A stretch of DNA of 64,000 bases, taken from contig NZ_LFYO02000003.1 of the NCBI RefSeq assembly GCF_001182825.2, forward strand, positions 248,001 through 312,000, written 5' to 3'. Origin of the DNA: Streptococcus sp. X13SY08. Its GTDB lineage: Bacteria; Bacillota; Bacilli; Lactobacillales; Streptococcaceae. Positions 1 to 64,000 of this stretch are shown here, piece after piece (the stretch's first letter is position 1; every line of letters begins with the position of its first letter). Both the position numbers and the translations under genes were made by a program. The notes below the pieces were generated by a model. It had not been told where the DNA came from. It saw only the letters and a list, made by a program, of their open reading frames with translations, and made no database searches.

Positions 1-783
1 AAGATGGTTGTTTCGGAGAGATTTTAACCGAGCGACCAGAGGGAGAAATTGAGGACTACAGTGCTTACCATCTGGCATCTGGTTTAGTAGATACCCATAT
101 TCATGGGTATGCCTCGCATGACGTCATGGACAATGATTTTGAAGGGATTAAGGTTATGTCTGAAGGCCTTTTATCCTGTGGGGTAACATCATGGCTACCA
201 ACAACCTTGACAGATTCGACTGAAAATTTGGATGCCGTTTGTGAAACCATCGGGCTCCATGCTGGTGAAGAAAAAGGTGCTAAAATTCAGGGTATTTTCC
301 TAGAAGGTCCCTTCTTCACGGAGAAATATAAGGGAGCGCAAAATCCAAAATACATGAGTGCCCCATCCATTGAAAAATTGGATAAGTGGTACAAATTGTC
401 AAATGGCTTGGTCAATAAAATTGCCATTGCCCCTGAGCGTGATGGTGTTAAAGAATTTATTGATTTTGCTAATGAAAAAGAGATTTATACGGCTTTGGCT
501 CATAGTGATGCCACTTACGAAGAAGCAAAGGTTGCGGTGGATGCCGGTGCAAATATCTTCGTTCATGTCTATAACGGCATGAGTGGGCTCCATCACCGCA
601 ATCCTGGCTTGGTAGGCGCAGCTCTTTCTTTAGAGAATGTCTTTGCTGAGGTCATTTGTGATGGACACCATGTTCATCCTCGTCTCTGGACACGCAGCAG
701 ATTTCATCATCATAGATGATGCGGGTAAACTAAAAGCCACCTATTTGGATGGTGTCAAACGTTTTGAAGCTGAAGAAAAATAG
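1..783 (+). pseudogene. nagA: N-acetylglucosamine-6-phosphate deacetylase (NagA), 5'-truncated by the window and internally deleted
   Basis: NagA removes the acetyl group from GlcNAc-6-phosphate in the cytoplasm, feeding amino-sugar catabolism and wall recycling. The reading frame is already open at base 3. It shows the metal-binding VDTHIHG motif (about 90-110), EGPFF, AHSDAT and VICDGHHVHP near 680. Directly after VHP the frame breaks. The last part of the protein (GHAADFIIIDDAGK to the stop at 781-783) resumes in another frame. About 110 codons holding the catalytic Asp region are missing, judged from remembered NagA length (about 380 aa). This is one of many internal deletions in the window and is probably not a natural pseudogene. 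Confidence 0.85.
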
Positions 784-932
784 CGGTGTCAAGGAAGTAA
801 CCAGAGAGAAAACGTCGTGCCTTATAGTTGCATAGCTAATATAGTAACTATATAGATGAACAGAGTCGAATGCTACAAGCAAGAGCTGTTCCATGGACCA
901 AAAAAGTTAAAATCCATTACTAATAAAATGAG

Positions 933-960
933 AAAACAGTCCGATATTTCGGACTGTTTT
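933..960. terminator. bidirectional rho-independent terminator between nagA and the aspartate kinase remnant
   Basis: A perfect 12-bp stem (933-944 with 949-960) has a 4-nt loop, with an A-tract on one side and a T-tract on the other. It suits the convergent nagA (+) and aspartate kinase (-) genes. The 784-932 stretch before it holds no recognisable gene. Confidence 0.85.
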
Positions 961-965
961 GTAGT

Positions 966-1125
966 TTAGTTGAAAAAGGCATCATAGAGAGCTTTCAAGG
1001 CAGCATCTCGTTCAGATGTTTTGACCACAAATATGATCAATCCCTACCGAACGAGCAGGGGCTAGCGAAGCCATGCGCAGAGTTGCTGAAGCCAGTGAGC
1101 TTCCCCCAAATTTTGTTACTTTCAT
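966..1125 (-). pseudogene. aspartate kinase remnant (N- and C-terminal ends only)
   Basis: On the minus strand an AAAGGAG ribosome binding site precedes ATG at 1125. The protein starts MKVTKFGGSSLASA, the unmistakable aspartokinase N-terminus with the KFGGSS nucleotide-binding motif. The 3' end encodes VVKTSERDAALKALYDAFFN and a stop at 966, the end of the C-terminal ACT domain. Only about 160 nt remain of a gene that is normally about 1.35 kb, so more than 1 kb is missing. Aspartate kinase catalyses the first step towards Lys, Thr and Met. As I recall, pneumococcus also has an aspartokinase gene next to fabM, so the position supports the call. Confidence 0.8.
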
Positions 1126-1657
1126 ATCTGCTCCTTTAGAGTTTTTAATATTATAGCAAAATTGCATAAAAATGTCTGCTAGTTTTAGGATATAAATTGT
1201 TCTAATCTACTACTTTAATTAGTTAAAAATATTCACAGTGAAAATAGAGAAAAGACCTCTCGTTTTGAAACGGTCTTAGTAGCGACGAAGGGCGTACATC
1301 CTGAGGCAAATTTAGAAGTTTATAAAAAATTGGGAAAGCACTGGAAGTACCAAAGAGGCAATCCGGTCTGTCGGAGCTATCCTAAAAAAGGAGTTCTAAG
1401 CGGAAGTTATCAGTTAGATAGCGTGAGGAATTCGCAATAAGATTTGTAGTCTGGACCACGGTGGACTGATTTACCAGTAGATGGTTTGACACATTTAGTC
1501 TAAAAAATAATCATTCCAGTCTGTTGTCAATAGTTCATTTTTTCAGATGTCACAAAAAAGCATAAAGAAAAAGGTATCGACAAAGAAATCTATGCTACAA
1601 TAATCAACAGTAATTTGATATGCAAATGATTAAAAGATCAAACAAAAGGAGATAGTT
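1126..1657. other. 532-nt gap upstream of fabM with a degraded coding remnant
   Basis: No intact gene is visible. From about 1252 an open frame reads TSRFETVLVATKGVHPEANL, then VYKKLGK, and stays open to TAA near 1438. A one-base shift at the GGGAAAGC stretch near 1336 gives a more protein-like end (ALEVPKRQSGLSELS, stop). I do not recognise it. It may be the tail of a lost gene. The 3' end carries the fabM leader with a FabT-like box and a good ribosome binding site (AAAGGAG). Confidence 0.4.
1614..1626. promoter_or_regulatory. FabT-like operator upstream of fabM
   Basis: The sequence TTTG-ATATG-CAAA fits the TTTG-N5-CAAA dyad seen four more times in this cluster. It lies 32 nt before the fabM start, where bound FabT could block transcription. 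It is the weakest of the five copies. Confidence 0.5.
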
Positions 1658-2449
1658 ATGACCTTTTCAACCATACTCTATCAAGTAGTGGATGAGGTAG
1701 CAATTTTGACCCTCAATCGTCCAGATGTTGCCAACGGCTTTAATATTCCCATGTGTGAAGAAATATTAGAAGCAATTGCTCTTGCGAAGAAAGACACGGC
1801 TGTTCGCATCTTACAAATTCAAGCGGCGGGGACGATTTTTTCTGTGGGAGGCGATTTGGTAGAGATGAAGCGGGCGGTTGATGAGGATGATATTCCTTCA
1901 TTGGTGCGTATCGCAGAGCTAGTCAATACCATTTCATTTTCTATTAAGCAGTTGCCTAAGCCTGTCATTATGGTAACGGATGGCGCTGTTGCAGGAGCGG
2001 CAGCTAATATTGCGGTTGCAGCAGATTTTGTCATAGCCTCTGACAAAACCAAATTCATTCAAGCTTTTATTGGTGTTGGCTTAGCACCAGATGCAGGTGG
2101 GATTTTCCTTTTGTCCCGCGCTATTGGTAGCAACCGCGCAGCACATTTAGCTCTGACAGGTGAAGCACTTTTAGCGGAAAAGGCGCTTGATTACGGAATT
2201 GTTTACAAAGTAGTTAACACAGAAAAATTAGAAAGAACAGTGGCGCAAGTAGTGAAAAAGCTCTTGCGCGGCTCCAGCAATTCATACGCAGCAATCAAGC
2301 AGGAAATTTGGAAAAGTCAGTTTGAAGGTTGGCAGGAATATACTAGTCTAGAATTGACGTTGCAGGAAGAATTAGCTTTCAAAGAGGATTTCAAAGAAGG
2401 GGTACGCGCTCATGCGGAGCGTCGTCGCCCACAATTCATTGGAAAATAA
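1658..2449 (+). CDS. fabM: trans-2-decenoyl-ACP isomerase FabM (enoyl-CoA hydratase/isomerase family)
   Basis: FabM isomerises trans-2- to cis-3-decenoyl-ACP, the branch point for unsaturated fatty acids in streptococci that lack FabA/FabB. The 263-aa protein has the crotonase fold signatures: an N-terminal [11 protein letters not shown], an oxyanion-hole region [10 protein letters not shown] (about residues 60-70), [17 protein letters not shown] (about 110-126) and GLAPDAGG. Length matches family members. It starts at ATG with AAAGGAG upstream and opens the FASII cluster, followed by fabT. It is separated from fabT by its own promoter, so fabM is probably transcribed alone as well as with the cluster. 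Confidence 0.92.
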
Positions 2450-2471
2450 AATAGTTTTTAGTTGAAAAATA

Positions 2472-2513
2472 TTTGACAATCAAATTGCATTGATGTATAC
2501 TTTGATGGTCAAA
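2472..2513 (+). promoter_or_regulatory. fabT-fabH promoter flanked by two FabT boxes
   Basis: TTGACA at 2473-2478 and TATACT at 2496-2501 are separated by exactly 17 bp. One FabT-like dyad (2472-2484) covers the -35. A second (2501-2513) overlaps the end of the -10 and the start point. FabT is known to repress its own operon with acyl-ACP as co-repressor. This layout is what autoregulation would need. Confidence 0.85.
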
Positions 2514-2533
2514 TTAAAAAGGAGGTGGTTGTC

Positions 2534-2967
2534 TTGGAAGACAAAAAATAAATGAATATTTAACAGCGATTTTCAATAATGTCTTGATCATCGAGGAGAT
2601 TAGTCTTCGGGGGAGTCGCTTTAGTGATATTTCGATAAAGGAAATGCATACTATTGATGTCATCGGGGATATCAAGGATGCAACTCCTAGTGATATTTCA
2701 CGAGTACTGATGGTGACCTTGGGAACTGTAACCACAAGTTTAAATAACTTGGAACGGAAAGGTTATATTGAACGCGTACGTTCTACCAAGGATCGTCGAG
2801 TAGTTCACCTTTATTTGACGAGAAAAGGTCGCTTGGTCTATCGATTACACCAACGTTTCCACCAGACTATGGTCAAAGAAATCACAGAGGGGATGGATGA
2901 GACAGAGTACCAAGTCATGAAAAAAGGTTTGGAAAATCTTTATCATTTCTTGGAGGGACTCAAATGA
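2534..2967 (+). CDS. fabT: MarR-family fatty-acid synthesis repressor FabT, frameshifted near its start
   Basis: FabT is the acyl-ACP-dependent repressor of streptococcal FASII. The winged-helix DNA-binding part is clear ([45 protein letters not shown]), followed by the dimerisation helices. The AAGGAGG ribosome binding site at 2518-2524 points to TTG at 2534. That frame reads L-E-D-K-K-stop, while [12 protein letters not shown] continues one base out of register. A seventh A in the 2543-2548 A-run would restore a normal N-terminus. Either a base is missing or translation restarts at TTG 2584, losing about 17 residues. The stop overlaps the fabH start (ATGA). Confidence 0.8.
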
Positions 2968-3941
2968 CTACCTACGCTAAAATTAGTCAGGTCGCACACT
3001 ATCTTCCACCACAGGTTGTCACAAACGATGACTTGAGCAAAATTATGGATACGAGTGATGACTGGATCGCTTCACGAACGGGTATCCGGAGACGACGTAT
3101 TGCAAAGGACCAGCAGACTAGTGATTTAGCCAGTCGAGTAGCTGAGAATTTGCTTGAAAAAGCAGCCTTATCTGCTGATCAAATTGATTTCATTATCGTG
3201 GCTACTATCACGCCAGACTCGACTATGCCGTCGACAGCAGCGCGAGTGCAAGCAGCGATTGGTGCGAAGCATGCATTTGCTTACGATTTATCTGCTGCTT
3301 GCTCAGGTTTTGTGTTTGCCTTGTCAATGGCAGAAAAATTGATTGCATCGGGTGCCTATCGAAAAGGGATGGTCATCGGTGCGGAGGTTCTTTCAAAAAT
3401 TATTGATTGGGAAAATCGCTCAACAGCAGTCCTCTTTGGCGATGGCGCAGGCGGTGTTTTGCTTGAGGCAGATGACCAACCCCATTTTCTGGCGGAAAGT
3501 TTAGGAACAGATGGTGCGCGTGGACATGGTTTGCAATCGGGGAAAACGGGACTACAATCTCCTTATTCGGAAACATCGGATCATAACCTCTATTTACGGA
3601 TGGACGGAAGAGCAATCTTTGACTTTGCCATTCGGGATGTAACCAAGTCTATAATAGGACTTCTCGAAAAAGAAGCCATGGAAGTAGAGGATGTAGATTA
3701 TTTCTTATTGCATCAAGCAAATGTCCGTATTTTGGAGAAAATGGCAAAAAAATTGGGTGTTTCAAACCAGAAATTTCCGACAAATGTTGCTAACTATGGC
3801 AATACGAGTGCGGCGACCATTCCTATCTTGCTCTCTGAGTGCGTAGAAGATGGACTCATTCAGTTAGATGGTGGTCAAACTATTCTCTTGAGTGGGTTTG
3901 GCGGAGGTCTTACTTGGGGAACACTCATTATTCAACTTTAG
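2964..3941 (+). CDS. fabH: beta-ketoacyl-ACP synthase III FabH
   Basis: FabH condenses acetyl-CoA with malonyl-ACP to start fatty-acid synthesis. The 325-aa thiolase-fold protein has all three catalytic residues in context: Cys in DLSAACSGF (about 112), His in LLHQAN (about 250) and Asn in [10 protein letters not shown] (about 280). The glycine-rich C-terminus GFGGGLTWG is typical. It overlaps fabT by 4 nt, so the two are translationally coupled. It looks intact. Confidence 0.95.
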
Positions 3942-4001
3942 TTAATAGGCTACGCTCGCGTGGTTATTAAAAATATTTACTTTTAAAAAGGAGACAACAA
4001 C

Positions 4002-4226
4002 ATGGCAGTATTTGAAAAAGTACAATCTATCATCGTAGAAGAACTCGGTAAGGAAGCTGAAGAAGTACAATTGACAACAACTTTTGAAGATTTGGATGCA
4101 GACTCATTGGATCTTTTCCAAGTGATTTCAGAAATCGAGGATGCCTTCGACATTCAAATTGAACCAGAAGACGGTTTGCAAACAGTTGATGACTTAGTTG
4201 CCTACGTTGAAGAACAAACAAAATAA
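4002..4226 (+). CDS. acpP: acyl carrier protein AcpP
   Basis: This 74-aa acidic protein carries growing acyl chains on 4'-phosphopantetheine. The attachment serine lies in [11 protein letters not shown] (Ser about 36). Start ATG at 4002 follows AAAAAGGAG. The 60-nt gap after fabH has no promoter I trust, so it belongs to the fabT operon. A weak terminator follows, so expression of fabK may rely partly on its own promoter. Confidence 0.95.
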
Positions 4227-4235
4227 GTATGTAAG

Positions 4236-4262
4236 AGCCTGAGGCTTGGACTCGGGTTTTTA
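4236..4262 (+). terminator. putative terminator or attenuator after acpP
   Basis: CCTGAG (4238-4243) pairs with CTCGGG (4251-4256, one G-T), followed by TTTTTATT. An alternative small hairpin GCC-tga-GGC overlaps it. The stem is short, so it may only reduce read-through into fabK. Confidence 0.5.
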
Positions 4263-4270
4263 TTGAGAAT

Positions 4271-4366
4271 GATACTTTGATATTCAAAAGATTGAACTAT
4301 CAAACCAAAAGATGTTTGTGGAGGGAGTCCCCTCCCTCTTGTTTAGGTAATTGTTTGAAGTTCAAA
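4271..4366 (+). promoter_or_regulatory. fabK control region with two FabT boxes
   Basis: A GATACT hexamer (4271-4276) abuts a FabT dyad (4276-4288), the same geometry as TATACT and the second box before fabT. A second dyad lies at 4354-4366, 32 nt before fabK. Between them a GGAGGG/CCTCCC hairpin (4320-4336) could act as a terminator or attenuator. The -35 is poor (TTGGAC with a 19-bp spacer). Confidence 0.6.
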
Positions 4367-4398
4367 TGCTTACTTAAGCAATAAATGAAGAGGTTAAG

Positions 4399-5364
4399 AT
4401 GAAAACAAAGATTACAGAATTGCTCAATATCCAATATCCAATTTTTCAAGGTGGTATGGCGTGGGTTGCGGATGGTGATTTAGCAGGTGCGGTTTCAAAT
4501 GCGGGTGGTCTGGGCATTATTGGTGGCGGAAATGCTCCTAAAGAAGTAGTTAAAGCCAATATTGATAAAGTTCGATCCATTACGGATAAACCTTTTGGGG
4601 TCAATATCATGCTTCTATCACCCTTTGCAGATGATATTGTGGATTTAGTCATCGAAGAAGGAGTTAAGGTCGTAACGACTGGTGCGGGAAATCCTGGGAA
4701 ATACATGGACCGTTTCCACGAAGCAGGAATTACTGTTATCCCTGTTATCCCAAGTGTAGCACTGGCTAAGCGCATGGAAAAATTGGGCGCAGATGCAATT
4801 GTTGCAGAAGGTATGGAAGCGGGAGGTCACATTGGAAAATTGACCACTATGACCTTAGTACGTCAGGTAGTTGAAGCCGTCAATATTCCTGTCATTGCGG
4901 CAGGGGGGGTTGCAGATGGGCATGGTGCTGCAGCGAGCTTCATGCTTGGAGCAGAAGCCGTGCAAGTGGGAACCCGTTTTGTAGTTGCCAAAGAGTCCAA
5001 TGCACATCCTGCCTTCAAAGAAAAAATTCTCAAAGCTAAAGACATTGATACAACGGTTTCCGCCTCTGTAGTCGGTCATCCAGTTCGTGCCATTAAAAAT
5101 AAATTAGCCACGACCTATGCTCAAGCAGAGAAGGATTTCTTGGCAGGAAAGATTTCTGCTGAATCTATCGAAGAATTGGGTGCAGGAGCTCTACGCAATG
5201 CTGTAGTAGATGGAGATGTGGTCAACGGATCTGTCATGGCAGGGCAAATTGCTGGATTGGTTTCCAAAGAAGAAACCTGTGAAGAGATCTTGAAAGATAT
5301 CTATTATGGGGCAGCTCGTGTCATCAATGAAGAAGCTGCGCGATGGGCAAACCTGACGAAATAA
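4399..5364 (+). CDS. fabK: enoyl-ACP reductase II FabK (FMN-dependent)
   Basis: FabK is the flavoprotein enoyl-ACP reductase that replaces FabI in streptococci, so it confers natural resistance to triclosan-type inhibitors. The 321-aa TIM-barrel of the 2-nitropropane dioxygenase family shows PIFQGGMAWVADG at the N-terminus, AEGMEAGGHIG in the middle and the FMN phosphate site IAAGGVADG...LGAEAVQVGTRF. It is intact and full length, 9 nt upstream of fabD. Confidence 0.95.
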   Translation: MKTKITELLNIQYPIFQGGMAWVADGDLAGAVSNAGGLGIIGGGNAPKEVVKANIDKVRSITDKPFGVNIMLLSPFADDIVDLVIEEGVKVVTTGAGNPGKYMDRFHEAGITVIPVIPSVALAKRMEKLGADAIVAEGMEAGGHIGKLTTMTLVRQVVEAVNIPVIAAGGVADGHGAAASFMLGAEAVQVGTRFVVAKESNAHPAFKEKILKAKDIDTTVSASVVGHPVRAIKNKLATTYAQAEKDFLAGKISAESIEELGAGALRNAVVDGDVVNGSVMAGQIAGLVSKEETCEEILKDIYYGAARVINEEAARWANLTK

Positions 5365-5373
5365 GGAGAGACT

Positions 5374-6233
5374 ATGAAAACAGCCTTTTTATTTGCAGGT
5401 CAGGGAGCTCAAACTCTAGGCATGGCACATGATTTGTACGATATGTACCCAGTTGTGCGAGAAACATTTGACCGTGCTAAGGAGGTCTTGGGCTACGATA
5501 TTCGACAGCTGATTGACCATGACGTCGTTTGTTGCAGCAGCATGGCTTTACACCTGATATGGTAGCTGGTCTTTCATTAGGGGAATACTCAGCTCTTGTT
5601 GCAGCAGGAGCGCTAACATTCGAAGAAGCGCTTGATCTGGTTGCTAAACGAGGACAATTCATGGAGACAGCAGCCCCTGCTGGTTCAGGAAAAATGGTAG
5701 CTGTTCTCAATACAGACGTTGCTCTCATTGAAGAAGCCTGTCAAGCAGCTTCTGTCCACGGCTACGTGGCGCCAGCTAATTACAACACACCAACTCAGAT
5801 TGTCATCGGTGGGGATGTCGCTGCGGTGGACATGGCAATCGAAAAGCTAAGGGCGGCAGGCGCTAAACGTCTGGTTCCACTCAATGTATCAGGACCTTTC
5901 CACACAGCGCTCTTAAAGCCAGCAAGTGAACAATTAGCTAAAGAACTTGAGACGCTTGATTTTAACAATTTTTCTCTACCAGTTATTGGTAACACAGAGG
6001 CTCAGCTCATGGAAAGTTGTCGTGTCAAAGAGCTCTTAGCCCGTCAAGTCATGGAACCTGTCCGTTTTTATGAATCAATCGAAACGATGAAAGAGTTGGG
6101 AATGACACGCGTCATTGAAATCGGCCCAGGGAAGATTCTTAGCGGCTTTATGAAAAAAATTGATAAAAATATACCTGTCATCACAGTAGAAAATGTGGCA
6201 AGTTTGGAAACCTTGTTAAAGACAGTTCAGTAG
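5374..6233 (+). pseudogene. fabD: malonyl-CoA:ACP transacylase FabD, interrupted by an internal deletion
   Basis: FabD transfers malonyl from CoA to ACP. The start MKTAFLFAGQGAQ is canonical, and from about 5526 the rest (GLSLGEY with the catalytic Ser, GPFHTALL with the His) is intact in another frame. At 5523-5526 the segment linking LIDHD to RLLQQHG is missing. Against remembered homologues 22 codons are lost with 2 nt (GT) left, i.e. a 64-nt deletion. FabD is essential and lies inside an otherwise intact operon, so a real null is implausible. Spacing to fabG is 8 nt with AGGAGG overlapping the fabD stop. Confidence 0.88.
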
Positions 6234-6241
6234 GAGGAAAA

Positions 6242-6976
6242 ATGGAAATTTCAGCAAAAAATGTATTTGTAACTGGTTCAACACGAGGAATCGGCCTGGC
6301 TATTGCTCATAAATTTGCGAGCATGGGGGCTAATGTCGTTTTGAATGGTCGCTCTGCTATTTCTCAAGAGCTCTTGGATCAATTTGCAGATTACGATGTG
6401 AAAGTTTTGGCCATTTCCGGAGATATTTCTAGTAGTCAAGATGCTAAGCGTATGGTAGACCAAGCTATTGATGAGTTGGGATCAATTGATATTTTAGTCA
6501 ACAATGCAGGTGTCACTAAAGATGGCATGGCACTGCGAATGACCGAGGAAGACTTTGAGTCTATTCTGAAAATCAATTTGACAGGAACGTTTAACATGAC
6601 ACAAGCTGTCTTAAAACCTATGACCAAGGCACGTGCAGGTGCGATTATCAATGTTTCTAGCGTTGTTGGTTTGATTGGAAATGCGGGTCAGGCAAACTAT
6701 GCAGCCTCAAAAGCTGGTGTCATTGGCTTTAGCAAATCAATCGCCCGGGAAGTGGCAGCGCGTAATGTTCGTGTCAATGTAATTGCACCAGGTTTTATTG
6801 AGTCAGATATGACAGCTGGCTTGGCAGATAAAATCAAGGATGCCATGACAGGACAAATCCCTATGAAACGCTTTGGACAAGCTCATGAGGTAGCAGATGT
6901 GGCAGCATTTCTAGCTAGCCAAGAATACCTAACTGGTCAAGTCATCACTCTTGATGGCGGTTTGACCATGATTTAG
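6242..6976 (+). CDS. fabG: 3-oxoacyl-ACP reductase FabG
   Basis: FabG is the NADPH-dependent ketoacyl-ACP reductase of FASII. The short-chain dehydrogenase motifs are complete in the 244-aa protein: TGSTRGIG nucleotide loop (about residues 11-18), NNAG (about 87), Ser in INVSSVVG, and the YAASK Tyr-Lys pair (about 151-155). Start ATG at 6242 follows TAGGAGG. It looks intact. Confidence 0.96.
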   Translation: MEISAKNVFVTGSTRGIGLAIAHKFASMGANVVLNGRSAISQELLDQFADYDVKVLAISGDISSSQDAKRMVDQAIDELGSIDILVNNAGVTKDGMALRMTEEDFESILKINLTGTFNMTQAVLKPMTKARAGAIINVSSVVGLIGNAGQANYAASKAGVIGFSKSIAREVAARNVRVNVIAPGFIESDMTAGLADKIKDAMTGQIPMKRFGQAHEVADVAAFLASQEYLTGQVITLDGGLTMI

Positions 6977-7008
6977 TGATCCACATAGTTGAAAGAAAAG
7001 AGGATAGG

Positions 7009-8241
7009 ATGTCTACAAAACGAGTTGTAATTACAGGTTATGGAGTAACATCTCCAATAGGCAATACACCGGAAGAATTTTGGTCAAGTTTGGAAAATGG
7101 GCAAATCGGGATTGGCCCAATTACGAAATTTGATGCTAGCGACTATAATGTACGGAATGCTGCGGAAATCAAGGGATTTCCTTTTGACAAATATTTCGTT
7201 AAAAAAGATAAAAATCGCTATGATGATTATTCATTGTATGCTCTCTACGCGGCACAAGAAGCGGTGGCTAATGCCAATCTAGATACAGAATCACTGGACT
7301 GTGACCGTTTCGGTGTTATCTTGTCAACTGGTATCGGTGGTATTTCAGAAATCGAGCAACAAGTAGAGCGCATGAACGAAAAAGGAGCGAAGCGTATTCG
7401 TCCTATGGCTTTGCCTAAGGCTTTGCCAAATATGGCAGCTGGAAATATTGCTATGCAAGTAGGAGCTCATGGTGTTTGTAAATGTGTCATCACAGCCTGT
7501 GCATCATCGAATGATGCTTTGGGAGAAGCTTTCCGTGAGATTAAGTTTGGCTTCCAAGATGTGATGTTGGCAGGTGGTGCAGAAGCAGCGATCACACCAT
7601 TTGCTATCGGTGGTTTCCAAGCTTTGACAGCTATGTCAACAACGCAAGACCCTGCACGTGCTTCTATTCCATTTGATAAAGATCGTAACGGTTTTGTCAT
7701 GGGGGAAGGCTCTGCGGTTATCGTTTTAGAAAGTTTAGAGCATGCTAAAAAGCGTGGGGCGACCATCTTAGCGGAGGTTGTAGGATATGGAAATACTTGC
7801 GATGCTCACCACATGACCTCTCCACATCCAGAAGGGTTAGGAGCGATTAAAGCTATGCAATTAGCTCTCTCAGAAGCAGGTATTCAGCCGACAGATGTGG
7901 ATTATATCAATGCTCATGGAACTTCTACTCCTGCCAATGAAAAGGGTGAAAGCCAAGCCATCGTCTCTGTCTTTGGTACGAAAACACCAGTTTCATCTAC
8001 AAAATCATTTACAGGCCATTTGCTAGGTGCAGCAGGAGCGATTGAAGCTGTAGCGGTGGTGGAATCTATGAAACATTCCTATGCACCAATGACAGCTGGC
8101 ACGACAGAATTGTCTGAGGATATTGAAGCAGATGTTATCTATGGACAAGGTCGTCCACTGGAAATTAACTATGCCATTTCAAATACGTTTGGTTTTGGTG
8201 GGCATAATTCGGTCATTGCCTTCAAGCGTTGGGAAGGGTAA
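7009..8241 (+). CDS. fabF: beta-ketoacyl-ACP synthase II FabF
   Basis: FabF is the elongating condensing enzyme. The 410-aa protein carries Cys in TACASSNDALG (about 163), His in NAHGTSTP (about 300) and His in FTGHLLGAAGA (about 337), the Cys-His-His set of FabF/FabB. I place the start at ATG 7009 (MSTKRVVITGYG) because AAAGAGGA sits just upstream. An in-frame ATG 33 nt earlier has no ribosome binding site. It is intact, and accB follows 5 nt after the stop. Confidence 0.95.
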   Translation: MSTKRVVITGYGVTSPIGNTPEEFWSSLENGQIGIGPITKFDASDYNVRNAAEIKGFPFDKYFVKKDKNRYDDYSLYALYAAQEAVANANLDTESLDCDRFGVILSTGIGGISEIEQQVERMNEKGAKRIRPMALPKALPNMAAGNIAMQVGAHGVCKCVITACASSNDALGEAFREIKFGFQDVMLAGGAEAAITPFAIGGFQALTAMSTTQDPARASIPFDKDRNGFVMGEGSAVIVLESLEHAKKRGATILAEVVGYGNTCDAHHMTSPHPEGLGAIKAMQLALSEAGIQPTDVDYINAHGTSTPANEKGESQAIVSVFGTKTPVSSTKSFTGHLLGAAGAIEAVAVVESMKHSYAPMTAGTTELSEDIEADVIYGQGRPLEINYAISNTFGFGGHNSVIAFKRWEG

Positions 8242-8246
8242 GATAC

Positions 8247-8729
8247 ATGAATATCTCAGAGATTAAGGACTTGATGAGCCAGTTTGATGGGTCGAGTCTG
8301 CGTGAATTTTCTTATAAAAATGGTAATGATGAGTTGGCCTTTAGTAAAAATGGAGCAGGACTAACTCCAGTAGTATCTAATACTTCAACAGAGGCGGCAG
8401 CTCCTCTTGCTGCAACGGCGCAAGTAAGTCCAGTTGTGACAGAAAGCTCTGTACCAGAAGTAGAAGAAGTTGTGAATACAGAGGCACCTGCTCAAGGAAA
8501 TATTGTGGACAGCCCTCTTGTGGGTGTGGCTTACTTGTCACCATCTCCTGATAAACCAGCTTTTGTAGCTGTCGGAGATAGCGTCAAAAAAGGACAAACC
8601 TTACTCATTATCGAAGCCATGAAAGTTATGAATGAAGTTCCTGCACCACAGGACGGTGTCATCACTGAAATTTTGGTGTCAAATGAAGCGGTGGTTGAAT
8701 TTGGACAAGGATTGGTGCGTATTCAATGA
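8247..8729 (+). CDS. accB: biotin carboxyl carrier protein of acetyl-CoA carboxylase
   Basis: AccB carries biotin between AccC and AccAD to make malonyl-CoA. The 160-aa protein has a family-typical N-terminal helix region ([13 protein letters not shown]), an Ala/Pro/Thr/Glu-rich linker (about residues 45-85) and a C-terminal biotinyl domain with the biotin-attachment Lys in EAMKVMNEV (about 126). The start is ATG 8247. The stop overlaps fabZ by 4 nt. Confidence 0.94.
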
Positions 8730-9148
8730 TTGATATTGTAAAAATTAAAGAGGTTTTACCGCATCGCTATCCCATGCTATTGGTGGATCGGGTCTTGGAA
8801 GTTAGTGAAGATACCATAGTTGCTCTTAAAAATGTGACCATTAACGAGCCCTTTTTCAACGGTCATTTTCCTGATTATCCTGTTATGCCGGGTGTCCTCA
8901 TCATGGAGGCACTTGCGCAAACCGCAGGTGTTTTGGAATTATCCAAAGAAGAAAATCAGGGCAAGTTGGTCTTTTATGCAGGTATGGATAAGGTCAAATT
9001 TAAAAAGCAAGTGCTACCAGGGGATCAGCTCGTTATGACAGCGACTTTTGTCAAACGCCGTGGGACTATTGCGGTGGTAGAAGCTAAAGCAGAAGTGGAT
9101 GGCAAGTTGGCTGCCAGTGGGACCTTGACCTTTGCCATTGGCAACTAA
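8726..9148 (+). CDS. fabZ: 3-hydroxyacyl-ACP dehydratase FabZ
   Basis: FabZ dehydrates 3-hydroxyacyl-ACP. The 140-aa hot-dog protein shows [13 protein letters not shown] at the N-terminus, the catalytic His in [14 protein letters not shown] (about 48) and Glu in [11 protein letters not shown] (about 62). It overlaps accB by ATGA, indicating coupling, and is followed 23 nt later by accC. Confidence 0.95.
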
Positions 9149-9171
9149 GCAGTGCAAGAGGGAGGACGACT

Positions 9172-10542
9172 GTGTTTTCAAAAATTTTAATCGCTAATCG
9201 TGGCGAAATTGCGGTGCGGATTGTTCGAGCAGCGCGAGAATTGGGGATTGCGACGGTCGCCATCTATTCAGAGGCGGACAAGGAAGCGCTTCATACTATG
9301 TTGGTTGACGAAGCTGTTTGTGTTGGTCCTGCTCGCTCGAGTGATTCCTACCTTAATATGAATAATATTATTTCGGCGGCTGTTTTGACAGGAGCAGAAG
9401 CCATTCACCCAGGCTTTGGATTTTTGAGTGAAAACTCCAAATTTGCGACCTTATGTGAAGAAGTAGGAATCAAATTTATAGGACCTTCTGGGATAGTGAT
9501 GGATACCATGGGGGACAAAATCAACGCTCGGGCTGAGATGATAAAGGCACAAGTTCCTGTTATTCCGGGTTCTGATGGTGAAGTATACACTGCGGATGAG
9601 GCGCTTGAAATTGCGGAAAAAATTGGTTATCCGGTTATGCTTAAAGCTTCGGCTGGCGGTGGCGGTAAAGGGATTCGTAAGGTCGAAAAGGCTGAAGATT
9701 TGGTTGCAGCATTTGAATCGGCTTCTCAAGAAGCCAAGGCTGCTTTTGGTAATGGTGCCATGTATATGGAGCGTGTTGTCTATCCTGCACGTCATATTGA
9801 AGTACAGATCTTGGCAGATCAATTTGGACATGTGATCCATCTGGGTGAACGGGATTGCTCGCTTCAGAGAAATAATCAAAAAGTACTGGAAGAAGCACCC
9901 TCTATCGCTATTGGTCAAACCTTGCGCCAGCAAATTGGTCAAGCGGCAGTGCGGGCAGCAGAAGCTGTTTCTTATGAAAATGCAGGGACCATTGAGTTCC
10001 TACTAGATGAAGCTAAAGGCGAATTCTATTTCATGGAAATGAATACCCGTGTCCAAGTGGAGCATCCCGTGACGGAGTTTGTGACTGGAATCGACATTGT
10101 CAAAGAGCAGATTCGGATTGCATCTGGTGAAAAGTTAATGGTTAATCAAGATCAAATTACCATCACAGGTCATGCTATCGAGTGCCGTATCAATGCAGAA
10201 AATCCAAACTTTAACTTTGCGCCAAGTCCGGGTAAGATTAACAGTCTTCGTTTGCCAAGCGGTGGTGTCGGTGTACGGGTAGATTCAGCCATGTACGAGG
10301 GCTATACCATCCCACCTTATTACGATTCCATGATTGCCAAAGTCATTGTTCATGGGGAAAATCGCTTTGAGGCGCTCATGAAAATGCAACGTGCTCTTTA
10401 CGAACTAGAAATTGAAGGGGTTCTGACCAATAGTGATTTCCAGTGGGAATTGATTTCAGATGCCCGTGTGGTAGCTGGGGATTATGACACCGCTTATCTG
10501 ATGGAAGAATTTCTGCCTCATTATCAAGAAAAATTGAAGTAA
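9172..10542 (+). CDS. accC: biotin carboxylase subunit of acetyl-CoA carboxylase
   Basis: AccC carboxylates biotin on AccB with ATP and bicarbonate. The 456-aa ATP-grasp protein has FSKILIANRGEIAVRI at the N-terminus, the Gly-rich loop KASAGGGGKGI (about 159-169), HIEVQ, EMNTRVQVEHPVTE (about 288-301) and the RIN motif ECRINAEN. The start is GTG at 9172, preceded by GGGAGGA. It is full length and intact. Confidence 0.95.
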   Translation: MFSKILIANRGEIAVRIVRAARELGIATVAIYSEADKEALHTMLVDEAVCVGPARSSDSYLNMNNIISAAVLTGAEAIHPGFGFLSENSKFATLCEEVGIKFIGPSGIVMDTMGDKINARAEMIKAQVPVIPGSDGEVYTADEALEIAEKIGYPVMLKASAGGGGKGIRKVEKAEDLVAAFESASQEAKAAFGNGAMYMERVVYPARHIEVQILADQFGHVIHLGERDCSLQRNNQKVLEEAPSIAIGQTLRQQIGQAAVRAAEAVSYENAGTIEFLLDEAKGEFYFMEMNTRVQVEHPVTEFVTGIDIVKEQIRIASGEKLMVNQDQITITGHAIECRINAENPNFNFAPSPGKINSLRLPSGGVGVRVDSAMYEGYTIPPYYDSMIAKVIVHGENRFEALMKMQRALYELEIEGVLTNSDFQWELISDARVVAGDYDTAYLMEEFLPHYQEKLK

Positions 10543-10563
10543 CAATAGAAAAAGGAGAAGGAA

Positions 10564-11430
10564 ATGGCTTTGTTTTCGAGAAAGGATAAGTATATCCGCA
10601 TCAATCCAAACCGTTCACAGGTTCAAGACGCGCCTCAAACGAAGCCTGAGGTTCCTGATGAACTCTTTGCCAAGTGTCCAGCTTGTAAGAAGACCATCTA
10701 TCAAAAGGATTTGGGAGTAGACAAGACCTGCCCATTTTGCGCCTACACTTTTCGGATTTCAGCTCTTGAGCGCTTGAATTTGATTGTAGACGCAGGCTCT
10801 TTTGAAGAATATTTCGCTGGAATTGAGACGAAAAATCCTTTGAATTTCCCGGGATATGGAGAAAAGCTAGCGCAGACACGCCAAAAGACTGGCTTAGACG
10901 AAGCTGTTTTGACAGGTATTGCGACCATTCATGGACAAAAAGTCGCTCTGGGAATCATGGATGCGAATTTTATCATGGCTTCCATGGGGACAGTGGTTGG
11001 TGAGAAAATCACACGATTATTTGAAAAAGCGACGCAGCACAAGTTGCCGGTCATCCTTTTTACCGCATCTGGGGGAGCCCGTATGCAAGAAGGGATTATG
11101 AGTCTGATGCAGATGGCTAAAATTTCTGCTAGCGTCAAGCGTTATTCAGAGGCGGGACTCTTTTACTTGACGATTTTAACGGATCCAACCACAGGTGGCG
11201 TGACGGCTTCCTTTGCCATGGAAGGGGATGTCATTTTGGCTGAGCCCCAGTCTTTGGTAGGCTTTGCAGGACGACGCGTTATTGAATCAACTGTGCGAGA
11301 AACCTTGCCAGATGATTTTCAAAAAGCTGAGTTTCTTTTAGAACATGGTTTCGTAGATGCCATTGTCAAACGCACAGATTTGCGTGACGTCATCGGAAAC
11401 TTGGTGCGCTTACACGGAGGTATCAAATGA
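10564..11430 (+). CDS. accD: acetyl-CoA carboxylase carboxyltransferase beta subunit
   Basis: AccD with AccA transfers carboxyl from carboxybiotin to acetyl-CoA. The 288-aa protein has the four-Cys zinc ribbon (CPACKK at about residue 39 and CPFCAY at about 58) and the crotonase-like core [12 protein letters not shown] and [14 protein letters not shown]. Its start follows AAAAGGAGAAGG, and the stop overlaps accA by ATGA. Confidence 0.95.
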
Positions 11431-12197
11431 CAGATGTAGCAGCAACTATTCGTCAGGCGCGTGATCAAGCTCGTTGGACTAGTTTGGATTATGCCGATAC
11501 TATCTTGGATGATTTTATAGAATTTCATGGAGATCGCAATTTCCGAGATGATGGCGCGATTGTGGGTGGTGTTGGTTTTTTAAATGACATGCCTGTTACC
11601 TTGATTGGGATTCAAAAGGGTAAAAATTTACAGGATAATCTCAGTCGTAATTTTGGTCAGCCCAGTCCAGAGGGATATCGTAAGGCTCTACGCCTCATGA
11701 AACAAGCAGAAAAATTTAACCGTCCAGTTATCACTTTTATCAACACAGCAGGGGCCTATCCTGGTGTAGGAGCTGAGGAGCGTGGTCAGGGAGAAGCTAT
11801 CGCTCGAAATCTTATGGAAATGAGTGACCTGAAAGTGCCAATCATTGCTATTATTATCGGTGAAGGGGGTTCAGGTGGAGCCTTGGCTCTGGCGGTAGCG
11901 GACAAGGTCTGGATGTTGGAACATTCCATTTACGCTGTCCTTAGTCCGGAAGGTTTTGCCTCTATTCTTTGGAAAGATAGCTCGCGCGCTATGGAAGCAG
12001 CAGAACTGATGAAAACTACTTCTTATGAACTGCTCAAGATGGATGTGGTCGACCAAGTGATTCCTGAGCGAGGAAAATTGGCAAAAGAAGTAGCCATGGA
12101 AATCAAAGAGATGCTTATAGCAGAGTTAGCAAACTTACAAGCTTTGCCATTAGACCAACTCTTAGAAAATCGCTATCAGCGCTTTCGTAAATATTAA
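11427..12197 (+). CDS. accA: acetyl-CoA carboxylase carboxyltransferase alpha subunit
   Basis: AccA completes the carboxyltransferase. The 256-aa protein shows [31 protein letters not shown] and [15 protein letters not shown], all typical of AccA. The length is that of the short Gram-positive form. It is the last gene of the FASII operon and is followed at once by a terminator-like repeat. Confidence 0.95.
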
Positions 12198-12291
12198 GAG
12201 AGTGGGACAAAAATCGTTCGTTTCGAAGAAATGCGATTTTGTCACCACTTTTTTTATTACTAGATGTTCAACCTAAAAAGGTTTATTCCAC
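12198..12291 (+). repeat. terminator-containing intergenic repeat, copy 1 (after accA)
   Basis: A long hairpin pairs AGTGGGACAAAAATCG with CGATTTTGTC-ACCACT and ends in a T7 tract. It is followed by a segment GTTCAACCTAAAAAGG-TTTATTCC that recurs in diverged form at 33,760-33,797 after trmB. The two copies keep the stem while changing its bases. It probably terminates the fab operon. Confidence 0.65.
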
Positions 12292-12398
12292 CTCTGCACA
12301 GAACTTTTGAGCTTGGCAATGAAGGGAGATCACTCACCACTTTTGTTATAAACGCCGATTTGTCCTCTTAACTCCTGTGTCAAATTCTTATCTCCTTC

Positions 12399-12473
12399 AA
12401 ATAAAACAAGAGGAGGGACTATTTGTTCCAACTCTTGTTTTATTTTGACAGGAAAAATAAATCACGCTACAAT
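12399..12473 (+). promoter_or_regulatory. 14-bp inverted repeat abutting the promoter of the carboxypeptidase gene
   Basis: A perfect 14-bp inverted repeat (12399-12412 and 12432-12445, 19-nt loop) ends on the first base of a strong promoter: TTGACA 12445-12450, 17-bp spacer, TACAAT 12468-12473. The repeat could be a last terminator or an operator touching the -35. The rest of 12292-12398 holds nothing I recognise. Confidence 0.65.
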
Positions 12474-12494
12474 GAGGAAAGGAATAGGAAGGGG

Positions 12495-13295
12495 ATGAGA
12501 CGTAAAAAAGAAAACGGACATGCATGTGCTAGTGTTTGTACTAGTTTTAGCAGTTTTTGGATAATTGCTACGATGATCTTTTCCAAAGAAAGCTCAGTGG
12601 GTCGGAAAAAAGTTACGAGTCAGTTAGTTACTTCTAGTCAGTCCACTGTAAAAGAGTCTCCAGCAAGTGAAGATAGTCAGGATGAGGTGATTTCCGAGGA
12701 AGTTGTTTCTTCCTCAGAACCGACGGTTGAGAATAAAAATGCAGAGATTACCGACAATGGCACCTACTATAGTGTTCAGGGGAAATATGGTCCTGTGATC
12801 ATCGTCAATAAAAAGCATCCGGTTGCGGCCTTCTATGCTCCCGGCGAAGACCCAACTGCTTTGGTAGCTTTTCAATCTTTGATAGCAACGATGCAGGCAC
12901 AGGGATTTGCAGTTAGTAATTCCTATAGCGGATTCCGTTCCTACGAGACTCAGGCAGCGACTTATAATGGCTATGTGGCGTCCGACTCTCAAGCGAACGT
13001 GGATACCTATTCTGCTCGACCTAGTTACAGTGAGCACCAGACGGGGTTGGCATTTGATCTCTTAGATAGCAATGGACAATTGTTAACAGAGCCACAAGCA
13101 GCCAACTGGTTAGCGCAGCATGCACATGAATATGGCTTTGTGGTCCGCTATTTGGCTGGGAAAGAGAGTAGCACGGGCTACATAGCAGAAAGTTGGCATG
13201 TTCGCTATATCGGCCAAGAGGCGGCAGATATTTATGCTTCGGGACAAACCTTAGAGGAATATTATGGTGTAGCGGGCGGTGATTATCAAGAGTAA
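12495..13295 (+). CDS. membrane-anchored D,D-/L,D-carboxypeptidase (VanY/LdcB family, peptidase M15B)
   Basis: This is a cell-wall carboxypeptidase that trims stem peptides outside the membrane. The catalytic zinc motifs are SEHQTGLAFDLLD (about residue 180) and SWHVRYIG near the C-terminus; upstream the FRSYETQ substrate motif is present. Residues about 40-85 are a Ser/Glu-rich spacer. The start is ATG 12495 after GGAAGGGG. The N-terminal hydrophobic stretch (FSSFWIIATMIF) is weak and Cys/Ser-rich, whereas the overlapping frame from 12529 reads MHVLVFVLVLAVFG, so the anchor may be scrambled by two compensating indels. 266 aa. Confidence 0.82.
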   Translation: MRRKKENGHACASVCTSFSSFWIIATMIFSKESSVGRKKVTSQLVTSSQSTVKESPASEDSQDEVISEEVVSSSEPTVENKNAEITDNGTYYSVQGKYGPVIIVNKKHPVAAFYAPGEDPTALVAFQSLIATMQAQGFAVSNSYSGFRSYETQAATYNGYVASDSQANVDTYSARPSYSEHQTGLAFDLLDSNGQLLTEPQAANWLAQHAHEYGFVVRYLAGKESSTGYIAESWHVRYIGQEAADIYASGQTLEEYYGVAGGDYQE

Positions 13296-13314
13296 TTTAG
13301 CCTAGGAGGTGTGT

Positions 13315-13791
13315 ATGCTTATTTTGAAAATAGCAGAGCGGACAGATGTGGAGCAGCTACTGGAGATGCAGAAACTAGCTTTTCATTCGCTCTATGAAAA
13401 ATATAGAGATGAGGGTTCACCTTATTTGGAAAGTGTAGAGCGTATCAATGAAAAGCTGGAGCGACCGCTTAGTCACTATTGGTGGATTGAGCTAGAACAA
13501 GAAAAAATAGGCTATCTCCGTGTGCAAACAAATGAGAAAGCAGAAGAGGCTTGGCTTGGAGTCATTGCTGTTTTACCGAATTATCAAGGGAATGGCTATG
13601 CCAAAGCAGCTATTAGGATGTTTGAAAAATCTTACCCATCTGTTACAAAATGGACATTAGCTACTATTTTCCAAGAAGAATCCTTGGTTGCATTCTATAG
13701 CAGCTTAGGCTATGTAAAAACAGGAGAATTGGAGACCATTCAACCTGGAATGGGTTTGATATATATGCAAAAAGAAATCGTCACGAGTTGA
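13315..13791 (+). CDS. GNAT-family N-acetyltransferase
   Basis: This is a 158-aa acetyl-CoA-dependent acyltransferase of unknown substrate. Beta-strand IWWIELEQEKIGYLRV-like core (about 60-70) leads to the acetyl-CoA site VLPNYQGNGYAKAAI (about residues 89-103), matching the Q/R-x-x-G-x-G/A pattern. The start is ATG 13315 because AGGAGG lies 5 nt upstream. A GTG 6 nt earlier is also possible. It is convergent with serS. Confidence 0.8.
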   Translation: MLILKIAERTDVEQLLEMQKLAFHSLYEKYRDEGSPYLESVERINEKLERPLSHYWWIELEQEKIGYLRVQTNEKAEEAWLGVIAVLPNYQGNGYAKAAIRMFEKSYPSVTKWTLATIFQEESLVAFYSSLGYVKTGELETIQPGMGLIYMQKEIVTS

Positions 13792-13810
13792 TCTCCTGAC
13801 GATTTTTTGT
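13775..13810. terminator. shared terminator between the GNAT gene and serS
   Basis: AAATCGTCA (13775-13783) pairs with TGACGATTT (13797-13805), followed by T-rich sequence. The stem overlaps the GNAT stop codon and lies just before the 3' end of serS on the other strand. Confidence 0.75.
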
Positions 13811-13811
13811 C

Positions 13812-15025
<1,214 letters not shown>

Positions 15026-15052
15026 GTTGTATGCCCTCCAAAAAAGTGTGGG

Positions 15053-15277
15053 TCAGTCGGTAAAGTCGTCAAGCGAAATAGCAACCGATGGATAGTACGA
15101 TAATTGAGCAAGATTAGTATCAAGTGGTAGGTCGTAGATTGCTAAATAATCTCCGGGGAATTCCTTTTTGAAATCAGTCATTTTTTCAGCTATAGACTCA
15201 GAATCTGTCGAGGCGTAGAGAACTTCAACGACTCCTTCTGAACGATTCGCAAAAGCATGGACAATGATTTGAATCAT
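15053..15277 (-). CDS. conserved hypothetical small protein upstream of serS
   Basis: A 74-aa protein of unknown function begins MIQIIVHAFANRSEGVVEV. It has no signal peptide and no motif I recognise; it is acidic towards the C-terminus (ISLDDFTD). It starts at ATG 15277 after AGGAGG and lies between the serine-type T-box and serS, so it should be co-regulated with serS by uncharged tRNA. Pneumococcus also has a small hypothetical gene beside serS, as I recall. Confidence 0.75.
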   Translation of the reverse strand: MIQIIVHAFANRSEGVVEVLYASTDSESIAEKMTDFKKEFPGDYLAIYDLPLDTNLAQLSYYPSVAISLDDFTD

Positions 15278-15289
15278 AGACGTTTACCT

Positions 15290-15505
15290 CCTGAAAATAA
15301 AAACACTTTTTGTCATGCTGGAGCGAGTTACCGCGGTTCCATCCAGCTTCCACAAAAAGTGCTTGATTGTTTATGTAATTTTTTCTAACGGTAGAATTTC
15401 ACATTGTCCCAATATCTGCTCGCAGCCACCGCAGACTTTCTGAAAAAGGAAACAATCCTACTTATCCGTTGGAAATATTATACCCTATTTATTTTTTTTT
15501 GGCAA
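15290..15505 (-). promoter_or_regulatory. T-box riboswitch and promoter controlling the 74-aa gene and serS
   Basis: On the minus strand a promoter TTGCCA (15500-15505), 17-bp spacer, TATAAT (15477-15482) precedes a T-box leader. It contains an AGTA motif, a GGTGGCTGCGAGC apical-loop region, a TCT triplet (Ser) in a plausible specifier loop, and the T-box core TGGAACCGCGGTAAC. The terminator stem CACTTTTTGT/ACAAAAAGTG runs into TTTTTATTTT. Uncharged tRNA-Ser would favour antitermination. The Ser specifier is inferred from both the triplet and the downstream gene. Confidence 0.9.
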
Positions 15506-15863
15506 ATAGATTTTGGATGCCACGACCAATGGTTTGCAGTAAAGTTGGTAGTTGCACTACTTTTTCATTGCCAATATAATGACGAGCGATTTTTAAAATA
15601 CTGCCTGAATCTTTTGATGCAAATAGAAATTTTCCTTGAGCTGTATAGACTTCAAAGTGACGGCTAATTTTCTTACCCGAAACATTGGCTCCAATCTTCT
15701 CTACATCCGCCCATGGAATTTGAACGAAGCGCTCTACGTTGGCATCCGGATAAAATTCGAGAGCCTTTTCCCCAATCAAAAATTTACCAACTTTTCCGCC
15801 CAAATCCATGTAAGAAACGCCGGTAGTATGTAATTCAACTGTACTATTGAGTGATTGCGCCAT
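15489..15863 (-). CDS. manO: DUF956 protein ManO, last gene of the mannose PTS operon
   Basis: This 124-aa cytoplasmic protein starts MAQSLNSTVELHTTGVSYMDLGGKVGKF and matches the DUF956 family found beside mannose-type PTS genes in lactic acid bacteria. ManO of Lactococcus has been described as a regulator, but its role is not certain here. The start is ATG 15863 after AGGAGA. Its 3' end overlaps the -35 of the serS T-box promoter. Confidence 0.85.
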   Translation of the reverse strand: MAQSLNSTVELHTTGVSYMDLGGKVGKFLIGEKALEFYPDANVERFVQIPWADVEKIGANVSGKKISRHFEVYTAQGKFLFASKDSGSILKIARHYIGNEKVVQLPTLLQTIGRGIQNLFAKKK

Positions 15864-15940
15864 GAGTTCTCCTTTTCTAATCTGTTTCAGTATACCATAA
15901 AGGGCTTCCCGAAGGAAACCCATATGTGTAATATTTTGGA

Positions 15941-16852
15941 TTACATGATACCAAATACGCGAGCAAGGATACCAACTGCAAACAATCCGATGATGATTGT
16001 GATTGGAGAAACTTTTTTCTTCAATAACCACATACAGATGAATACAAGAAGTAAGTTCATGAAGCCTGGAATCAATCCATCCAAGTTTTGTTGGAAGGTT
16101 GTAACTTTAGTTGGTGTTTGTGACAAACCTTGTCCAACTTGTTCAAAGGCTTGACGAATACCTTCGCTGCCATCAGCTAATTTATCCCAGTGGATGTAAG
16201 CTTTCTCATCAAGTGGCACTTCAGATACGTTGAAGGCAAACTTGATAGAAACCCAACGTTCAGCTAAGACAGCCAAGATGAACATACCAAGGATAGAAGC
16301 ACCTTTAGTGATATCTTGGAGGATACCACCAGACATGTCTTTAGTGATTTCTTTACCTGATTTATAACCAAGCTCTTGTGTATACCATAAGAAGGCCATA
16401 CGAATTGCATTCCATGCTACAAAGAAGAGGATTGGTCCAATGACGCTACCACCAAGTGCAAGTGAAGCACCAAGGGCACCGAGGATAGGACGAACAGTAA
16501 ACCAGAAGACTGGGTCACCAATACCAGCAAGAGGCCCCATCATACCGATTTTTACCCCTTGGATAGCAGCATCGTCAATGTCAGTACCATTTGCACGCTC
16601 TTCTTCGAGGGCAAGTGTTACACCGACGATAGGAGCAGCTACGTATGGGTGAGTGTTGAAGAATTCCATGTGACGAGTAAGAGCTGCTGCACGGTCTTCT
16701 TTAGTAGTGTAAAGGCGTTTCAAAGCTGGAACAAGTGTGTATGCCCACCCCAAGTTTTGCATACGCTCATAGTTCCAAGATGCTTGAAGAAGGGTTGAAC
16801 GCAACCAAACTTTGCGGCGTTCTGCTAATGAAAGTTGAATTTTTTCTGACAC
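15941..16852 (-). CDS. manN: PTS mannose/fructose/sorbose family IID component ManN
   Basis: IID forms the sugar channel of the mannose-family PTS together with IIC. The protein shows LLQASWNYERMQNLGWAY at the N-terminus, the GPLAGIGDPVFWFTVRPILG motif typical of IID (about residues 110-130), and hydrophobic segments including a C-terminal helix. I prefer the GTG start at 16852 (VSEKIQLSLAERRKVW), which has AAGGGAG at proper spacing, giving 303 aa. It appears intact. Confidence 0.92.
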   Translation of the reverse strand: MSEKIQLSLAERRKVWLRSTLLQASWNYERMQNLGWAYTLVPALKRLYTTKEDRAAALTRHMEFFNTHPYVAAPIVGVTLALEEERANGTDIDDAAIQGVKIGMMGPLAGIGDPVFWFTVRPILGALGASLALGGSVIGPILFFVAWNAIRMAFLWYTQELGYKSGKEITKDMSGGILQDITKGASILGMFILAVLAERWVSIKFAFNVSEVPLDEKAYIHWDKLADGSEGIRQAFEQVGQGLSQTPTKVTTFQQNLDGLIPGFMNLLLVFICMWLLKKKVSPITIIIGLFAVGILARVFGIM

Positions 16853-16871
16853 GTTAATTTCTCCCTTCTTC

Positions 16872-17623
16872 TTAGTAATCATCTAAGATGTCGCCGATTG
16901 GGTCATTTGATGCGCTCACAGCTCCACCATTGCCACCTTTTTTAGAAAGGTTAAGGTAGATAAGAGCCATTGCAACACCGATTGTACCCATAGCGATAAG
17001 TGTCAATTGTGTAACAGCAGCAAGTGCGAAACCAAGGGCAAAGAATGGCCATACTTCGCGAGTTGCCATCATGTTGATAACCATAGCGAAACCTACGGCA
17101 ACAACCATACCACCGCCGACTTGCATACCACCTTGGAGCCAGTCTGGCATGAGTTCAAGGGCTGAACGCACTGCATCTGCTGGGATAGCAAGAAAGGCTG
17201 CAGCAGGAAACCAAAGTCGCCACGTTCAGCAGCAGCATCCGCACCGTGAACCAAACCAACGGAAATTGTACGAACAATCATAGTCAAGAAAAGACCAGCA
17301 ACTGCAAGAGGGATAGCAAGACCTTGGGCAACAGAGATGGCTTGAAGTGAGAAGTCGCCACCTTTGATCAAGATGATCGCAGCTGCTACAGAAGCAAGGG
17401 CAGTATCCGGAGCAACAGCGGCACCGATATTTGCCCAACCAAGGGCAACGAGTTGAAGAGTACCACCAAGAGCTACACCTGCAGCCAAGTTACCAGTTAC
17501 AAGACCGATTAATGTACATGCAATCAATGGTTGGTGGAATTGGAATTGGTCGAGGATTCCTTCCATACCTGCGAGGAAGGCAACAACAACAACCAAAATC
17601 GCTGAAATAAGTGAAATATCCAT
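16872..17623 (-). pseudogene. manM: PTS mannose/fructose/sorbose family IIC component ManM, interrupted
   Basis: IIC is the second membrane part of the transporter. The N-terminal half (DISLISAILVVVVAFLAG, GNLAAGVALGGTLQL, NIGAAVAPD) is intact to RGDFG, and the C-terminal half resumes as PAAAFLAIPADAV in another frame at about 17,210. Roughly 55-65 nt encoding a membrane-helix stretch are missing. The C-terminal Gly-rich tail and GDILDDY are typical of ManM. Being between intact manN and manL, it is probably functional in the organism. Confidence 0.85.
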
Positions 17624-17733
17624 GATAAATCAACATTCCTTTCGTTTGTTAAAGTTTTCAAGTTGTGACTTGAATGAATGGAGACAGTAGAATTGTAAAG
17701 CTTTTAAATAAAATGTTTAATAGATTAACAGAT

Positions 17734-18723
17734 TTATTTAACGTTTGCTTTTTTAATCAATTCAAACAAGTCTTTTTTAGAGTCGTTTGGTACTTTGCGG
17801 ACATCGAATTTAACACCCAAGTCACGCAATTTTTCAAAGGTTGCAACGTCTTCTTTGTCCATTGACAATACATTGTTAACCATTGTTTTACCAGTTGAAT
17901 GCGCCATTGAACCAACGTTCAATTCTGGAATTTTTATGCCACCTTCGATAGCTTCAAGAGCTTCTTGAGGTGTTTCGAAAAGAATGAGCGCGTGTGTACC
18001 ACCAAAACGTGGGTCTTTTGAAATTTCAATCAATTTCTTGATTGGAATAACATTCGCTTTAACGTTACCTGATGCAGCTTGTTTAATCAAGCTTTTACGA
18101 AGCTCGTCTTGAGAAACTTTGTCTGAAACAACGATGATACGATCTGCCTTAGAAGCAGGTGTCCAACCAGTAGCAACCTGACCATGTAAGAGACGAGTAT
18201 CGATACGAGCAAGATTGATTTTCAACTTGCCATCGCCAATGACTGTTCCTTCTGGAATAGCACTTTTTGGTGCTTCGCTCGCAACAGCAGCAGGTGCTTC
18301 AACTTGAGGTTCTAATTCTTCTGGAAGAACCTTGACACCGTCACGTGCTTCTTTCAAAATATTTGCCGCAACTTGTTCCACGCCAGCAGAAGCATCCATC
18401 ATGCGTTCTGTATAAGCCTGGATCAACATTGGCAAGTTAAGACCTGTCAAGATAACGAATTTACGATCTGGATTTTCTCCAGCAACGCGACTTGCTTGGT
18501 TAAATGGTGATCCACTCCAAAGATCGGCCAAGACCAAGATTTCGTCATCTGCATCAAATGCGTCAATGGCAGATATGAACTTGGCATGTAAATCATCTGG
18601 ACCTTCGCTTGGCATAAAAGTAACAACTTGTACTTTTTCTTGTTCGCCAAAAATCATAGAGCCAGATTGATGAATACCAGCTGCAAATTCGCCATGGCTT
18701 GCAATAATGATTCCAATACTCAT
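17734..18723 (-). CDS. manL: PTS mannose/glucose family IIAB component ManL
   Basis: ManL carries both phosphoryl-transfer domains. [19 protein letters not shown] with the phospho-His at about residue 10. [19 protein letters not shown] with the phospho-His at about 175-180. They are joined by an Ala/Pro/Glu linker (about 140-155). The start is ATG 18723 after AGGAGG, giving 329 aa. It is the main glucose/mannose/GlcN transporter of streptococci. The gap to manM is 110 nt. Confidence 0.94.
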
Positions 18724-18790
18724 TATTGATCCTCCTAAATTTTTTTGTCGGCCAACCCACGATATTATAGGCAGTTTAATGACTAATGCT

Positions 18791-18819
18791 ATTATAACCG
18801 CTTTCACATCTTCTGTCAA
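18791..18819 (-). promoter_or_regulatory. manLMN promoter with overlapping CcpA cre site
   Basis: On the minus strand TTGACA (18814-18819) and TATAAT (18791-18796) are 17 bp apart. The spacer and -10 hold TGTGAAAGCGGTTATA (18793-18808), a good match to the CcpA catabolite-response element. Its position over the -10 implies catabolite repression. Confidence 0.8.
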
Positions 18820-19307
18820 GTCCTTTTTTGTTGCATCAGATAAAAACCATGAAAGGAGGAGAACAAGGCGTTCAGTCTTTCAAAAATTTTCATGAAACTC
18901 TCAAGTTGCCTTTAAATTTCTAAAATTATTATAGCAACATTCGAAAGGCAAATAACGAAACGGAGAAAGCATAAGAAAGCTGAGTAAAGTTGTGTTAGAA
19001 TACTTGTGTTTCTAGGTTTATTATTCACAGTTTGTGATTGAAGAAGTGATAAGGTGACAATTACTCCCTATTTAGGAATGATTGCTTCGAACATGGCCTT
19101 GTCTGGATTTAGCTTGACCTATATTCTATTGTATAGCAAATGGTAGTGGAGAGCGCTTCGCCTGTTAGAGAGCTCTTGCCCCCATAGTTGTGATTGATTT
19201 GTTTTTGTAAATAGATAGGTATTTAACAAGTGGATAAACAGAATTGGTAATGGGCAATAATGAATGGAGTCTAAGTAAAAAAGCTCGGTTGCTCGAGCTT
19301 TTGTCAT
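18820..19307. other. gap between the man operon and the Cof phosphatase gene; possible small ORF
   Basis: No conventional gene is seen. GTG at 19054, preceded by a purine-rich AAGAAG-GATAAGG region, opens a 30-aa frame to TAG at 19146 encoding a hydrophobic peptide (ITPYLGMIASNMALSGFSL...). It could be a small membrane peptide or a remnant. There is no homology call and confidence is low. The 3' end holds the terminator of the phosphatase gene. Confidence 0.3.
19279..19302. terminator. terminator of the Cof-type phosphatase gene
   Basis: AAAAGCTCG (19279-19287) pairs perfectly with CGAGCTTTT (19294-19302) with a 6-nt loop, A-tract on one side and T-tract on the other. It sits 5 nt past the minus-strand stop. 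Confidence 0.8.
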
Positions 19308-20120
19308 CTATAGAAGAAGTTTTTCCAGTTCACGAGCGACACCGTCCTCGTCGTTATTAAACTCGGTCATGCGGTCAGCATACGGAATGAGGGTGTTACT
19401 AGCGTTTTTCATAGCATAGCCAATTCCTGCCAATTGTAGCATTTCAATATCGTTATGCTCGTCTCCGAAGGCAATTAAATCTTGCGGATCTGCCTGCAGT
19501 TGATCTAGAAGGTAAGTCAATCCGGCAGCTTTGGTCACTCCTTTGGCGCATGTTTCGAGAATGTTGAGTGGCCCACCCCAGGTGTTGATCTCGATTTCGT
19601 CGTTGAAGTAGTCCGTCATTTCAGCAGCTAATGCGTACTTATCTTGGGCATGTGTCTGCATGAGGATTGAATGGGGATTTTCTGTGATGAGATTGGGTTG
19701 AATGAGGGTTTCTGGGAGAATTTCCTCTACTCCGAATAGTTTCGGGTCAATTTTATCCAAATGTTGCTGGGTCACAAAGAATTTTTTCTTGTATTCACCT
19801 GCAATAAAATCTGCCTGAAATCGACGTTCTTGTTTCAAAAATTCAATTAGATACTGCTTATCAATGAGACTGGATTGCTCCCATTGCCATTTTTTATGAG
19901 GGATATGGACTAAAGAACCATTAAAATTAATCATAGGAGTATCCAATTGCAATTCCTTATAATAGCTGTCTGCCATTCGATATGGTCTTCCAGTTGCAAT
20001 AAGAACGATGTGACCGGCTTCTCTTACTCGTTTAATCGTTTGGATGGTATAGTGACTTAATTGGCTATCTGAGTTTAGCAGGGTACCGTCCAAATCTAAA
20101 GAAATAATTTTTTTCTTCAT
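19308..20120 (-). CDS. Cof-type HAD-superfamily sugar-phosphate phosphatase
   Basis: This is a cytoplasmic HAD phosphatase of the Cof/YbjI subfamily with unknown substrate. HAD motif I ISLDLDGTLLNSD (about residues 4-16), motif II IATGRP (about 43) and the C-terminal motif IV FGDEHNDIEML (about 220) are all present. The start is ATG 20120. There is no convincing ribosome binding site, and a TATAAT lies only 1 nt before the ATG, so the real transcription start may be further up. 270 aa. Confidence 0.85.
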   Translation of the reverse strand: MKKKIISLDLDGTLLNSDSQLSHYTIQTIKRVREAGHIVLIATGRPYRMADSYYKELQLDTPMINFNGSLVHIPHKKWQWEQSSLIDKQYLIEFLKQERRFQADFIAGEYKKKFFVTQQHLDKIDPKLFGVEEILPETLIQPNLITENPHSILMQTHAQDKYALAAEMTDYFNDEIEINTWGGPLNILETCAKGVTKAAGLTYLLDQLQADPQDLIAFGDEHNDIEMLQLAGIGYAMKNASNTLIPYADRMTEFNNDEDGVARELEKLLL

Positions 20121-20393
20121 ATTATATATACGTACAAATATCTTTCTTTTTTTATTTTCACTTTGAATATATTCAAAAAGTATACCAAAATCTAGGATGA
20201 TAATCAAAAATGAAGGAGAAATAGGCATGTTTGTGTATTTTTCACGACAATATTCGGTTTTTAATCATAAAATTCGGAATTTACTTTTATTTTTTATAAA
20301 ATGAAGCATTTTCTTAAATGAAATCATTGAAAAAAGAATAATTTTGGTTTATGATTTTAATATAGTTCGTAAAATAAGGAGATTTTTAGAAAA
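20121..20393 (+). promoter_or_regulatory. divergent intergenic region with the permease promoter
   Basis: A promoter for the permease is TTGAAA (20327-20332), 17 bp, TATGAT (20350-20355). The rest is very AT-rich. Two TTCGG pieces near 20,250-20,275 faintly resemble PurR boxes, but the spacing does not fit. No riboswitch core was found. Confidence 0.55.
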
Positions 20394-21842
20394 ATGGAAC
20401 AATTTTTCAAGCTAAAAGAACACGGAACAACCGTGTCAACTGAAATCATGGCAGGTTTGACGACTTTCTTCGCCATGAGTTATATTTTATTTGTTAACCC
20501 TGCCATCTTGGGTGCAGCAGGCATGCCGACACAAGCTGTTTTCTTGGCGACCATCATTTCTGCAGTTATTTCAACCCTTATCATGGGCTTGTTCGCAAAT
20601 GTACCTTATGCTTTGGCACCGGGGATGGGCTTGAATGCCTTCTTTACCTACACAGTGGTCTTTGGGCTTGGTTTTACTTGGCAAGAAGCGCTAGCCATGG
20701 TCTTTATCTGTGGTTTGTTCAATATTTTTATCACTGTCACAAAAGTTCGCAAGAGCATTATCAAAGCCATTCCCATTAGCCTTCAACATGCTATTGGTGG
20801 TGGTATCGGAGTTTTTGTTGCCTATCTCGGTTTTAAAAATGCCAATATCATTGATTTTTCATTATCAGCTGGCAATATCGTAGCCATTAATGGTGCTAGT
20901 CCAGATGTGGCTGATTTATCGCAAGGTGTTCAATCTATTGCTGCAAATGGTGGTGTGGTAGCTGCTATTTCTACCTTTACTGATCCAGCAGTACTTTTGG
21001 CCATCATCGGACTATTTCTCACAGCTATTTTGGTTATTAAAAATGTCCGTGGTGCTATCTTGATTGGGATCGTTGCAACGACTCTTCTTGGTATTCCAAT
21101 GGGGGTTGTAGATCTTTCAACAATTAGTTTTTCAAATAATATCGGTTCAGCCTTTGGCGAACTTGGTACAACTTTCTTCGCTGCTTTTGGTGGAATGGGC
21201 TCACTCTTTAGTGATTCAAGCCGCTTGCCACTTGTTCCCATGACGATTTTTGCATTCTCATTGTCAGATACATTTGACACACTTGGTACCTTCATTGGAA
21301 CTGGTCGTAAGACAGGTATCTTCTCTGCTGAAGATGAAAAAGCTCTTGAAAATTCTTCTGGATTCTCTTCAAAAATGGACCGTGCCCTCTTTGCGGATGC
21401 TATCGGTACCTCAATCGGTGCCCTCTTTGGTACATCCAATACAACCACTTATGTAGAGTCTGCAGCAGGTATTGCTGAAGGCGGACGTACTGGTTTGACA
21501 GCAGTGTCAACGGCAGTTACCTTCTTACTTTCCATTATTCTTTTGCCTATTATCGGAATTGTCCCTGCAGCAGCAACAGCACCTGCTTTGATTATCGTCG
21601 GTGTGATGATGGTTTCTTCTTTCCTTGATGTGGATTGGAGCAACTTCGAAGATGCGCTTCCAGCTTTCTTTGCAGCCTTCTTCATGGCTCTTTGCTATTC
21701 CATCTCATACGGTATTGCAGCGGCCTTTATCTTCTACTGTTTGGTAAAAGTAGTAAAAGGTCAAGCAAAAGACCTTCATCCTATTCTCTGGGGAGCAACA
21801 GCACTCTTTATCTTAAACTTTGTCATTTTGGCAATCTTATAA
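20394..21842 (+). CDS. NCS2-family purine (guanine/hypoxanthine/adenine) permease, AzgA/PbuG-like
   Basis: This is an integral membrane nucleobase transporter of 482 aa with about 12-14 hydrophobic segments. AzgA-type signatures are visible: EIMAGLTTFFAMSYILFVNP (about residues 17-36), ALAPGMGLNAFFTYTVV (about 75-90), GIGVFVAYLGF, and the FSLSDTFDTLGTFIGTGRKTG region (about 285-305) followed by FGTSNTTTYVESAAGIAEGGRTG. This combination distinguishes AzgA/PbuG from uracil or xanthine permeases. Exact substrate preference is not readable. It is a monocistronic unit. Confidence 0.88.
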   Translation: MEQFFKLKEHGTTVSTEIMAGLTTFFAMSYILFVNPAILGAAGMPTQAVFLATIISAVISTLIMGLFANVPYALAPGMGLNAFFTYTVVFGLGFTWQEALAMVFICGLFNIFITVTKVRKSIIKAIPISLQHAIGGGIGVFVAYLGFKNANIIDFSLSAGNIVAINGASPDVADLSQGVQSIAANGGVVAAISTFTDPAVLLAIIGLFLTAILVIKNVRGAILIGIVATTLLGIPMGVVDLSTISFSNNIGSAFGELGTTFFAAFGGMGSLFSDSSRLPLVPMTIFAFSLSDTFDTLGTFIGTGRKTGIFSAEDEKALENSSGFSSKMDRALFADAIGTSIGALFGTSNTTTYVESAAGIAEGGRTGLTAVSTAVTFLLSIILLPIIGIVPAAATAPALIIVGVMMVSSFLDVDWSNFEDALPAFFAAFFMALCYSISYGIAAAFIFYCLVKVVKGQAKDLHPILWGATALFILNFVILAIL

Positions 21843-21903
21843 TCAAACTATCGTGCTATCGAAATTCATCAGTTGATCTGGTGAATTTTTTTGAAAAAAA
21901 TCC

Positions 21904-21953
21904 TTGACAAGAAAAAGGAAAACGGTTACAATTTAAAATGTGAGAACGGTTCC
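21904..21953 (+). promoter_or_regulatory. rbs operon promoter with two LacI-type operator motifs
   Basis: TTGACA (21904-21909) and TACAAT (21927-21932) are 17 bp apart. AAAACGGTTACA overlaps the spacer/-10, and a second GAACGGTTCC lies at 21944-21953. Both are CG-centred half-palindromes of the kind bound by LacI-family proteins. RbsR autoregulation or CcpA are both possible. Confidence 0.75.
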
Positions 21954-21977
21954 AAAAAAATTGAGAAGGAGATTGAA

Positions 21978-22840
21978 ATGGCAACCATTAAGCAAGTAGC
22001 CCAAGAAGCTGGCGTATCAAAGTCCACTGTTTCAAGATATATTTCTCAAAAAGGCTATGTGGGTGACGAAGCACGGCAAAAAATCAAATCAGCCATTGAA
22101 AAACTGCATTATAATCCAAATGTGCTGGCTCAATCCTTGAAAACAAAGAAAAATCAATTAGTAGGTCTCTTACTTCCAGATATTTCCAATCCCTTTTTCC
22201 ACGATTGGCGCGAGGTGCGCAAGAATTTTTAAAAGAACAGGGCTACCGAGTGATGTTGGGGAGTCTCTCCGATAGTGCTGTGCTGGAAGAAGAGTATCTG
22301 CATGTTTTACTACAGAGTAATGCAGCGGGCATTATCACAACGCATGATTTTACTCTGCAACACCCTGAAATTACAATTCCTGTGGTCGTTGTTGACCGTG
22401 TTGGTCAAGAAACGCAATATGGCGTCTTTTCTGATAATAAAGCTGGTGGCCGTTTGGCTGCGGAAGCGATTTGTCAGGCAGGTGCCAAAAATATTTTATT
22501 GATTCGAGGTCCTCTTGATGGAGCTGAAAATATCAACCAGCGTTTTGAAGCCAGTCGCTCTTATCTGATGAAACAAGACAGGAACTTTTCTATTTGTGAT
22601 AGCGATAGTTTTGATTTTGAACGGATTCAAAAAGAAGCGCGTGTCTACTTAGAAGAGTTTCCTGAGGTTGACAGTATTATTGCACCTTCGGATATTCATG
22701 CCATCGCTTATATTCATGAATTATTGTCACGAGGAAAGCGAATTCCTGAGGATGTTCAGGTGATTGGCTATGATGATATCTTGATGAGTCAATTTATTTA
22801 TCCATCTTTGTCAACCATTCACCAATCTTCCTATCAATAA
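21978..22840 (+). pseudogene. rbsR: LacI-family ribose operon repressor RbsR, frameshifted and C-terminally truncated
   Basis: RbsR represses ribose uptake genes. The N-terminal helix-turn-helix is classic (ATIKQVAQEAGVSKSTVSRYI), followed by the periplasmic-binding-like domain (GLLLPDISNPFF...). At about 22,203 one C is missing: FF-PRLARGAQEFL continues one frame over. The gene then ends abruptly at 22840 (TIHQSSYQ stop) because its last roughly 40 codons and the rbsK start are deleted. It is the first gene of the rbs operon. ATG 21978 follows AGAAGGAG. Confidence 0.85.
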
Positions 22841-23619
22841 GATTGTTGTAGTAGGAAGTGTCTCCATGGATTTGGTCATGGAGACAAACCGAGTTGCAGA
22901 GCAAGGGGAGACGGTTTTTGGAGAGCGTTTTTCCATGGTTCCTGGTGGTAAAGGAGCCAATCAGGCAGTAGCTCTAGGGCGTCTGCAGACAGAAGAAGAT
23001 CAAGTTTCCATGCTGGGAGCGGTCGGGAATGACTCTTTTGGTCCGATTTTATTAGAAAATTTGAAGAAAAATCAAGTGATTGCGGACCATGTGGGAACGG
23101 TACGCAGATATGGTTGTCTTGCAAAATGAAGTTCCACACGAAGTCAATCTTTCCATTGCTCGTTTTTGCAAAGAAAAGGGAGTGAAGGTTCTCTATAATC
23201 CTGCCCCTGCTCGTTCTACTGATTTGGAGATGCTTGACTTTGTTGATTTCATCACTCCTAATGAGCATGAGTGTCAAGAATTATTCCCTGATAAAAGCTT
23301 GAAAGATGTGGTGGCATCTTACTCGAATAAATTGATTGTGACACTTGGAACCAAAGGTTCTATTTTCCACGATGAAGAAGAATTGCAGGAAATTCCGGCT
23401 ATTCCAGCTCAAGCGGTAGATACGACAGGTGCTGGAGATACCTTTAATGCAGGTTTGGCCTACGCTATTTCAAAAGGATTGAAGATTAAAGAGGCGTTAG
23501 CTTTTGCAACAATTGCGTCCCAACTATCGGTTCAAAAATTTGGTGCCCAAGGTGGCATGCCATATCTTAAGGAAATGAAGGAGCATCCAAAATATGAAAA
23601 AAACTTGCATTTTGAATAG
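22833..23619 (+). pseudogene. rbsK: ribokinase RbsK, start codon lost and internally deleted
   Basis: Ribokinase phosphorylates ribose on C5. The frame begins N-K-IVVVGSVSMDLVM directly fused to the rbsR tail, without its ATG. The substrate motif GGKGANQAVALGRL and the catalytic GAGDTFNAGLAYA (about 23,430-23,465) are present. At about 23,098, between DHVGTV and ADMVVLQNEVP, around 120 nt are missing and the frame changes. The 3' end overlaps rbsD by 26 nt, as in many rbs operons. Confidence 0.85.
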
Positions 23620-23992
23620 TAACATTGCAAAATTAGCAGCAGATTTGGGACATACTGACAGAGTCTGTATAGGGGATTTGGGCTTACCCGTTCCATCGGG
23701 AGTAGAAAAAATTGATTTAGCCGTAGTCTCTGGTCAACCAACTTTTCAAGATGTTCTGGACATGTATCTGGAACATATCGTGGTAGAAAAAGTCATTTTA
23801 GCAGAAGAAATTAAGACAGTTAATCCAGATCAATGGCAAGCAATTTTAGATAAATTGGGAAATCAAGTGGAAGTGATCTATGTCTCTCATGAGGACTTGA
23901 AAAGAGCGAATCATGAGGTCAAGGCGGTCATTCGTACAGGTGAAAATACGCCTTATTCCAACATTATTCTACAATCTGGTGTGACCATCTAG
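23594..23992 (+). CDS. rbsD: D-ribose pyranase RbsD
   Basis: RbsD interconverts beta-pyranose and beta-furanose forms of ribose so that ribokinase can use it. The 132-aa protein has the catalytic His in DLGHTDRVCIGDLGLPVP (about residue 20) and the conserved C-terminus AVIRTGENTPYSNIIL. It overlaps rbsK and is followed 14 nt later by rbsA. It is intact. Confidence 0.93.
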   Translation: MKKTCILNSNIAKLAADLGHTDRVCIGDLGLPVPSGVEKIDLAVVSGQPTFQDVLDMYLEHIVVEKVILAEEIKTVNPDQWQAILDKLGNQVEVIYVSHEDLKRANHEVKAVIRTGENTPYSNIILQSGVTI

Positions 23993-24006
23993 AAAGGAAG
24001 TAGTCA

Positions 24007-25485
24007 ATGAAAATTGAAATGACGGGCATTTCTAAATCATTTGGAAATAACCGAGTCTTGGAGAGTATTGATCTAGTACTTCGTTCTAGTGAAATTCATG
24101 CTCTTATGGGGGAAAATGGTGCAGGGAAATCGACCCTGATGAACATTTTGACAGGTTTGTTCCCAGCGACTTCAGGGACCATATTTATTGATGGTAAGGA
24201 AACTACCTTTTCAAATCCGCAAGAAGCAGAGCGCTTTGGGATTAGCTTTATTCACCAAGAAATGAATACTTGGCCAGATATGACCGTTCTGGAAAATTTA
24301 TTTTTGGGACGAGAAATCAAAACAAAATTGGGGCTTCTGGACCAGACTGCCATGCGAACAAAAGCAAAAGAGGCTTTCCAACGTCTGGGAGTCACCATTC
24401 CACTCAACACCATTATTGGAGACTTATCTGTTGGGCAACAGCAAATGATTGAAATTGCCAAAAGTTTACTGTCAGATGTTTCCCTTCTTATCATGGATGA
24501 ACCGACGGCTGCCCTGACAGATCGTGAAACGGAAAGCTTATTTGCTATTATTCGTAGTTTGAAGGCTGAGGGTGTCGGGATAGTTTATATTTCTCACCGC
24601 ATGGAGGAAATTTTCCAGATTACAGATCTTGTGACAGTCATGCGTGATGGAATTGTAGTGGATACCAAAGAAACTGCTCAAACCAATCCTGATGAATTGG
24701 TTAAGAAAATGGTTGGGCGTGAGATTGACGACTATTATCCAGAAAAAACAGCGACTCTTGGGGAAGTTGTATTTGAAGCAAGCAATCTGACAGGCAAGGC
24801 ATTTCAAGATGTTTCATTCCAGGTTCGAAGCGGAGAAATTCTTGGTTTTTCAGGATTGATGGGAGCAGGTCGAACAGAAGTCATGCGGGCGATTTTTGGT
24901 ATTGATCCACTTTTTGCAGGAGAAATGAAGTTAAATGGAGAAACTCTGCAGATTCAAGAACCTACGCAAGCTATCGCAAAGGGGATTGGATTCTTAACAG
25001 AAGACCGAAAAGAAGAGGGACTCATTTTAGATTTTTCTCTCAAGGATAATATGACCTTGCCTAGCATCAAGGATTTTAGTCCAAAAGGTTTCTTCGACGA
25101 GAAAACGAGTACAGATTTTGTGCAAAGTTTGATTGAACGCTTGCGGATCAAATCGGGAACACCTACTATGCCCGTGGGCAATTTATCGGGAGGCAATCAG
25201 CAAGAAGTTATCTTATCCAAATGGATTGGAATTGCTCCGAAAGTGCTGATTCTTGATGAACCGACACGCGGTGTTGACGTTGGTGCCAAACGTGAAATCT
25301 ATCAATTGATGAATGAATTGGCAGAACGTGGAGTTCCGATTATCATGGTGTCTTCAGACTTACCTGAGGTTTTGGGAGTGAGTGATCGGATTTTGGTCAT
25401 GCACGAAGGAAAAATTAACGGAGAATTAAGCCGTAGAGAAGCGACACAAGAAAAAGTCATGCAGTTGGCAACAGGAGGAAAATAA
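24007..25485 (+). CDS. rbsA: ribose ABC transporter ATP-binding protein RbsA (tandem ATPase)
   Basis: RbsA powers ribose import. The 492-aa protein has two nucleotide-binding domains. N-terminal: Walker A GENGAGKST (about 34-42), signature LSVGQQQ, Walker B LLIMDEPTAALT. C-terminal: degenerate Walker A GLMGAGRTE (about 283), signature LSGGNQQE, Walker B VLILDEPTRGVD. The degenerate second site is normal for the RbsA/MglA class. It is intact, and rbsC begins 2 nt after the stop. Confidence 0.94.
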   Translation: MKIEMTGISKSFGNNRVLESIDLVLRSSEIHALMGENGAGKSTLMNILTGLFPATSGTIFIDGKETTFSNPQEAERFGISFIHQEMNTWPDMTVLENLFLGREIKTKLGLLDQTAMRTKAKEAFQRLGVTIPLNTIIGDLSVGQQQMIEIAKSLLSDVSLLIMDEPTAALTDRETESLFAIIRSLKAEGVGIVYISHRMEEIFQITDLVTVMRDGIVVDTKETAQTNPDELVKKMVGREIDDYYPEKTATLGEVVFEASNLTGKAFQDVSFQVRSGEILGFSGLMGAGRTEVMRAIFGIDPLFAGEMKLNGETLQIQEPTQAIAKGIGFLTEDRKEEGLILDFSLKDNMTLPSIKDFSPKGFFDEKTSTDFVQSLIERLRIKSGTPTMPVGNLSGGNQQEVILSKWIGIAPKVLILDEPTRGVDVGAKREIYQLMNELAERGVPIIMVSSDLPEVLGVSDRILVMHEGKINGELSRREATQEKVMQLATGGK

Positions 25486-25487
25486 CA

Positions 25488-26432
25488 GTGAAACAAGTGA
25501 TGAAATATATGTCGGAGTTGACGACTCTGATGGCTTTGATTGGATTGATGATCATTATCACCATCATGAATCCTAATTTTTTAACCACTAATAACCCACT
25601 CAATCTTTTGCTCCAAGTGACAGCAAATGGATTTATCGCCTTTGGGATGACTTTTGTTATCTTAACTGGTGGAATTGACTTGTCCGTTGGTTCTGTCTTG
25701 GCTTTATCCAGTGCCTTGTCAGCAGGTTTGATTGCAGGTGGTTTTCCAGTTCCAATCGCGATTTTAGCCGCGGTTCTACTAGGTGGCATTTTTGGAATGT
25801 TGAATGGGTTGCTGGTGGCTTATGGCAAGTTAGCGCCTTTCATTGTTACCTTGGCGACCATGACAATCTTTAGAGGGGCGACACTGGTCTATACAAATGG
25901 AAACCCTATGACACATGGATTGAGTGATAGTTTCTTATTCCAATTCTTGGGACAAGGTTATATTGTTGGGATTCCTTTCCCAGTTATCTTAATGTTCTTA
26001 GTGTTTGTTATCTTATACGTCTTACTTCATAAAACAGCCTTTGGGAAATCTGTCTACGCGCTAGGAGGCAATGAAAAAGCAGCGTACATCTCAGGTGTCA
26101 AGTTGAACAAAGTTAAAATCATTATTTACACCATTTCGGGAATGATGGCAGCCATCTCTGGATTGATTATCACTTCTCGATTGAGTTCGGCACAACCTAC
26201 AGCAGGTGCAAGCTATGAGATGGATGCGATTGCGGCTGTTGTCTTAGGTGGAACCTCTTTATCAGGCGGTAAAGGTCGCATTCTAGGAACCTTGATTGGG
26301 GCATTGATTGTCGGTGTTCTGAATAATGGTTTGAATATTATCGGTGTATCAGCCTTCTGGCAACAAGTTGTCAAAGGGATTGTCATTTTAATTGCAGTTC
26401 TACTTGATCGTTTTAAAGTAGCAAAATCATAA
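25488..26432 (+). CDS. rbsC: ribose ABC transporter permease RbsC
   Basis: This 314-aa integral membrane subunit has about 8-10 hydrophobic segments. Family signatures: FVILTGGIDLSVGSVLALSS (about residues 57-75) and GKSVYALGGNEKAAYISGVKLNKVK (about 184-208), which holds the EAA-like coupling loop, then AVVLGGTSLSGGKGRI. The start is GTG 25488 behind AGGAGG that lies inside the end of rbsA, indicating coupling. Confidence 0.93.
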   Translation: MKQVMKYMSELTTLMALIGLMIIITIMNPNFLTTNNPLNLLLQVTANGFIAFGMTFVILTGGIDLSVGSVLALSSALSAGLIAGGFPVPIAILAAVLLGGIFGMLNGLLVAYGKLAPFIVTLATMTIFRGATLVYTNGNPMTHGLSDSFLFQFLGQGYIVGIPFPVILMFLVFVILYVLLHKTAFGKSVYALGGNEKAAYISGVKLNKVKIIIYTISGMMAAISGLIITSRLSSAQPTAGASYEMDAIAAVVLGGTSLSGGKGRILGTLIGALIVGVLNNGLNIIGVSAFWQQVVKGIVILIAVLLDRFKVAKS

Positions 26433-26444
26433 AGGAGTTTTAAC

Positions 26445-27412
26445 ATGAAATCTACAAAAAAATCGGCTTTTTTGCCCTCATCGTCTCATTTATTCTTGTC
26501 CTAACAGCTTGTGGAGCAACTGGTCTGGGCAATGGTGCTGGAAAATCTTCTGGTGAAGTAACGAAAAAAGAAGCCAAAGAATTGAACTTGGGTGTATCTA
26601 TTTCAACGACCAATAATCCTTATTTTGTGGCCATGAAAGATGGTTTGGATGGCTATGTAAAAGAAACAGGAGTTAGTTTGAAAGTTGCTGACGCTCAAGA
26701 TGATGCAGCACGCCAAGCGAATGATGTGCAAAATTTCATCAGTCAAAATGTTGATGCTATTTTGATTAACCCAGTTGACTCAGATGCCATTGTTCCGGCT
26801 ATCAAAGCAGCCAATACTGCCAATATTCCAGCTATTTTGATTGACCGCGGTAGTAACGGTGGAGAAGTATTGACAACTGTAGCATCTGATAACGTGGAAG
26901 CAGGTAAAATGGCTGCAGATTTTGTTGTAAAACAATTGGGTGAAAAAGCAAAAGCCGTTGAGTTGTCAGGCGTACCTGGTGCCTCAGCAACTGTCGACCG
27001 CGGAGAAGGTTTCAACAGCGTCGCAAAAGAAAAACTAGATGTTTTATCTAGCCAATCTGCAAACTTTGACCGTGCCCAAGCCCTTAATACGACACAAAAT
27101 ATGATTCAAGCTAACAAAGATGTGCAAGTGATTTTTGCTCAAAATGATGAAATGGCACTTGGGGCATCTCAAGCTGTTAAATCTGCTGGCTTGCAAAATG
27201 TTTTAATTGTTGGTATTGATGGGCAACCAGATGCTCATGATGCAATTGAAAAGGGCGATATAACTGCCACAATCGCTCAACAACCAGCTAAAATGGGTGA
27301 AATTGCTATCCAAGCAGCCATTGATCATTATCAAGGAAAAGAAGTGGAAAAAGAAACCGTTTCTCCAATTTACTTGGTAACCAAAGAAAATGTAGCCCAA
27401 TATAACTGGTAA
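26445..27412 (+). pseudogene. rbsB: ribose ABC transporter substrate-binding lipoprotein RbsB, frameshifted in the signal peptide
   Basis: RbsB binds ribose outside the membrane. ATG 26445 follows AAAGGAG, but the frame reads MKSTKKSAFLPSSSHLFLS-stop. One base over, the sequence is a textbook lipoprotein signal: GFFALIVSFILVLTACG, with the lipobox LTAC. The A-run at 26456-26462 has 7 A; 8 would restore the frame. The mature protein (NLGVSISTTNNPYF..., VNPVDSDAIVPAI-like, IDRG, GIDGQPDA) is intact in the shifted frame. Confidence 0.88.
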
Positions 27413-27427
27413 TTTGTAACTATTTGA

Positions 27428-27457
27428 CCCCATCCGTTTTCCAGATGGGGTTCTTTT
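27428..27457 (+). terminator. rbs operon terminator
   Basis: CCCCATC (27428-27434) pairs with GATGGGG (27444-27450), followed by TTCTTTT. It lies 15 nt after the rbsB stop. Confidence 0.85.
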
Positions 27458-27473
27458 CTGTCAAAAAATGACA

Positions 27474-27503
27474 AATGTATCCTTCTGTGCTATAATGTTG
27501 ACC
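27474..27503 (+). promoter_or_regulatory. tsaE promoter placing transcription start next to the ATG
   Basis: TATAAT at 27491-27496 with an ATGACA -35 17 bp upstream. The usual start point, 6-8 nt past the -10, falls at about 27503, one base before the tsaE ATG. This predicts a leaderless mRNA, and no ribosome binding site is visible. Confidence 0.55.
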
Positions 27504-27944
27504 ATGTATAGTCAAAATGAAGCCGAATTAATTTCCATCGGAAATCGCATTGGACAACTTCTTGAAGCTGGCCATGTTCTGGTCTTATCTGGAGATTTAG
27601 GTGCAGGGAAAACTACTTTAACCAAGGGAATTGCCAAAGGGCTGGATATCCGTCAAATGATTAAAAGTCCAACCTACACCATCGTCCGTGAGTACGAAGG
27701 ACGTTTGCCTCTTTATCACTTAGATGTCTATCGTATAGGGAATGATCCCGATTCTATTGATTTAGACGACTTTCTTTATGGGAATGGCGTGACAATCATT
27801 GAATGGGGGGAACTACTAGATGCCTCTATTCTGGGTGATTACTTGCTCATTCGTTTGGAAAAAGTGGATGATGGCAGAGCTTTAGAATTCGAGGACCATG
27901 GGCCACGGAGCCATGCTTTAAAGGAGGCGATCCTCGGTGGTTGA
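27504..27944 (+). CDS. tsaE: tRNA t6A37 threonylcarbamoyltransferase complex ATPase TsaE
   Basis: TsaE is the essential ATPase that works with TsaB and TsaD to make t6A37 on ANN-decoding tRNAs. The 146-aa protein has Walker A SGDLGAGKTTLTKGIAKGL (about residues 30-48), the SPTYTIVREYEG switch-like stretch, HLDVYRI and IIEWGE. ATG 27504 (MYSQNEAELISIG) is the natural start. A longer frame from 27468 would sit on the promoter. The next gene overlaps its end by 8 nt. Confidence 0.92.
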   Translation: MYSQNEAELISIGNRIGQLLEAGHVLVLSGDLGAGKTTLTKGIAKGLDIRQMIKSPTYTIVREYEGRLPLYHLDVYRIGNDPDSIDLDDFLYGNGVTIIEWGELLDASILGDYLLIRLEKVDDGRALEFEDHGPRSHALKEAILGG

Positions 27945-28473
27945 ACATGAAATTTTCTTTGAAGAAGCGGAACCAGAGGATGCGCAATCCATCATTGAAT
28001 TTATGAAGGATGTTGCCCATGAGACGGATGCCATTGTGTTAGAAGAAGATGATTTTCCTCTGAATCATCAACAAATGGCCGTCTTTTTAGACGACAGTCT
28101 TTGTCGTTTAGATCAGCTTTGCTTTGTAGCAAAAATGAATGGAGACATTATTGGCCTTATCAATGTCCGAACTGCGAGAACCTACACTTTGTCGCATATA
28201 GGAGATGTTTTCATTGCCGTTAAAAAAGCTTACTGGGGGCATGGACTTGGTCGTATACTGCTGGAAGAGACCGTGGAGTGGGCGAGACGAAATCAAGTTT
28301 TAAAACGTTTAGAGTTAACTGTTCAGGTTCAAAATGAACGGGCGGTTAATCTCTATCATTCAGTTGACTTTGCTATTGAGGGCACAAAGAAACGTGGTGC
28401 ACGAACAATAAAAGGAGAGTGGCTAGACCTTTATGATATGGGTCTGCTCATAGATGAAGATGACAATTGGTAA
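27937..28473 (+). CDS. GNAT-family N-acetyltransferase
   Basis: This 178-aa acetyltransferase has an N-terminal EEAEPEDAQSIIEFMKDVA and the acetyl-CoA binding motif AVKKAYWGHGLGRILLEETVEWA (about residues 90-113), then ELTVQVQNERAVNLYHSVDFAIEGT, as in RimJ/RimL-like and spermidine-type enzymes. The substrate is unknown. The start is GTG/TTG-like around 27937 with AGGAGG inside the tsaE end. It overlaps tsaE upstream and the LCP gene downstream by 20 nt, so the three are one operon. Confidence 0.85.
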   Translation: MVEHEIFFEEAEPEDAQSIIEFMKDVAHETDAIVLEEDDFPLNHQQMAVFLDDSLCRLDQLCFVAKMNGDIIGLINVRTARTYTLSHIGDVFIAVKKAYWGHGLGRILLEETVEWARRNQVLKRLELTVQVQNERAVNLYHSVDFAIEGTKKRGARTIKGEWLDLYDMGLLIDEDDNW

Positions 28474-29617
28474 AAAAATTGCTTGGATGATGGCAGCCTT
28501 GGTTGTATTGACTTTAGGAGCGGTTGCTTTGTATGGTGGAACCTTGCTCAATTACTCAAATCAAGCAGCTTCTAAAACGTTTAAATCACTTGGTCGGGAA
28601 GAGGACAAAGTGATTGAAGCGACAAAACCATTGACTATTTTGTTGATGGGAGTAGATATGGATCAGGCGACACGCGGTGGTGACTGGGAAGGTGGTAGAA
28701 GTGATTCCATGATTTTGGTCACAGTCAACCCCAAAACCAAGAAAACAACCATGATGAGTCTGACGCGTGATATTATGGTTGAATTGGCGAATCCAGATGG
28801 CACATCTGCTGGAACGACTGAAAAACTCAATCACTCCTACGCTTACGGACAAGCCCCTATGGCGATTGCGACCATTGAAAAAATGATGGATGTTAAAATT
28901 GATCGTTATGTGCAAATCAACATGGATGGGATGATGGAGCTGGTAGATGCTCTTGGAGGAATCAAGGTCAATAATACGCTTGGTTTTACTATTTCTATCG
29001 GAGCTCAGGAGCCTGCCTATACTGCTACTGTTGATCCGGGAGAGCATCTGGTTAATGGGAACCAAGCCTTGGTTTATGCTCGCATGCGCTATGATGATCC
29101 AGAGGGAGATTTGGGGCGACAAAAACGTCAGCGTGAAGTGATTCAAGCCTTGCTACATAAGTTATTAAATCTTGATGGAATTACTCAGTATCAGAAGATT
29201 TTAGATGCGATGGCAAATAATATGCAAACAGATATTGAGATTTCAACCGGCACTTTTCCGAGTTTACTAGGCTACCGCGATTCCTTAAATACGATTGAAA
29301 CCTATCAATTGGATGGTGAGGGTGAAATGGTGGACGGTCTTTCTTACCAAATTCCAACCAATGACCATCTTTTGGAAATGCAAAATGTGATTAAGTCCTC
29401 TCTTGGTTTGCCAACTAGTACAGAGTTGACAACCAATGTGAAAACTTTTGAGCTCTTATTTAATCAACCAAGCAGTATCTCAGTAACGGATGTGTATACC
29501 GGTCAGAGAACAGAAGCAACTTTAGCACCTGAAACTTCAGATGCAGAGGTATCACTATCAACAGCTGATGAAGCAAATCAGCCAACTACGACAGAAAAAA
29601 ACACTTATACACAATAA
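28454..29617 (+). CDS. lytR: LytR-CpsA-Psr (LCP) family cell-wall glycopolymer ligase
   Basis: LCP proteins attach teichoic acids or capsule to peptidoglycan outside the cell. Short cytoplasmic N-terminus, one transmembrane helix (IAWMMAALVVLTLGAVALYGG, about residues 9-29), then the LCP domain: LLMGVDMD, RSDSMILVTVNPKTKK, MSLTRDIMVEL (phosphate-binding Arg), ALVYARMRYDDPEGDLGRQKRQ. A Thr/Glu-rich tail ends the 387-aa protein. ATG 28454 or 28460 are both possible. It is the last gene of the tsaE operon. Confidence 0.9.
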   Translation: MKMTIGKKIAWMMAALVVLTLGAVALYGGTLLNYSNQAASKTFKSLGREEDKVIEATKPLTILLMGVDMDQATRGGDWEGGRSDSMILVTVNPKTKKTTMMSLTRDIMVELANPDGTSAGTTEKLNHSYAYGQAPMAIATIEKMMDVKIDRYVQINMDGMMELVDALGGIKVNNTLGFTISIGAQEPAYTATVDPGEHLVNGNQALVYARMRYDDPEGDLGRQKRQREVIQALLHKLLNLDGITQYQKILDAMANNMQTDIEISTGTFPSLLGYRDSLNTIETYQLDGEGEMVDGLSYQIPTNDHLLEMQNVIKSSLGLPTSTELTTNVKTFELLFNQPSSISVTDVYTGQRTEATLAPETSDAEVSLSTADEANQPTTTEKNTYTQ

Positions 29618-29641
29618 AAAGAGAGGCTTGGCCTCTCTTTT
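29616..29641. terminator. terminator between lytR and the YtxH-like gene
   Basis: AAAAGAGAGGC and GCCTCTCTTTT (to 29641) form a perfect stem with a TTG loop right after the lytR stop. T-tracts on both strands suit the convergent genes. Confidence 0.9.
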
Positions 29642-29642
29642 A

Positions 29643-29945
29643 CTATTTTTCATCTTGATCGGTGCTGTACCTTTCTTGAAATTTTTCGATTTCTGAAAGA
29701 TTTCCGGCTATGCTTTGTTTATAGGTGCGGAGTTTGTATTGGAAATCTTTGAGGAGCTCAGTGACAGGCTCTTGATAGGCCTTTAGTCGTTCAATATTTT
29801 CTTGAACAGCCTGATAATCCTTTTTGGTCTGCTTCGTTAAAGCAGCTGTTTCTTTAGCTTCTGAAATGATTTCTTTTCGATTTTTGGTTACCCAGTAGGA
29901 GAGAGCAGCAACTCCGCCTGCTAGGATAAGGTGTTTTAATTTCAT
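29643..29945 (-). CDS. small YtxH-like membrane-anchored coiled-coil protein
   Basis: This 100-aa protein has an N-terminal short hydrophobic stretch (HLILAGGVAALSYWV, residues 5-19), followed by a long charged helical region rich in Lys, Glu and Gln that would form a coiled coil. This resembles YtxH-type envelope-stress proteins, but I see no diagnostic motif. It lies 15 nt downstream of hit on the same strand and is probably co-transcribed with it. Confidence 0.7.
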   Translation of the reverse strand: MKLKHLILAGGVAALSYWVTKNRKEIISEAKETAALTKQTKKDYQAVQENIERLKAYQEPVTELLKDFQYKLRTYKQSIAGNLSEIEKFQERYSTDQDEK

Positions 29946-29960
29946 ATTATTTCTCCTTGC

Positions 29961-30374
29961 TTAGTTGGTGAAATGGAGTTGTTCTGATAATTGTGCTAAG
30001 GCTGGGAAATCAGGTTCATGAGCGGTAAAGCCAATCTGTAGTTCGTCGTTCTGGTCGTAACGAGGTAGAAGATGAATATGGGTGTGGAAAACGGTTTGAC
30101 CTGCCGCCTCTTCATTGTTATTGATGACGTTAATTCCTTTTGCACCTAATTGATCCTTGAGTCGACGAGCAATAGCAGGAACTTTGGCAAATAAAGCGCT
30201 AGCGGTTTCTTCGTTCATGTCGAGGATATTGCGCGCATGTTTTTTGGGCACAACAAGGGTGTGTCCTTTTGTAACTTGTGTAATGTCAAGAAAAGCTAAA
30301 ACTTGTTCGTCTTCATAGACTTTTGAAGCAGGAATTTGACCTTGAATTATTTGACAAAAAATACAATCACTCAT
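29961..30374 (-). CDS. hit: HIT-family nucleotide hydrolase
   Basis: This 137-aa histidine-triad protein (Hint-type) has CIFCQIIQGQIPASKVYED at the N-terminus and the triad HTHIHLLPRY (about residues 97-106). Hint enzymes hydrolyse nucleoside phosphoramidates such as AMP-lysine. The Cys pair at the N-terminus is common in bacterial HIT proteins. ATG 30374 follows AAAGGAGG. It is divergent from ecsA, as in many Gram-positives. Confidence 0.93.
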   Translation of the reverse strand: MSDCIFCQIIQGQIPASKVYEDEQVLAFLDITQVTKGHTLVVPKKHARNILDMNEETASALFAKVPAIARRLKDQLGAKGINVINNNEEAAGQTVFHTHIHLLPRYDQNDELQIGFTAHEPDFPALAQLSEQLHFTN

Positions 30375-30402
30375 CTTGGGGAGGCCTCCTTTAAGGAAAA
30401 TT

Positions 30403-30411
30403 TGTTATAAT
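30403..30411 (+). promoter_or_regulatory. extended -10 promoter of ecsAB
   Basis: TTGTTATAAT gives a TG-N-TATAAT extended -10 (TATAAT at 30406-30411), 30 nt before the ecsA start. There is no good -35, which extended -10 promoters tolerate. Confidence 0.65.
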
Positions 30412-30440
30412 ACTAGTATACCAAAATGTTGGAGAAATGT

Positions 30441-31175
30441 ATGTTAGAAGTAAATGGAGTGACAGGAGGCTACGCCAATATCCCTGTTCTCAAAGATGTC
30501 AATTTTCAGGTTGGGGATGGTCAGTTGGTCGGTTTGATCGGTCTCAACGGTGCAGGTAAATCCACGACCATTAAAGAAATTATTGGTCTCTTGACGCCTT
30601 ATCAAGGTCAAATTTTGATTGATGGAGATAGTCTCTTGACCAATTCAGAAAGTTATCGTAAAAAAATTGGCTTTATTCCAGAAACACCGAGTCTATATGA
30701 GGAACTAACCTTGAAAGAACACTTGGAAGTTGTGGCTATGGCTTATGATTTAGAGTGGAAAGTAGCCTTTGCGGGTGCTGAACGACTCCTCAAACTTTTT
30801 CGATTGAATGAAAAATTGGACTGGTTTCCTGTTCAATTTTCGAAAGGGATGAAGCAAAAAGTCATGATTATCTGTGCTTTTATGGTGGAGCCAAGCCTCT
30901 TGATTGTGGATGAGCCTTTCTTAGGTTTAGATCCTGTCGCCATTCAGGATTTGATTGATTTACTTGCTGAGGAAAAGCAAAAGGGAACCTCTATTCTTAT
31001 GTCAACCCACGTCCTAGATTCAGCGGAAAAAATGTGTGATAGCTTTATTGTTCTTCATCACGGACAAGTTTTAGCTGCAGGAGATTTGACAGCTCTGCGC
31101 CAACAATTTGGTAAAGAAGATGCGAGTTTCAACGACATTTATTTGGGCTTGACCCAAGAGGGAGTCGGTGCATGA
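30441..31175 (+). CDS. ecsA: ABC transporter ATP-binding protein EcsA
   Basis: EcsA is the ATPase of the EcsAB exporter, linked in bacilli and streptococci to peptide pheromone processing and secretion. Walker A GLNGAGKST (about residues 38-46), a FSKGMKQKV signature and Walker B LLIVDEPFLGLD are present. The start is ATG 30441 because TTGGAG lies 7 nt before it; an in-frame ATG at 30426 has no ribosome binding site. 244 aa. It overlaps ecsB by ATGA. Confidence 0.9.
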   Translation: MLEVNGVTGGYANIPVLKDVNFQVGDGQLVGLIGLNGAGKSTTIKEIIGLLTPYQGQILIDGDSLLTNSESYRKKIGFIPETPSLYEELTLKEHLEVVAMAYDLEWKVAFAGAERLLKLFRLNEKLDWFPVQFSKGMKQKVMIICAFMVEPSLLIVDEPFLGLDPVAIQDLIDLLAEEKQKGTSILMSTHVLDSAEKMCDSFIVLHHGQVLAAGDLTALRQQFGKEDASFNDIYLGLTQEGVGA

Positions 31176-32218
31176 AAGAACTGTTTCAACAGCGTCGGAC
31201 TTTGTTTCATAGACGCTGCATCAAATACTTGCGCTATGTCTTGAATGGCCACTTTGTCTTGATTTTGATGGTGTTTTTGGGATTTCTTTTGTCGCAATAT
31301 CGGGCTGTCTTGGTAAATTTTCCAGACAATCCATGGTTGGTTGTTCTACCTCTTGCAGGTTTGACTTTGCTCTTGCTGTTTGCAGGAAAGATAGCGACTT
31401 ATTTGGAAGCCGCTGATCAGACATTTCTTTTACCTAAAGAGCAAGAGGTCTTAGCAGAAATTCATTCAGCCAACCAAAAATCCTTCCTGTTATGGGGAAG
31501 TCTTCAAGTATTGGGGCAATTGCTTGTTTATCCGCTCTATCTCAAATTAGGTCTGTCCCCACTTGTTTTTGGAATATTTATCCTTCTTCTTTCAGGAATA
31601 AAATATTGGCTTTTTCAGCATCGATTCAAGCAATTCCAAGGCCCTGCGGGACTCAGATGGGATTGGGCAATTAATCAGGAAACTCAACGTCAACAAGTCA
31701 TCTTGCAATTTTTTTCTCTCTTTACCAATGTCAAAGGAATTTCAACTAGTGTAAAACGCCGGAAATATCTAGATGGATTACTTGGTTTGGTAAAAAAAGA
31801 TTACAAGTATACGTGGTCCTATCTGTATTTTCGAGCATTCTTGCGGTCGGGTGATTTTTTCCACTTGACCTTGCGCTTATTAGGACTTAGCATGGTGTTC
31901 TTGATAGTCATCAAGGAGGCTTGGTTATCTGTTGGGATGGCAGTAGTATTTGACTACCTTTTGCTGTTTCAACTCCTATCTCTCTATAGCGTGTATGACT
32001 ATCAATATCTGAGTCAATTGTATCCCGTTCAGGAGAGCCTTAAGAAATCTGGCTTTGAACGAGTGATTCGGATGATCTCCTATGCAGGAATTGCTCTGCA
32101 AATTTTGTTAGGAATTTTCTTCGTGACGGACAAAGCGTATCTTTTGTTCTTGCTTGGTTTAGGCATTTTCCTCAATCAGTTGTATTTACCCATGAAATCC
32201 AAAAAATTGATTGACTAA
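31172..32218 (+). CDS. ecsB: ABC transporter permease EcsB
   Basis: This 348-aa membrane partner of EcsA has about six hydrophobic segments, including HFVLILMVFLGFLLS (about 26-40) and LAGLTLLLLFAG (about 63), and a long cytoplasmic loop. N-terminal LFQQRRTLFHRRCIKYLRYVLN is typical of EcsB. It is translationally coupled to ecsA and appears intact. Confidence 0.88.
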   Translation: MKELFQQRRTLFHRRCIKYLRYVLNGHFVLILMVFLGFLLSQYRAVLVNFPDNPWLVVLPLAGLTLLLLFAGKIATYLEAADQTFLLPKEQEVLAEIHSANQKSFLLWGSLQVLGQLLVYPLYLKLGLSPLVFGIFILLLSGIKYWLFQHRFKQFQGPAGLRWDWAINQETQRQQVILQFFSLFTNVKGISTSVKRRKYLDGLLGLVKKDYKYTWSYLYFRAFLRSGDFFHLTLRLLGLSMVFLIVIKEAWLSVGMAVVFDYLLLFQLLSLYSVYDYQYLSQLYPVQESLKKSGFERVIRMISYAGIALQILLGIFFVTDKAYLLFLLGLGIFLNQLYLPMKSKKLID

Positions 32219-32268
32219 GTGACTGAAAACTAGTAAAATGGTAAGGTATTTTTAGAAGGAGGACGGGC

Positions 32269-33063
32269 ATGCAATTTGAAAATAGTGGCCTGCAATTACA
32301 ATCAATTTCAGGCAACAGTGGGAAAGCATTCAAAGGGCTCCGTTCAGATGGGACGGCTGTTTTTGTCAAGTATGAAATGCCTCCTATTGTATCTGTGCTT
32401 GCGCGTGAGCAAATTACGCCACCCGTATTGTCGACCAATCGCGAGGTGGGTGTTGGCAATCGTGTTGAACAAGAATGGCTCAATGGTCATACGTTGAAAC
32501 TCCAGGGTATGGCAGGGAAGCAAGTACGCCAAATCTTGGTCCGTATGCACTTTTCACGTATCTTGGTCAACCAAGCTTTACAGTTGAATTACACTTACAA
32601 AGAACCGCGAGATTTGATTCAACAATGGCAGAAAGAAGCGCCTAACCGTTTGCGTCAGAATTCCTATCTACAGTCCGTTTGTCAGGATTTGCTTGCAACA
32701 ACACCAGAATTCCGTCAAGAAGTTGCGACTTTTGTTCATGGTGATTTGCATCATACAAACTGGATTGAGACAACAAGTGGTCTGGTCTATTTGACGGACT
32801 GGGAAACTGCTTGTTTGACAGACCGTATGATGGATGTAGCCTATCTGTTGACTCATTATATTCCACGTGTATCGTGGCAAGAGTGGCTCAAGGAATATGG
32901 CTACAAATACAACCGTACAGTCTTGGATAAGGTCTATTGGTATGGTCAATTGGGCTATCTCAATCAAATCCTCAAACATGCAGAAAGTTATAATCTCGAA
33001 GCGGCTAATAAGGAAATTTACGCCCTTCGTCAATTTAGAGAGACATTTTATAAATCACTATGA
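32269..33063 (+). CDS. ccrZ: cell-cycle regulator CcrZ (phosphotransferase/choline-kinase fold)
   Basis: CcrZ couples replication initiation to division in streptococci and has ribonucleoside kinase activity. The 264-aa protein has a kinase-like Brenner motif [13 protein letters not shown] (about residues 157-169), with the metal-binding YLTDWETA (about 178). N-terminal [19 protein letters not shown] resembles a nucleotide loop with the Lys. The gene order ecsAB-ccrZ-trmB supports the name. It overlaps trmB by 4 nt. Confidence 0.88.
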
Positions 33064-33695
33064 GAGTTAGAAAACGTAAAGGTGCAGAAGAGCATATTGA
33101 AAACCATGCTCATCTCGTCATCTTAAATCCAGAAGACGCCAAGGGAAAATGGCATCAAGTATTTGGTAACGATCACCCCATTCATATTGAAGTGGGATCT
33201 GGTAAGGGTGCCTTTATTACTGGCATGGCTTTGCAAAATCCAAATATCAACTGTATTGGGATTGATATCCAATTATCTGTCTTGAGTTATGCTTTGGATA
33301 AGGTAGTAGAAAGTCAAGCGCCAAATGTACGTCTCTTGCGGGTAGATGGTTCAAGTTTGACCAACTATTTTGCCCCTGGCGAAGTAGACATGATGTATCT
33401 GAATTTTTCAGATACATGGCCAAAAAATAAACATGAGAAACGCCGTTTGACTTACAAAACTTTCTTAGATACCTACAAGGAAATTTTACCCGAGCATGGA
33501 GAAATTCATTTCAAGACGGATAACCGTGGTTTGTTTGAATATAGCTTGGCCAGCTTCTCCCAATACGGAATGGCGCTGAAGCAAGTTTGGTTGGATCTTC
33601 ATGCTAGCAACTTTGAAGGCAATGTGATGACAGAATATGAAGAGAAGTTTTCAAAAAAAGGACAGCCAATCTACCGCGTTGAAGCAAAATTTTAG
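33060..33695 (+). CDS. trmB: tRNA (guanine-N7-)-methyltransferase TrmB
   Basis: TrmB makes m7G46 in tRNA using SAM. The 211-aa Rossmann-fold protein shows the SAM site [16 protein letters not shown] (about residues 41-56), [27 protein letters not shown] (catalytic Asp-Pro-like region, about 117-133) and [13 protein letters not shown]. It is coupled to ccrZ by ATGA overlap and is intact. Confidence 0.94.
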
Positions 33696-33702
33696 ATAAA
33701 AA

Positions 33703-33797
33703 ACGAGAGTGGAACGAAAATCAGTCATTTTAAAGGAATGACATTTCGTCTCCACTTTCTTTTTTAGGTATTCGACTAAAAAAGGTCTATTCTGGCC
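33703..33797 (+). repeat. terminator-containing intergenic repeat, copy 2 (after trmB)
   Basis: This is the same architecture as the repeat after accA: GAGAGTGGAACGAAAATCA pairs with TTTCGTCTCCACT, then a T-rich tract and TTCGACTAAAAAAGGTC-TATTC. Base changes between copies keep the pairing. It terminates the ecs-ccrZ-trmB operon. Confidence 0.65.
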
Positions 33798-33828
33798 CCC
33801 TTTTCTCACTAGACTTTCAAAAAAATAT

Positions 33829-33871
33829 AAAAAATAAGTTTGGGACCATTTTTATCCCAAACTTATTTTTT
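33829..33871. terminator. strong bidirectional terminator between trmB and the TetR gene
   Basis: A perfect 17-bp stem (33829-33845 with 33855-33871) has a 9-nt loop, with A-tract and T-tract on opposite ends. Its right arm overlaps the stop codon of the minus-strand TetR gene. Confidence 0.9.
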
Positions 33872-34412
33872 ATATGCGAACTGCACGATGAATGATATCC
33901 GCTAATTCAGCGGGCGCTTCTTGGAAGTCGCTTCGTATCCATTCAAAAATGATACTTTTGATAGTAAGGATATAGAGATTGAAAGCATAGTGCACAGGAA
34001 TCTGATAACCTTCCACAAGTTGTTTTTCTAAATCAACAATGTTGGATTTTTTAATGGTGTCGGAAATGTATTTTTCCGTGATCTGATTCACATTCGGAAG
34101 ATGGTCAAGAAGAACGCCGGCTATAGCTTTATTCTCATAAATATACTCTAAAACTTCAGTTAGAATCGGCTGACCAAAATCTAAATCTTGGCTCAAAATA
34201 TCAGTTATTTTGTTTAATGCTGTGTTGATAATGCTAATAACTAGATCTTCTTTGCTGTTGAAGTGATAATAGAAAGTTCCACGGCTAATGTTCGCTAACT
34301 CTATAATGTCAGAGACGCTGATGTCTTTTAATGGCTGTTCCTTTAACATAGTTGCGAGAGTTCTCACAATTTTCATTCGGGTTTCTGATCGTTTCAAAAA
34401 ATCACCTACCAA
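33870..34412 (-). CDS. TetR/AcrR-family transcriptional regulator
   Basis: This is a 180-aa one-component regulator of unknown target. The N-terminal helix-turn-helix is clear: MLKEQPLKDISVSDIIELANISRGTFYYHFNSKEDL (about residues 22-57). The C-terminal ligand domain (about 70-180) has no motif I recognise and resembles the DhaS-like/TetR_C groups. The start appears to be TTG 34412 (LVGDFLKRSE) with a weak ribosome binding site; TTG or ATG further in are possible. It is isolated, with no obvious partner gene nearby. Confidence 0.82.
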   Translation of the reverse strand: MVGDFLKRSETRMKIVRTLATMLKEQPLKDISVSDIIELANISRGTFYYHFNSKEDLVISIINTALNKITDILSQDLDFGQPILTEVLEYIYENKAIAGVLLDHLPNVNQITEKYISDTIKKSNIVDLEKQLVEGYQIPVHYAFNLYILTIKSIIFEWIRSDFQEAPAELADIIHRAVRI

Positions 34413-34539
34413 TCTTCTAATAGTTTAAACCAATAAAGAGAAAAATGCAAGAGAATTGATGCACAAAAATAATATTTTTGTTCGGACTTTTGTTTTTTTA
34501 TTCAACAAAATTGCATTTATAGTCAATTATACATTTTTC

Positions 34540-34622
34540 TTTACAGTTTAACCGAATTATGTTACAATAATAAAAAATAATGAAAAGGGGGTTGGAGTTG
34601 TCCAGCCCTTTCCCTATTTTTC
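34540..34622 (+). promoter_or_regulatory. promoter and structured leader of the rimP-nusA-infB operon
   Basis: TTTACA (34540-34545), 17 bp, TACAAT (34563-34568). The leader then forms a hairpin GGGTTGGA/TCCAGCCC flanked by GAAAA and TCCCTATTTTTC. That flank resembles the TCCTATTTTT core of the structured elements before rbfA and the pdh genes. It may be an attenuator or a degenerate copy. A normal AGGAGG precedes rimP. Confidence 0.65.
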
Positions 34623-34639
34623 AAGGACAGGAGGTTTGA

Positions 34640-35038
34640 ATGGCGAATATTGTCGAATTGGTCACAGAAACCATTCAAGGAGCGATAAAGGCGGAAGGAG
34701 GGATTTCCCTCAATGATACGGTTGAATTGTCCGAGGTGATCAGTCCTTTACTTGATACCATCAAACCAGATCCATTTCCAGAAGCTTATATGCTGGAGGT
34801 GACCAGTTCTGGTTTAGAGCGTCCCTTGAAGAACAAAGAAGCTGTAGCCGCGGCTGTTGGGAAATATATCCATGTCAAACTGTATCAAGCGATTGATAAG
34901 AATAAGATTTTTGAAGGAAATCTCCTTTCTTTTGAAAATGATGAATTGACCATTGAGTATATGGATAAAACGCGTAAAAAAGAAGTCGTAATCCCTTATA
35001 CAACAGTTGCGAAAGCACGCCTTGCAGTAAAAATTTAA
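34640..35038 (+). CDS. rimP: ribosome maturation factor RimP with a short in-frame deletion
   Basis: RimP is needed for 30S maturation. The N-terminus [15 protein letters not shown] and the rest from [21 protein letters not shown] onward (including [11 protein letters not shown] and the C-terminal SH3-like domain) are normal. The piece between them, normally about 24 residues with the PFELVDVEYGK-type beta strand, is missing in frame. The protein is 132 aa instead of about 156. That strand is core to the N-terminal fold, so this is probably another artefactual deletion (about 72 nt). Confidence 0.85.
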
Positions 35039-35074
35039 GAAGAAAGGACCTTTTGAGAGCAAAAGGAAACAACA

Positions 35075-36067
35075 ATGAGTAAAGAAATGCTAGAAGCCTT
35101 CCGTATTTTGGAGGAAGACAAGGGTATTAAAAAAGAAGACATTATCGAAGCGGTCACTGAATCTCTTCGTTCTGCATACAAACGTCGTTATGGACAGTCT
35201 GAATCAGCAGCCATTGAATTTGATGGGAAAAATGGGGATTTTCGTGTTTATACTGTACGTGAAGTTGTTGATGAGGTATTCGATAGCCGCTTGGAGATTT
35301 CTTTGAAAGATGCTCTTTCAATTTCATCAGCCTATGAATTGGGCGATAAGATTAAATTTGAAGAAGCACCAGGCGAATTTGGACGCGTGGCAGCTCAGTC
35401 AGCTAAGCAAACCATCATGGAAAAAATGCGTAAGCAGACCCGTGCTATCACTTTCAACACCTATAAAGAGCATGAAAATGAAATCATGTCTGGTACAGTA
35501 GAGCGTTTTGACAATCGTTTTATCTATGTGAACCTCGGTTCTATTGAAGCGCAGTTGTCTAAGCAAGACCAAATTTCAGGTGAGGTATTCCAATCACATG
35601 ACCGCATTGAAGTTTATGTCTACAAAGTAGAGGATAACGGACGCGGTGTCAACGTCTTTGTTAGCCGTAGCCATCCAGAAATGATCAAACGTCTCATGGA
35701 ACAAGAAATTCCTGAAGTCTACGATGGAACAGTTGAAATCATGAGTGTATCCCGTGAAGCAGGTGACCGTACTAAGGTTGCTGTGCGCAGTCACAATCCA
35801 AATGTGGATGCCATTGGTACAATCGTTGGTCGTGGTGGTAGCAATATCAAAAAAATTACCAGCAAATTCCACGCGACAGTCGTTGTTCCTGATAATAAAT
35901 TATCATTGGCAATTGGTCGTCGTGGGCAAAACGTTCGTTTAGCAGCACATTTGACAGGTTTCCGAATCGATATCAAGTCAGCTTCTGAGTATGAAGCGAT
36001 GGAAGCAGAACTGTACGGTAGCGAAGAAGAACAAGTAGAAGAAGTAGTAGAAAACGACCAAGATTAG
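35075..36067 (+). CDS. nusA: transcription termination/antitermination factor NusA with an in-frame deletion in the KH region
   Basis: NusA binds RNA polymerase and RNA. The N-terminal domain ([14 protein letters not shown]...), S1 domain ([19 protein letters not shown]) and [16 protein letters not shown]-type motif are present. After KKITSKFH the sequence jumps straight to [20 protein letters not shown]. About 50 residues that finish KH1 and start KH2 are absent, so the protein is 330 aa instead of about 380. The deletion is in frame, so it cannot be seen as a frameshift. The acidic C-terminal tail is normal. Confidence 0.87.
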
Positions 36068-36080
36068 TTGGGAGGACGTC

Positions 36081-36313
36081 ATGGTAAAGACAAGAAAAAA
36101 AAAAATAAAGAAGGACAAGTTTTTATTGATCCGACAGGAAAAGCTAACGGTCGTGGTGCTTATATCAAGTTGGACAACCAAGAAGCTTTGGATGCCAAGA
36201 AGAAAAAAGCATTTCATCGTGCCTTTAGTATGGAAGTGGATCAAGGCTTTTATGACGAGTTGATTGCTTATGTGGATCATAAAGTCAAAAGGAGAGAACT
36301 TGGACTCGAATAA
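36081..36313 (+). pseudogene. ylxR: YlxR/RnpM nucleic-acid-binding protein, interrupted
   Basis: YlxR is a small RNA-binding protein of the nusA-infB operon (shown to modulate RNase P in Bacillus, as I recall). ATG 36081 after GGGAGGA reads MVKTRK, then an 11-A run. The frame that encodes the rest (NKEGQVFIDPTGKANGRGAYI...VKRRELGLE) is shifted. Compared with remembered homologues, 22 codons holding the first half of the fold are missing with 2 nt left, i.e. 64 nt. Confidence 0.85.
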
Positions 36314-36530
36314 GACACAAAAAATCTGTAACTTATTAGGATTGGCACAACGAGCTGGACGTCTGGTGTCTGGTGAAGATTTGGTGGTAGAAGCCATTCA
36401 AAAAGGTCAAGCAAAATTGGTATTTTTAGCCAGTGATGCTGCTTCCAATCTCAATAAGAAGATTTGTGATAAAAGCAAAACCTATCAAGTAGAAGTTGTT
36501 ACCGCGTTTTCAACGCTGGGAAGAGATTGA
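36300..36530 (+). pseudogene. ylxQ: L7Ae-family K-turn RNA-binding protein YlxQ, 3' end deleted
   Basis: This L7Ae/L30e-fold protein starts at TTG 36300 (AAAGGAGAG upstream; the start overlaps the ylxR end). It reads KTQKICNLLGLAQRAGRLVSGEDLVVEAI...KLVFLASDAASNLNKKI, typical of YlxQ. After VVTAFSTL the frame runs into infB sequence (GRD stop). The last roughly 25 codons and the infB start codon are deleted together. Confidence 0.82.
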
Positions 36531-39095
36531 ATGAGATTGCCCGTGAATTGGGGGTCGCTAGTAAGGATGTTGTCGCTAAAGCGCAAGAGCTTGGTTTTGA
36601 TGTAAAAAGCCATGCGTCAAGCGTAGATGACGATAGTGCAAAAAAATTGCGGCGAGTTTTTCAAAAAAGGCTGCTCCAAAAGCTGAGGCTGCACCTGCAC
36701 CTAAAAAAGAAGTGGTTGCTGACAAAACTGTAGGAGTAAAACCGCAAGAAAATAAAGTAGAAGTTGCGCAGACAAGTGCATCAACAGAAGCAAAAACTGC
36801 CGCAACTAAGCCGGTTCGTCCGCAAAGTCGAAACTTTAAGGCAGAACGTGAAGCGCGTGCTAAAGAGCAAGCTGCTAAACGTGCCCAAGGTGGCAATGAT
36901 AACCGCCGAAATAATGATCGTAACCGTAACCAGAATAATCGTCGAGATAATCGTTCTTTCGACCGTCGCAATGGAAACAATGGACAAGGTCAAAATCGCA
37001 ATAATGATCGTCGGCAAGATAATCGCAGCGGTCGTAAGGAACAAGGTCGTAGCGATAATAACGGACAAGTTTCCCAACAACAAGCAAGACCTGCAGCTAA
37101 GATTGATTTCAAGGCACGCGCAGCAGCTCTAAAGGCAGAGCAAAACGCAGAATATGCACGTAGTAGCGAAGAGCGCTTCCGTCAAGCTCAAGAAGCTAAG
37201 AAGCAAGCCGTTACAAAACCAAAAGAAATCAAGTTTGAAGAGACAAAAGTAGAAGCAAAACCAACTGTAAAACCTGCTGCTACAGCTTCTGCAACATCAT
37301 CGGCTGCACCAGATACACGTCGCAAAAAAGCAAGACCAGATAAAGGAAAAAATACACCTGTGGCGAAGCCTGTCACAGAGCGTAAATTCCATGAATTGCC
37401 AACTGAGTTTGAGTACACTTCAGGTATGACCGTTGCAGAAATTGCAAAACGAATCAAACGTGAACCTGCTGAAATTGTTAAAAAACTCTTTATGATGGGT
37501 GTAATGGCAACGCAAAACCAATCCTTAGATGGAGATACCATTGAACTGCTTATGGCAGATTATGGTATTGAAGCACATGAAAAAGTGGAAGTGGATAATG
37601 CGGATATCGAGCGCTTCTTTGTCGAAGAAGGCTATCTCAATGAAGATAAAATGGTAGAACGTCCACCAGTTGTTACCATCATGGGACACGTTGACCACGG
37701 TAAGACAACACTTCTGGATACCCTTCGTAATTCTCGTGTTGCGACAGGCGAAGCAGGTGGTATCACTCAGCATATCGGTGCCTACCAAATTGATGCAGAT
37801 GGTAAGAAAATTACCTTCTTGGATACCCCAGGACATGCGGCCTTTACATCTATGCGTGCGCGTGGTGCTTCTGTTACAGATATTACGATTTTGATTGTAG
37901 CAGCAGATGATGGTGTTATGCCTCAAACTATCGAAGCGATTAACCATTCAAAAGCAGCTGAAGTTCCAATTATTGTTGCCATCAACAAAATTGATAAACC
38001 AGGGGCTAACCCAGAACGCGTAATCGGTGAATTGGCAGAGCATGGTGTTATTTCAACTGCTTGGGGTGGTGATTCAGAATTCGTTGAAATCTCTGCGAAA
38101 TTTGGACAGAACATTGATGAACTTCTTGAGACAGTTCTCTTGGTTGCTGAAATCCAAGAATTGAAGGCTGACCCAACGGTTCGAGCAATCGGTACAGTGA
38201 TTGAAGCCCACTTGGTATCGTTGTCGGCAATACTTTTGGTCGTGTTCGTGCCATGGTTAATGATCTTGGCCGTCGTGTGAAAACTGCGGGTCCATCAGCT
38301 CCAGTTTCTATTACTGGCTTGAATGAAGCACCAATGGCAGGTGACCACTTCGCGGTCTATGAAGATGAGAAAGCTGCACGTGCAGCGGGTGAAGAGCGTG
38401 CTAAACGTGCTCTTATGAAGCAGCGTCAAGCGACTCAGCGTGTTAGCCTCGAAAATCTCTTTGATACCCTTAAAGCTGGTGAAGTTAAGACTGTTAATGT
38501 TATCATCAAGGCAGATGTACAAGGTTCTGTTGAAGCCCTTGCGTCTTCACTTCTCAAGATTGATGTCGAAGGCGTTCGCGTCAATGTTGTCCATTCGGCT
38601 GTCGGTGCTATCAATGAGTCTGATGTGACTCTTGCAGAAGCTTCGAACGCTGTTATCATCGGTTTCAATGTTCGCCCTACTCCAATTGCTCGTCAGCAAG
38701 CAGACAGTGACGAGGTTGAAATCCGTCTCCATAGCATTATCTACAAGGTAATCGAGGAAGTCGAAGAAGCCATGAAGGGTAAATTGGACCCTGAATATCA
38801 AGAAAAGATTCTTGGGGAAGCCATTATCCGTGAAACCTTCAAAGTTTCTAAAGTTGGTACGATCGGTGGCTTCATGGTTATCAACGGTAAAGTTACTCGC
38901 GATTCGAGCGTTCGTGTCATCCGAGAAGGCGTTGTTGTCTTTGACGGCAAATTAGCAAGTTTAAAACACTATAAAGACGATGTGAAAGAGGTTGGTAATG
39001 CCCAAGAGGGTGGTCTTATGATTGAAAATTACAACGATCTCAAAGTGGACGATACCATCGAAGCTTACATCATGGAAGAAATTGTGAGAAAATAG
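36527..39095 (+). pseudogene. infB: translation initiation factor IF-2, start lost and two frameshifts
   Basis: IF-2 places fMet-tRNA on the ribosome and is essential. Segments: [15 protein letters not shown] (IF2_N, start codon missing), a long Asn/Arg/Gln-rich linker (about 36,860-37,080), second IF2_N, then the G domain [33 protein letters not shown], and the C-terminal domains to VRK. Near 36,651 one G is missing ([10 protein letters not shown] frame). At about 38,215, between IEAHL and [11 protein letters not shown], 22 codons are lost with 2 nt left (64 nt). Confidence 0.88.
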
Positions 39096-39329
39096 ACCTT
39101 CCTTTACTCATCGTTACTGCGCCTTGTCTGGCTTGAACTATGCCTTTGGCGTAAACATTCAACTCTTCGTATAGCCTATTGTGAAGTCCGCTAGTTTCTA
39201 GCAAGAGTTAAAATTGAACTCTTTCAAGTAGCGTCGTAGAACTCTCAGTTAAAAACTCTTGGTTTTATCTACCGAGAGAACAACAACTAAAAAGCTGGGC
39301 TTGCAGCCTAGCTTTTCTATTAAATAGTA
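39096..39329 (+). other. infB-rbfA gap with hairpins and a terminator
   Basis: No gene. AAGAGTT/AACTCTT (39203-39223) forms a small hairpin. AAAAGCTGGGCT (39290-39301) pairs with AGCCTAGCTTTT (39305-39316) with one mismatch and ends in TTTTCTATT, a good terminator. If it works, rbfA needs another promoter or regulated read-through, but I see no clear promoter after it. Confidence 0.6.
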
Positions 39330-39446
39330 AGAAAGGAAAGGAACCCGAACGGGAGGGGCATGGAAAAGACAGCCCATTGTTGACATCAGGATGTCAGATG
39401 GTCTCCTATTTTTAGTTCGCCTCTTGTTCGCTCTTGGTACTTAATT
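39330..39446 (+). promoter_or_regulatory. structured 5' leader element, copy 1 (before rbfA)
   Basis: This 117-nt element starts AGAAAGGAA, contains GAACCCG, and ends CTTGGTACTTAATT directly on the rbfA ATG. P1: GAACGGGAGG (39347-39356) with CCTCTTGTTC (39420-39429), 10 bp. Inside: an AGAC/TCCTA core and hairpin TGACAT-cagg-ATGTCA. There is no SD next to the ATG; the only SD-like sequence is the 5' AGAAAGGAA about 110 nt upstream. Confidence 0.7.
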
Positions 39447-39794
39447 ATGGCAAACCATCGTGTGGACCGTGTTGGTATGGAAATCAAGCGTGAAGTTAAC
39501 GAGATTTTGCAGAAAAAAGTGCGTGATCCGCGCGTGCAAGACGTGACCATCACGGACGTGCAAATGCTTGGTGATTTATCAGCAGCAAAAGTGTACTATA
39601 CCATCCATTCAACCCTAGCTTCAGACAATCAAAAAGCCCAAACAGGTCTTGAAAAAGCAACAGGGACTATTAAACGTGAATTGGGTAAGAATCTGACCAT
39701 GTACAAAATCCCAGACTTAATTTTTGTGAAAGATGAGTCGATTGAGTACGGGAATAAGATTGACCAAATGTTGCGTAATTTGGAGAAAAAATGA
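39447..39794 (+). CDS. rbfA: ribosome-binding factor A
   Basis: RbfA assists 30S maturation at the 16S 5' helix. The 115-aa protein starts [20 protein letters not shown] and has the KH-like fold core [30 protein letters not shown], both typical. It is full length. The start codon directly follows a structured leader element and lacks a neighbouring ribosome binding site. It is convergent with the TRIC gene. Confidence 0.94.
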
Positions 39795-39796
39795 TA

Positions 39797-39838
39797 AGAA
39801 AAAAAGGAGATCCTATGAGAGAATTTCCTTCTTTTTTT
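39797..39838. terminator. bidirectional terminator between rbfA and the TRIC-type gene
   Basis: An A-rich GAAAAAAAGGA arm pairs imperfectly with TTTCCTTCTTTTTTT across about 15 nt. It overlaps the 3' end of the minus-strand gene. Confidence 0.6.
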
Positions 39839-40493
39839 GTTTTTCTTTCTTTTCCATATTTGGAAGGTTGATCTTATATTTGATGACAAATAAGCGAATT
39901 AGGAGGAAAATCATGAAGAGTGCAATATAGACTCGAATACGCGGGAAATCGAAATCAATCACCAGAAAATGATAGGAAATTCCTGCGATGAAGGCTAGAA
40001 CAGCATAGACATCTTCCTTTAAGACGATGGGTGTTTCATTGACAAGTATGTCGCGCAAAATACCTCCGCCAGCTCCTGTCAAAGCGGCTAGGATACCAGT
40101 CGTCATAAAATTGAGATGGAGACTAACTCCCGTACTAGCGCCAATAAGGGCAAAGATAGCAAGACCGATTGAATCAAAAATAAGATTAGTAGTTGTTAAA
40201 AAGTGGAGCATCTGTTTTTCGCGTGGTGTTTCATTTCTCTTTATACGCACCACAAAATACATGATAAAAGCTACAGCGATAGACAGATAGATAGAGGACG
40301 GATCACGTAAAGCGGCGGGAACATCTCCAACCATGGTATCACGAATCATTCCACCGCCTACTGCAGTGATGATTCCTAAAAGAGTAATGCCGAAAATATC
40401 TAGATTTTTTTTGAATCCTTTCACCACGCCAGATACAGCAAATGCGATGGTGCCAATATAGTTGCAGATAACGAGAAATAAATCAAAATCCAT
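39813..40493 (-). CDS. UPF0126 / TRIC-family cation channel membrane protein
   Basis: This 226-aa protein has seven predicted hydrophobic helices arranged as two similar halves. The half-repeats carry the family motifs AVGGGMIRDTMVGDVPAAL (about residues 54-72) and GAGGGILRDILVNETPIVL (about 140-158). Prokaryotic TRIC homologues form trimeric monovalent-cation channels; the physiological role here is unknown. The start is ATG 40493 after GGAGGGG. Confidence 0.88.
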   Translation of the reverse strand: MDFDLFLVICNYIGTIAFAVSGVVKGFKKNLDIFGITLLGIITAVGGGMIRDTMVGDVPAALRDPSSIYLSIAVAFIMYFVVRIKRNETPREKQMLHFLTTTNLIFDSIGLAIFALIGASTGVSLHLNFMTTGILAALTGAGGGILRDILVNETPIVLKEDVYAVLAFIAGISYHFLVIDFDFPRIRVYIALFMIFLLIRLFVIKYKINLPNMEKKEKQKKKEILS

Positions 40494-40626
40494 AGATGCC
40501 CCTCCACAGGCTATCTTATCACAAAATGAGTGCTCTTTCAATGGCATGAACTAATTTGTGAAACAAAAAACAATATAGGAAATATTCATCTTTTAAAAGA
40601 TGATGGAAATTCAGATAAATCAAGGG

Positions 40627-40695
40627 TTTTATTCTCTTTGAAAGAGAATAAAATCGGTTCAAATGTTTGCAATTTGTGAATTATTGGGCTACCAT
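40627..40695 (+). promoter_or_regulatory. promoter of the dehydrogenase operon with an upstream hairpin
   Basis: TTGCAA (40667-40672), 17 bp, TACCAT (40690-40695). Just upstream TTTTATTCTCTTT pairs with AAAGAGAATAAAA (about 40,627-40,653), a perfect inverted repeat that could be an operator or an upstream terminator. Confidence 0.6.
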
Positions 40696-40727
40696 AGTAG
40701 GGAAACAGAATTACTTTGGAGGAAAAT

Positions 40728-41523
40728 ATGGTATCTATTTCAAAAGAACAACATTTGGATATGTTCCGAAAAATGCAACAAATCCGTGATGTTGACATGA
40801 AACTTAACAAATTGGTTCGTCGTGGCTTTGTTCAAGGGATGACCCACTTCTCAGTTGGGGAAGAAGCAGCAGCGGTTGGACCGATTGCAAGTTTAACAGA
40901 CCAAGATATTATCTTCTCACATCACCGTGGTCATGGTCAAAAGGAAACTTTGGTTCAAATGGTATCGTCGGTGGTGGCTATGCTCTTGCAGTAGGTGCAG
41001 CACTTACTCAACAATACACGAGTCAATGAACTTGGCTGCTGTTTGGAATTTACCAGTGATCTTCTTCATCACAAACAACCGTTACGGAATTTCAACAGAT
41101 ATTACCTATTCTACTAAGATTGCTCACCTTCACGAGCGTGCGGCAGCCTATGGTATGCCAGGTCACTACGTTGAAGATGGTAATGATGTGATTGCGGTTT
41201 ACGAAAAAATGCAAGAAGTTATCGAATACGTTCGTGCAGGAAATGGTCCAGCTATGGTCGAAGTGGAATCTTATCGTTGGTTTGGTCACTCAACAGCTGA
41301 TGCTGGAACTTACCGTACAAAAGATGAAGTTAACGAGTGGAAAGCAAAAGACCCACTTAAGAAATACCGTACATATTTGACAGAAAACAAGATTGTCACA
41401 GACGAAGAGTTGGACGCTATTGAAGTTGAAGTTGCTGAACAAGTAGAAGCAGCTGTAAAATATGCTCAAGAAAGTCCAGATCCAGATATCTCAATTGCAT
41501 TCGAAGACGTATACGTTGACTAA
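40728..41523 (+). pseudogene. pdhA: pyruvate/acetoin dehydrogenase E1 alpha subunit, interrupted twice
   Basis: E1 alpha binds TPP and decarboxylates the 2-oxoacid. ATG 40728 follows GGAGG. Three segments in three frames: RKMQQIRDVDMKLNKL to SHHRGHG; KGNFGSNGIVGGGYALAVGAAL to QQY; then ESMNLAAVWNLPVIFFITNNRYGIS to the end. The first junction (about 40,938) lacks about 109 nt. The second (about 41,018) lacks 22 codons with 2 nt left, 64 nt, and removes the TPP/Mg motif GDGATNE. The gene is probably whole in the organism, since its operon partners are largely intact. Confidence 0.87.
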
Positions 41524-41884
41524 CGTAAGAAGTATGACTGGGACCTAAAGGTCTTGTCATACTACGGCAGCCACTGTAAGGTGGACTGCCTACATACCTT
41601 ACTAACTTCAGACATTTCGCAATATCGGCTAAATGTCTTCCGTGTCGTAGTTGCTAATCGTTTTGCAATAACTTTCACAGTCACAAGTGACGAAGCAAGT
41701 TCAGACAACTACGACGCTTGAACACAATTGGAAGTAATGAGGACGAAAATGGACACAGCAAAAATAGGAAGTGGCAAGTGATGCTTGCATCACACAGCTA
41801 CTTATCTTTTTTACAAAGTCCTTAGTCCGAATACGATTCTAAGTAAATGAGAGCTAGAAACGAGCAATTATAATCAGAAAATGA
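41524..41884 (+). other. hairpin-rich pdhA-pdhB gap
   Basis: No gene. Successive hairpins: GTATGAC/GTCATAC (41532-41562), GGCAGCCAC/GTGGACTGCC (41566-41590), AGACATTT/AAATGTCT (41610-41638), GTCGTAGTTG/CAACTACGAC (41644-41653 and 41706-41715), the last enclosing GTCAC/GTGAC. An inverted copy of the structured leader element lies at 41751-41821. Density of perfect stems is far above background. Confidence 0.6.
41751..41821 (-). repeat. structured element related to the 5' leader elements, inverted copy
   Basis: Read on the minus strand: GGAC closes with GTCC, AAAAAAGAT and TCCTATTTTT form the conserved stem and internal loop, then GTAGC/GCCAC and a perfect GTGATG-caag-CATCAC hairpin. The core matches copies 3 and 4 (AAAAAGATA / TTCCTATTTT). 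It lacks the AGAAAGGAA flank. Confidence 0.55.
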
Positions 41885-42027
41885 AGAAAGGAAAGGGTTC
41901 ATGCGCGCAAGCGTAATCGAACCCGAGCGACCTGCTGTGTGAAAAAGATGAATCCTCCTAGAGGCTGGTCCTCTTTATCGGCTTCCCTATTTTCACTTTG
42001 CATGTGACGCTCTTGGTATCATAATTT
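41885..42027 (+). promoter_or_regulatory. structured 5' leader element, copy 2 (before pdhB)
   Basis: 143 nt: AGAAAGGAAAGG, then P0 GGGTTC/GAACCC, then P1 GAGCG (41925-41929) with CGCTC (42008-42012), P2 GTGAAAA with TTTTCAC, core AGAT/TCCCTA, and the 3' flank CTTGGTATCATAATTT running into ATG. There is no SD next to the start. Confidence 0.7.
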
Positions 42028-43023
42028 ATGCCAGAAATGAAAGTTATGGCCTTGCGTGAAGCCATTATTCAAGCACAAAGCGAAGAAATGCGCAAGGATG
42101 AAAAAGTATTCTTAATGGGAGAAGATGTTGGTGTCTACGGTGGTGACTTCGGTACTTCTATCGGTATGTTGGAAGAATTCGGTCCAAAACGCGTTCGCGA
42201 CACTCCTATCTCTGAAGCAGCTATCGCAGGTTCTGCAGTTGGTGCTGCCCAAACAGGTCTTCGTCCGATCGTTGACTTGACCTTCATGGACTTTGTCACT
42301 ATCGCTATGGATGCTATCGTCAACCAAGCGGCTAAAACAAACTACATGTTTGGCGGCGGTTTGAAAACACCTGTTACCTTCCGTGTAGCATCAGGTTCAG
42401 GTATCGGTTCTGCGGCGCAACACTCACAATCTCTTGAAGCATGGTTGACACATATTCCAGGGATTAAAGTGGTCGCACCAGGTACTGTAAATGATGCAAA
42501 AGGTCTTTTGAAATCATCTATCTTGGACAACAATCCAGTTATCTTCTTGGAGCCAAAAGCTCTTTATGGTAAAAAAGAAGAAGTCAACCAAGATCCAGAT
42601 TTCTATATTCCACTTGGTAAAGGTGAAATTAAACGTGAAGGTACTGACGTAACCATCGTATCTTATGGACGTATGTTGGAGCGTGTAATGAAAGCTGCTG
42701 AAGAAGTGGCAGCTGAAGGGATTAACGTAGAGGTCGTTGACCCACGTACCTTGATTCCGCTTGATAAAGAACTCATCATTGAATCAGTTAAGAAAACTGG
42801 TAAAGTTATCTTGGTCAACGATGCATACAAAACTGGTGGTTTCATCGGTGAAATTGCATCTATCATTACTGAAAGTGAAGCATTTGACTACTTGGATGCC
42901 CCAATTATCCGTATTGCTTCTGATGATGTACCAGTTCCTTATGCAAACGTTCTTGAAAATGCAGTCTTACCTAACGTAGAAAAAATCAAAGCTGCAATCT
43001 ACAAGCAAGTCAATAAAGGCTAA
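42028..43023 (+). CDS. pdhB: pyruvate/acetoin dehydrogenase E1 beta subunit
   Basis: E1 beta completes the TPP-dependent decarboxylase. The 331-aa protein shows KVMALREAIIQAQSEEM, VFLMGEDVGVYGGDFGTS, the conserved FMDFVTIAMDAIVNQAAK and SGIGSAAQHSQSLEAWLTHIPGIKVVAP, and C-terminal VVDPRTLIPLDKE. The spacing DEDVG-type Glu is as expected. It is intact. The start follows the structured element without a canonical ribosome binding site. Confidence 0.93.
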   Translation: MPEMKVMALREAIIQAQSEEMRKDEKVFLMGEDVGVYGGDFGTSIGMLEEFGPKRVRDTPISEAAIAGSAVGAAQTGLRPIVDLTFMDFVTIAMDAIVNQAAKTNYMFGGGLKTPVTFRVASGSGIGSAAQHSQSLEAWLTHIPGIKVVAPGTVNDAKGLLKSSILDNNPVIFLEPKALYGKKEEVNQDPDFYIPLGKGEIKREGTDVTIVSYGRMLERVMKAAEEVAAEGINVEVVDPRTLIPLDKELIIESVKKTGKVILVNDAYKTGGFIGEIASIITESEAFDYLDAPIIRIASDDVPVPYANVLENAVLPNVEKIKAAIYKQVNKG

Positions 43024-43118
43024 TCACAGGTATATGATCTATTGGCTGGTTTTCTCAATAAGAAGCCAGCTAAGCTTGTGTTTAGTAGATTTTGTAGAAT
43101 TCAACAACGAAGAAATAT

Positions 43119-43263
43119 AGAAAGGAAAAGGGTTCAATTACTTAAAAACGAAATTGAACCCGCCCTAAACACTTGGCAAAAAGAAAAAGTTCTCCTAGAT
43201 GCGAGACGTCTTCGTCGGCTTTCCTATTTTTGCTTTGTGTTTTACGGGCTTGGTATCATACAT
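43119..43263 (+). promoter_or_regulatory. structured 5' leader element, copy 3 (before pdhC)
   Basis: 145 nt: AGAAAGGAAAA, perfect P0 GGGTTCAATT/AATTGAACCC, P1 GCCCTAAACAC with GTGTTTTACGGGC, P2 GCAAAAA/TTTTTGC, core AGAAA/TCCTA, 3' flank CTTGGTATCATACAT then ATG 43264. P1 and P2 bases differ from copy 2 but pairing is kept. 43024-43118 before it holds no gene. Confidence 0.72.
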
Positions 43264-44597
43264 ATGGCAGTAGAAATTATCATGCCTAAGCTCGGTGTGG
43301 ACATGCAAGAAGGCGAAATCATCGAGTGGAAAAAGCAAGAAGGCGATGTTATCAATGAAGGCGACGTCCTCTTGGAAATGATGTCTGACAAAACAAGCAT
43401 GGAATTAGAAGCTGAAGAGTCAGGTGTTCTCGTTAAAATCGTTCGTGGCAACGGCGAAGTGGTTCCTGTAACAGAAGTGATTGGTTACATCGGTGCCGAA
43501 GGTGAAGATGCTAGTTCATTGGTTGCTGAAGCAGCTCCAGCAGTGAGTGATACTCCTGTTGTAGCGACAGCAGCCCCAGTTGAAACAGTTGCTCCTGTAG
43601 AAGCTCCAGCTCCAGCAGCAAAATCACAAGGTGGTGGCAAAGTACGTGCAACTCCAGCAGCTCGTGAAGCAGCACGTGACCTCAATATTGATCTTGGACA
43701 AGTTCCAGGAACAGGTGCTAAAGGACGTGTTCACAAGTCTGACGTAGAAGACTTCAAGGGTGCGGCACCAAAAGCAACACCACTTGCTCGTAAGATTGCT
43801 GAAGATAAAGGCAGGTGTTAGAAGCACAAGCACCTAAAGCAGAAGTTGCAGCAGCTCCAGCTAAAGAAGAAAAACCAGCTAAAGAATTGCCAGAAGGCGT
43901 TGAAATCATCAAGATGTCAGCTATGCGTAAAGCAATCTCTAAAGGAATGGTTAATTCTTACCTCACAGCTCCAACCTTCACGCTCAACTATGATATTGAC
44001 ATGACCAACCTCATGACTCTTCGTAAACAAGCGCTTGAGCCAATCATGAATAAAACAGGTCTTAAAGTGACCTTTACAGATTTGATTGGTCTTGCAGTAA
44101 CACGTACCTTGATGAAAGAAGAACACCGTTACATGAACGCTTCATTGATCAACGATGCTCAAGAAATTGAATTGCATAAATTCGTTAACCTTGGTATCGC
44201 TGTAGGTCTTGATGAAGGTCTTGTCGTGCCAGTTGTTCACGGTGCAGATAAGATGAGCTTGTCAGACTTTGTGGTTGCATCTAAAGATGTCATCAAAAAA
44301 GCACAATCTGGTAAGTTGAAAGGCGCTGAAATGTCTGGTTCTACATTCTCTATCACAAACTTGGGAATGTTCGGCACCAAAACATTTAATCCAATCATCA
44401 ACCAACCGAACTCAGCTATCCTTGGTGTATCTGCAACAGTTCAAACACCAGTTGTAGTGGATGGAGAAGTTAAAATTCGTCCAATCATGGCACTTTGCTT
44501 GACAATCGACCATCGTATTGTTGATGGTATGAATGGAGCGAAATTCATGGTGGACCTCAAGCACTTGCTTGAAAATCCATTGGAATTGTTGATCTGA
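43264..44597 (+). pseudogene. pdhC: dihydrolipoamide acetyltransferase (E2), interrupted
   Basis: E2 is the core of the dehydrogenase complex. An N-terminal lipoyl domain (AVEIIMPKLGVDMQEGEI, lipoyl Lys in EMMSDKTSMELE) leads to an Ala/Pro linker and a peripheral-subunit-binding domain (VRATPAAREAARDLNIDL). After KIAEDKG (about 43,813) the frame breaks. A second binding-domain stretch of 22 codons is missing with 2 nt left (64 nt). The catalytic domain follows intact with DHRIVDGMNGAKF. Start is ATG 43264. Confidence 0.87.
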
Positions 44598-44640
44598 TAA
44601 AGAAGTTGGATTGTAAAGAAAAAAACTTTAAAGAAAATAG
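44598..44640 (+). other. short spacer after pdhC
   Basis: AT-rich spacer with no hairpin of note; it leads directly into a non-start-linked copy of the structured element. Confidence 0.4.
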
Positions 44641-44772
44641 AGAAAGGAAGTAGAACGAGTTCGTGAGATTTGAACACGAACTAAATGCTCGGAATTTAGA
44701 TAGACTTTCTTGGATGCAAGCATCCTACGTAAGTCTCCTAAAATTCGGTCGCATTTGGGCGTTCTGTTTCTT
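44641..44772 (+). repeat. structured element copy not linked to a start codon (pdhC-pdhD gap)
   Basis: It starts AGAAAGGAA like the leader copies. P0 AGTTCGTG/CACGAACT, P1 AAATGC (44683-44688) with GCATTT (44751-44756), P2 GAATTT (44692-44697) with AAATTC (44741-44746), core AGAT (44698-44701) opposite TCCTA (44736-44740). All helices use different bases from the other copies. It lies in tandem just before copy 4 and has no ATG after it. Confidence 0.65.
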
Positions 44773-44804
44773 AAATAGCACATAGTCTTATAAGACAACT
44801 AGAC

Positions 44805-44922
44805 AGAAAGGAATTGAACCCGACCGGAGAGCTTGGGAAAAAGATAAATCGATCGGAAAATCAGGATTTTCCACGATTTCCTATTTTCCAGTCGCTCTCT
44901 AGTCGGCCTAGGTATCTTAATT
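44805..44922 (+). promoter_or_regulatory. structured 5' leader element, copy 4 (before pdhD)
   Basis: 118 nt: AGAAAGGAATTGAACCCG, P1 CCGGAGAGC with GCTCTCTAGTCGG, P2 GGGAAAA with TTTTCC, core AGATA/TTCCTA, P3 GGAAAATC/GATTTTCC, 3' flank CTAGGTATCTTAATT then ATG 44923. P0 is absent, as in copy 1. Confidence 0.72.
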
Positions 44923-46680
44923 ATGGCAATTGAAATCATCATGCCTAAACTTGGCGTTGACATGCAAGAAGGCGAAATCATCGAGTGGAAAAAACAAGAA
45001 GGTGATGTCGTAAACGAAGGTGATGTGATCCTTGAGATGATGTCAGATAAAACGGGCATGGAATTGGAAGCAGAAGACTCAGGTGTTCTCATTAAAATCG
45101 TTCGCGGGAACGGTGAAGTTGTTCCTGTAACGGAAGTCATCGGTTATATCGGTGCTGAAGGGGAATCTGTTGACTCTGCTGCAGCCCCTGCTCCAGCAGA
45201 AGTGGCACAAGCAACTGCTGACTTGAAAGCAGCTGGTTTGGAAGTTCCTGCAACTCCTGCAGCAGCTGCAGCCCAAGCTCCAAAAGCTGAATTGGCAGCA
45301 AATGAATATGATATGGTTGTTGTCGGTGGTGGACCTGCAGGTTACTACGCAGCCATCAAAGGTGCTCAATTGGGTGGTAAAATCGCGATTGTTGAGAAAT
45401 ATGAATTTGGTGGAACATGCTTGAACAAAGGATGTATCCCAACGAAGACTTACCTCAAAAACGCTGAAATTCTTGATGGTCTCAAGATTGCAGCTGGTCG
45501 TGGTATCAACTTAGCCTCTACTAACTACACAATCGACATGGATAAAGCAGTCGACTTCAAGAACTCAGTGGTTAAAACTCTTACAGGTGGTGTCGCTGGC
45601 CTCTTGAAAGCTAACAAAGTAACGGTCTTTAACGGTCTTGGTCAAGTGAACCCAGATAAAACAGTTACCATCGGTTCTGAAACCATCAAAGGTCGCTCTA
45701 TCATTCTTGCAACTGGTTCAAAAGTTTCTCGTATCAACATCCCAGGTATTGATTCTAAGTTGGTATTAACATCTGATGATATCCTTGATTTGCGTGAAAT
45801 TCCTAAATCACTCACTGTTATGGGTGGTGGTGTTGTCGGTGTCGAGCTTGGCCTTGTTTATGCATCATACGGTACAGAAGTAACAGTTGTCGAAATGGCT
45901 GACCGTATCATCCCAGGTGTGGACCGTGAAGTGTCTGTTGAATTGCAAAAAGTCCTTTCTAAGAAAGGTATGAAATTCTTAACATCTGTTGGTGTTGAAA
46001 AAATCGTTGAAGCAAACAATCAATTGACTATTAAGTTGAATGATGGTTCTGAGGTTGTTTCTGAAAAAGCTTTGCTTTCTATCGGACGTGTACCACAGTT
46101 GGCTGGACTTGAAAATCTTAACCTCGAAATGGATCGTGGACGTATCAAAGTCAATGCTTACCAAGAAACATCCATCCCAGGGATCTACGCACCAGGGGAT
46201 GTCAACGGTACGAAAATGCTTGCCCACGCTGCTTACCGTATGGGTGAAGTGGCTGCAGAAAATGCTATCAACGGCAACCACCACAAAGCGAAATTGGACT
46301 TCACTCCAGCAGCGGTTTATACACATCCAGAAATCGCCATGGTTGGTTTGACAGAAGAACAAGCGCGTGAGCAATACGGTGATATCCTCATCGGTAAAAA
46401 TAGCTTTACTGGTAACGGTCGTGCCATCGCTTCTAATGAAGCACACGGTTTCGTTAAAGTTATTGCTGACGCTAAATACCATGAAGTTCTTGGTGTTCAC
46501 ATCATCGGTCCAGTTGCTGCTGAAATGATTAACGAAGCTGCAACTATTATGGAATCTGAATTGACAGTTGATGATGTAGCAGCATCAATCCATGGTCACC
46601 CAACATTCTCAGAAGTAATGTATGAAGCCTTCTTGGATGTATTGGGAGTGGCTATCCACAACCCACCAAAAAGAAAATAA
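44923..46680 (+). CDS. pdhD: dihydrolipoamide dehydrogenase (E3) with N-terminal lipoyl domain
   Basis: E3 reoxidises the lipoyl arm of E2 using FAD and NAD+. The 585-aa protein has an extra N-terminal lipoyl domain nearly identical to that of E2 (residues 1-80, lipoyl Lys in MMSDKTGMELE) and an Ala-rich linker. The flavoprotein follows: VVVGGGPAGYYAAIKGAQLGG, redox Cys pair GGTCLNKGCIPTK, NAD site VMGGGVVGVELG, and C-terminal His-Glu HGHPTFSE. A lipoylated E3 is typical of streptococci. It is intact. Confidence 0.94.
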   Translation: MAIEIIMPKLGVDMQEGEIIEWKKQEGDVVNEGDVILEMMSDKTGMELEAEDSGVLIKIVRGNGEVVPVTEVIGYIGAEGESVDSAAAPAPAEVAQATADLKAAGLEVPATPAAAAAQAPKAELAANEYDMVVVGGGPAGYYAAIKGAQLGGKIAIVEKYEFGGTCLNKGCIPTKTYLKNAEILDGLKIAAGRGINLASTNYTIDMDKAVDFKNSVVKTLTGGVAGLLKANKVTVFNGLGQVNPDKTVTIGSETIKGRSIILATGSKVSRINIPGIDSKLVLTSDDILDLREIPKSLTVMGGGVVGVELGLVYASYGTEVTVVEMADRIIPGVDREVSVELQKVLSKKGMKFLTSVGVEKIVEANNQLTIKLNDGSEVVSEKALLSIGRVPQLAGLENLNLEMDRGRIKVNAYQETSIPGIYAPGDVNGTKMLAHAAYRMGEVAAENAINGNHHKAKLDFTPAAVYTHPEIAMVGLTEEQAREQYGDILIGKNSFTGNGRAIASNEAHGFVKVIADAKYHEVLGVHIIGPVAAEMINEAATIMESELTVDDVAASIHGHPTFSEVMYEAFLDVLGVAIHNPPKRK

Positions 46681-47240
46681 GACTATCATTTTCTAACTGC
46701 TAAAGCAGTTGAAAATGAACGGCAAGCACTATGGTGTCTTGCCTAAGTCTCAAACTAGAAAATGACCACTGTTAGTATCGAACAGTGGTCATTTTCGTCA
46801 TAAGTTTGTTAAATCTATGGACTAAAGTCTATGATTTAACACGCCAGTCGCTATGGCGAACTGGCTAACTCTTAAACTAAAAATAAGCAACAAGTATAAT
46901 CGACTTGTCGCTTTATTTTGTCGTAATCAATTCTTATCTAATTGTTAAAGCAAGGGATAGTAAGTAGCAAGCACTATGCTGAATTGCTATGTGAGCTGTC
47001 GGAGTCGATTTTACTCCGACGAGTGAAGCTAGTGAAGGTTTTAGCCAAGGTCCTGACAGGACTTGGCGTAGAAAATATAGTAATCGCAGATTTTCTTAAA
47101 ACTTGCCTAAGTCTTAAACTAGAAAATAGTCACTGTTATTCTCGAACAGTGGCTATTATCATCATAAATCTAGTTAAAGGAACTAAAGCCTATGATTTTC
47201 TTAAGATTCTATCTGGCGTGTGAGCCGTTCTATCGGGTGA
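46681..47240 (+). repeat. cluster of hairpin repeats between pdhD and lplA
   Basis: Three diverged units share a layout. Hairpin H1 has a CTATGG-type loop (GGCAAGCAC/GTGTCTTGCC at 46721-46743; GCCAGT/ACTGGC at 46843-46865). Linker TAAGTCTCAAACTAGAAAAT. Hairpin H2 has a 7-nt loop ending TCG (46758-46796, a perfect 16-bp stem; 46880-46919; 47125-47157). H2 stems differ in sequence but keep pairing. A further hairpin GTTAAATC/GATTTAAC spans 46808-46840, and CATTTTC/GAAAATG at 46687-46717 directly follows pdhD. No protein gene is seen. Confidence 0.65.
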
Positions 47241-47311
47241 CGATCAGTTCTGATTTCCATTAGAAAGGATAGGATTTTCCTTCTAAAATATGGTCATTTT
47301 TTGTAAAATTT

Positions 47312-47319
47312 GTTATAAT
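47312..47319 (+). promoter_or_regulatory. lplA promoter (extended -10)
   Basis: TGTTATAAT gives an extended -10 (TATAAT 47314-47319), 41 nt before the lplA ATG. The -35 region is T-rich and weak. Confidence 0.6.
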
Positions 47320-47359
47320 AACTTGGAGATGTTATAAAAGTAATACTCTGGAGGAACCC

Positions 47360-48349
47360 ATGAAATATATTATTAATAATTCAAATGACCCTGCCTACAA
47401 TATCGCACTTGAAGCCTTTGCTTTCAAAGAATTAACAGATATCGATGAAATTTTTATTCTTTGGATCAATGAACCTGCTATCATCATCGGTAAGCACCAA
47501 AATGCTATTCAAGAAATCAATAAGGAATACACAGATGCGCATGGTATACATGTAGTTCGTCGTTTGTCAGGTGGTGGTGCGGTTTACCATGATCTCAATA
47601 ACCTTAACTACACCATTATTTCTAATAAGGCGACCGAAGGAGCTTTTGACTTTAAAACCTTCTCAAAACCGGTTATCGATACCTTGGCAACTCTTGGTGT
47701 AGAGGCGAATTTCACTGGTCGAAATGACCTTGAAATTGATGGTAAAAAAATCTGTGGCAATGCGCAAGCTTATTCAAAAGGTCGCATGATGCACCATGGT
47801 TGCTTGCTTTTTGATGTGGATATGTCTGTTTTGGGTGATGCTCTCAAAGTTTCAAAAGATAAAATCGAGTCCAAAGGTGTCAAATCTGTGCGTGCCCGCG
47901 TAACCAACATCAACAACGAATTACCAGAAAAAATGACTGTTTTGGAGTTCAAAGACGCTATCCTTGAACAAATGAAAAAAGAATACCCAGATATGGATGA
48001 ATACATTTTGTCAGAAGATGAGTCGGCTCGCATCCAAGAGATCCGTGATACTCAATTTGGCACATGGGAATGGAACTTCGGAACAACTCCTGAGTACACA
48101 GTAGAGCGCAATGTCCGCTACCCAGCAGGTAAAATTACTAGCTATATCAAGACAGAAAAATCAGTCATCGAGTCTATCAAGATTTATGGAGACTTCTTCG
48201 GTATTGGTGATGCATCTAACATTGAAAAATTGTTGGTAGGAACACGCTACGAGTACAAAGGTGTTCTTGAAAAATTACAAACAGTGGATATTAACTATTA
48301 CTTCTCACGCATGACAACAGAAGAAGTAGCCAAATCAATTGTAGCTTAA
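47360..48349 (+). CDS. lplA: lipoate-protein ligase A
   Basis: LplA activates scavenged lipoate and attaches it to lipoyl domains. The 329-aa protein shows LWINEPAIIIGKHQNAIQEIN (about residues 32-52), the lipoate-binding VRRLSGGGAVYHDLNNLNYT (about 70-89), and RNDLEIDGKKICGNAQA with the catalytic Lys. Its place right after the dehydrogenase genes fits: the lipoyl domains of PdhC and PdhD are its substrates. ATG follows TGGAGG. Confidence 0.94.
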   Translation: MKYIINNSNDPAYNIALEAFAFKELTDIDEIFILWINEPAIIIGKHQNAIQEINKEYTDAHGIHVVRRLSGGGAVYHDLNNLNYTIISNKATEGAFDFKTFSKPVIDTLATLGVEANFTGRNDLEIDGKKICGNAQAYSKGRMMHHGCLLFDVDMSVLGDALKVSKDKIESKGVKSVRARVTNINNELPEKMTVLEFKDAILEQMKKEYPDMDEYILSEDESARIQEIRDTQFGTWEWNFGTTPEYTVERNVRYPAGKITSYIKTEKSVIESIKIYGDFFGIGDASNIEKLLVGTRYEYKGVLEKLQTVDINYYFSRMTTEEVAKSIVA

Positions 48350-48355
48350 TAATGC

Positions 48356-48384
48356 ATAAAAGGGGCCTTAACGTGCTCCTTTTT
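48356..48384 (+). terminator. lplA terminator
   Basis: AAAAGGGGC pairs with GCTCCTTTT (one mismatch) with an 8-nt loop and a T5 end, 7 nt after the stop. Confidence 0.7.
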
Positions 48385-48423
48385 GCTATAGACAATATCT
48401 ATGGCTATTCTAAAAAGAGTCTA

Positions 48424-48453
48424 TTGGCTATCGGTAAAAAATAATGGTATGAT
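48424..48453 (+). promoter_or_regulatory. promoter of the SAM hydrolase gene
   Basis: TTGGCT (48424-48429), 18 bp, TATGAT (48448-48453), then AAAGGAG and ATG 48480. Confidence 0.5.
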
Positions 48454-48479
48454 AAGAAAGTCAAGAAAGGAGAGCAAGG

Positions 48480-49340
48480 ATGTCAAATAATTTACTAGTT
48501 TTGCAATCAGATTTTGGACTAGTGGACGGTGCAGTTTCAGCCATGATCGGTGTTGCCTTACAAGAATCGAGTGATTTGGTTGTTCACAATCTGACGCATG
48601 ATATTACCCCTTACAATATCTTTGAGGGTTCTTATCGTCTTTTTCAAACAGTCGAATATTGGCCTGAAGGAACAACTTTTGTTTCTGTAGTGGATCCTGG
48701 TGTTGGCTCTAAACGCAAAAGTGTCGTTGCCTTGACGGAAGACGGGCACTATATTGTCACGCCTGATAATGGGACTCTATCCTTCATCAAAAAACACATT
48801 GGGATTAAGGCGGTGCGTGAAATCTCTGAAGTAGCCAATCGTCGAAAGGATACAGAGCATTCCTATACCTTTCACGGACGTGATGTCTATGCTTATACAG
48901 GTGCCAAACTGGCTTCTGGATATATCAGTTTTGAAGAAGTCGGCCCCGAGTTAAGTGTTGAGCATATTGTTGAAATTCCTACCGTAGCAACGGAAATTGG
49001 TGCTGATTTTGTCAAGGGTGCCATTGACATTTTGGATGTTCGTTTTGGTTCACTCTGGACATCCATTACACGTGAGGAATTTTACAGTTTACATCCACAA
49101 TTTGAAGATCGTTTTGAAGTGACGATCTATAACAATGATATGCTGGTTTATCAAAACCAAGTGACCTATGGGAAGTCTTTTGCAGATGTACGTGTTGGTC
49201 AGCCTTTGATTTATATCAACTCTCTCTATCGTGTTGGAGTTGCCATCAACCAAGGCTCCTTTGCCAAGGCCTATAATGTAGGTGTTGGGCACAACTGGCA
49301 TATTGAAATTAAGAAAATTACAAATGAAGTAAGAAAATAG
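48480..49340 (+). CDS. DUF62 / S-adenosyl-L-methionine hydrolase (adenosine-forming)
   Basis: Members of this fluorinase-like family hydrolyse SAM to adenosine and methionine. The 286-aa protein shows [21 protein letters not shown] (Asp in QSDFG), [33 protein letters not shown] and [17 protein letters not shown], the Asp-Arg-His-type catalytic set of DUF62. It is directly followed by an ECF S component (13-nt gap), suggesting salvage of a SAM-derived or nucleoside-like compound; that link is inference. Confidence 0.88.
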
Positions 49341-49353
49341 TCTAGGAGAAATC

Positions 49354-49902
49354 ATGAAAAATAATTCTATTAAAACAGTTGTCGCTACAGGTATTGGCGC
49401 GGCTCTCTTTGTGGTCATTGGTTTAGTCATCAATATTCCAACTTTTGTTCCAAACACCTCTATTCAAATTCAGTATGCTGTTCAAGCTCTTTTGTCTATT
49501 GTCTTTGGTCCTGTTGTTGGTTTCTTAGTGGGCTTCATTGGTCATGCTTTGAAAGATTCCTTGACCTACGGTCCTTGGTGGTCATGGATTTTGGCGTCGG
49601 GTGTTTTTGGTCTTTTAGTTGGTTTAGTGAAAAATAAATTGCGCGTGCAAGAAGGTATTTTCACTGGTAAAGATATGTTTTATTTCAACTTGGTACAAAT
49701 TGCAGCTAATGTCATTGCTTGGGGTGTCATTGCACCAGTCTTGGATATTTTGATTTATGCGGAAGCGGCCAATAAAGTCTTTGCCCAAGGTTTGGTGGCA
49801 GGGGCAGTCAATGCCTTTACAGTTGCTGTTGCTGGCACCTTACTTTTGGCTATCTATGCTAAGACACGAGTTCAAGGAAATAGCCTCTCAAGAGAGGATT
49901 AA
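49354..49902 (+). CDS. ECF transporter S component, UPF0397 family
   Basis: This 182-aa hydrophobic protein has about five to six membrane helices. Signature stretches are [23 protein letters not shown] (about residues 22-44), [18 protein letters not shown] (about 51-68) and [21 protein letters not shown]0397 proteins serve as vitamin-like substrate-binding S components of ECF transporters. The ATPase and T subunits lie 2 kb downstream after two unrelated genes. The substrate is not known. Confidence 0.87.
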
Positions 49903-49950
49903 CTATCGTGAAAGACGTGGGAGAGCTCTGCTTTTTTCTAGGCATATATT

Positions 49951-49979
49951 TTGATAAAAGCACTAATTGTCGGTACAAT
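49951..49979 (+). promoter_or_regulatory. trhO promoter
   Basis: TTGATA (49951-49956), 17 bp, TACAAT (49974-49979), 48 nt before the trhO start, which has AAAGGAG. Confidence 0.7.
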
Positions 49980-50027
49980 AGAAGGGTATGAACTGCCTAT
50001 TGCAAAGGCGGGATAAAGGAGAAAAAC

Positions 50028-51014
50028 ATGTCAAAAGACATCCGAGTATTACTTTACTATAAATACGTGACAATCGAAAATGCCAAAGAATATGCGCAAG
50101 AGCATTTGGATTTTTGTAAGTCTATCGGTCTAAAAGGTCGTATCTTGATTGCCGATGAAGGGATCAACGGTACTGTATCAGGCGATTACGAAACAACTCA
50201 AAAATACATGGATTGGGTTCATAGTGATGAGAGTTTTGCAGATCTTTGGTTCAAAATGGATGAAGAAAATGAACAGGCTTTTAAGAAAATGTTTGTTCGT
50301 TATAAAAAAGAAATTGTTCACCTTGGTTTGGAAGATAACGATTATGACAGTGATATCAACCCCCTTGAAACAACTGGCGAATACCTCAATCCTAAACAAT
50401 TTAAAGAAGCTTTGTTGGATGAAAATACAGTTGTCCTAGATACTCGCAATGATTATGAGTACGATCTAGGTCATTTCCGTGGAGCCATTCGTCCAGACAT
50501 CCGTAACTTCCGTGAGTTGCCACAATGGGTCCGTGACAACAAAGAAAAATTCATGGAAAAGCGTGTGGTTGTTTACTGTACTGGTGGCGTTCGCTGTGAA
50601 AAATTCTCTGGTTGGATGGTCCGTGAAGGCTTTAAAGACGTAGGTCAGCTTCATGGCGGTATCGCAACCTATGGGAAAGACCCAGAGGTTCAAGGCGAAC
50701 TTTGGGATGGTGCTATGTATGTCTTTGATGAACGTATTTCAGTGCCTATCAACCATGTAAATCCAACTATTATTGCACACGATCATTTTGACGGCACACC
50801 GTGTGAACGTTATGTCAATTGTGCTAACCCATTCTGTAATAAACAAATCTTCATGTCAGAAGAAAATGAACATAAATATGTTCGAGGATGTTCAGCAGAA
50901 TGCCGTGCGCATGAACGAAATCGCTATGTAGCGGAAAATGGCTTATCTCGTGAAGAATGGGCAGAGCGTTTAGCGGCTATCGGTGAAAGCCTCCCAGCAT
51001 TTGCAAATGCCTAA
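50028..51014 (+). CDS. trhO: tRNA uridine(34) hydroxylase TrhO (rhodanese family, UPF0176)
   Basis: TrhO introduces ho5U34 in tRNA in an oxygen-dependent way. The 328-aa protein has an N-terminal ferredoxin-like part ([35 protein letters not shown]), a rhodanese domain with the active Cys in [17 protein letters not shown] (about residues 181-197), and a C-terminal Cys-rich zinc-like region (CANPFCN...CSAEC). All are intact. A strong terminator follows. Confidence 0.93.
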
Positions 51015-51021
51015 AAACTAG

Positions 51022-51050
51022 AACTAAGACCAGAGTGGTCTTAGTTTTTT
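51022..51050 (+). terminator. trhO terminator
   Basis: AACTAAGACC (51022-51031) pairs perfectly with GGTCTTAGTT (51037-51046), followed by a T-tract. Confidence 0.9.
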
Positions 51051-51079
51051 ACTCGAATTTTCAAGAGGGGAATTCTTAG

Positions 51080-51889
51080 ATGAAAGTAACCAAGTTTTAT
51101 CTCAAAGAAATGGACTGCGCTAGCGAAGAACAATTGGTTTGTATGGAACTAGAAGGTCACCCAGGTATTCATCAACTGATATTTCAACTGCCAGAGCAAA
51201 TGGTGGAAGTTTATCATGAACATTCTGACCAGCAGATCTTAGAGTGGTTAGAAGAATTGGATCTGGGGAGTCAGTTGATCGGTAGTAGGGAAATAGAGGA
51301 TGATTTGAGCACCACAGTAAATCTTACTGATTCCCAAAAGGAAAGAAAAGTTCTGTGGCTGGTCTTTGGTATCAATCTTTTTTTCTTCTTTTTAGAAATG
51401 AGCTATGGCTATTTAGCCAACACTATGAGTGTAGTGGCAGATGGCTTAGATATGCTGGCGGATAGTTTGGTTTATGGTCTTGCTCTTTTGGCTGTGGGAC
51501 AAAGTCAAACAGTTAAGCAAGGCATTATAAAAGTAGCAGCCTATTTTCAAATGACTTTGGCTTTTCTAGGACTTGCTAATGTTATCCTACGTTTTATGAA
51601 TCTAGATTATCTTCCTGATATTGGACAGATGATGCTTATTTCTCTAGGGGCTCTTTTGGGAAATGGGCTTTGTCTTTGGCTGCTCAACAGGCAGCATTCA
51701 TCGGAAATGCATATGAGAGCTAGCCAAATCTTTACTTCCAACGATCTTCTTATCAATCTGGGTGTTATTCTAACGGGTCTTCTAGTCTGCCTCACCCAAT
51801 CTCCATTACCAGATTTGTTAGTCGGAATCCTTGTCTTTATCATGGTCATGCGAGGTGGATTGCGAATATTACATTTATCAAAATCTTAA
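51080..51889 (+). CDS. CDF-like cation transporter with an N-terminal HMA-like domain
   Basis: This is a 269-aa membrane protein. Residues 1-70 look like a small metal-binding or HMA-like domain (KEMDCASEEQLVCMELEGHPGI, with two Cys). Then come about five to six membrane segments, including VLWLVFGINLFFFFLEMSYG and the CDF-like VVADGLDMLADSLVYGLALL (Asp pair typical of cation diffusion facilitators). The usual C-terminal cytoplasmic domain is absent. Export of a divalent metal is plausible but unproven. Confidence 0.72.
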   Translation: MKVTKFYLKEMDCASEEQLVCMELEGHPGIHQLIFQLPEQMVEVYHEHSDQQILEWLEELDLGSQLIGSREIEDDLSTTVNLTDSQKERKVLWLVFGINLFFFFLEMSYGYLANTMSVVADGLDMLADSLVYGLALLAVGQSQTVKQGIIKVAAYFQMTLAFLGLANVILRFMNLDYLPDIGQMMLISLGALLGNGLCLWLLNRQHSSEMHMRASQIFTSNDLLINLGVILTGLLVCLTQSPLPDLLVGILVFIMVMRGGLRILHLSKS

Positions 51890-52102
51890 TCTTTCAATCC
51901 TTTATTCCGGTGACAACTGCAGCTTATCCTACCTCTTAGTCTGAGATGACCATAACTCTTGCCAACCGTAAATAGCGTAGATGCAGCAAGGTCTAGAAAG
52001 CAGTTGTGTGATGATCTTCTGAGAGAATATGAAAATAGCAGCAAGCCTTGAAAAATAGTTCTTGCTCTTTTGATTATAGGGGCTTTAGGGTATAATAGGA
52101 CT
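51890..52102 (+). other. gap before the ECF ATPase gene with a long-range stem and promoter
   Basis: GACAACTGC (about 51,912) can pair with GCAGTTGT (about 52,001), enclosing CTTGC/GCAAG and other small stems, so a folded RNA of about 95 nt is possible. I match it to no known riboswitch core. TATAAT at 52091-52096 with TTGATT upstream (15-bp spacer) is the likely promoter of the next gene. Confidence 0.4.
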
Positions 52103-53776
52103 ATGAAAAACATGATCGAATTTCAGGATTTTACATTTAAATACCATGCCCAGCAAGAACCTACCCTTCAGGATGTTCAATTAACCATTTATAAAGATGA
52201 AAAAGTGTTGATTTTGGGACCATCAGGTTCTGGAAAATCCACTCTGGGACAATGTTTAAATGGACTCATTCCTAATAATTTTGAGGGAGAAGCGAGGGGA
52301 CGCTTGCTGATCAATGGTAAGGATGTTTTCGGATCTTCCATTTATGAGCAGTCGCTTTTGGTGAGCACAGTCTTGCAAGATACAGATGGTCAGTTCATTG
52401 GATTATCTGTAGCAGAAGACTTGGCTTTTGCATTGGAAAATGATGTGACACCTCAGAAAGAGATGAAGTCCCGTGTTCAGGAGTGGAGTCGACGTTTGGA
52501 ATTGACGGATTTGCTCCAACATCGTCCACAGGACTTGTCTGGCGGACAAAAACAGCGTGTCAGCTTAGCCGGTGTCTTAATTGACGAAAGTCCGATTTTA
52601 CTCTTTGACGAGCCTTTGGCAAATCTTGATCCCAAGTCAGGGCAGGATACTATTGACATGATTGATTGCTTGCATAGAGAAGAAGGAGCGACGACTATTA
52701 TCATCGAACACCGTCTGGAGGATGTTCTCTATCGTCCTTTGGATCGTATTATCCTTATGAATGAGGGAAGAATTGTTTTTAATGGTCAACCTGATGAGCT
52801 GTTACGAACAGACTTGCTAGCCAAACATGGTATTCGCGAACCGCTGTATATCACAACCTTGCGCCAGTTGGGATGCCCTGTAGAAATAGCAGAGCAACTA
52901 GCAGATTTGCAGACTTTGGACCTTTCACAGGTTAGAGTTCCAAGTTTATCAACCCCAAGCATTGAAGGACATGAAAAACCAGCTCTACTGGAGTTGGAAA
53001 ATCTGCGATTCTCTTATGATAATAAACAGTTTATTCTAAAAGATATTCATTTGAATATTCATGAGGGAGAACGTTTAGCAATTGTCGGTAAAAATGGTGC
53101 AGGCAAGTCTACACTGGCTAAGGCACTCTGTCGCTTTATTGAGATACAAGGTCAACTACGTTTACGTGGGCAAGACATTACGAATGACTCTGTCAAGGAG
53201 CGAGCCGAACGTATTGGCTATGTTCTGCAAAACCCAAATCAAATGATTAGTCAAACCATGATTTTTGATGAGGTAGCTTTGGGTCTGAAACTTCGTGGTT
53301 TTGATGAGACAGATGTGGAGGAACGTGTGTACGCTGTTCTAAAAACATGCGGTCTCTATGAATTTCGAAAATGGCCCATTTCAGCACTCTCTTTTGGACA
53401 GAAGAAGCGCGTGACCATCGCCTCTATCTTGGTACTTCATCCAGAAATTATTCTCTTAGATGAACCAACTGCAGGGCAGGATCAACGCAACTATAAAGAA
53501 ATCATAGAGTTTTTAGATGAACTCAATCGACAAGGCCATACCATCGTCATGATTACCCATGATATGCAGTTAATGCTGGATTATTCTGATCGCGCCATCG
53601 TCTTAGTGGATGGTCAAGTGATTGCCGATGCAAACCCTGCTGAGATTTTAAGTAGTCCTTCTATTATCCAAGAAGCCAACCTCAAAGAAACCAGTATTTT
53701 TGCCTTAGCAGAGCGCTTGGGAGTTGACCCGCTAGGTTTGACCAAATATTACATGACGGAAGGAGAAATGGCATGA
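52103..53776 (+). CDS. ECF transporter energizing ATPase, two fused ATP-binding domains (EcfA1A2/YkoD type)
   Basis: It powers ECF vitamin-type uptake. The 557-aa protein has two ABC domains. First: Walker [10 protein letters not shown] (about residues 36-44), signature LSGGQKQR, Walker [13 protein letters not shown]. Second: GKNGAGKST (about 327), a degenerate LSFGQKKR signature, [12 protein letters not shown]. The start is ATG 52103 ([15 protein letters not shown]), only 7 nt after TATAAT and without a ribosome binding site. ATG 52112 is also possible. It overlaps the T subunit by 4 nt. Confidence 0.9.
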
Positions 53777-54606
53777 AAAACCAGCACCTAATTGGATTTC
53801 AGCCTGGAGATGACTTTGTCCATCACTTAGCAGCGACCAGCAAACTTCTCTTTTTCCTCATTGTCTCCGTTGCTTCCATGGTAACCTACGATCCCCGTCT
53901 GATTCTCTTTTTAGCGGTTATGACTCTTTTTCTTTTTCATTTATCTCATATTCGTCTAAAGGATGTTTCTTTTGTGCTCATCTTTACAGTTGTTTTTGCA
54001 ATGATGAATGTCATCATGATTTATCTTTTTTTGCCAGAATATGGGGTAGAGCTGTATGGGGCTAGAACTCTTTTATGGCAGGGGATAGGGCGATATACTG
54101 TGACTAGCCAGCAGTTATTTTATCTGCTCAATTTGTTGCTCAAGTATGTGACAACAGTGCCCTTAGCTCTAGTATTTTTAATGACGACTCATCCTAGTCA
54201 ATTTGCTTCAAGTCTCAATCGGGTCGGTTTGTCCTATAAAATCTCTTATGCAGTTTCCTTGACTATGCGCTACATTCCTGATATTCAGGAAGAGTTTTAT
54301 ACCATTCGTATGTCGCAGGAAGCTCGTGGTCTGGAATTATCGCAGAAGGCTAAGTTGATGTCTCGTATAAAGGGGAATCTTGCCTTGATTGTGCCACTGA
54401 TTTTTAGCTCTCTAGAGCGTATTGATACTGTCTCAACAGCTATGGAGCTCCGCCGTTTTGGCAAAAATAAAAAGCGAACTTGGTATACCTATCAACCAAT
54501 GCAAAAGAAAGATGCTTTAGTGATTGGCGTGGCAATTCTTGTTTTATTGTTGACTATTGTACTGTTTTTCATTAATCACGGTCGTTTCTACAATCCTTGG
54601 TCATAA
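53773..54606 (+). CDS. ECF transporter transmembrane (T) component
   Basis: The 277-aa T subunit links ATPase to S component. It has about five membrane helices, and the coupling-helix motif [15 protein letters not shown] (A-R-G signature, about residues 179-193) plus a second Ala-x-Gly-like [13 protein letters not shown]. It is coupled to the ATPase gene by ATGA overlap. Together with the UPF0397 protein it would make a complete transporter. Confidence 0.88.
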
Positions 54607-54643
54607 AAAAACAAGACTTCTAAACTAGAAGTCTTGTTTTTTT
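54605..54643. terminator. bidirectional terminator between the ECF T gene and rsmG
   Basis: A perfect 18-bp stem (54605-54622 with 54626-54643) has a 3-nt loop, seven A on one side and seven T on the other. It is one of the strongest hairpins in the window. Confidence 0.95.
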
Positions 54644-55355
54644 ATAGCGGACGTTTGTTGGGCATACCAGCTTTGCGTGGGTATTTATTTGGTGTTTCTT
54701 TTTTCTTCTCCACAATGATGAGATTGCGTGGATCTCCATTTGGTAAGTTATAGTCTATATTTTCAATTACTTTTGAAAAAAGGAGGTCGAGCGCATTTTT
54801 TGCCTCTAGAAGCTCATCACCAGCGTTGGACGCTTTTAGAGCGATGAGGCGGCCGTTGAGTTTGAGATAGGGAATGGTCAACTCCGATAAAATCTGCATA
54901 CGAGCAACTGCGCGTGCTGTCACGATATCAAATTGAGCACGGAATTGAGGATTCTGAGCAAAGTCTTCTGCTCTGCCATGGTAAAAATGCACCCCGTCTA
55001 ATTCCAACTCTTGCGTCAAGAGTTCTAAGAAAGAGATTCGTTTATTGAGGGAGTCAATGATAGTGACATCTAACTGCGGAAAAATAATTTTCATGGGAAG
55101 ACTAGGGAAACCTGCCCCTGCTCCGATATCCAAGAGTCGAGTAGGTTCATTTTGCAGATAGCCCTGCAGAATCGGCGTGATGGAATCATAGAAGTGCTTT
55201 AGATAGACCTCTTCCAAATCCGTAATAGCGGTTAAATTTATTTTCTGATTCCACTCTACTAACAACTCAAAATAGCGGGAAAATTGTTTTTTTTGTTGTT
55301 CATTTAAATGGATGCCCTGTTCAGCTAGTAGTTGATAAAAAATGTCTGGTTTCAT
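54642..55355 (-). CDS. rsmG: 16S rRNA (guanine(527)-N7)-methyltransferase RsmG
   Basis: RsmG methylates G527 of 16S rRNA; loss gives low-level streptomycin resistance in many bacteria. The 237-aa protein shows [21 protein letters not shown] (about residues 37-57), the SAM site [17 protein letters not shown] (about 71-87), [15 protein letters not shown] and DIVTARAVA. It is intact and starts at ATG 55355. Confidence 0.95.
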
Positions 55356-55390
55356 AATCCTATCTTACCATAAAGCTACTAAAAAGAAAA

Positions 55391-55418
55391 ATTGAAGAAG
55401 CTAATTAGCTTCTTCAAT
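55391..55418 (-). terminator. pbp1A terminator (perfect palindrome)
   Basis: A 28-nt perfect palindrome is centred on CTAATTAG (55391-55418), followed on the minus strand by a T-rich run. It sits directly after the pbp1A stop. Confidence 0.85.
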
Positions 55419-55419
55419 T

Positions 55420-57382
55420 CTATTGTCCTGTGGCAGGAGTTTGTGCGGAAGAGGAATTCGTTGTAGATTGTTCCGTACTGGTTTGTGTATTTGTTTGATT
55501 AGGTGTTGCCTGCGTTGTTGTGCTTGTCTCAGTCGCTGTGCTTCCAGTGGTTGTAGAAGACGACTGAGTAGTGGACTGACTGCTGGAAGCAGGGGTGTTA
55601 TAATTGTAAGAATATTGTGGGGCAAACCCTTTCAGGTAGAGATAATTGCCGCTTTGAACTAGACCATCAGGAATTTCCCAATCTGTGGCTGTTTCTATAG
55701 GATTCAAGTAGGCCATCATATTGCGATAAACATCCGTTGCAACCAGCATTCCATCATCCAGTACAGGAGTCGAACGGTTTGTATAGCCAGTCCAAACTGC
55801 CATAGCATACTTGGTAGAGTAACCGACGAAGTTCTCATCAGGTACGACCATCAAACTAGAATTTGCAGCTTCATTCTCTTGAAGAATTCTTTCAATTTCA
55901 GGATCCGTGTAGTTGGATGTACCTGTTTTACCAGCTTGAGGGACACCATCAACCGCACCATTGAGACCATTACCGTATGTCATGACACTCTTGAGCATGT
56001 CGGTCATCATGTAGGCAGTTTCTTCGGTCATGACGCGCTTGCCTTCGGTAGTGAAATCTGTAGTCGTTCCATCTGTGTAAACAATTTTGTTGACATATTG
56101 CGGAGCATAGTAGGTTCCACCATTTGCAAATGCAGCATAGGCGGCAGCCATTTTCTCACTGCTAGCTCCATAATGTTGATTAGATTCCGTGGTATTACTT
56201 GAAATAGCATTTGAGAAGAGCAATTGTGGATCCCAGTTGTGTACTGGGTCTGTTGTTCCAGGGAAATTATACGGTCCATCATAAACAGTATCAGCTGTAG
56301 AAGTATAGACACCATTTTCTAAAGCAGGAGCATAGTCTGTGAGAGGTTTCATAGTCGAACCAAAGTCTCGGTTTGTTTCAACTGCTTGGTTGGTACCAAA
56401 TGAAACGCTACTTGCTTGATTACGGGCACCAAGTTGGGCAACGACCTTACCTGTATGGAGCAGCATCAACATTCGTGTAGACTTCCATACCGGTTGTTAG
56501 TAGATTATAACCAGTTTTGGCTTCAACTTCTTCGATGACCTCTTTTAGATAGTTATCCATGTATGCAGGATAAGCTGCACCTTGTTTGAGTGACTGCAAT
56601 CCATCTGTAATTGGAGTCGCAACTGCCATGTCGTAAGCTTCTTGGCTGATATACTTCTCTTCCAACATTTGTCCCAAGACCAAATCGCGTCTTTGCTTAG
56701 CTGCTTCTGGTTGGATGTAGGGATCGTATTGGTTTGGAGCCTGTGGCATACCGGCTAATAAAGCTTGTTGCGCCAAAGACAAATCTTTTAATTCCTTGCC
56801 ATAGTATGCATTTGCGGCTGTTTTCATTCCGTAATTACCATTGGACATATAGACCTTGTTAACGTAGTAGGTCAAGATTTCTTGTTTGGTATTACGGCGT
56901 TCTAGTTGAGTTGCTAACCACGCTTCCTGAATTTTTCGTTTCAAGGTCTGATCTTGTGTGGAGGTCGAAAAATAGGTTAACTTGATAAATTGCTGGTCCA
57001 AAGTTGATCCACCTTGGAGATTACCACTTGTCAAGTTGTTGATAAAAGCACCTGCAATTCGAACAACGTCTAGACCACGATGGTTGAAGAAACGTTGGTC
57101 CTCAATGGAAACGATGGCATTTACCAAATCAGTTGGGATTTCACTCGTTTCTGCGTTGGAGCGTTTTTCAGACCCTAAGTCAGCAATCAAGTTACCATCT
57201 TTATCGTAAATTTTACTCGAAGTTGTAGCTGTAAGAGACTTTTCAGTTAATTTTGGTGCAGATTGGACATAATAAAAAACAAGTCCGACCCCAGCTATGA
57301 CAGCTACAATAAATCCGATTAAAAAGATGTTACCAGCTATAAGGAGTATTCTCTTAAGATTTAGGTTCTTCAACAGTTTCAC
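55420..57382 (-). pseudogene. pbp1A: class A penicillin-binding protein 1A, interrupted
   Basis: This bifunctional glycosyltransferase/transpeptidase sits at the septum. N-terminal membrane anchor ([21 protein letters not shown]), GT51 motifs [10 protein letters not shown] and [12 protein letters not shown], then transpeptidase SxxK in GSTMKP, SSN-like SNTTESN and KTG in [13 protein letters not shown] Ser/Thr/Gln-rich tail follows. At about 56,455 the frame breaks between YTNVDAA and [12 protein letters not shown]. Roughly 90 nt of the linker to the transpeptidase domain are missing. It overlaps recU by 29 nt. Confidence 0.87.
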
Positions 57383-57910
57383 CGCCTAATAAATTTTTTT
57401 CAATAACGTCGAGATAGGGCAGACTCGGATAGCCTCCCATGATAATTGGATGACCGTATTTACGAATATACTCAAGGGGCATAGATTTCGTACCTTGATC
57501 AATGTGGTAAAAGTCAATCAATGGAGCAGCTGGCAAGAGATAGGTTTCCTTCAAAGTGGAAAAATGAAGAAGCACAAAGCAAATCCCCCTCTGCGCTAAG
57601 ACCTGTCCCATATGTTCGATCTGGTGGGCATGGAAATTTTTCATGGGCATGGAAGTCTTTTGTCGTGTTTCCTTGGCTTCGAAGTCAATATAATATCCCT
57701 TGTAGACACCAGAATAGTCAGTGGTGGATGCTTGTCTAAAATAAGCTTCCACAATCTTTGCACGACTACGTTTTGGATAATCCACTTTAACGATTTGAAC
57801 AGGAGTCGGTTTTTTATGAATCACCGCTTTGCAAAGTTAACTTCCTTTTTGGGAAAAGCTCGCTTTTGAGATTGAATTTTCCTTGAGACTTGGTGCGGAT
57901 AATTGACCAT
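57354..57910 (-). pseudogene. recU: Holliday junction resolvase RecU, interrupted
   Basis: RecU resolves Holliday junctions and is usually paired with a class A PBP gene, as here. ATG 57910 (AAGGGG upstream) reads MVNYPHQVSRKIQSQ to NFAK. The frame resumes as [17 protein letters not shown] with the catalytic [20 protein letters not shown]. Between them at about 57,826, 22 codons (normally RGMSFE...LA) are missing with 2 nt left, a 64-nt deletion. Confidence 0.87.
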
Positions 57911-57944
57911 AAAACCCCTTCTTGTTAAAATGATACCAATAACA

Positions 57945-57974
57945 ATTATAGCATAATATAAGAAAAGAGTACAA
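57945..57974 (-). promoter_or_regulatory. recU-pbp1A promoter
   Basis: On the minus strand TTGTAC (57969-57974), 18 bp, TATAAT (57945-57950), 35 nt before the recU ATG. Confidence 0.65.
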
Positions 57975-57983
57975 GAAAAGGGC

Positions 57984-58393
57984 ATGAAAAGTGTATTGAT
58001 TACGGGCTATCGCCACACTGAACTAGGAATTTTTTCGGACAAAGATCCACGTGTTCCTATTATCAAAAAAGCTATTGAACGAGATATTGGACTCTTCAGG
58101 TTTTAAAGGAATTGAGAGAGCAGGGGTACTCATGCCAGCTAGCAACGATTTTTTGTTTTGAGAACTATGGTCAAAATTGGAATGAAAGCAACCAAGAAAA
58201 GTTAGCAGCTTTCAAACAAGTTGATTTTGTCAAAGCGGCCTATAAAGAATACCAAAATCCAGGTCAATTTAGGGATTACAATCAATTTTTATTAGAAAAT
58301 ACAGACGGGGCCTATATTTTTACGATCATGAAAATGAAACAAACTTGAAATACTTGATTCATGAGATGGAAAAAAGGGAGAGCATACTGTAAA
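57984..58393 (+). pseudogene. ypsA: DUF1273 / YpsA-family protein, interrupted
   Basis: YpsA-type proteins (DprA/SLOG fold) lie next to gpsB in Firmicutes and affect division in Bacillus. ATG 57984 reads [33 protein letters not shown]. After 2 nt it resumes in another frame as [22 protein letters not shown], with 22 codons missing (64 nt). A single T is missing near 58,320 ([16 protein letters not shown] frame), and a further shift near 58,385 scrambles the C-terminus (TVKTLTL). Confidence 0.83.
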
Positions 58394-58417
58394 AACGCTT
58401 ACCCTAAGATTTTTTAA

Positions 58418-58423
58418 TATAAT
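58418..58423 (+). promoter_or_regulatory. gpsB -10 element
   Basis: TATAAT at 58418-58423, 35 nt before the gpsB start. The -35 is weak. ATG 58458 follows TGAGGAGCGAG. Confidence 0.5.
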
Positions 58424-58457
58424 AGGGGTAGTGACATTTTAGATTGAGGAGCGAGAC

Positions 58458-58784
58458 ATGGCAAGCATTAAGTACACAACAAAAGGTATTTTTGAGCAAG
58501 ATTTTAAAACCACTTTTCGTGGATATGATCCAGATGAGGTAAACGACTTCTTGGATGAAATCATGAAAGATTATGATGCCTATGATGCTATCATTAAGGA
58601 ATTAAAAGGTGAAATCGCGCGCTTAAAGGCTTTGTCAGCTAACGCTTCGCGTCCGACTGTAGAAGTTGATGAAAGCAGTACTTTGCGAACAGAACGTGGT
58701 TCTTCAGTTACTAATTTTGATATTTTGCGTCGACTCAATCGTCTTGAAAAAGAAGTGTTTGGGAAACAAATCGCTCAAGACTAA
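58458..58784 (+). CDS. gpsB: cell-division adaptor GpsB
   Basis: GpsB links septal and peripheral wall synthesis and binds class A PBPs and MreC. The 108-aa protein has the DivIVA-like N-terminal domain FEQDFKTTFRGYDPDEVNDFLDEI (about residues 11-34), a coiled coil (about 35-65), a short linker and the C-terminal SVTNFDILRRLNRLEKEVFG. It is intact and lies just upstream of rnpB, as in other streptococci. Confidence 0.94.
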   Translation: MASIKYTTKGIFEQDFKTTFRGYDPDEVNDFLDEIMKDYDAYDAIIKELKGEIARLKALSANASRPTVEVDESSTLRTERGSSVTNFDILRRLNRLEKEVFGKQIAQD

Positions 58785-58798
58785 TTTGTAGAAAATCG

Positions 58799-59176
58799 TG
58801 CAATTTTTGGATAATCGCGTGGCATTGCCATGAGGAAAGTCCATGCTAGCACTAGCTGTGATGCTGGTAGTGTTTGTGCTAGGCGAATGCATAAGCCTAG
58901 GGAGGTAGCGTGCTACCTTACGGCGACTGAAAGGGCTAAGTCTTTGGATATGCTCAAATAAGTCTGAAAGTGCCACAGTGACGAAGTTTTCAGGGAAATC
59001 TGAAAAGTGGAACGCGGTAAACCCCTCAAGCTAGCAACCCAAACTTTGGTAGGGGCATGGGAAAGCTGGAAACGAACGGTCTTTCCTGACTGTATATTAT
59101 ACAGTAGACAGATGATTATCGAAGGCGGTAGTGCCTAGTACCGCTGGAACAAAACATGGCTTATAGAAAATTGCAT
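58799..59176 (+). ncRNA. rnpB: RNase P RNA, type B
   Basis: It has the RNase P core GAGGAAAGTCCATGC (about 58,830), GGTAAACCCCTC, GGAAACGAACGG-type and the 3' conserved AGATGATTATC...GGAACAAAACATGG. Outer stem P1 pairs GCAATTTTT with AAAATTGC at the two ends. The length of about 378 nt matches Gram-positive type B. It lies in its usual place between gpsB and rlmL. End coordinates are approximate. Confidence 0.93.
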
Positions 59177-59185
59177 AATAGGTTT

Positions 59186-59212
59186 GCTAGCGTATGCTAG
59201 CTTTTCTTTTTT
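59186..59212 (+). terminator. rnpB terminator
   Basis: GCTAGC-gtat-GCTAGC (59186-59201) followed by TTTTCTTTTTT, 10 nt past the end of rnpB. Confidence 0.85.
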
Positions 59213-59303
59213 ATGGGAATTCTAGGATAGAGTCAGCAGAAAAAATCAAGTCTATGCTATAATGGACCTAGGTAAAATTTCAAGTAGTAAAACAAGGATG
59301 AAG

Positions 59304-60475
59304 ATGAAAGAAACATTTGAATTGATTGCGACAGCAGCTGCTGGTTTAGAAGCAGTTGTGGGGCGTGAAGTACGAGAATTAGGCTATGAATGCCAAGTTG
59401 AAAATGGTCGTGTCCGTTTTTGGGGCGACAAAAAGGCTATTGTGGAGACCAATATTTGGCTCCGCGCAGCAGATCGGATAAAAATTGTTGTGGGACAGTT
59501 CCCTGCAAGAACCTTCGAGGAATTATTCCAAGGAGTTTTTGCTTTGGATTGGGAGAACTATTTGCCACTCTGTTGCAAATTTCCTATTTCAAAGGCCAAA
59601 TGTGTCAAATCCAAGCTTCACAATGAACCAAGTGTGCAAGCTATTTCTAAAAAAGCGGTCGTCAAGAAGTTACAGAAACATTTTTCACGACCAGAAGGCG
59701 TGCCTTTACAAGAAGTAGGAGCTGAGTATAAAATCGAAGTTTCCATTCTCAAAGATGTAGCAACGGTTTTGATTGATACAACTGGATCTAGTCTCTTTAA
59801 GCGTGGCTATCGTGTGGAAAAAGGTGGAGCTCCAATTAAGGAAAATATGGCAGCTGCTATCTTGCTCTTGTCCAATTGGTGTCCAGACAAGCCTTTGATT
59901 GATCCGACTTGTGGTTCAGGTACATTTTGTATTGAGGCAGCCATGTTAGCTCGTCAAATAGCACCAGGTCTCAAGCGCTCCTTTGCTTTTGAGGAATGGA
60001 ATTGGATGGAGGATGAGTTGACTGCGCAAGTACGCAAAGAAGCGCAGGCCAAGATTCGCACGGACCTTAAGTTAGATATTTCTGGCTTTGATATTGACGG
60101 ACGAATGATTGAAATGGCTAAAAAAATGCCTTTGCAGCTGGTGTGGATCAAGATATTACCTTCAAGCAAATGCGACTTCAAGATTTACGGACAGACAAGG
60201 TCAACGGAGTGATTATTTCCAATCCTCCTTACGGTGAGCGGTTGTTGGATGACGATGCAATCATTCAGCTTTACGGTGAAATGGGACAAACCTTTGCCCC
60301 ACTAAAGACCTGGTCAAAATTTATCTTAACCAGTGATGAACAATTTGAATCGCTCTGTGGCCAATTAGCCGATAAAAAACGAAAATTATATAACGGAACC
60401 TTGAAAGTTGATTTGTATCAATTCTTCGGGCAACGCATGAAGCGTCAACGAGATGCTCCAAAACAAACAGAATAG
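59304..60475 (+). pseudogene. rlmL: 23S rRNA methyltransferase RlmL (N2-G2445), frameshifted
   Basis: This protein has an N-terminal ferredoxin-like/THUMP part (LIATAAAGLEAVVGREVRELGYE) and a methyltransferase domain with IDPTCGSGTFCIEAAM (SAM site) and ISNPPYGERL (N-P-P-Y catalytic). At about 60,120 an A-run of 7 should be 8: MAKK-NAFAAGVDQDITF continues one frame over. ATG 59304 has AAGGA 5 nt upstream; ATG 59298 is also in frame. About 390 codons in all. The gene precedes mapZ, as in pneumococcus. Confidence 0.87.
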
Positions 60476-60484
60476 GAGGCACAG

Positions 60485-61921
60485 ATGGCTGAACAAGACA
60501 AGCAAATGACAGATCTTCCGGATGAAGAAAAAGTATTAGATTTTGAAGATGCCAAAGACTTGACTATAGGAGAAGCTGTTCGTAAGCACGAGGAAATTAA
60601 AGCTGGTATCTCAGAAGAGGATGGGGTCTTAGATCGCTATATCAAGCAACATCGTCAAGATATTGAAGCTGAAAAGTTTGAAACAAAAGTCCAACAGCTT
60701 CCGCTTATGGATGAAGAAGTAGGGGCAACTAGAGAAGTTTCTAAGGAAGTTATTTCTGAACTTTGAGGGAAAGAAATTCCACAGGAGAAGTCAGTAAGAC
60801 AAGAAAGTATTGAGCCAGTCGTTCCAGTTGCACCTGTTATGCCAGCTCCTGAAACGGCACCTTTTAATGAATTTGAAGAATATGATGAAGATTCCTCAAA
60901 TAAGAAAAAGGGTTGGATTTGGGCTGCCTTAATCTCTCTATTTGTAGGGATTTTAGCAGCTGCCTTCGTATGGATGAATAGTACTGAAAAGTCGACTGAT
61001 CAAACAGCAATAGGTTCATCTGTCAAAGAAACGAGCTCTTCGTCCACGAAAACTAGTTCTACTGACTCTGCTCAAAAACAAGCAGTTGCTGCTTTTGAAA
61101 CCCGTTATAAAGCTTTCTTTACAGATGCTGCTTTGACCAAATTAAAAAATAGTGAATTTGATAAATTGACAGAGCTGAAAGCTCTCTTGGATCAGTTAGA
61201 TAAAGATTCTGAAGGTTACAAATTAGCTAAAGAAAAATATGATAGTCTTGAAAAAGCCATCAAGGCAACACAGGCAGTTAATGGACAATTTGACAAGCCA
61301 ATTTTAGTAGATGGCGAGTTGGATACCACAGCAACCGTCAAAGGAGATGCCAAACTAGAGCCCGCTACCACTGGAATCGGCTCTGTTGATGCGGCGGTGA
61401 CTTCAGTAATCAATTTTGCCCATTCACAGCAAACACAAAATCAAGCAACAGTTAATGCTGGGCAAACGGATCAAGGTAATTCAGTAGGAGAAGCCCCTGC
61501 TCAACCAGAAGTTCCTGCAACAACGCCTCCAACTCCCGCTCCCTCCGAAACCCCGACTGTCTCCATCCATACAGCTGGTTTCCTACCCAATGCGGGAACG
61601 AATCATGGTATAGCTGTACCAGCCGGCGTGACCTTGCAACGTGATTTAAGTCGGGTCCCTTACGATCAGTCTAAAATTGATGATACGTCCAATGAAGCTT
61701 GGGGTTTCAATCCAGGAATTTTGGAACATATCATTTCTGTTTCACAGCAACGCGGTTATATCACGGGTAATCAATATATCCTTGAGAAAGTCAATATTAT
61801 CAAGGGAAATGGCTATTATAATCTCTATAAACCAGATGGAACTTATCTCTTTTCAATCAATGCCAAAACAGGTTACTTTGTAGGGAATGGTTCTGGATAT
61901 TCAGATGCTCTTGATTTTTAA
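60485..61921 (+). pseudogene. mapZ: mid-cell-anchored protein Z (MapZ/LocZ) with an in-frame premature stop
   Basis: MapZ marks the division site and guides FtsZ in streptococci. Layout: N-terminal cytoplasmic acidic region (EEKVLDFEDAKDLTIGEAVRKHEE), one membrane helix (GWIWAALISLFVGILAAAFVW, about residues 145-165), then extracellular domain, Pro/Thr linker, and the C-terminal peptidoglycan-binding part. An in-frame TGA at 60764-60766 interrupts the cytoplasmic region with no frame change. The downstream frame from 60767 is continuous to 61921. A start at 60839 would keep only the helix and outside domain. Confidence 0.88.
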
Positions 61922-61971
61922 GAAATAGAAGAAAAAAACAAGCTACCGTTTGGTAGCTTGTTTTCGTTTGT

Positions 61972-62454
61972 TTAGATTGGATTACGCTCAAAAGCATTAT
62001 CTGAAATTCCTTGCGAAAGGATGAGTTTTGCCCATTCCTTAGCTGAATGTAGGCTATGATCCTTATAATTGCCACAGGATTCGATGGTAGTTCCTGGGAC
62101 ATTTTCCCAAGCAACGCCTTCTGCAATTTCTTCTAAGCTTGATTTGATAACCTTTGCAATTTTGGTGGGATTTTGTTTCCCCCACATAATCATATGAAAA
62201 CCAGTTCGGCAACCAAAAGGAGAACAGTCAATCAGTCCAGCAATGCGCTGGCGAATCAATTTTGCCAATAAATGCTCGATAGTGTGAAGTCCAGCAGTAT
62301 CCATGGGATTTTCATTAGGCTGAATGAGACGGATATCAAAATTTGTGATGATATCCCCCTTTGGACCGACTTCTTCAGAAATCAAACGGATGTAGGGCGC
62401 TTTTACGATAGTATGGTCTAGTTCAAAACTTTCGACAACAACTTCTTTGGTCAT
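61972..62454 (-). CDS. luxS: S-ribosylhomocysteine lyase LuxS
   Basis: LuxS cleaves S-ribosylhomocysteine to homocysteine and DPD, the precursor of AI-2. The 160-aa protein has the metal-binding HTIEHLLA (His about 54 and 58) and the catalytic Cys region [11 protein letters not shown] (Cys about 84), plus [10 protein letters not shown]. The start is ATG 62454 after AAGGAG. It is intact. TATGAT at 62486-62491 (minus strand) with an upstream TGG makes an extended -10 promoter. Confidence 0.95.
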
Positions 62455-62558
62455 GAGAAACTCCTTTAAAGCTTTTCCTCTCTCTATCATACCATATTTT
62501 TCATATAGAATCATGAGAATTCTTTCTCAAAAACCCTCTGTAAAAGATGAAATTTGAT

Positions 62559-62587
62559 TTGTGAAATCGTTTAATTTATGTTAAAAT
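62559..62587 (+). promoter_or_regulatory. rny promoter
   Basis: TTGTGA (62559-62564), 17 bp, TAAAAT (62582-62587), 47 nt before rny. GAGGTGG precedes the ATG. Confidence 0.65.
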
Positions 62588-62633
62588 GAAAGAGGATTTT
62601 TTGAAAATCTAATAGAAAAAAACGAGGTGGAAC

Positions 62634-64000
62634 ATGGACATTATTCCTGTAATAATAGGACTTGTCGCCGCTCTCATTGGTTTAGTGATCGGATATATAG
62701 CCATTTCCTTAAAAACGAAAGCTGCAAAAGAGACGGCAGAACTGACGCTTTTAAACGCTGAACAAGAAGCAAGCAATATTAGAGGAAAGGCTGAGCAAGA
62801 AGCAGAGAGTATCATCAAGACTGCAGAACGCGATCGCCAATCTCTGAAAAAAGAAATGCTTATTGAAGCAAAGGAAGAAGCACGTAAATATCGAGATGAA
62901 ATTGCAGAAGAATTTAAGTCTGAGCGTCAAGGATTGAAACAAATTGAAGCCTGTTTAACAGAACGTGCTAGCAGTTTGGACCGCAAAGATGATAATTTGA
63001 CTAATAAAGAAAAAGCTTTGGAGAGTAAAGAGCAAAGCTTAACTGACAAATCTAAACACATTGATGAGCGCGAAAAGCAAGTCGCAACATTAGAAGAACA
63101 AAAAGCACAAGAATTAGAAGAAGTAGCTTCCATGAGTCAGGAAGAAGCGCGTGATTTGATTTTGACAGATACGCGTGATAAATTGACTCACGAAATTGCA
63201 ACCCGTATCAAAGAAGCAGAGCGGGAAGTGAAAGAAAAAGCGGATAAGACAGCTAAGGATCTCTTGGCCCAAGCCATGCAACGTATTTCTGGTGAATATG
63301 TGGCAGAGCAAACGGTGACGTCTGTCCACTTGCCAGACGATGCCATGAAAGGGCGCATTATCGGCCGTGAAGGTCGTAATATTCGCACCTTTGAAAGTTT
63401 AACTGGTATTGATGTTATCATTGATGACACTCCTGAAGTGGTTGTCCTATCTGGTTTTGATCCTGTTCGTCGCGAAATTGCCCGTATGACGATGGAAACC
63501 CTTCTTCAAGACGGACGTATTCACCCAGCACGCATTGAGGAATTGGTGGAGAAACACCGTGTTGAGATGGATAATCGTATCCGTGAATATGGTGAAGCGG
63601 CAGCCTATGAGGTGGGAGCACCAAACTTACACCCTGATTTGATTAAGATTATGGGACGATTACACTTCCGCACATCGTATGGACAAAATGTTCTCCGTCA
63701 CTCCATTGAAGTGGCTAAGTTGGCAGGTGTGTTAGCTGCTGAATTAGGCGAGAATGTCAATATGGCACGACGTGCTGGTTTCCTTCATGATGTCGGAAAA
63801 GCGCTGGATCGCGAAGTGGATGGAAGCCACGTTGAAATCGGTACAGAATTGGCTCGTAAGTACAAGGAACATCCAGTTATAGTCAATACAATTGCTAGTC
63901 ACCATGGTGATGTTGAAGCGCAAAGCACCATTGCGGTAATTGTTGCCGCAGCAGATGCTCTTAGCGCTGCTCGTCCAGGCTCACGTCGTGAGTCCATGGA
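62634..64000 (+). CDS. rny: ribonuclease Y (3' end beyond the window)
   Basis: RNase Y is the membrane-anchored endonuclease that starts bulk mRNA decay. An N-terminal membrane helix ([21 protein letters not shown], residues 3-23) leads to a long coiled coil (about 35-195), the KH domain [21 protein letters not shown] (about 242) and the HD domain with [11 protein letters not shown] and [12 protein letters not shown] (about 385). The frame is open without interruption from ATG 62634 to the window end (455 codons). About 80 residues are missing at the 3' end. Confidence 0.95.

Follow-up and report, generated by a model that had tools for sequence, protein, structure and literature searches.

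A three-hairpin repeat behind pdhD and at many other sites in Streptococcaceae, probably a non-autonomous mobile DNA element

The gap between pdhD (44923-46680) and lplA (47360-48349; TIGR00545) in Streptococcus sp. X13SY08 contains two intact copies of a three-hairpin repeat unit, a third copy that is broken, and one more, in reverse orientation, nested inside the third. It lies in the window, the whole stretch of 64,000 nucleotides that was analysed. A covariance model of the unit, R1, was built from 20 units, of which three are stretches of the window; this seed excludes two false positives that fell in coding sequence, along with other near-duplicates. Scanning the window with R1 gave five strong matches and one weak match. 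The features are as follows, with gene names other than pdhB, pdhD and lplA read off the ORF sequences, without database assignment.

39155-39239, plus strand: weak R1 match between infB and rbfA (21.8 bits, E 0.0003)
41524-41650, plus strand: unit between pdhA and pdhB, directly 3' of the pdhA stop codon (41521-41523); R1 match 41557-41650, 64.3 bits
46681-46803, plus strand: unit 1, starting directly 3' of the pdhD stop codon (46678-46680); R1 match 46712-46803, 96 bits
46681-46684 and 46746-46749, plus strand: closing helix P1 of unit 1, with hairpins H0 (46686-46718) and H1 (46721-46743)
46758-46773 and 46781-46796, plus strand: stem of hairpin H2 of unit 1, followed by the tail GTCATAA (46797-46803)
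46804-46926, plus strand: unit 2, with H0 (46808-46840), H1 (46843-46865), H2 (46880-46919) and tail GTCGTAA (46920-46926); R1 match 46834-46926, 83 bits
46934-46987, plus strand: left half of unit 3, an H0-like part and the start of H1, 72% to unit 1 (repeat family D2)
46984-47106, minus strand: unit nested within H1 of unit 3; R1 match 46984-47076
46984-46987 and 47103-47106: TTGC (plus strand) flanking the nested unit
47102-47167, plus strand: right half of unit 3, with the end of H1, the linker, H2 (47122-47160) and the tail
47168-47200, plus strand: fragment like H0 of unit 2 (17 nt, 94%; repeat family D3), from its sequence perhaps a truncated further unit
47291-47319, plus strand: promoter-like site for lplA, downstream of every unit; 10/12 consensus match, the second hexamer being preceded by TG

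Units 1 and 2 lie where the original prediction had drawn two-hairpin repeats (46721-46803 and 46843-46925), and the perfect 16-bp H2 stem that it ascribed to the first is present. The third repeat that it set at about 47,100-47,165 exists but is not whole, its two halves being split by the reverse unit. H0, the unit after pdhA and the weak match between infB and rbfA were absent from that account. This weak match is possibly a decayed unit, and at three other loci good units lie directly behind an infB-like gene, the same site. The gap (46681-47300) folds far better than shuffled sequence (z -9.7; 0 of 20 shuffles reach it). At the Rfam gathering score, RNase P alone matches in the window, with no repeat-unit family, and a permissive scan of 44590-47380 gives four unrelated sub-threshold matches and nothing else; the three-hairpin unit is no known Rfam family. 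No phage or plasmid sequence in the collections queried by BLAST matched the gap.

In order, the unit consists of a weak closing helix (P1) that encloses the bulged hairpins H0 and H1, a conserved linker, H2, and finally GTCG-TAA. Unit 1, folded as single-stranded DNA, shows P1 (GACT/AGTC), H0, H1, an H2 of 16 bp with a 7-nt loop, and GTCATAA (z -10.8). H2 geometry was resolved in 65 of 120 distinct units. Its stem is exactly 16 bp long in 51 of these, its loop is 7 nt long in 55 and ends in TATCG in 36, and the GTCG tail is present in 55; many units read CGTC at the end of H2. Counts of H0 and of flanking tetramers used the 79 units with an ACG anchor (59 for tails, 47 for tetramer pairs). 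Folding finds H0 in 53 of the 79, against 14.75 expected from mononucleotide shuffles, with a loop of CTAAAG or CTGAAG in 28 of the 53. An ungapped search found H0 in three of the 79 (control 1.16), unsuccessful because the hairpin is bulged. P1 is modestly supported across 73 units, with a mean complementary run of 3.77 vs 3.20 for shuffled partners (2 of 300 reach it), and a compensated change was seen by eye at pdhD, AGACT/AGTCT here vs AGGCT/AGCCT in S. varani. Across units the loops keep their sequence and the stems their length, and the linker and bulges are likewise conserved. At four loci (L010, L011, L040 and L062) another long repeat (GTGGGACAGAAATCGG..., GTGGAAGATTC...) replaces the top of H2 in several units; judged by these sequences, other repeats seem to land in H2.

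That the stems vary while loops and linker are kept, first noticed in the pdhD-lplA gap, extends to units from elsewhere. In the 20-unit seed alignment, 90.9% of cells are paired and 23 of 25 pairs show a double change (18.7 in shuffles; 1 of 500 reach it), with a covariation score of 0.799, compared with 0.227 for shuffled alignments (none of the 500 as high) and no more than 0.237 for slid controls. An alignment of the 120 distinct units fitted to R1 has 89.6% of cells paired and double changes in all 25 pairs (22.1 in shuffled alignments, of which 4 of 500 do as well). Its covariation score is 0.672 vs 0.182 in shuffles (0 of 500 reach it), with slid controls no higher than 0.163. Since double-change counts are also high in the shuffles, it is the score and the paired fraction that carry weight. 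By the score of the 120 the units are homologous, as had been supposed of those in the gap.

A covariance search for more units, proposed with the original prediction, showed that, of 284 Streptococcus genomes, 257 have an R1 match at E<=0.001. Six of the 257 are doubtful, with best E-values above 1e-10, and no more than 15 candidates were scored per genome, so that copy numbers are minima. The genome studied here has 14 matches at the same threshold (150 candidates scored). Its further sites lie behind or near genes resembling obgE, recR, a U32-type peptidase gene, grpE, metK, carA and suf genes, and one unit is near a T-box-like leader. In the family Streptococcaceae, 104 of 147 genomes and four of ten genera are positive, with up to 14 matches. 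Three genera other than Streptococcus account for 15 of these genomes (11 in g81, three in g75, and one in g78 by a single match of E 4e-10), which rules out confinement to Streptococcus. A sample of 295 genomes from the order included 42 positive genomes in Streptococcus and three others with weak matches (E 6e-4 to 1.6e-7 at first scoring); on deeper scoring, four of the five places matched outside the family look by eye like ordinary terminators, the fifth, L215, being ambiguous. The exact H1 pattern is found in 13 stretches of GTDB contigs, each with Streptococcus in its title; IMG/VR contigs lack it. The cluster between pdhD and lplA is thus real but is no local oddity, as its members occur across genomes of the family.

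Units tend to begin just behind genes. The upstream gene is co-directional at 29 of the 30 top-scoring loci and at eight of ten further loci of this genome. A co-directional ORF of at least 100 aa lies within 400 nt upstream of 50 of the 67 distinct first units. H0 starts within -6 to +15 nt of that gene's stop codon in 39 of the 50, most commonly at 7-8 nt; uniform placement within 400 nt would put about three of the 50 in the -6 to +15 interval. These 39 span 13 of 22 upstream gene families, and their stop codon is TAA in 33, in a sample that leans to high-scoring units and in which many share orthologous sites. Occupied sites behind groEL-, pheS- and infB-like genes recur in several species.

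Such anchoring tight to stop codons could reflect function instead of mobility. The units might be functional RNA elements at mRNA 3' ends, serving stability, processing or termination, that protect or trim the upstream gene's transcripts and have been copied for their usefulness. Their position behind co-directional stop codons, their very stable hairpins and the repeated occupation of the same genes in several species all favour this explanation, which we nevertheless consider unlikely, though it is the strongest of the alternatives. A run of at least four T within 8 nt after H2 is found in 0 of 52 well-formed units (52 of the 120 were used), and the region 46600-47400 has no terminator-like site on the plus strand, its two such sites both being on the minus strand; an intrinsic terminator or attenuator on the coding strand is therefore rejected. 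Attenuation of lplA, one of the roles first suggested, is not supported, given the same minus-strand sites and the promoter-like site downstream of all units, itself only suggestive since six promoter-like sites were found in 46600-47400 vs 2.7 expected. Transcript-end stability, another suggested role, loses ground with the missing T runs and with the mismatch counts given below. Units also separate neighbours that seem to share an operon (pdhA-pdhB, grpE-dnaK, carA-carB), one lies reversed within another unit, and most of the best-matching pdhD loci do without one.

Mismatches within the stems bear on the strand and the molecule in which pairing is kept. Under selection on a plus-strand RNA, G-U pairs would be tolerated and A-C mismatches would not. 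RNase P of the same genus served as control (30 sequences, 87 pairs) and shows 133 G-T and two A-C in 2591 cells, on a structure obtained from RNAalifold, which favours G-U. The stems of all 120 units show 87 G-T and 76 A-C in 2609 cells. The 72 better units show 30 G-T and 31 A-C in 1711 cells when the pair that is Watson-Crick in fewer than 60% is omitted, and 31 and 34 unfiltered. In the 43 best-paired units, chosen for few mismatches (at least 23 of 25 Watson-Crick pairs), there are seven G-T and 12 A-C in 1075 cells; at the RNase P rate of 5%, and allowing for selection, about 40 G-T pairs would be expected. Because G-T is no commoner than A-C, the pairing appears to be kept as DNA rather than as this RNA strand. 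Equal counts would also arise if most copies were dead and decaying neutrally, and our confidence that the units are mobile DNA is lowered by the fact that the best-paired set is itself selected. On this reading, strong covariation in intergenic DNA need not signal a functional RNA, and a count of G-T vs A-C separates the two cases cheaply.

The nested copy in unit 3 records an insertion: when the reverse unit is taken out and its flanks are joined, the H1 sequence of unit 3 is whole again, and GCAA stands on either side. Occupation of the pdhD site is patchy. Among the 30 best-matching pdhD loci, units are found in three, those of this genome, S. varani (G013) and G144; the other 27 are without a unit, three of these being cut by contig ends within 300 nt, and in many unit-free loci the stop codon is followed by what looks like an ordinary terminator. 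G057 and G072, outside the best 30, carry units at pdhD as well. Unit arrays run head to tail. In G043, the units at the nine loci inspected, of at least 15 matches, are 92-100% identical to one another over 139 nt, and eight have the same length. Family-wide copies, arrays, the nested insertion and patchy occupation together bear out the earlier suggestion of a multiplying repeat.

We think it probable, with moderate confidence, that the units are a non-autonomous mobile DNA repeat of Streptococcaceae that is moved as folded single-stranded DNA. Stems that stay paired yet tolerate no G-U would also result from neutral palindromes, with the pairing kept by template-switch (quasi-palindrome) correction and the spread due only to tandem duplication and to recombination after natural transformation, with no dedicated mobility. 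G147 has, at L191 (G147:C36:20400-21900), three near-perfect head-to-tail copies of a composite of about 198 bp that contains the unit, which is in keeping with this. We judge it improbable all the same, since inverted-repeat correction leaves the conserved loops, linker, bulges and stem lengths unexplained, and the narrow spacing behind unrelated genes and the nested insertion likewise speak against it.

A second repeat of about 110 nt (AAGATACAAAG...GTGTTCAATT; AAGATACAAAGCCCGTAAAATGC ... GTGTTCAATT) is present at L028:1387-1496 and at many other loci. It emerged from a search for empty sites among relatives of G030, which proved too distant for empty sites. Many of the Streptococcus genomes searched have multiple copies of this companion repeat, which combines with the three-hairpin unit into composites, above all in G043. 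That the units are modules carried by the companion, with no movement of their own, is very unlikely: in all nine inspected G043 loci the unit has AAGATA to its left and, to its right, companion-like sequence of the GCAAAGGGCGT type, and companion-linked units also occur at four further loci (L014, L024, L028 and L031), but arrays behind groEL-like, pheS-like and pdhD genes lack the companion in the stretches viewed, and the one companion-pattern match in the window (0.2 expected) lies away from the units.

A mobile DNA repeat of this sort belongs in kind with REP, BOX, EFAR and MITE repeats; in build, with three hairpins of fixed geometry, a start at the stop codon, and equal G-T and A-C, it matches none of the systems tested here. 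RUP elements are 107 bp long with IS-related ends, and SPRITE elements have an 18-bp stem followed by a T-rich tract; no T-rich tract follows H2 in the 52 well-formed units. Non-autonomous derivatives of IS200/IS605 (PATE-like) have bulged hairpins, insert beside a short tetranucleotide and do so in a strand-specific orientation; the units resemble this general description in their bulged hairpins, putative target tetranucleotide and strand-specific orientation, and differ in that several genomes carry units without a match to Y1 transposase. EFAR elements, about 170 bp long, have two stem-loops in variable assembly and insert into stem-loops, a general description that is the basis of their likeness to the units, in a different host family. 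EFAR of Enterococcus faecalis are named as MITEs in the portion of PMC3733652 drawn on here.

The same portion describes REP sequences with RAYT transposases, in GTAG and CGTC super-families, as small, multi-copy, intergenic palindromes and proposed miniature mobile DNA (PMC3733652). The units are likewise small, palindromic, multi-copy and intergenic, and many have CGTC at the end of H2. A REP in those passages is a single palindrome of 20-40 bp with a GTAG or CGTC tag, the CGTC stems being 8-9 bp with loops of 4-5, and a RAYT (Y1) gene is there a feature of genomes with GTAG REPs, those with CGTC REPs being described without one (PMC3733652); the word Firmicutes is absent from the text of that paper. 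The units differ in having three hairpins in about 120 nt and an H2 of 16 bp with a 7-nt loop. With three hairpins and this H2 geometry the unit falls outside the GTAG and CGTC REPs, and several unit-carrying genomes give no PF01797 match.

BOX repeats of pneumococcus and S. suis are, in the part of PMC3049150 used here, modular, apparently mobile and intergenic, and some supply stop codons. The units are modular, apparently mobile, intergenic streptococcal repeats too, but R1 finds no match in eight BOX loci up to E 1. The BOX primer site is present in 93 of 284 Streptococcus genomes vs units in 257 of 284, and was not found in this genome even when one mismatch was allowed. The lack of an R1 match and of the primer site here leads us to reject BOX, a repeat of boxA, boxB and boxC modules, as the identity of the unit. 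ScRE and sanguinis-hairpin, listed in Table 1 of a 2010 survey as structured streptococcal motifs of ambiguous RNA status with no Rfam accession (PMC2864571), could overlap part of the unit, as far as their table entries tell. A class of mobile or repeat candidates figures in the part of PMC11109978 consulted, and to judge by these portions either survey may already contain part of the family. The text of PMC2705793 makes no mention of RepSU. The literature covered held no description recognisable as the three-hairpin unit, which is weak evidence of absence as most subscription papers and supplements lay outside its scope.

No enzyme that mobilises the units was found. Y1 transposase (PF01797) is encoded in 178 of 284 Streptococcus genomes, including this one. 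There is no PF01797 match in unit-carrying genomes such as G164 (at least 15 units), G140, G150 and G138, and Y1 transposase is rejected as an obligate partner on that account. R1 finds no match in six Y1 loci. In one genome (G001), a 763-bp Y1-transposase element has near-identical copies at the four loci compared (L210-L213); the ends of that one element and those of the unit are not alike by eye.

How a mobile unit of this kind might move is suggested by its termini. In 36 of the 79 units with the anchor, a TAA begins 41-44 nt before the ACG of H1 (a higher peak, of 27 at -29, lies within H0), and the tail tetramer is GTAA in 41 of 59. Together these suggest a model in which the element sits behind RTAA and ends in RTAA. 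Matching 5' and 3' tetramers were found in 20 of 47 units vs 16.3 in shuffles (32 of 1000 reach it), which is a weak test, and the insertion point in G043 fits the target rule inexactly. A copy of about 120 nt would fold as single-stranded DNA, with H0 and H1 in a short closing helix, then the 16-bp H2 and the GTCG-TAA tail. A putative enzyme acting in trans would recognise the folded strand and insert the copy beside an RYAA-type tetranucleotide. Since the stop codon TAA is part of RTAA, and RTAA also forms the end of the element, a copy would land harmlessly behind a gene and leave a new site, and we propose that head-to-tail arrays grow because each copy leaves such a fresh site. More tentatively, the linker may act as a guide that base-pairs (helix P1) with the stop-codon target, a single-strand enzyme of HUH type or relaxase-like placing copies behind TAA and each insertion regenerating the site. 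If the units are mobile DNA, most streptococci carry a class of repeat outside Rfam, characterised less by its sequence than by its shape, that spares genes by landing behind their stop codons. It would serve as a natural test case for the recognition of folded single strands.

Two further observations concern the same window. The gap between pdhC and pdhD (44597-44923) seems by eye to contain additional short hairpins; it has no R1 match, and a strict inverted-repeat search finds none there. The genes infB (36712-39095), pdhA (40716-41523) and pdhC (43042-44597) are each broken into two ORFs that overlap in different frames, pointing to either assembly errors in this genome or real frameshifts.
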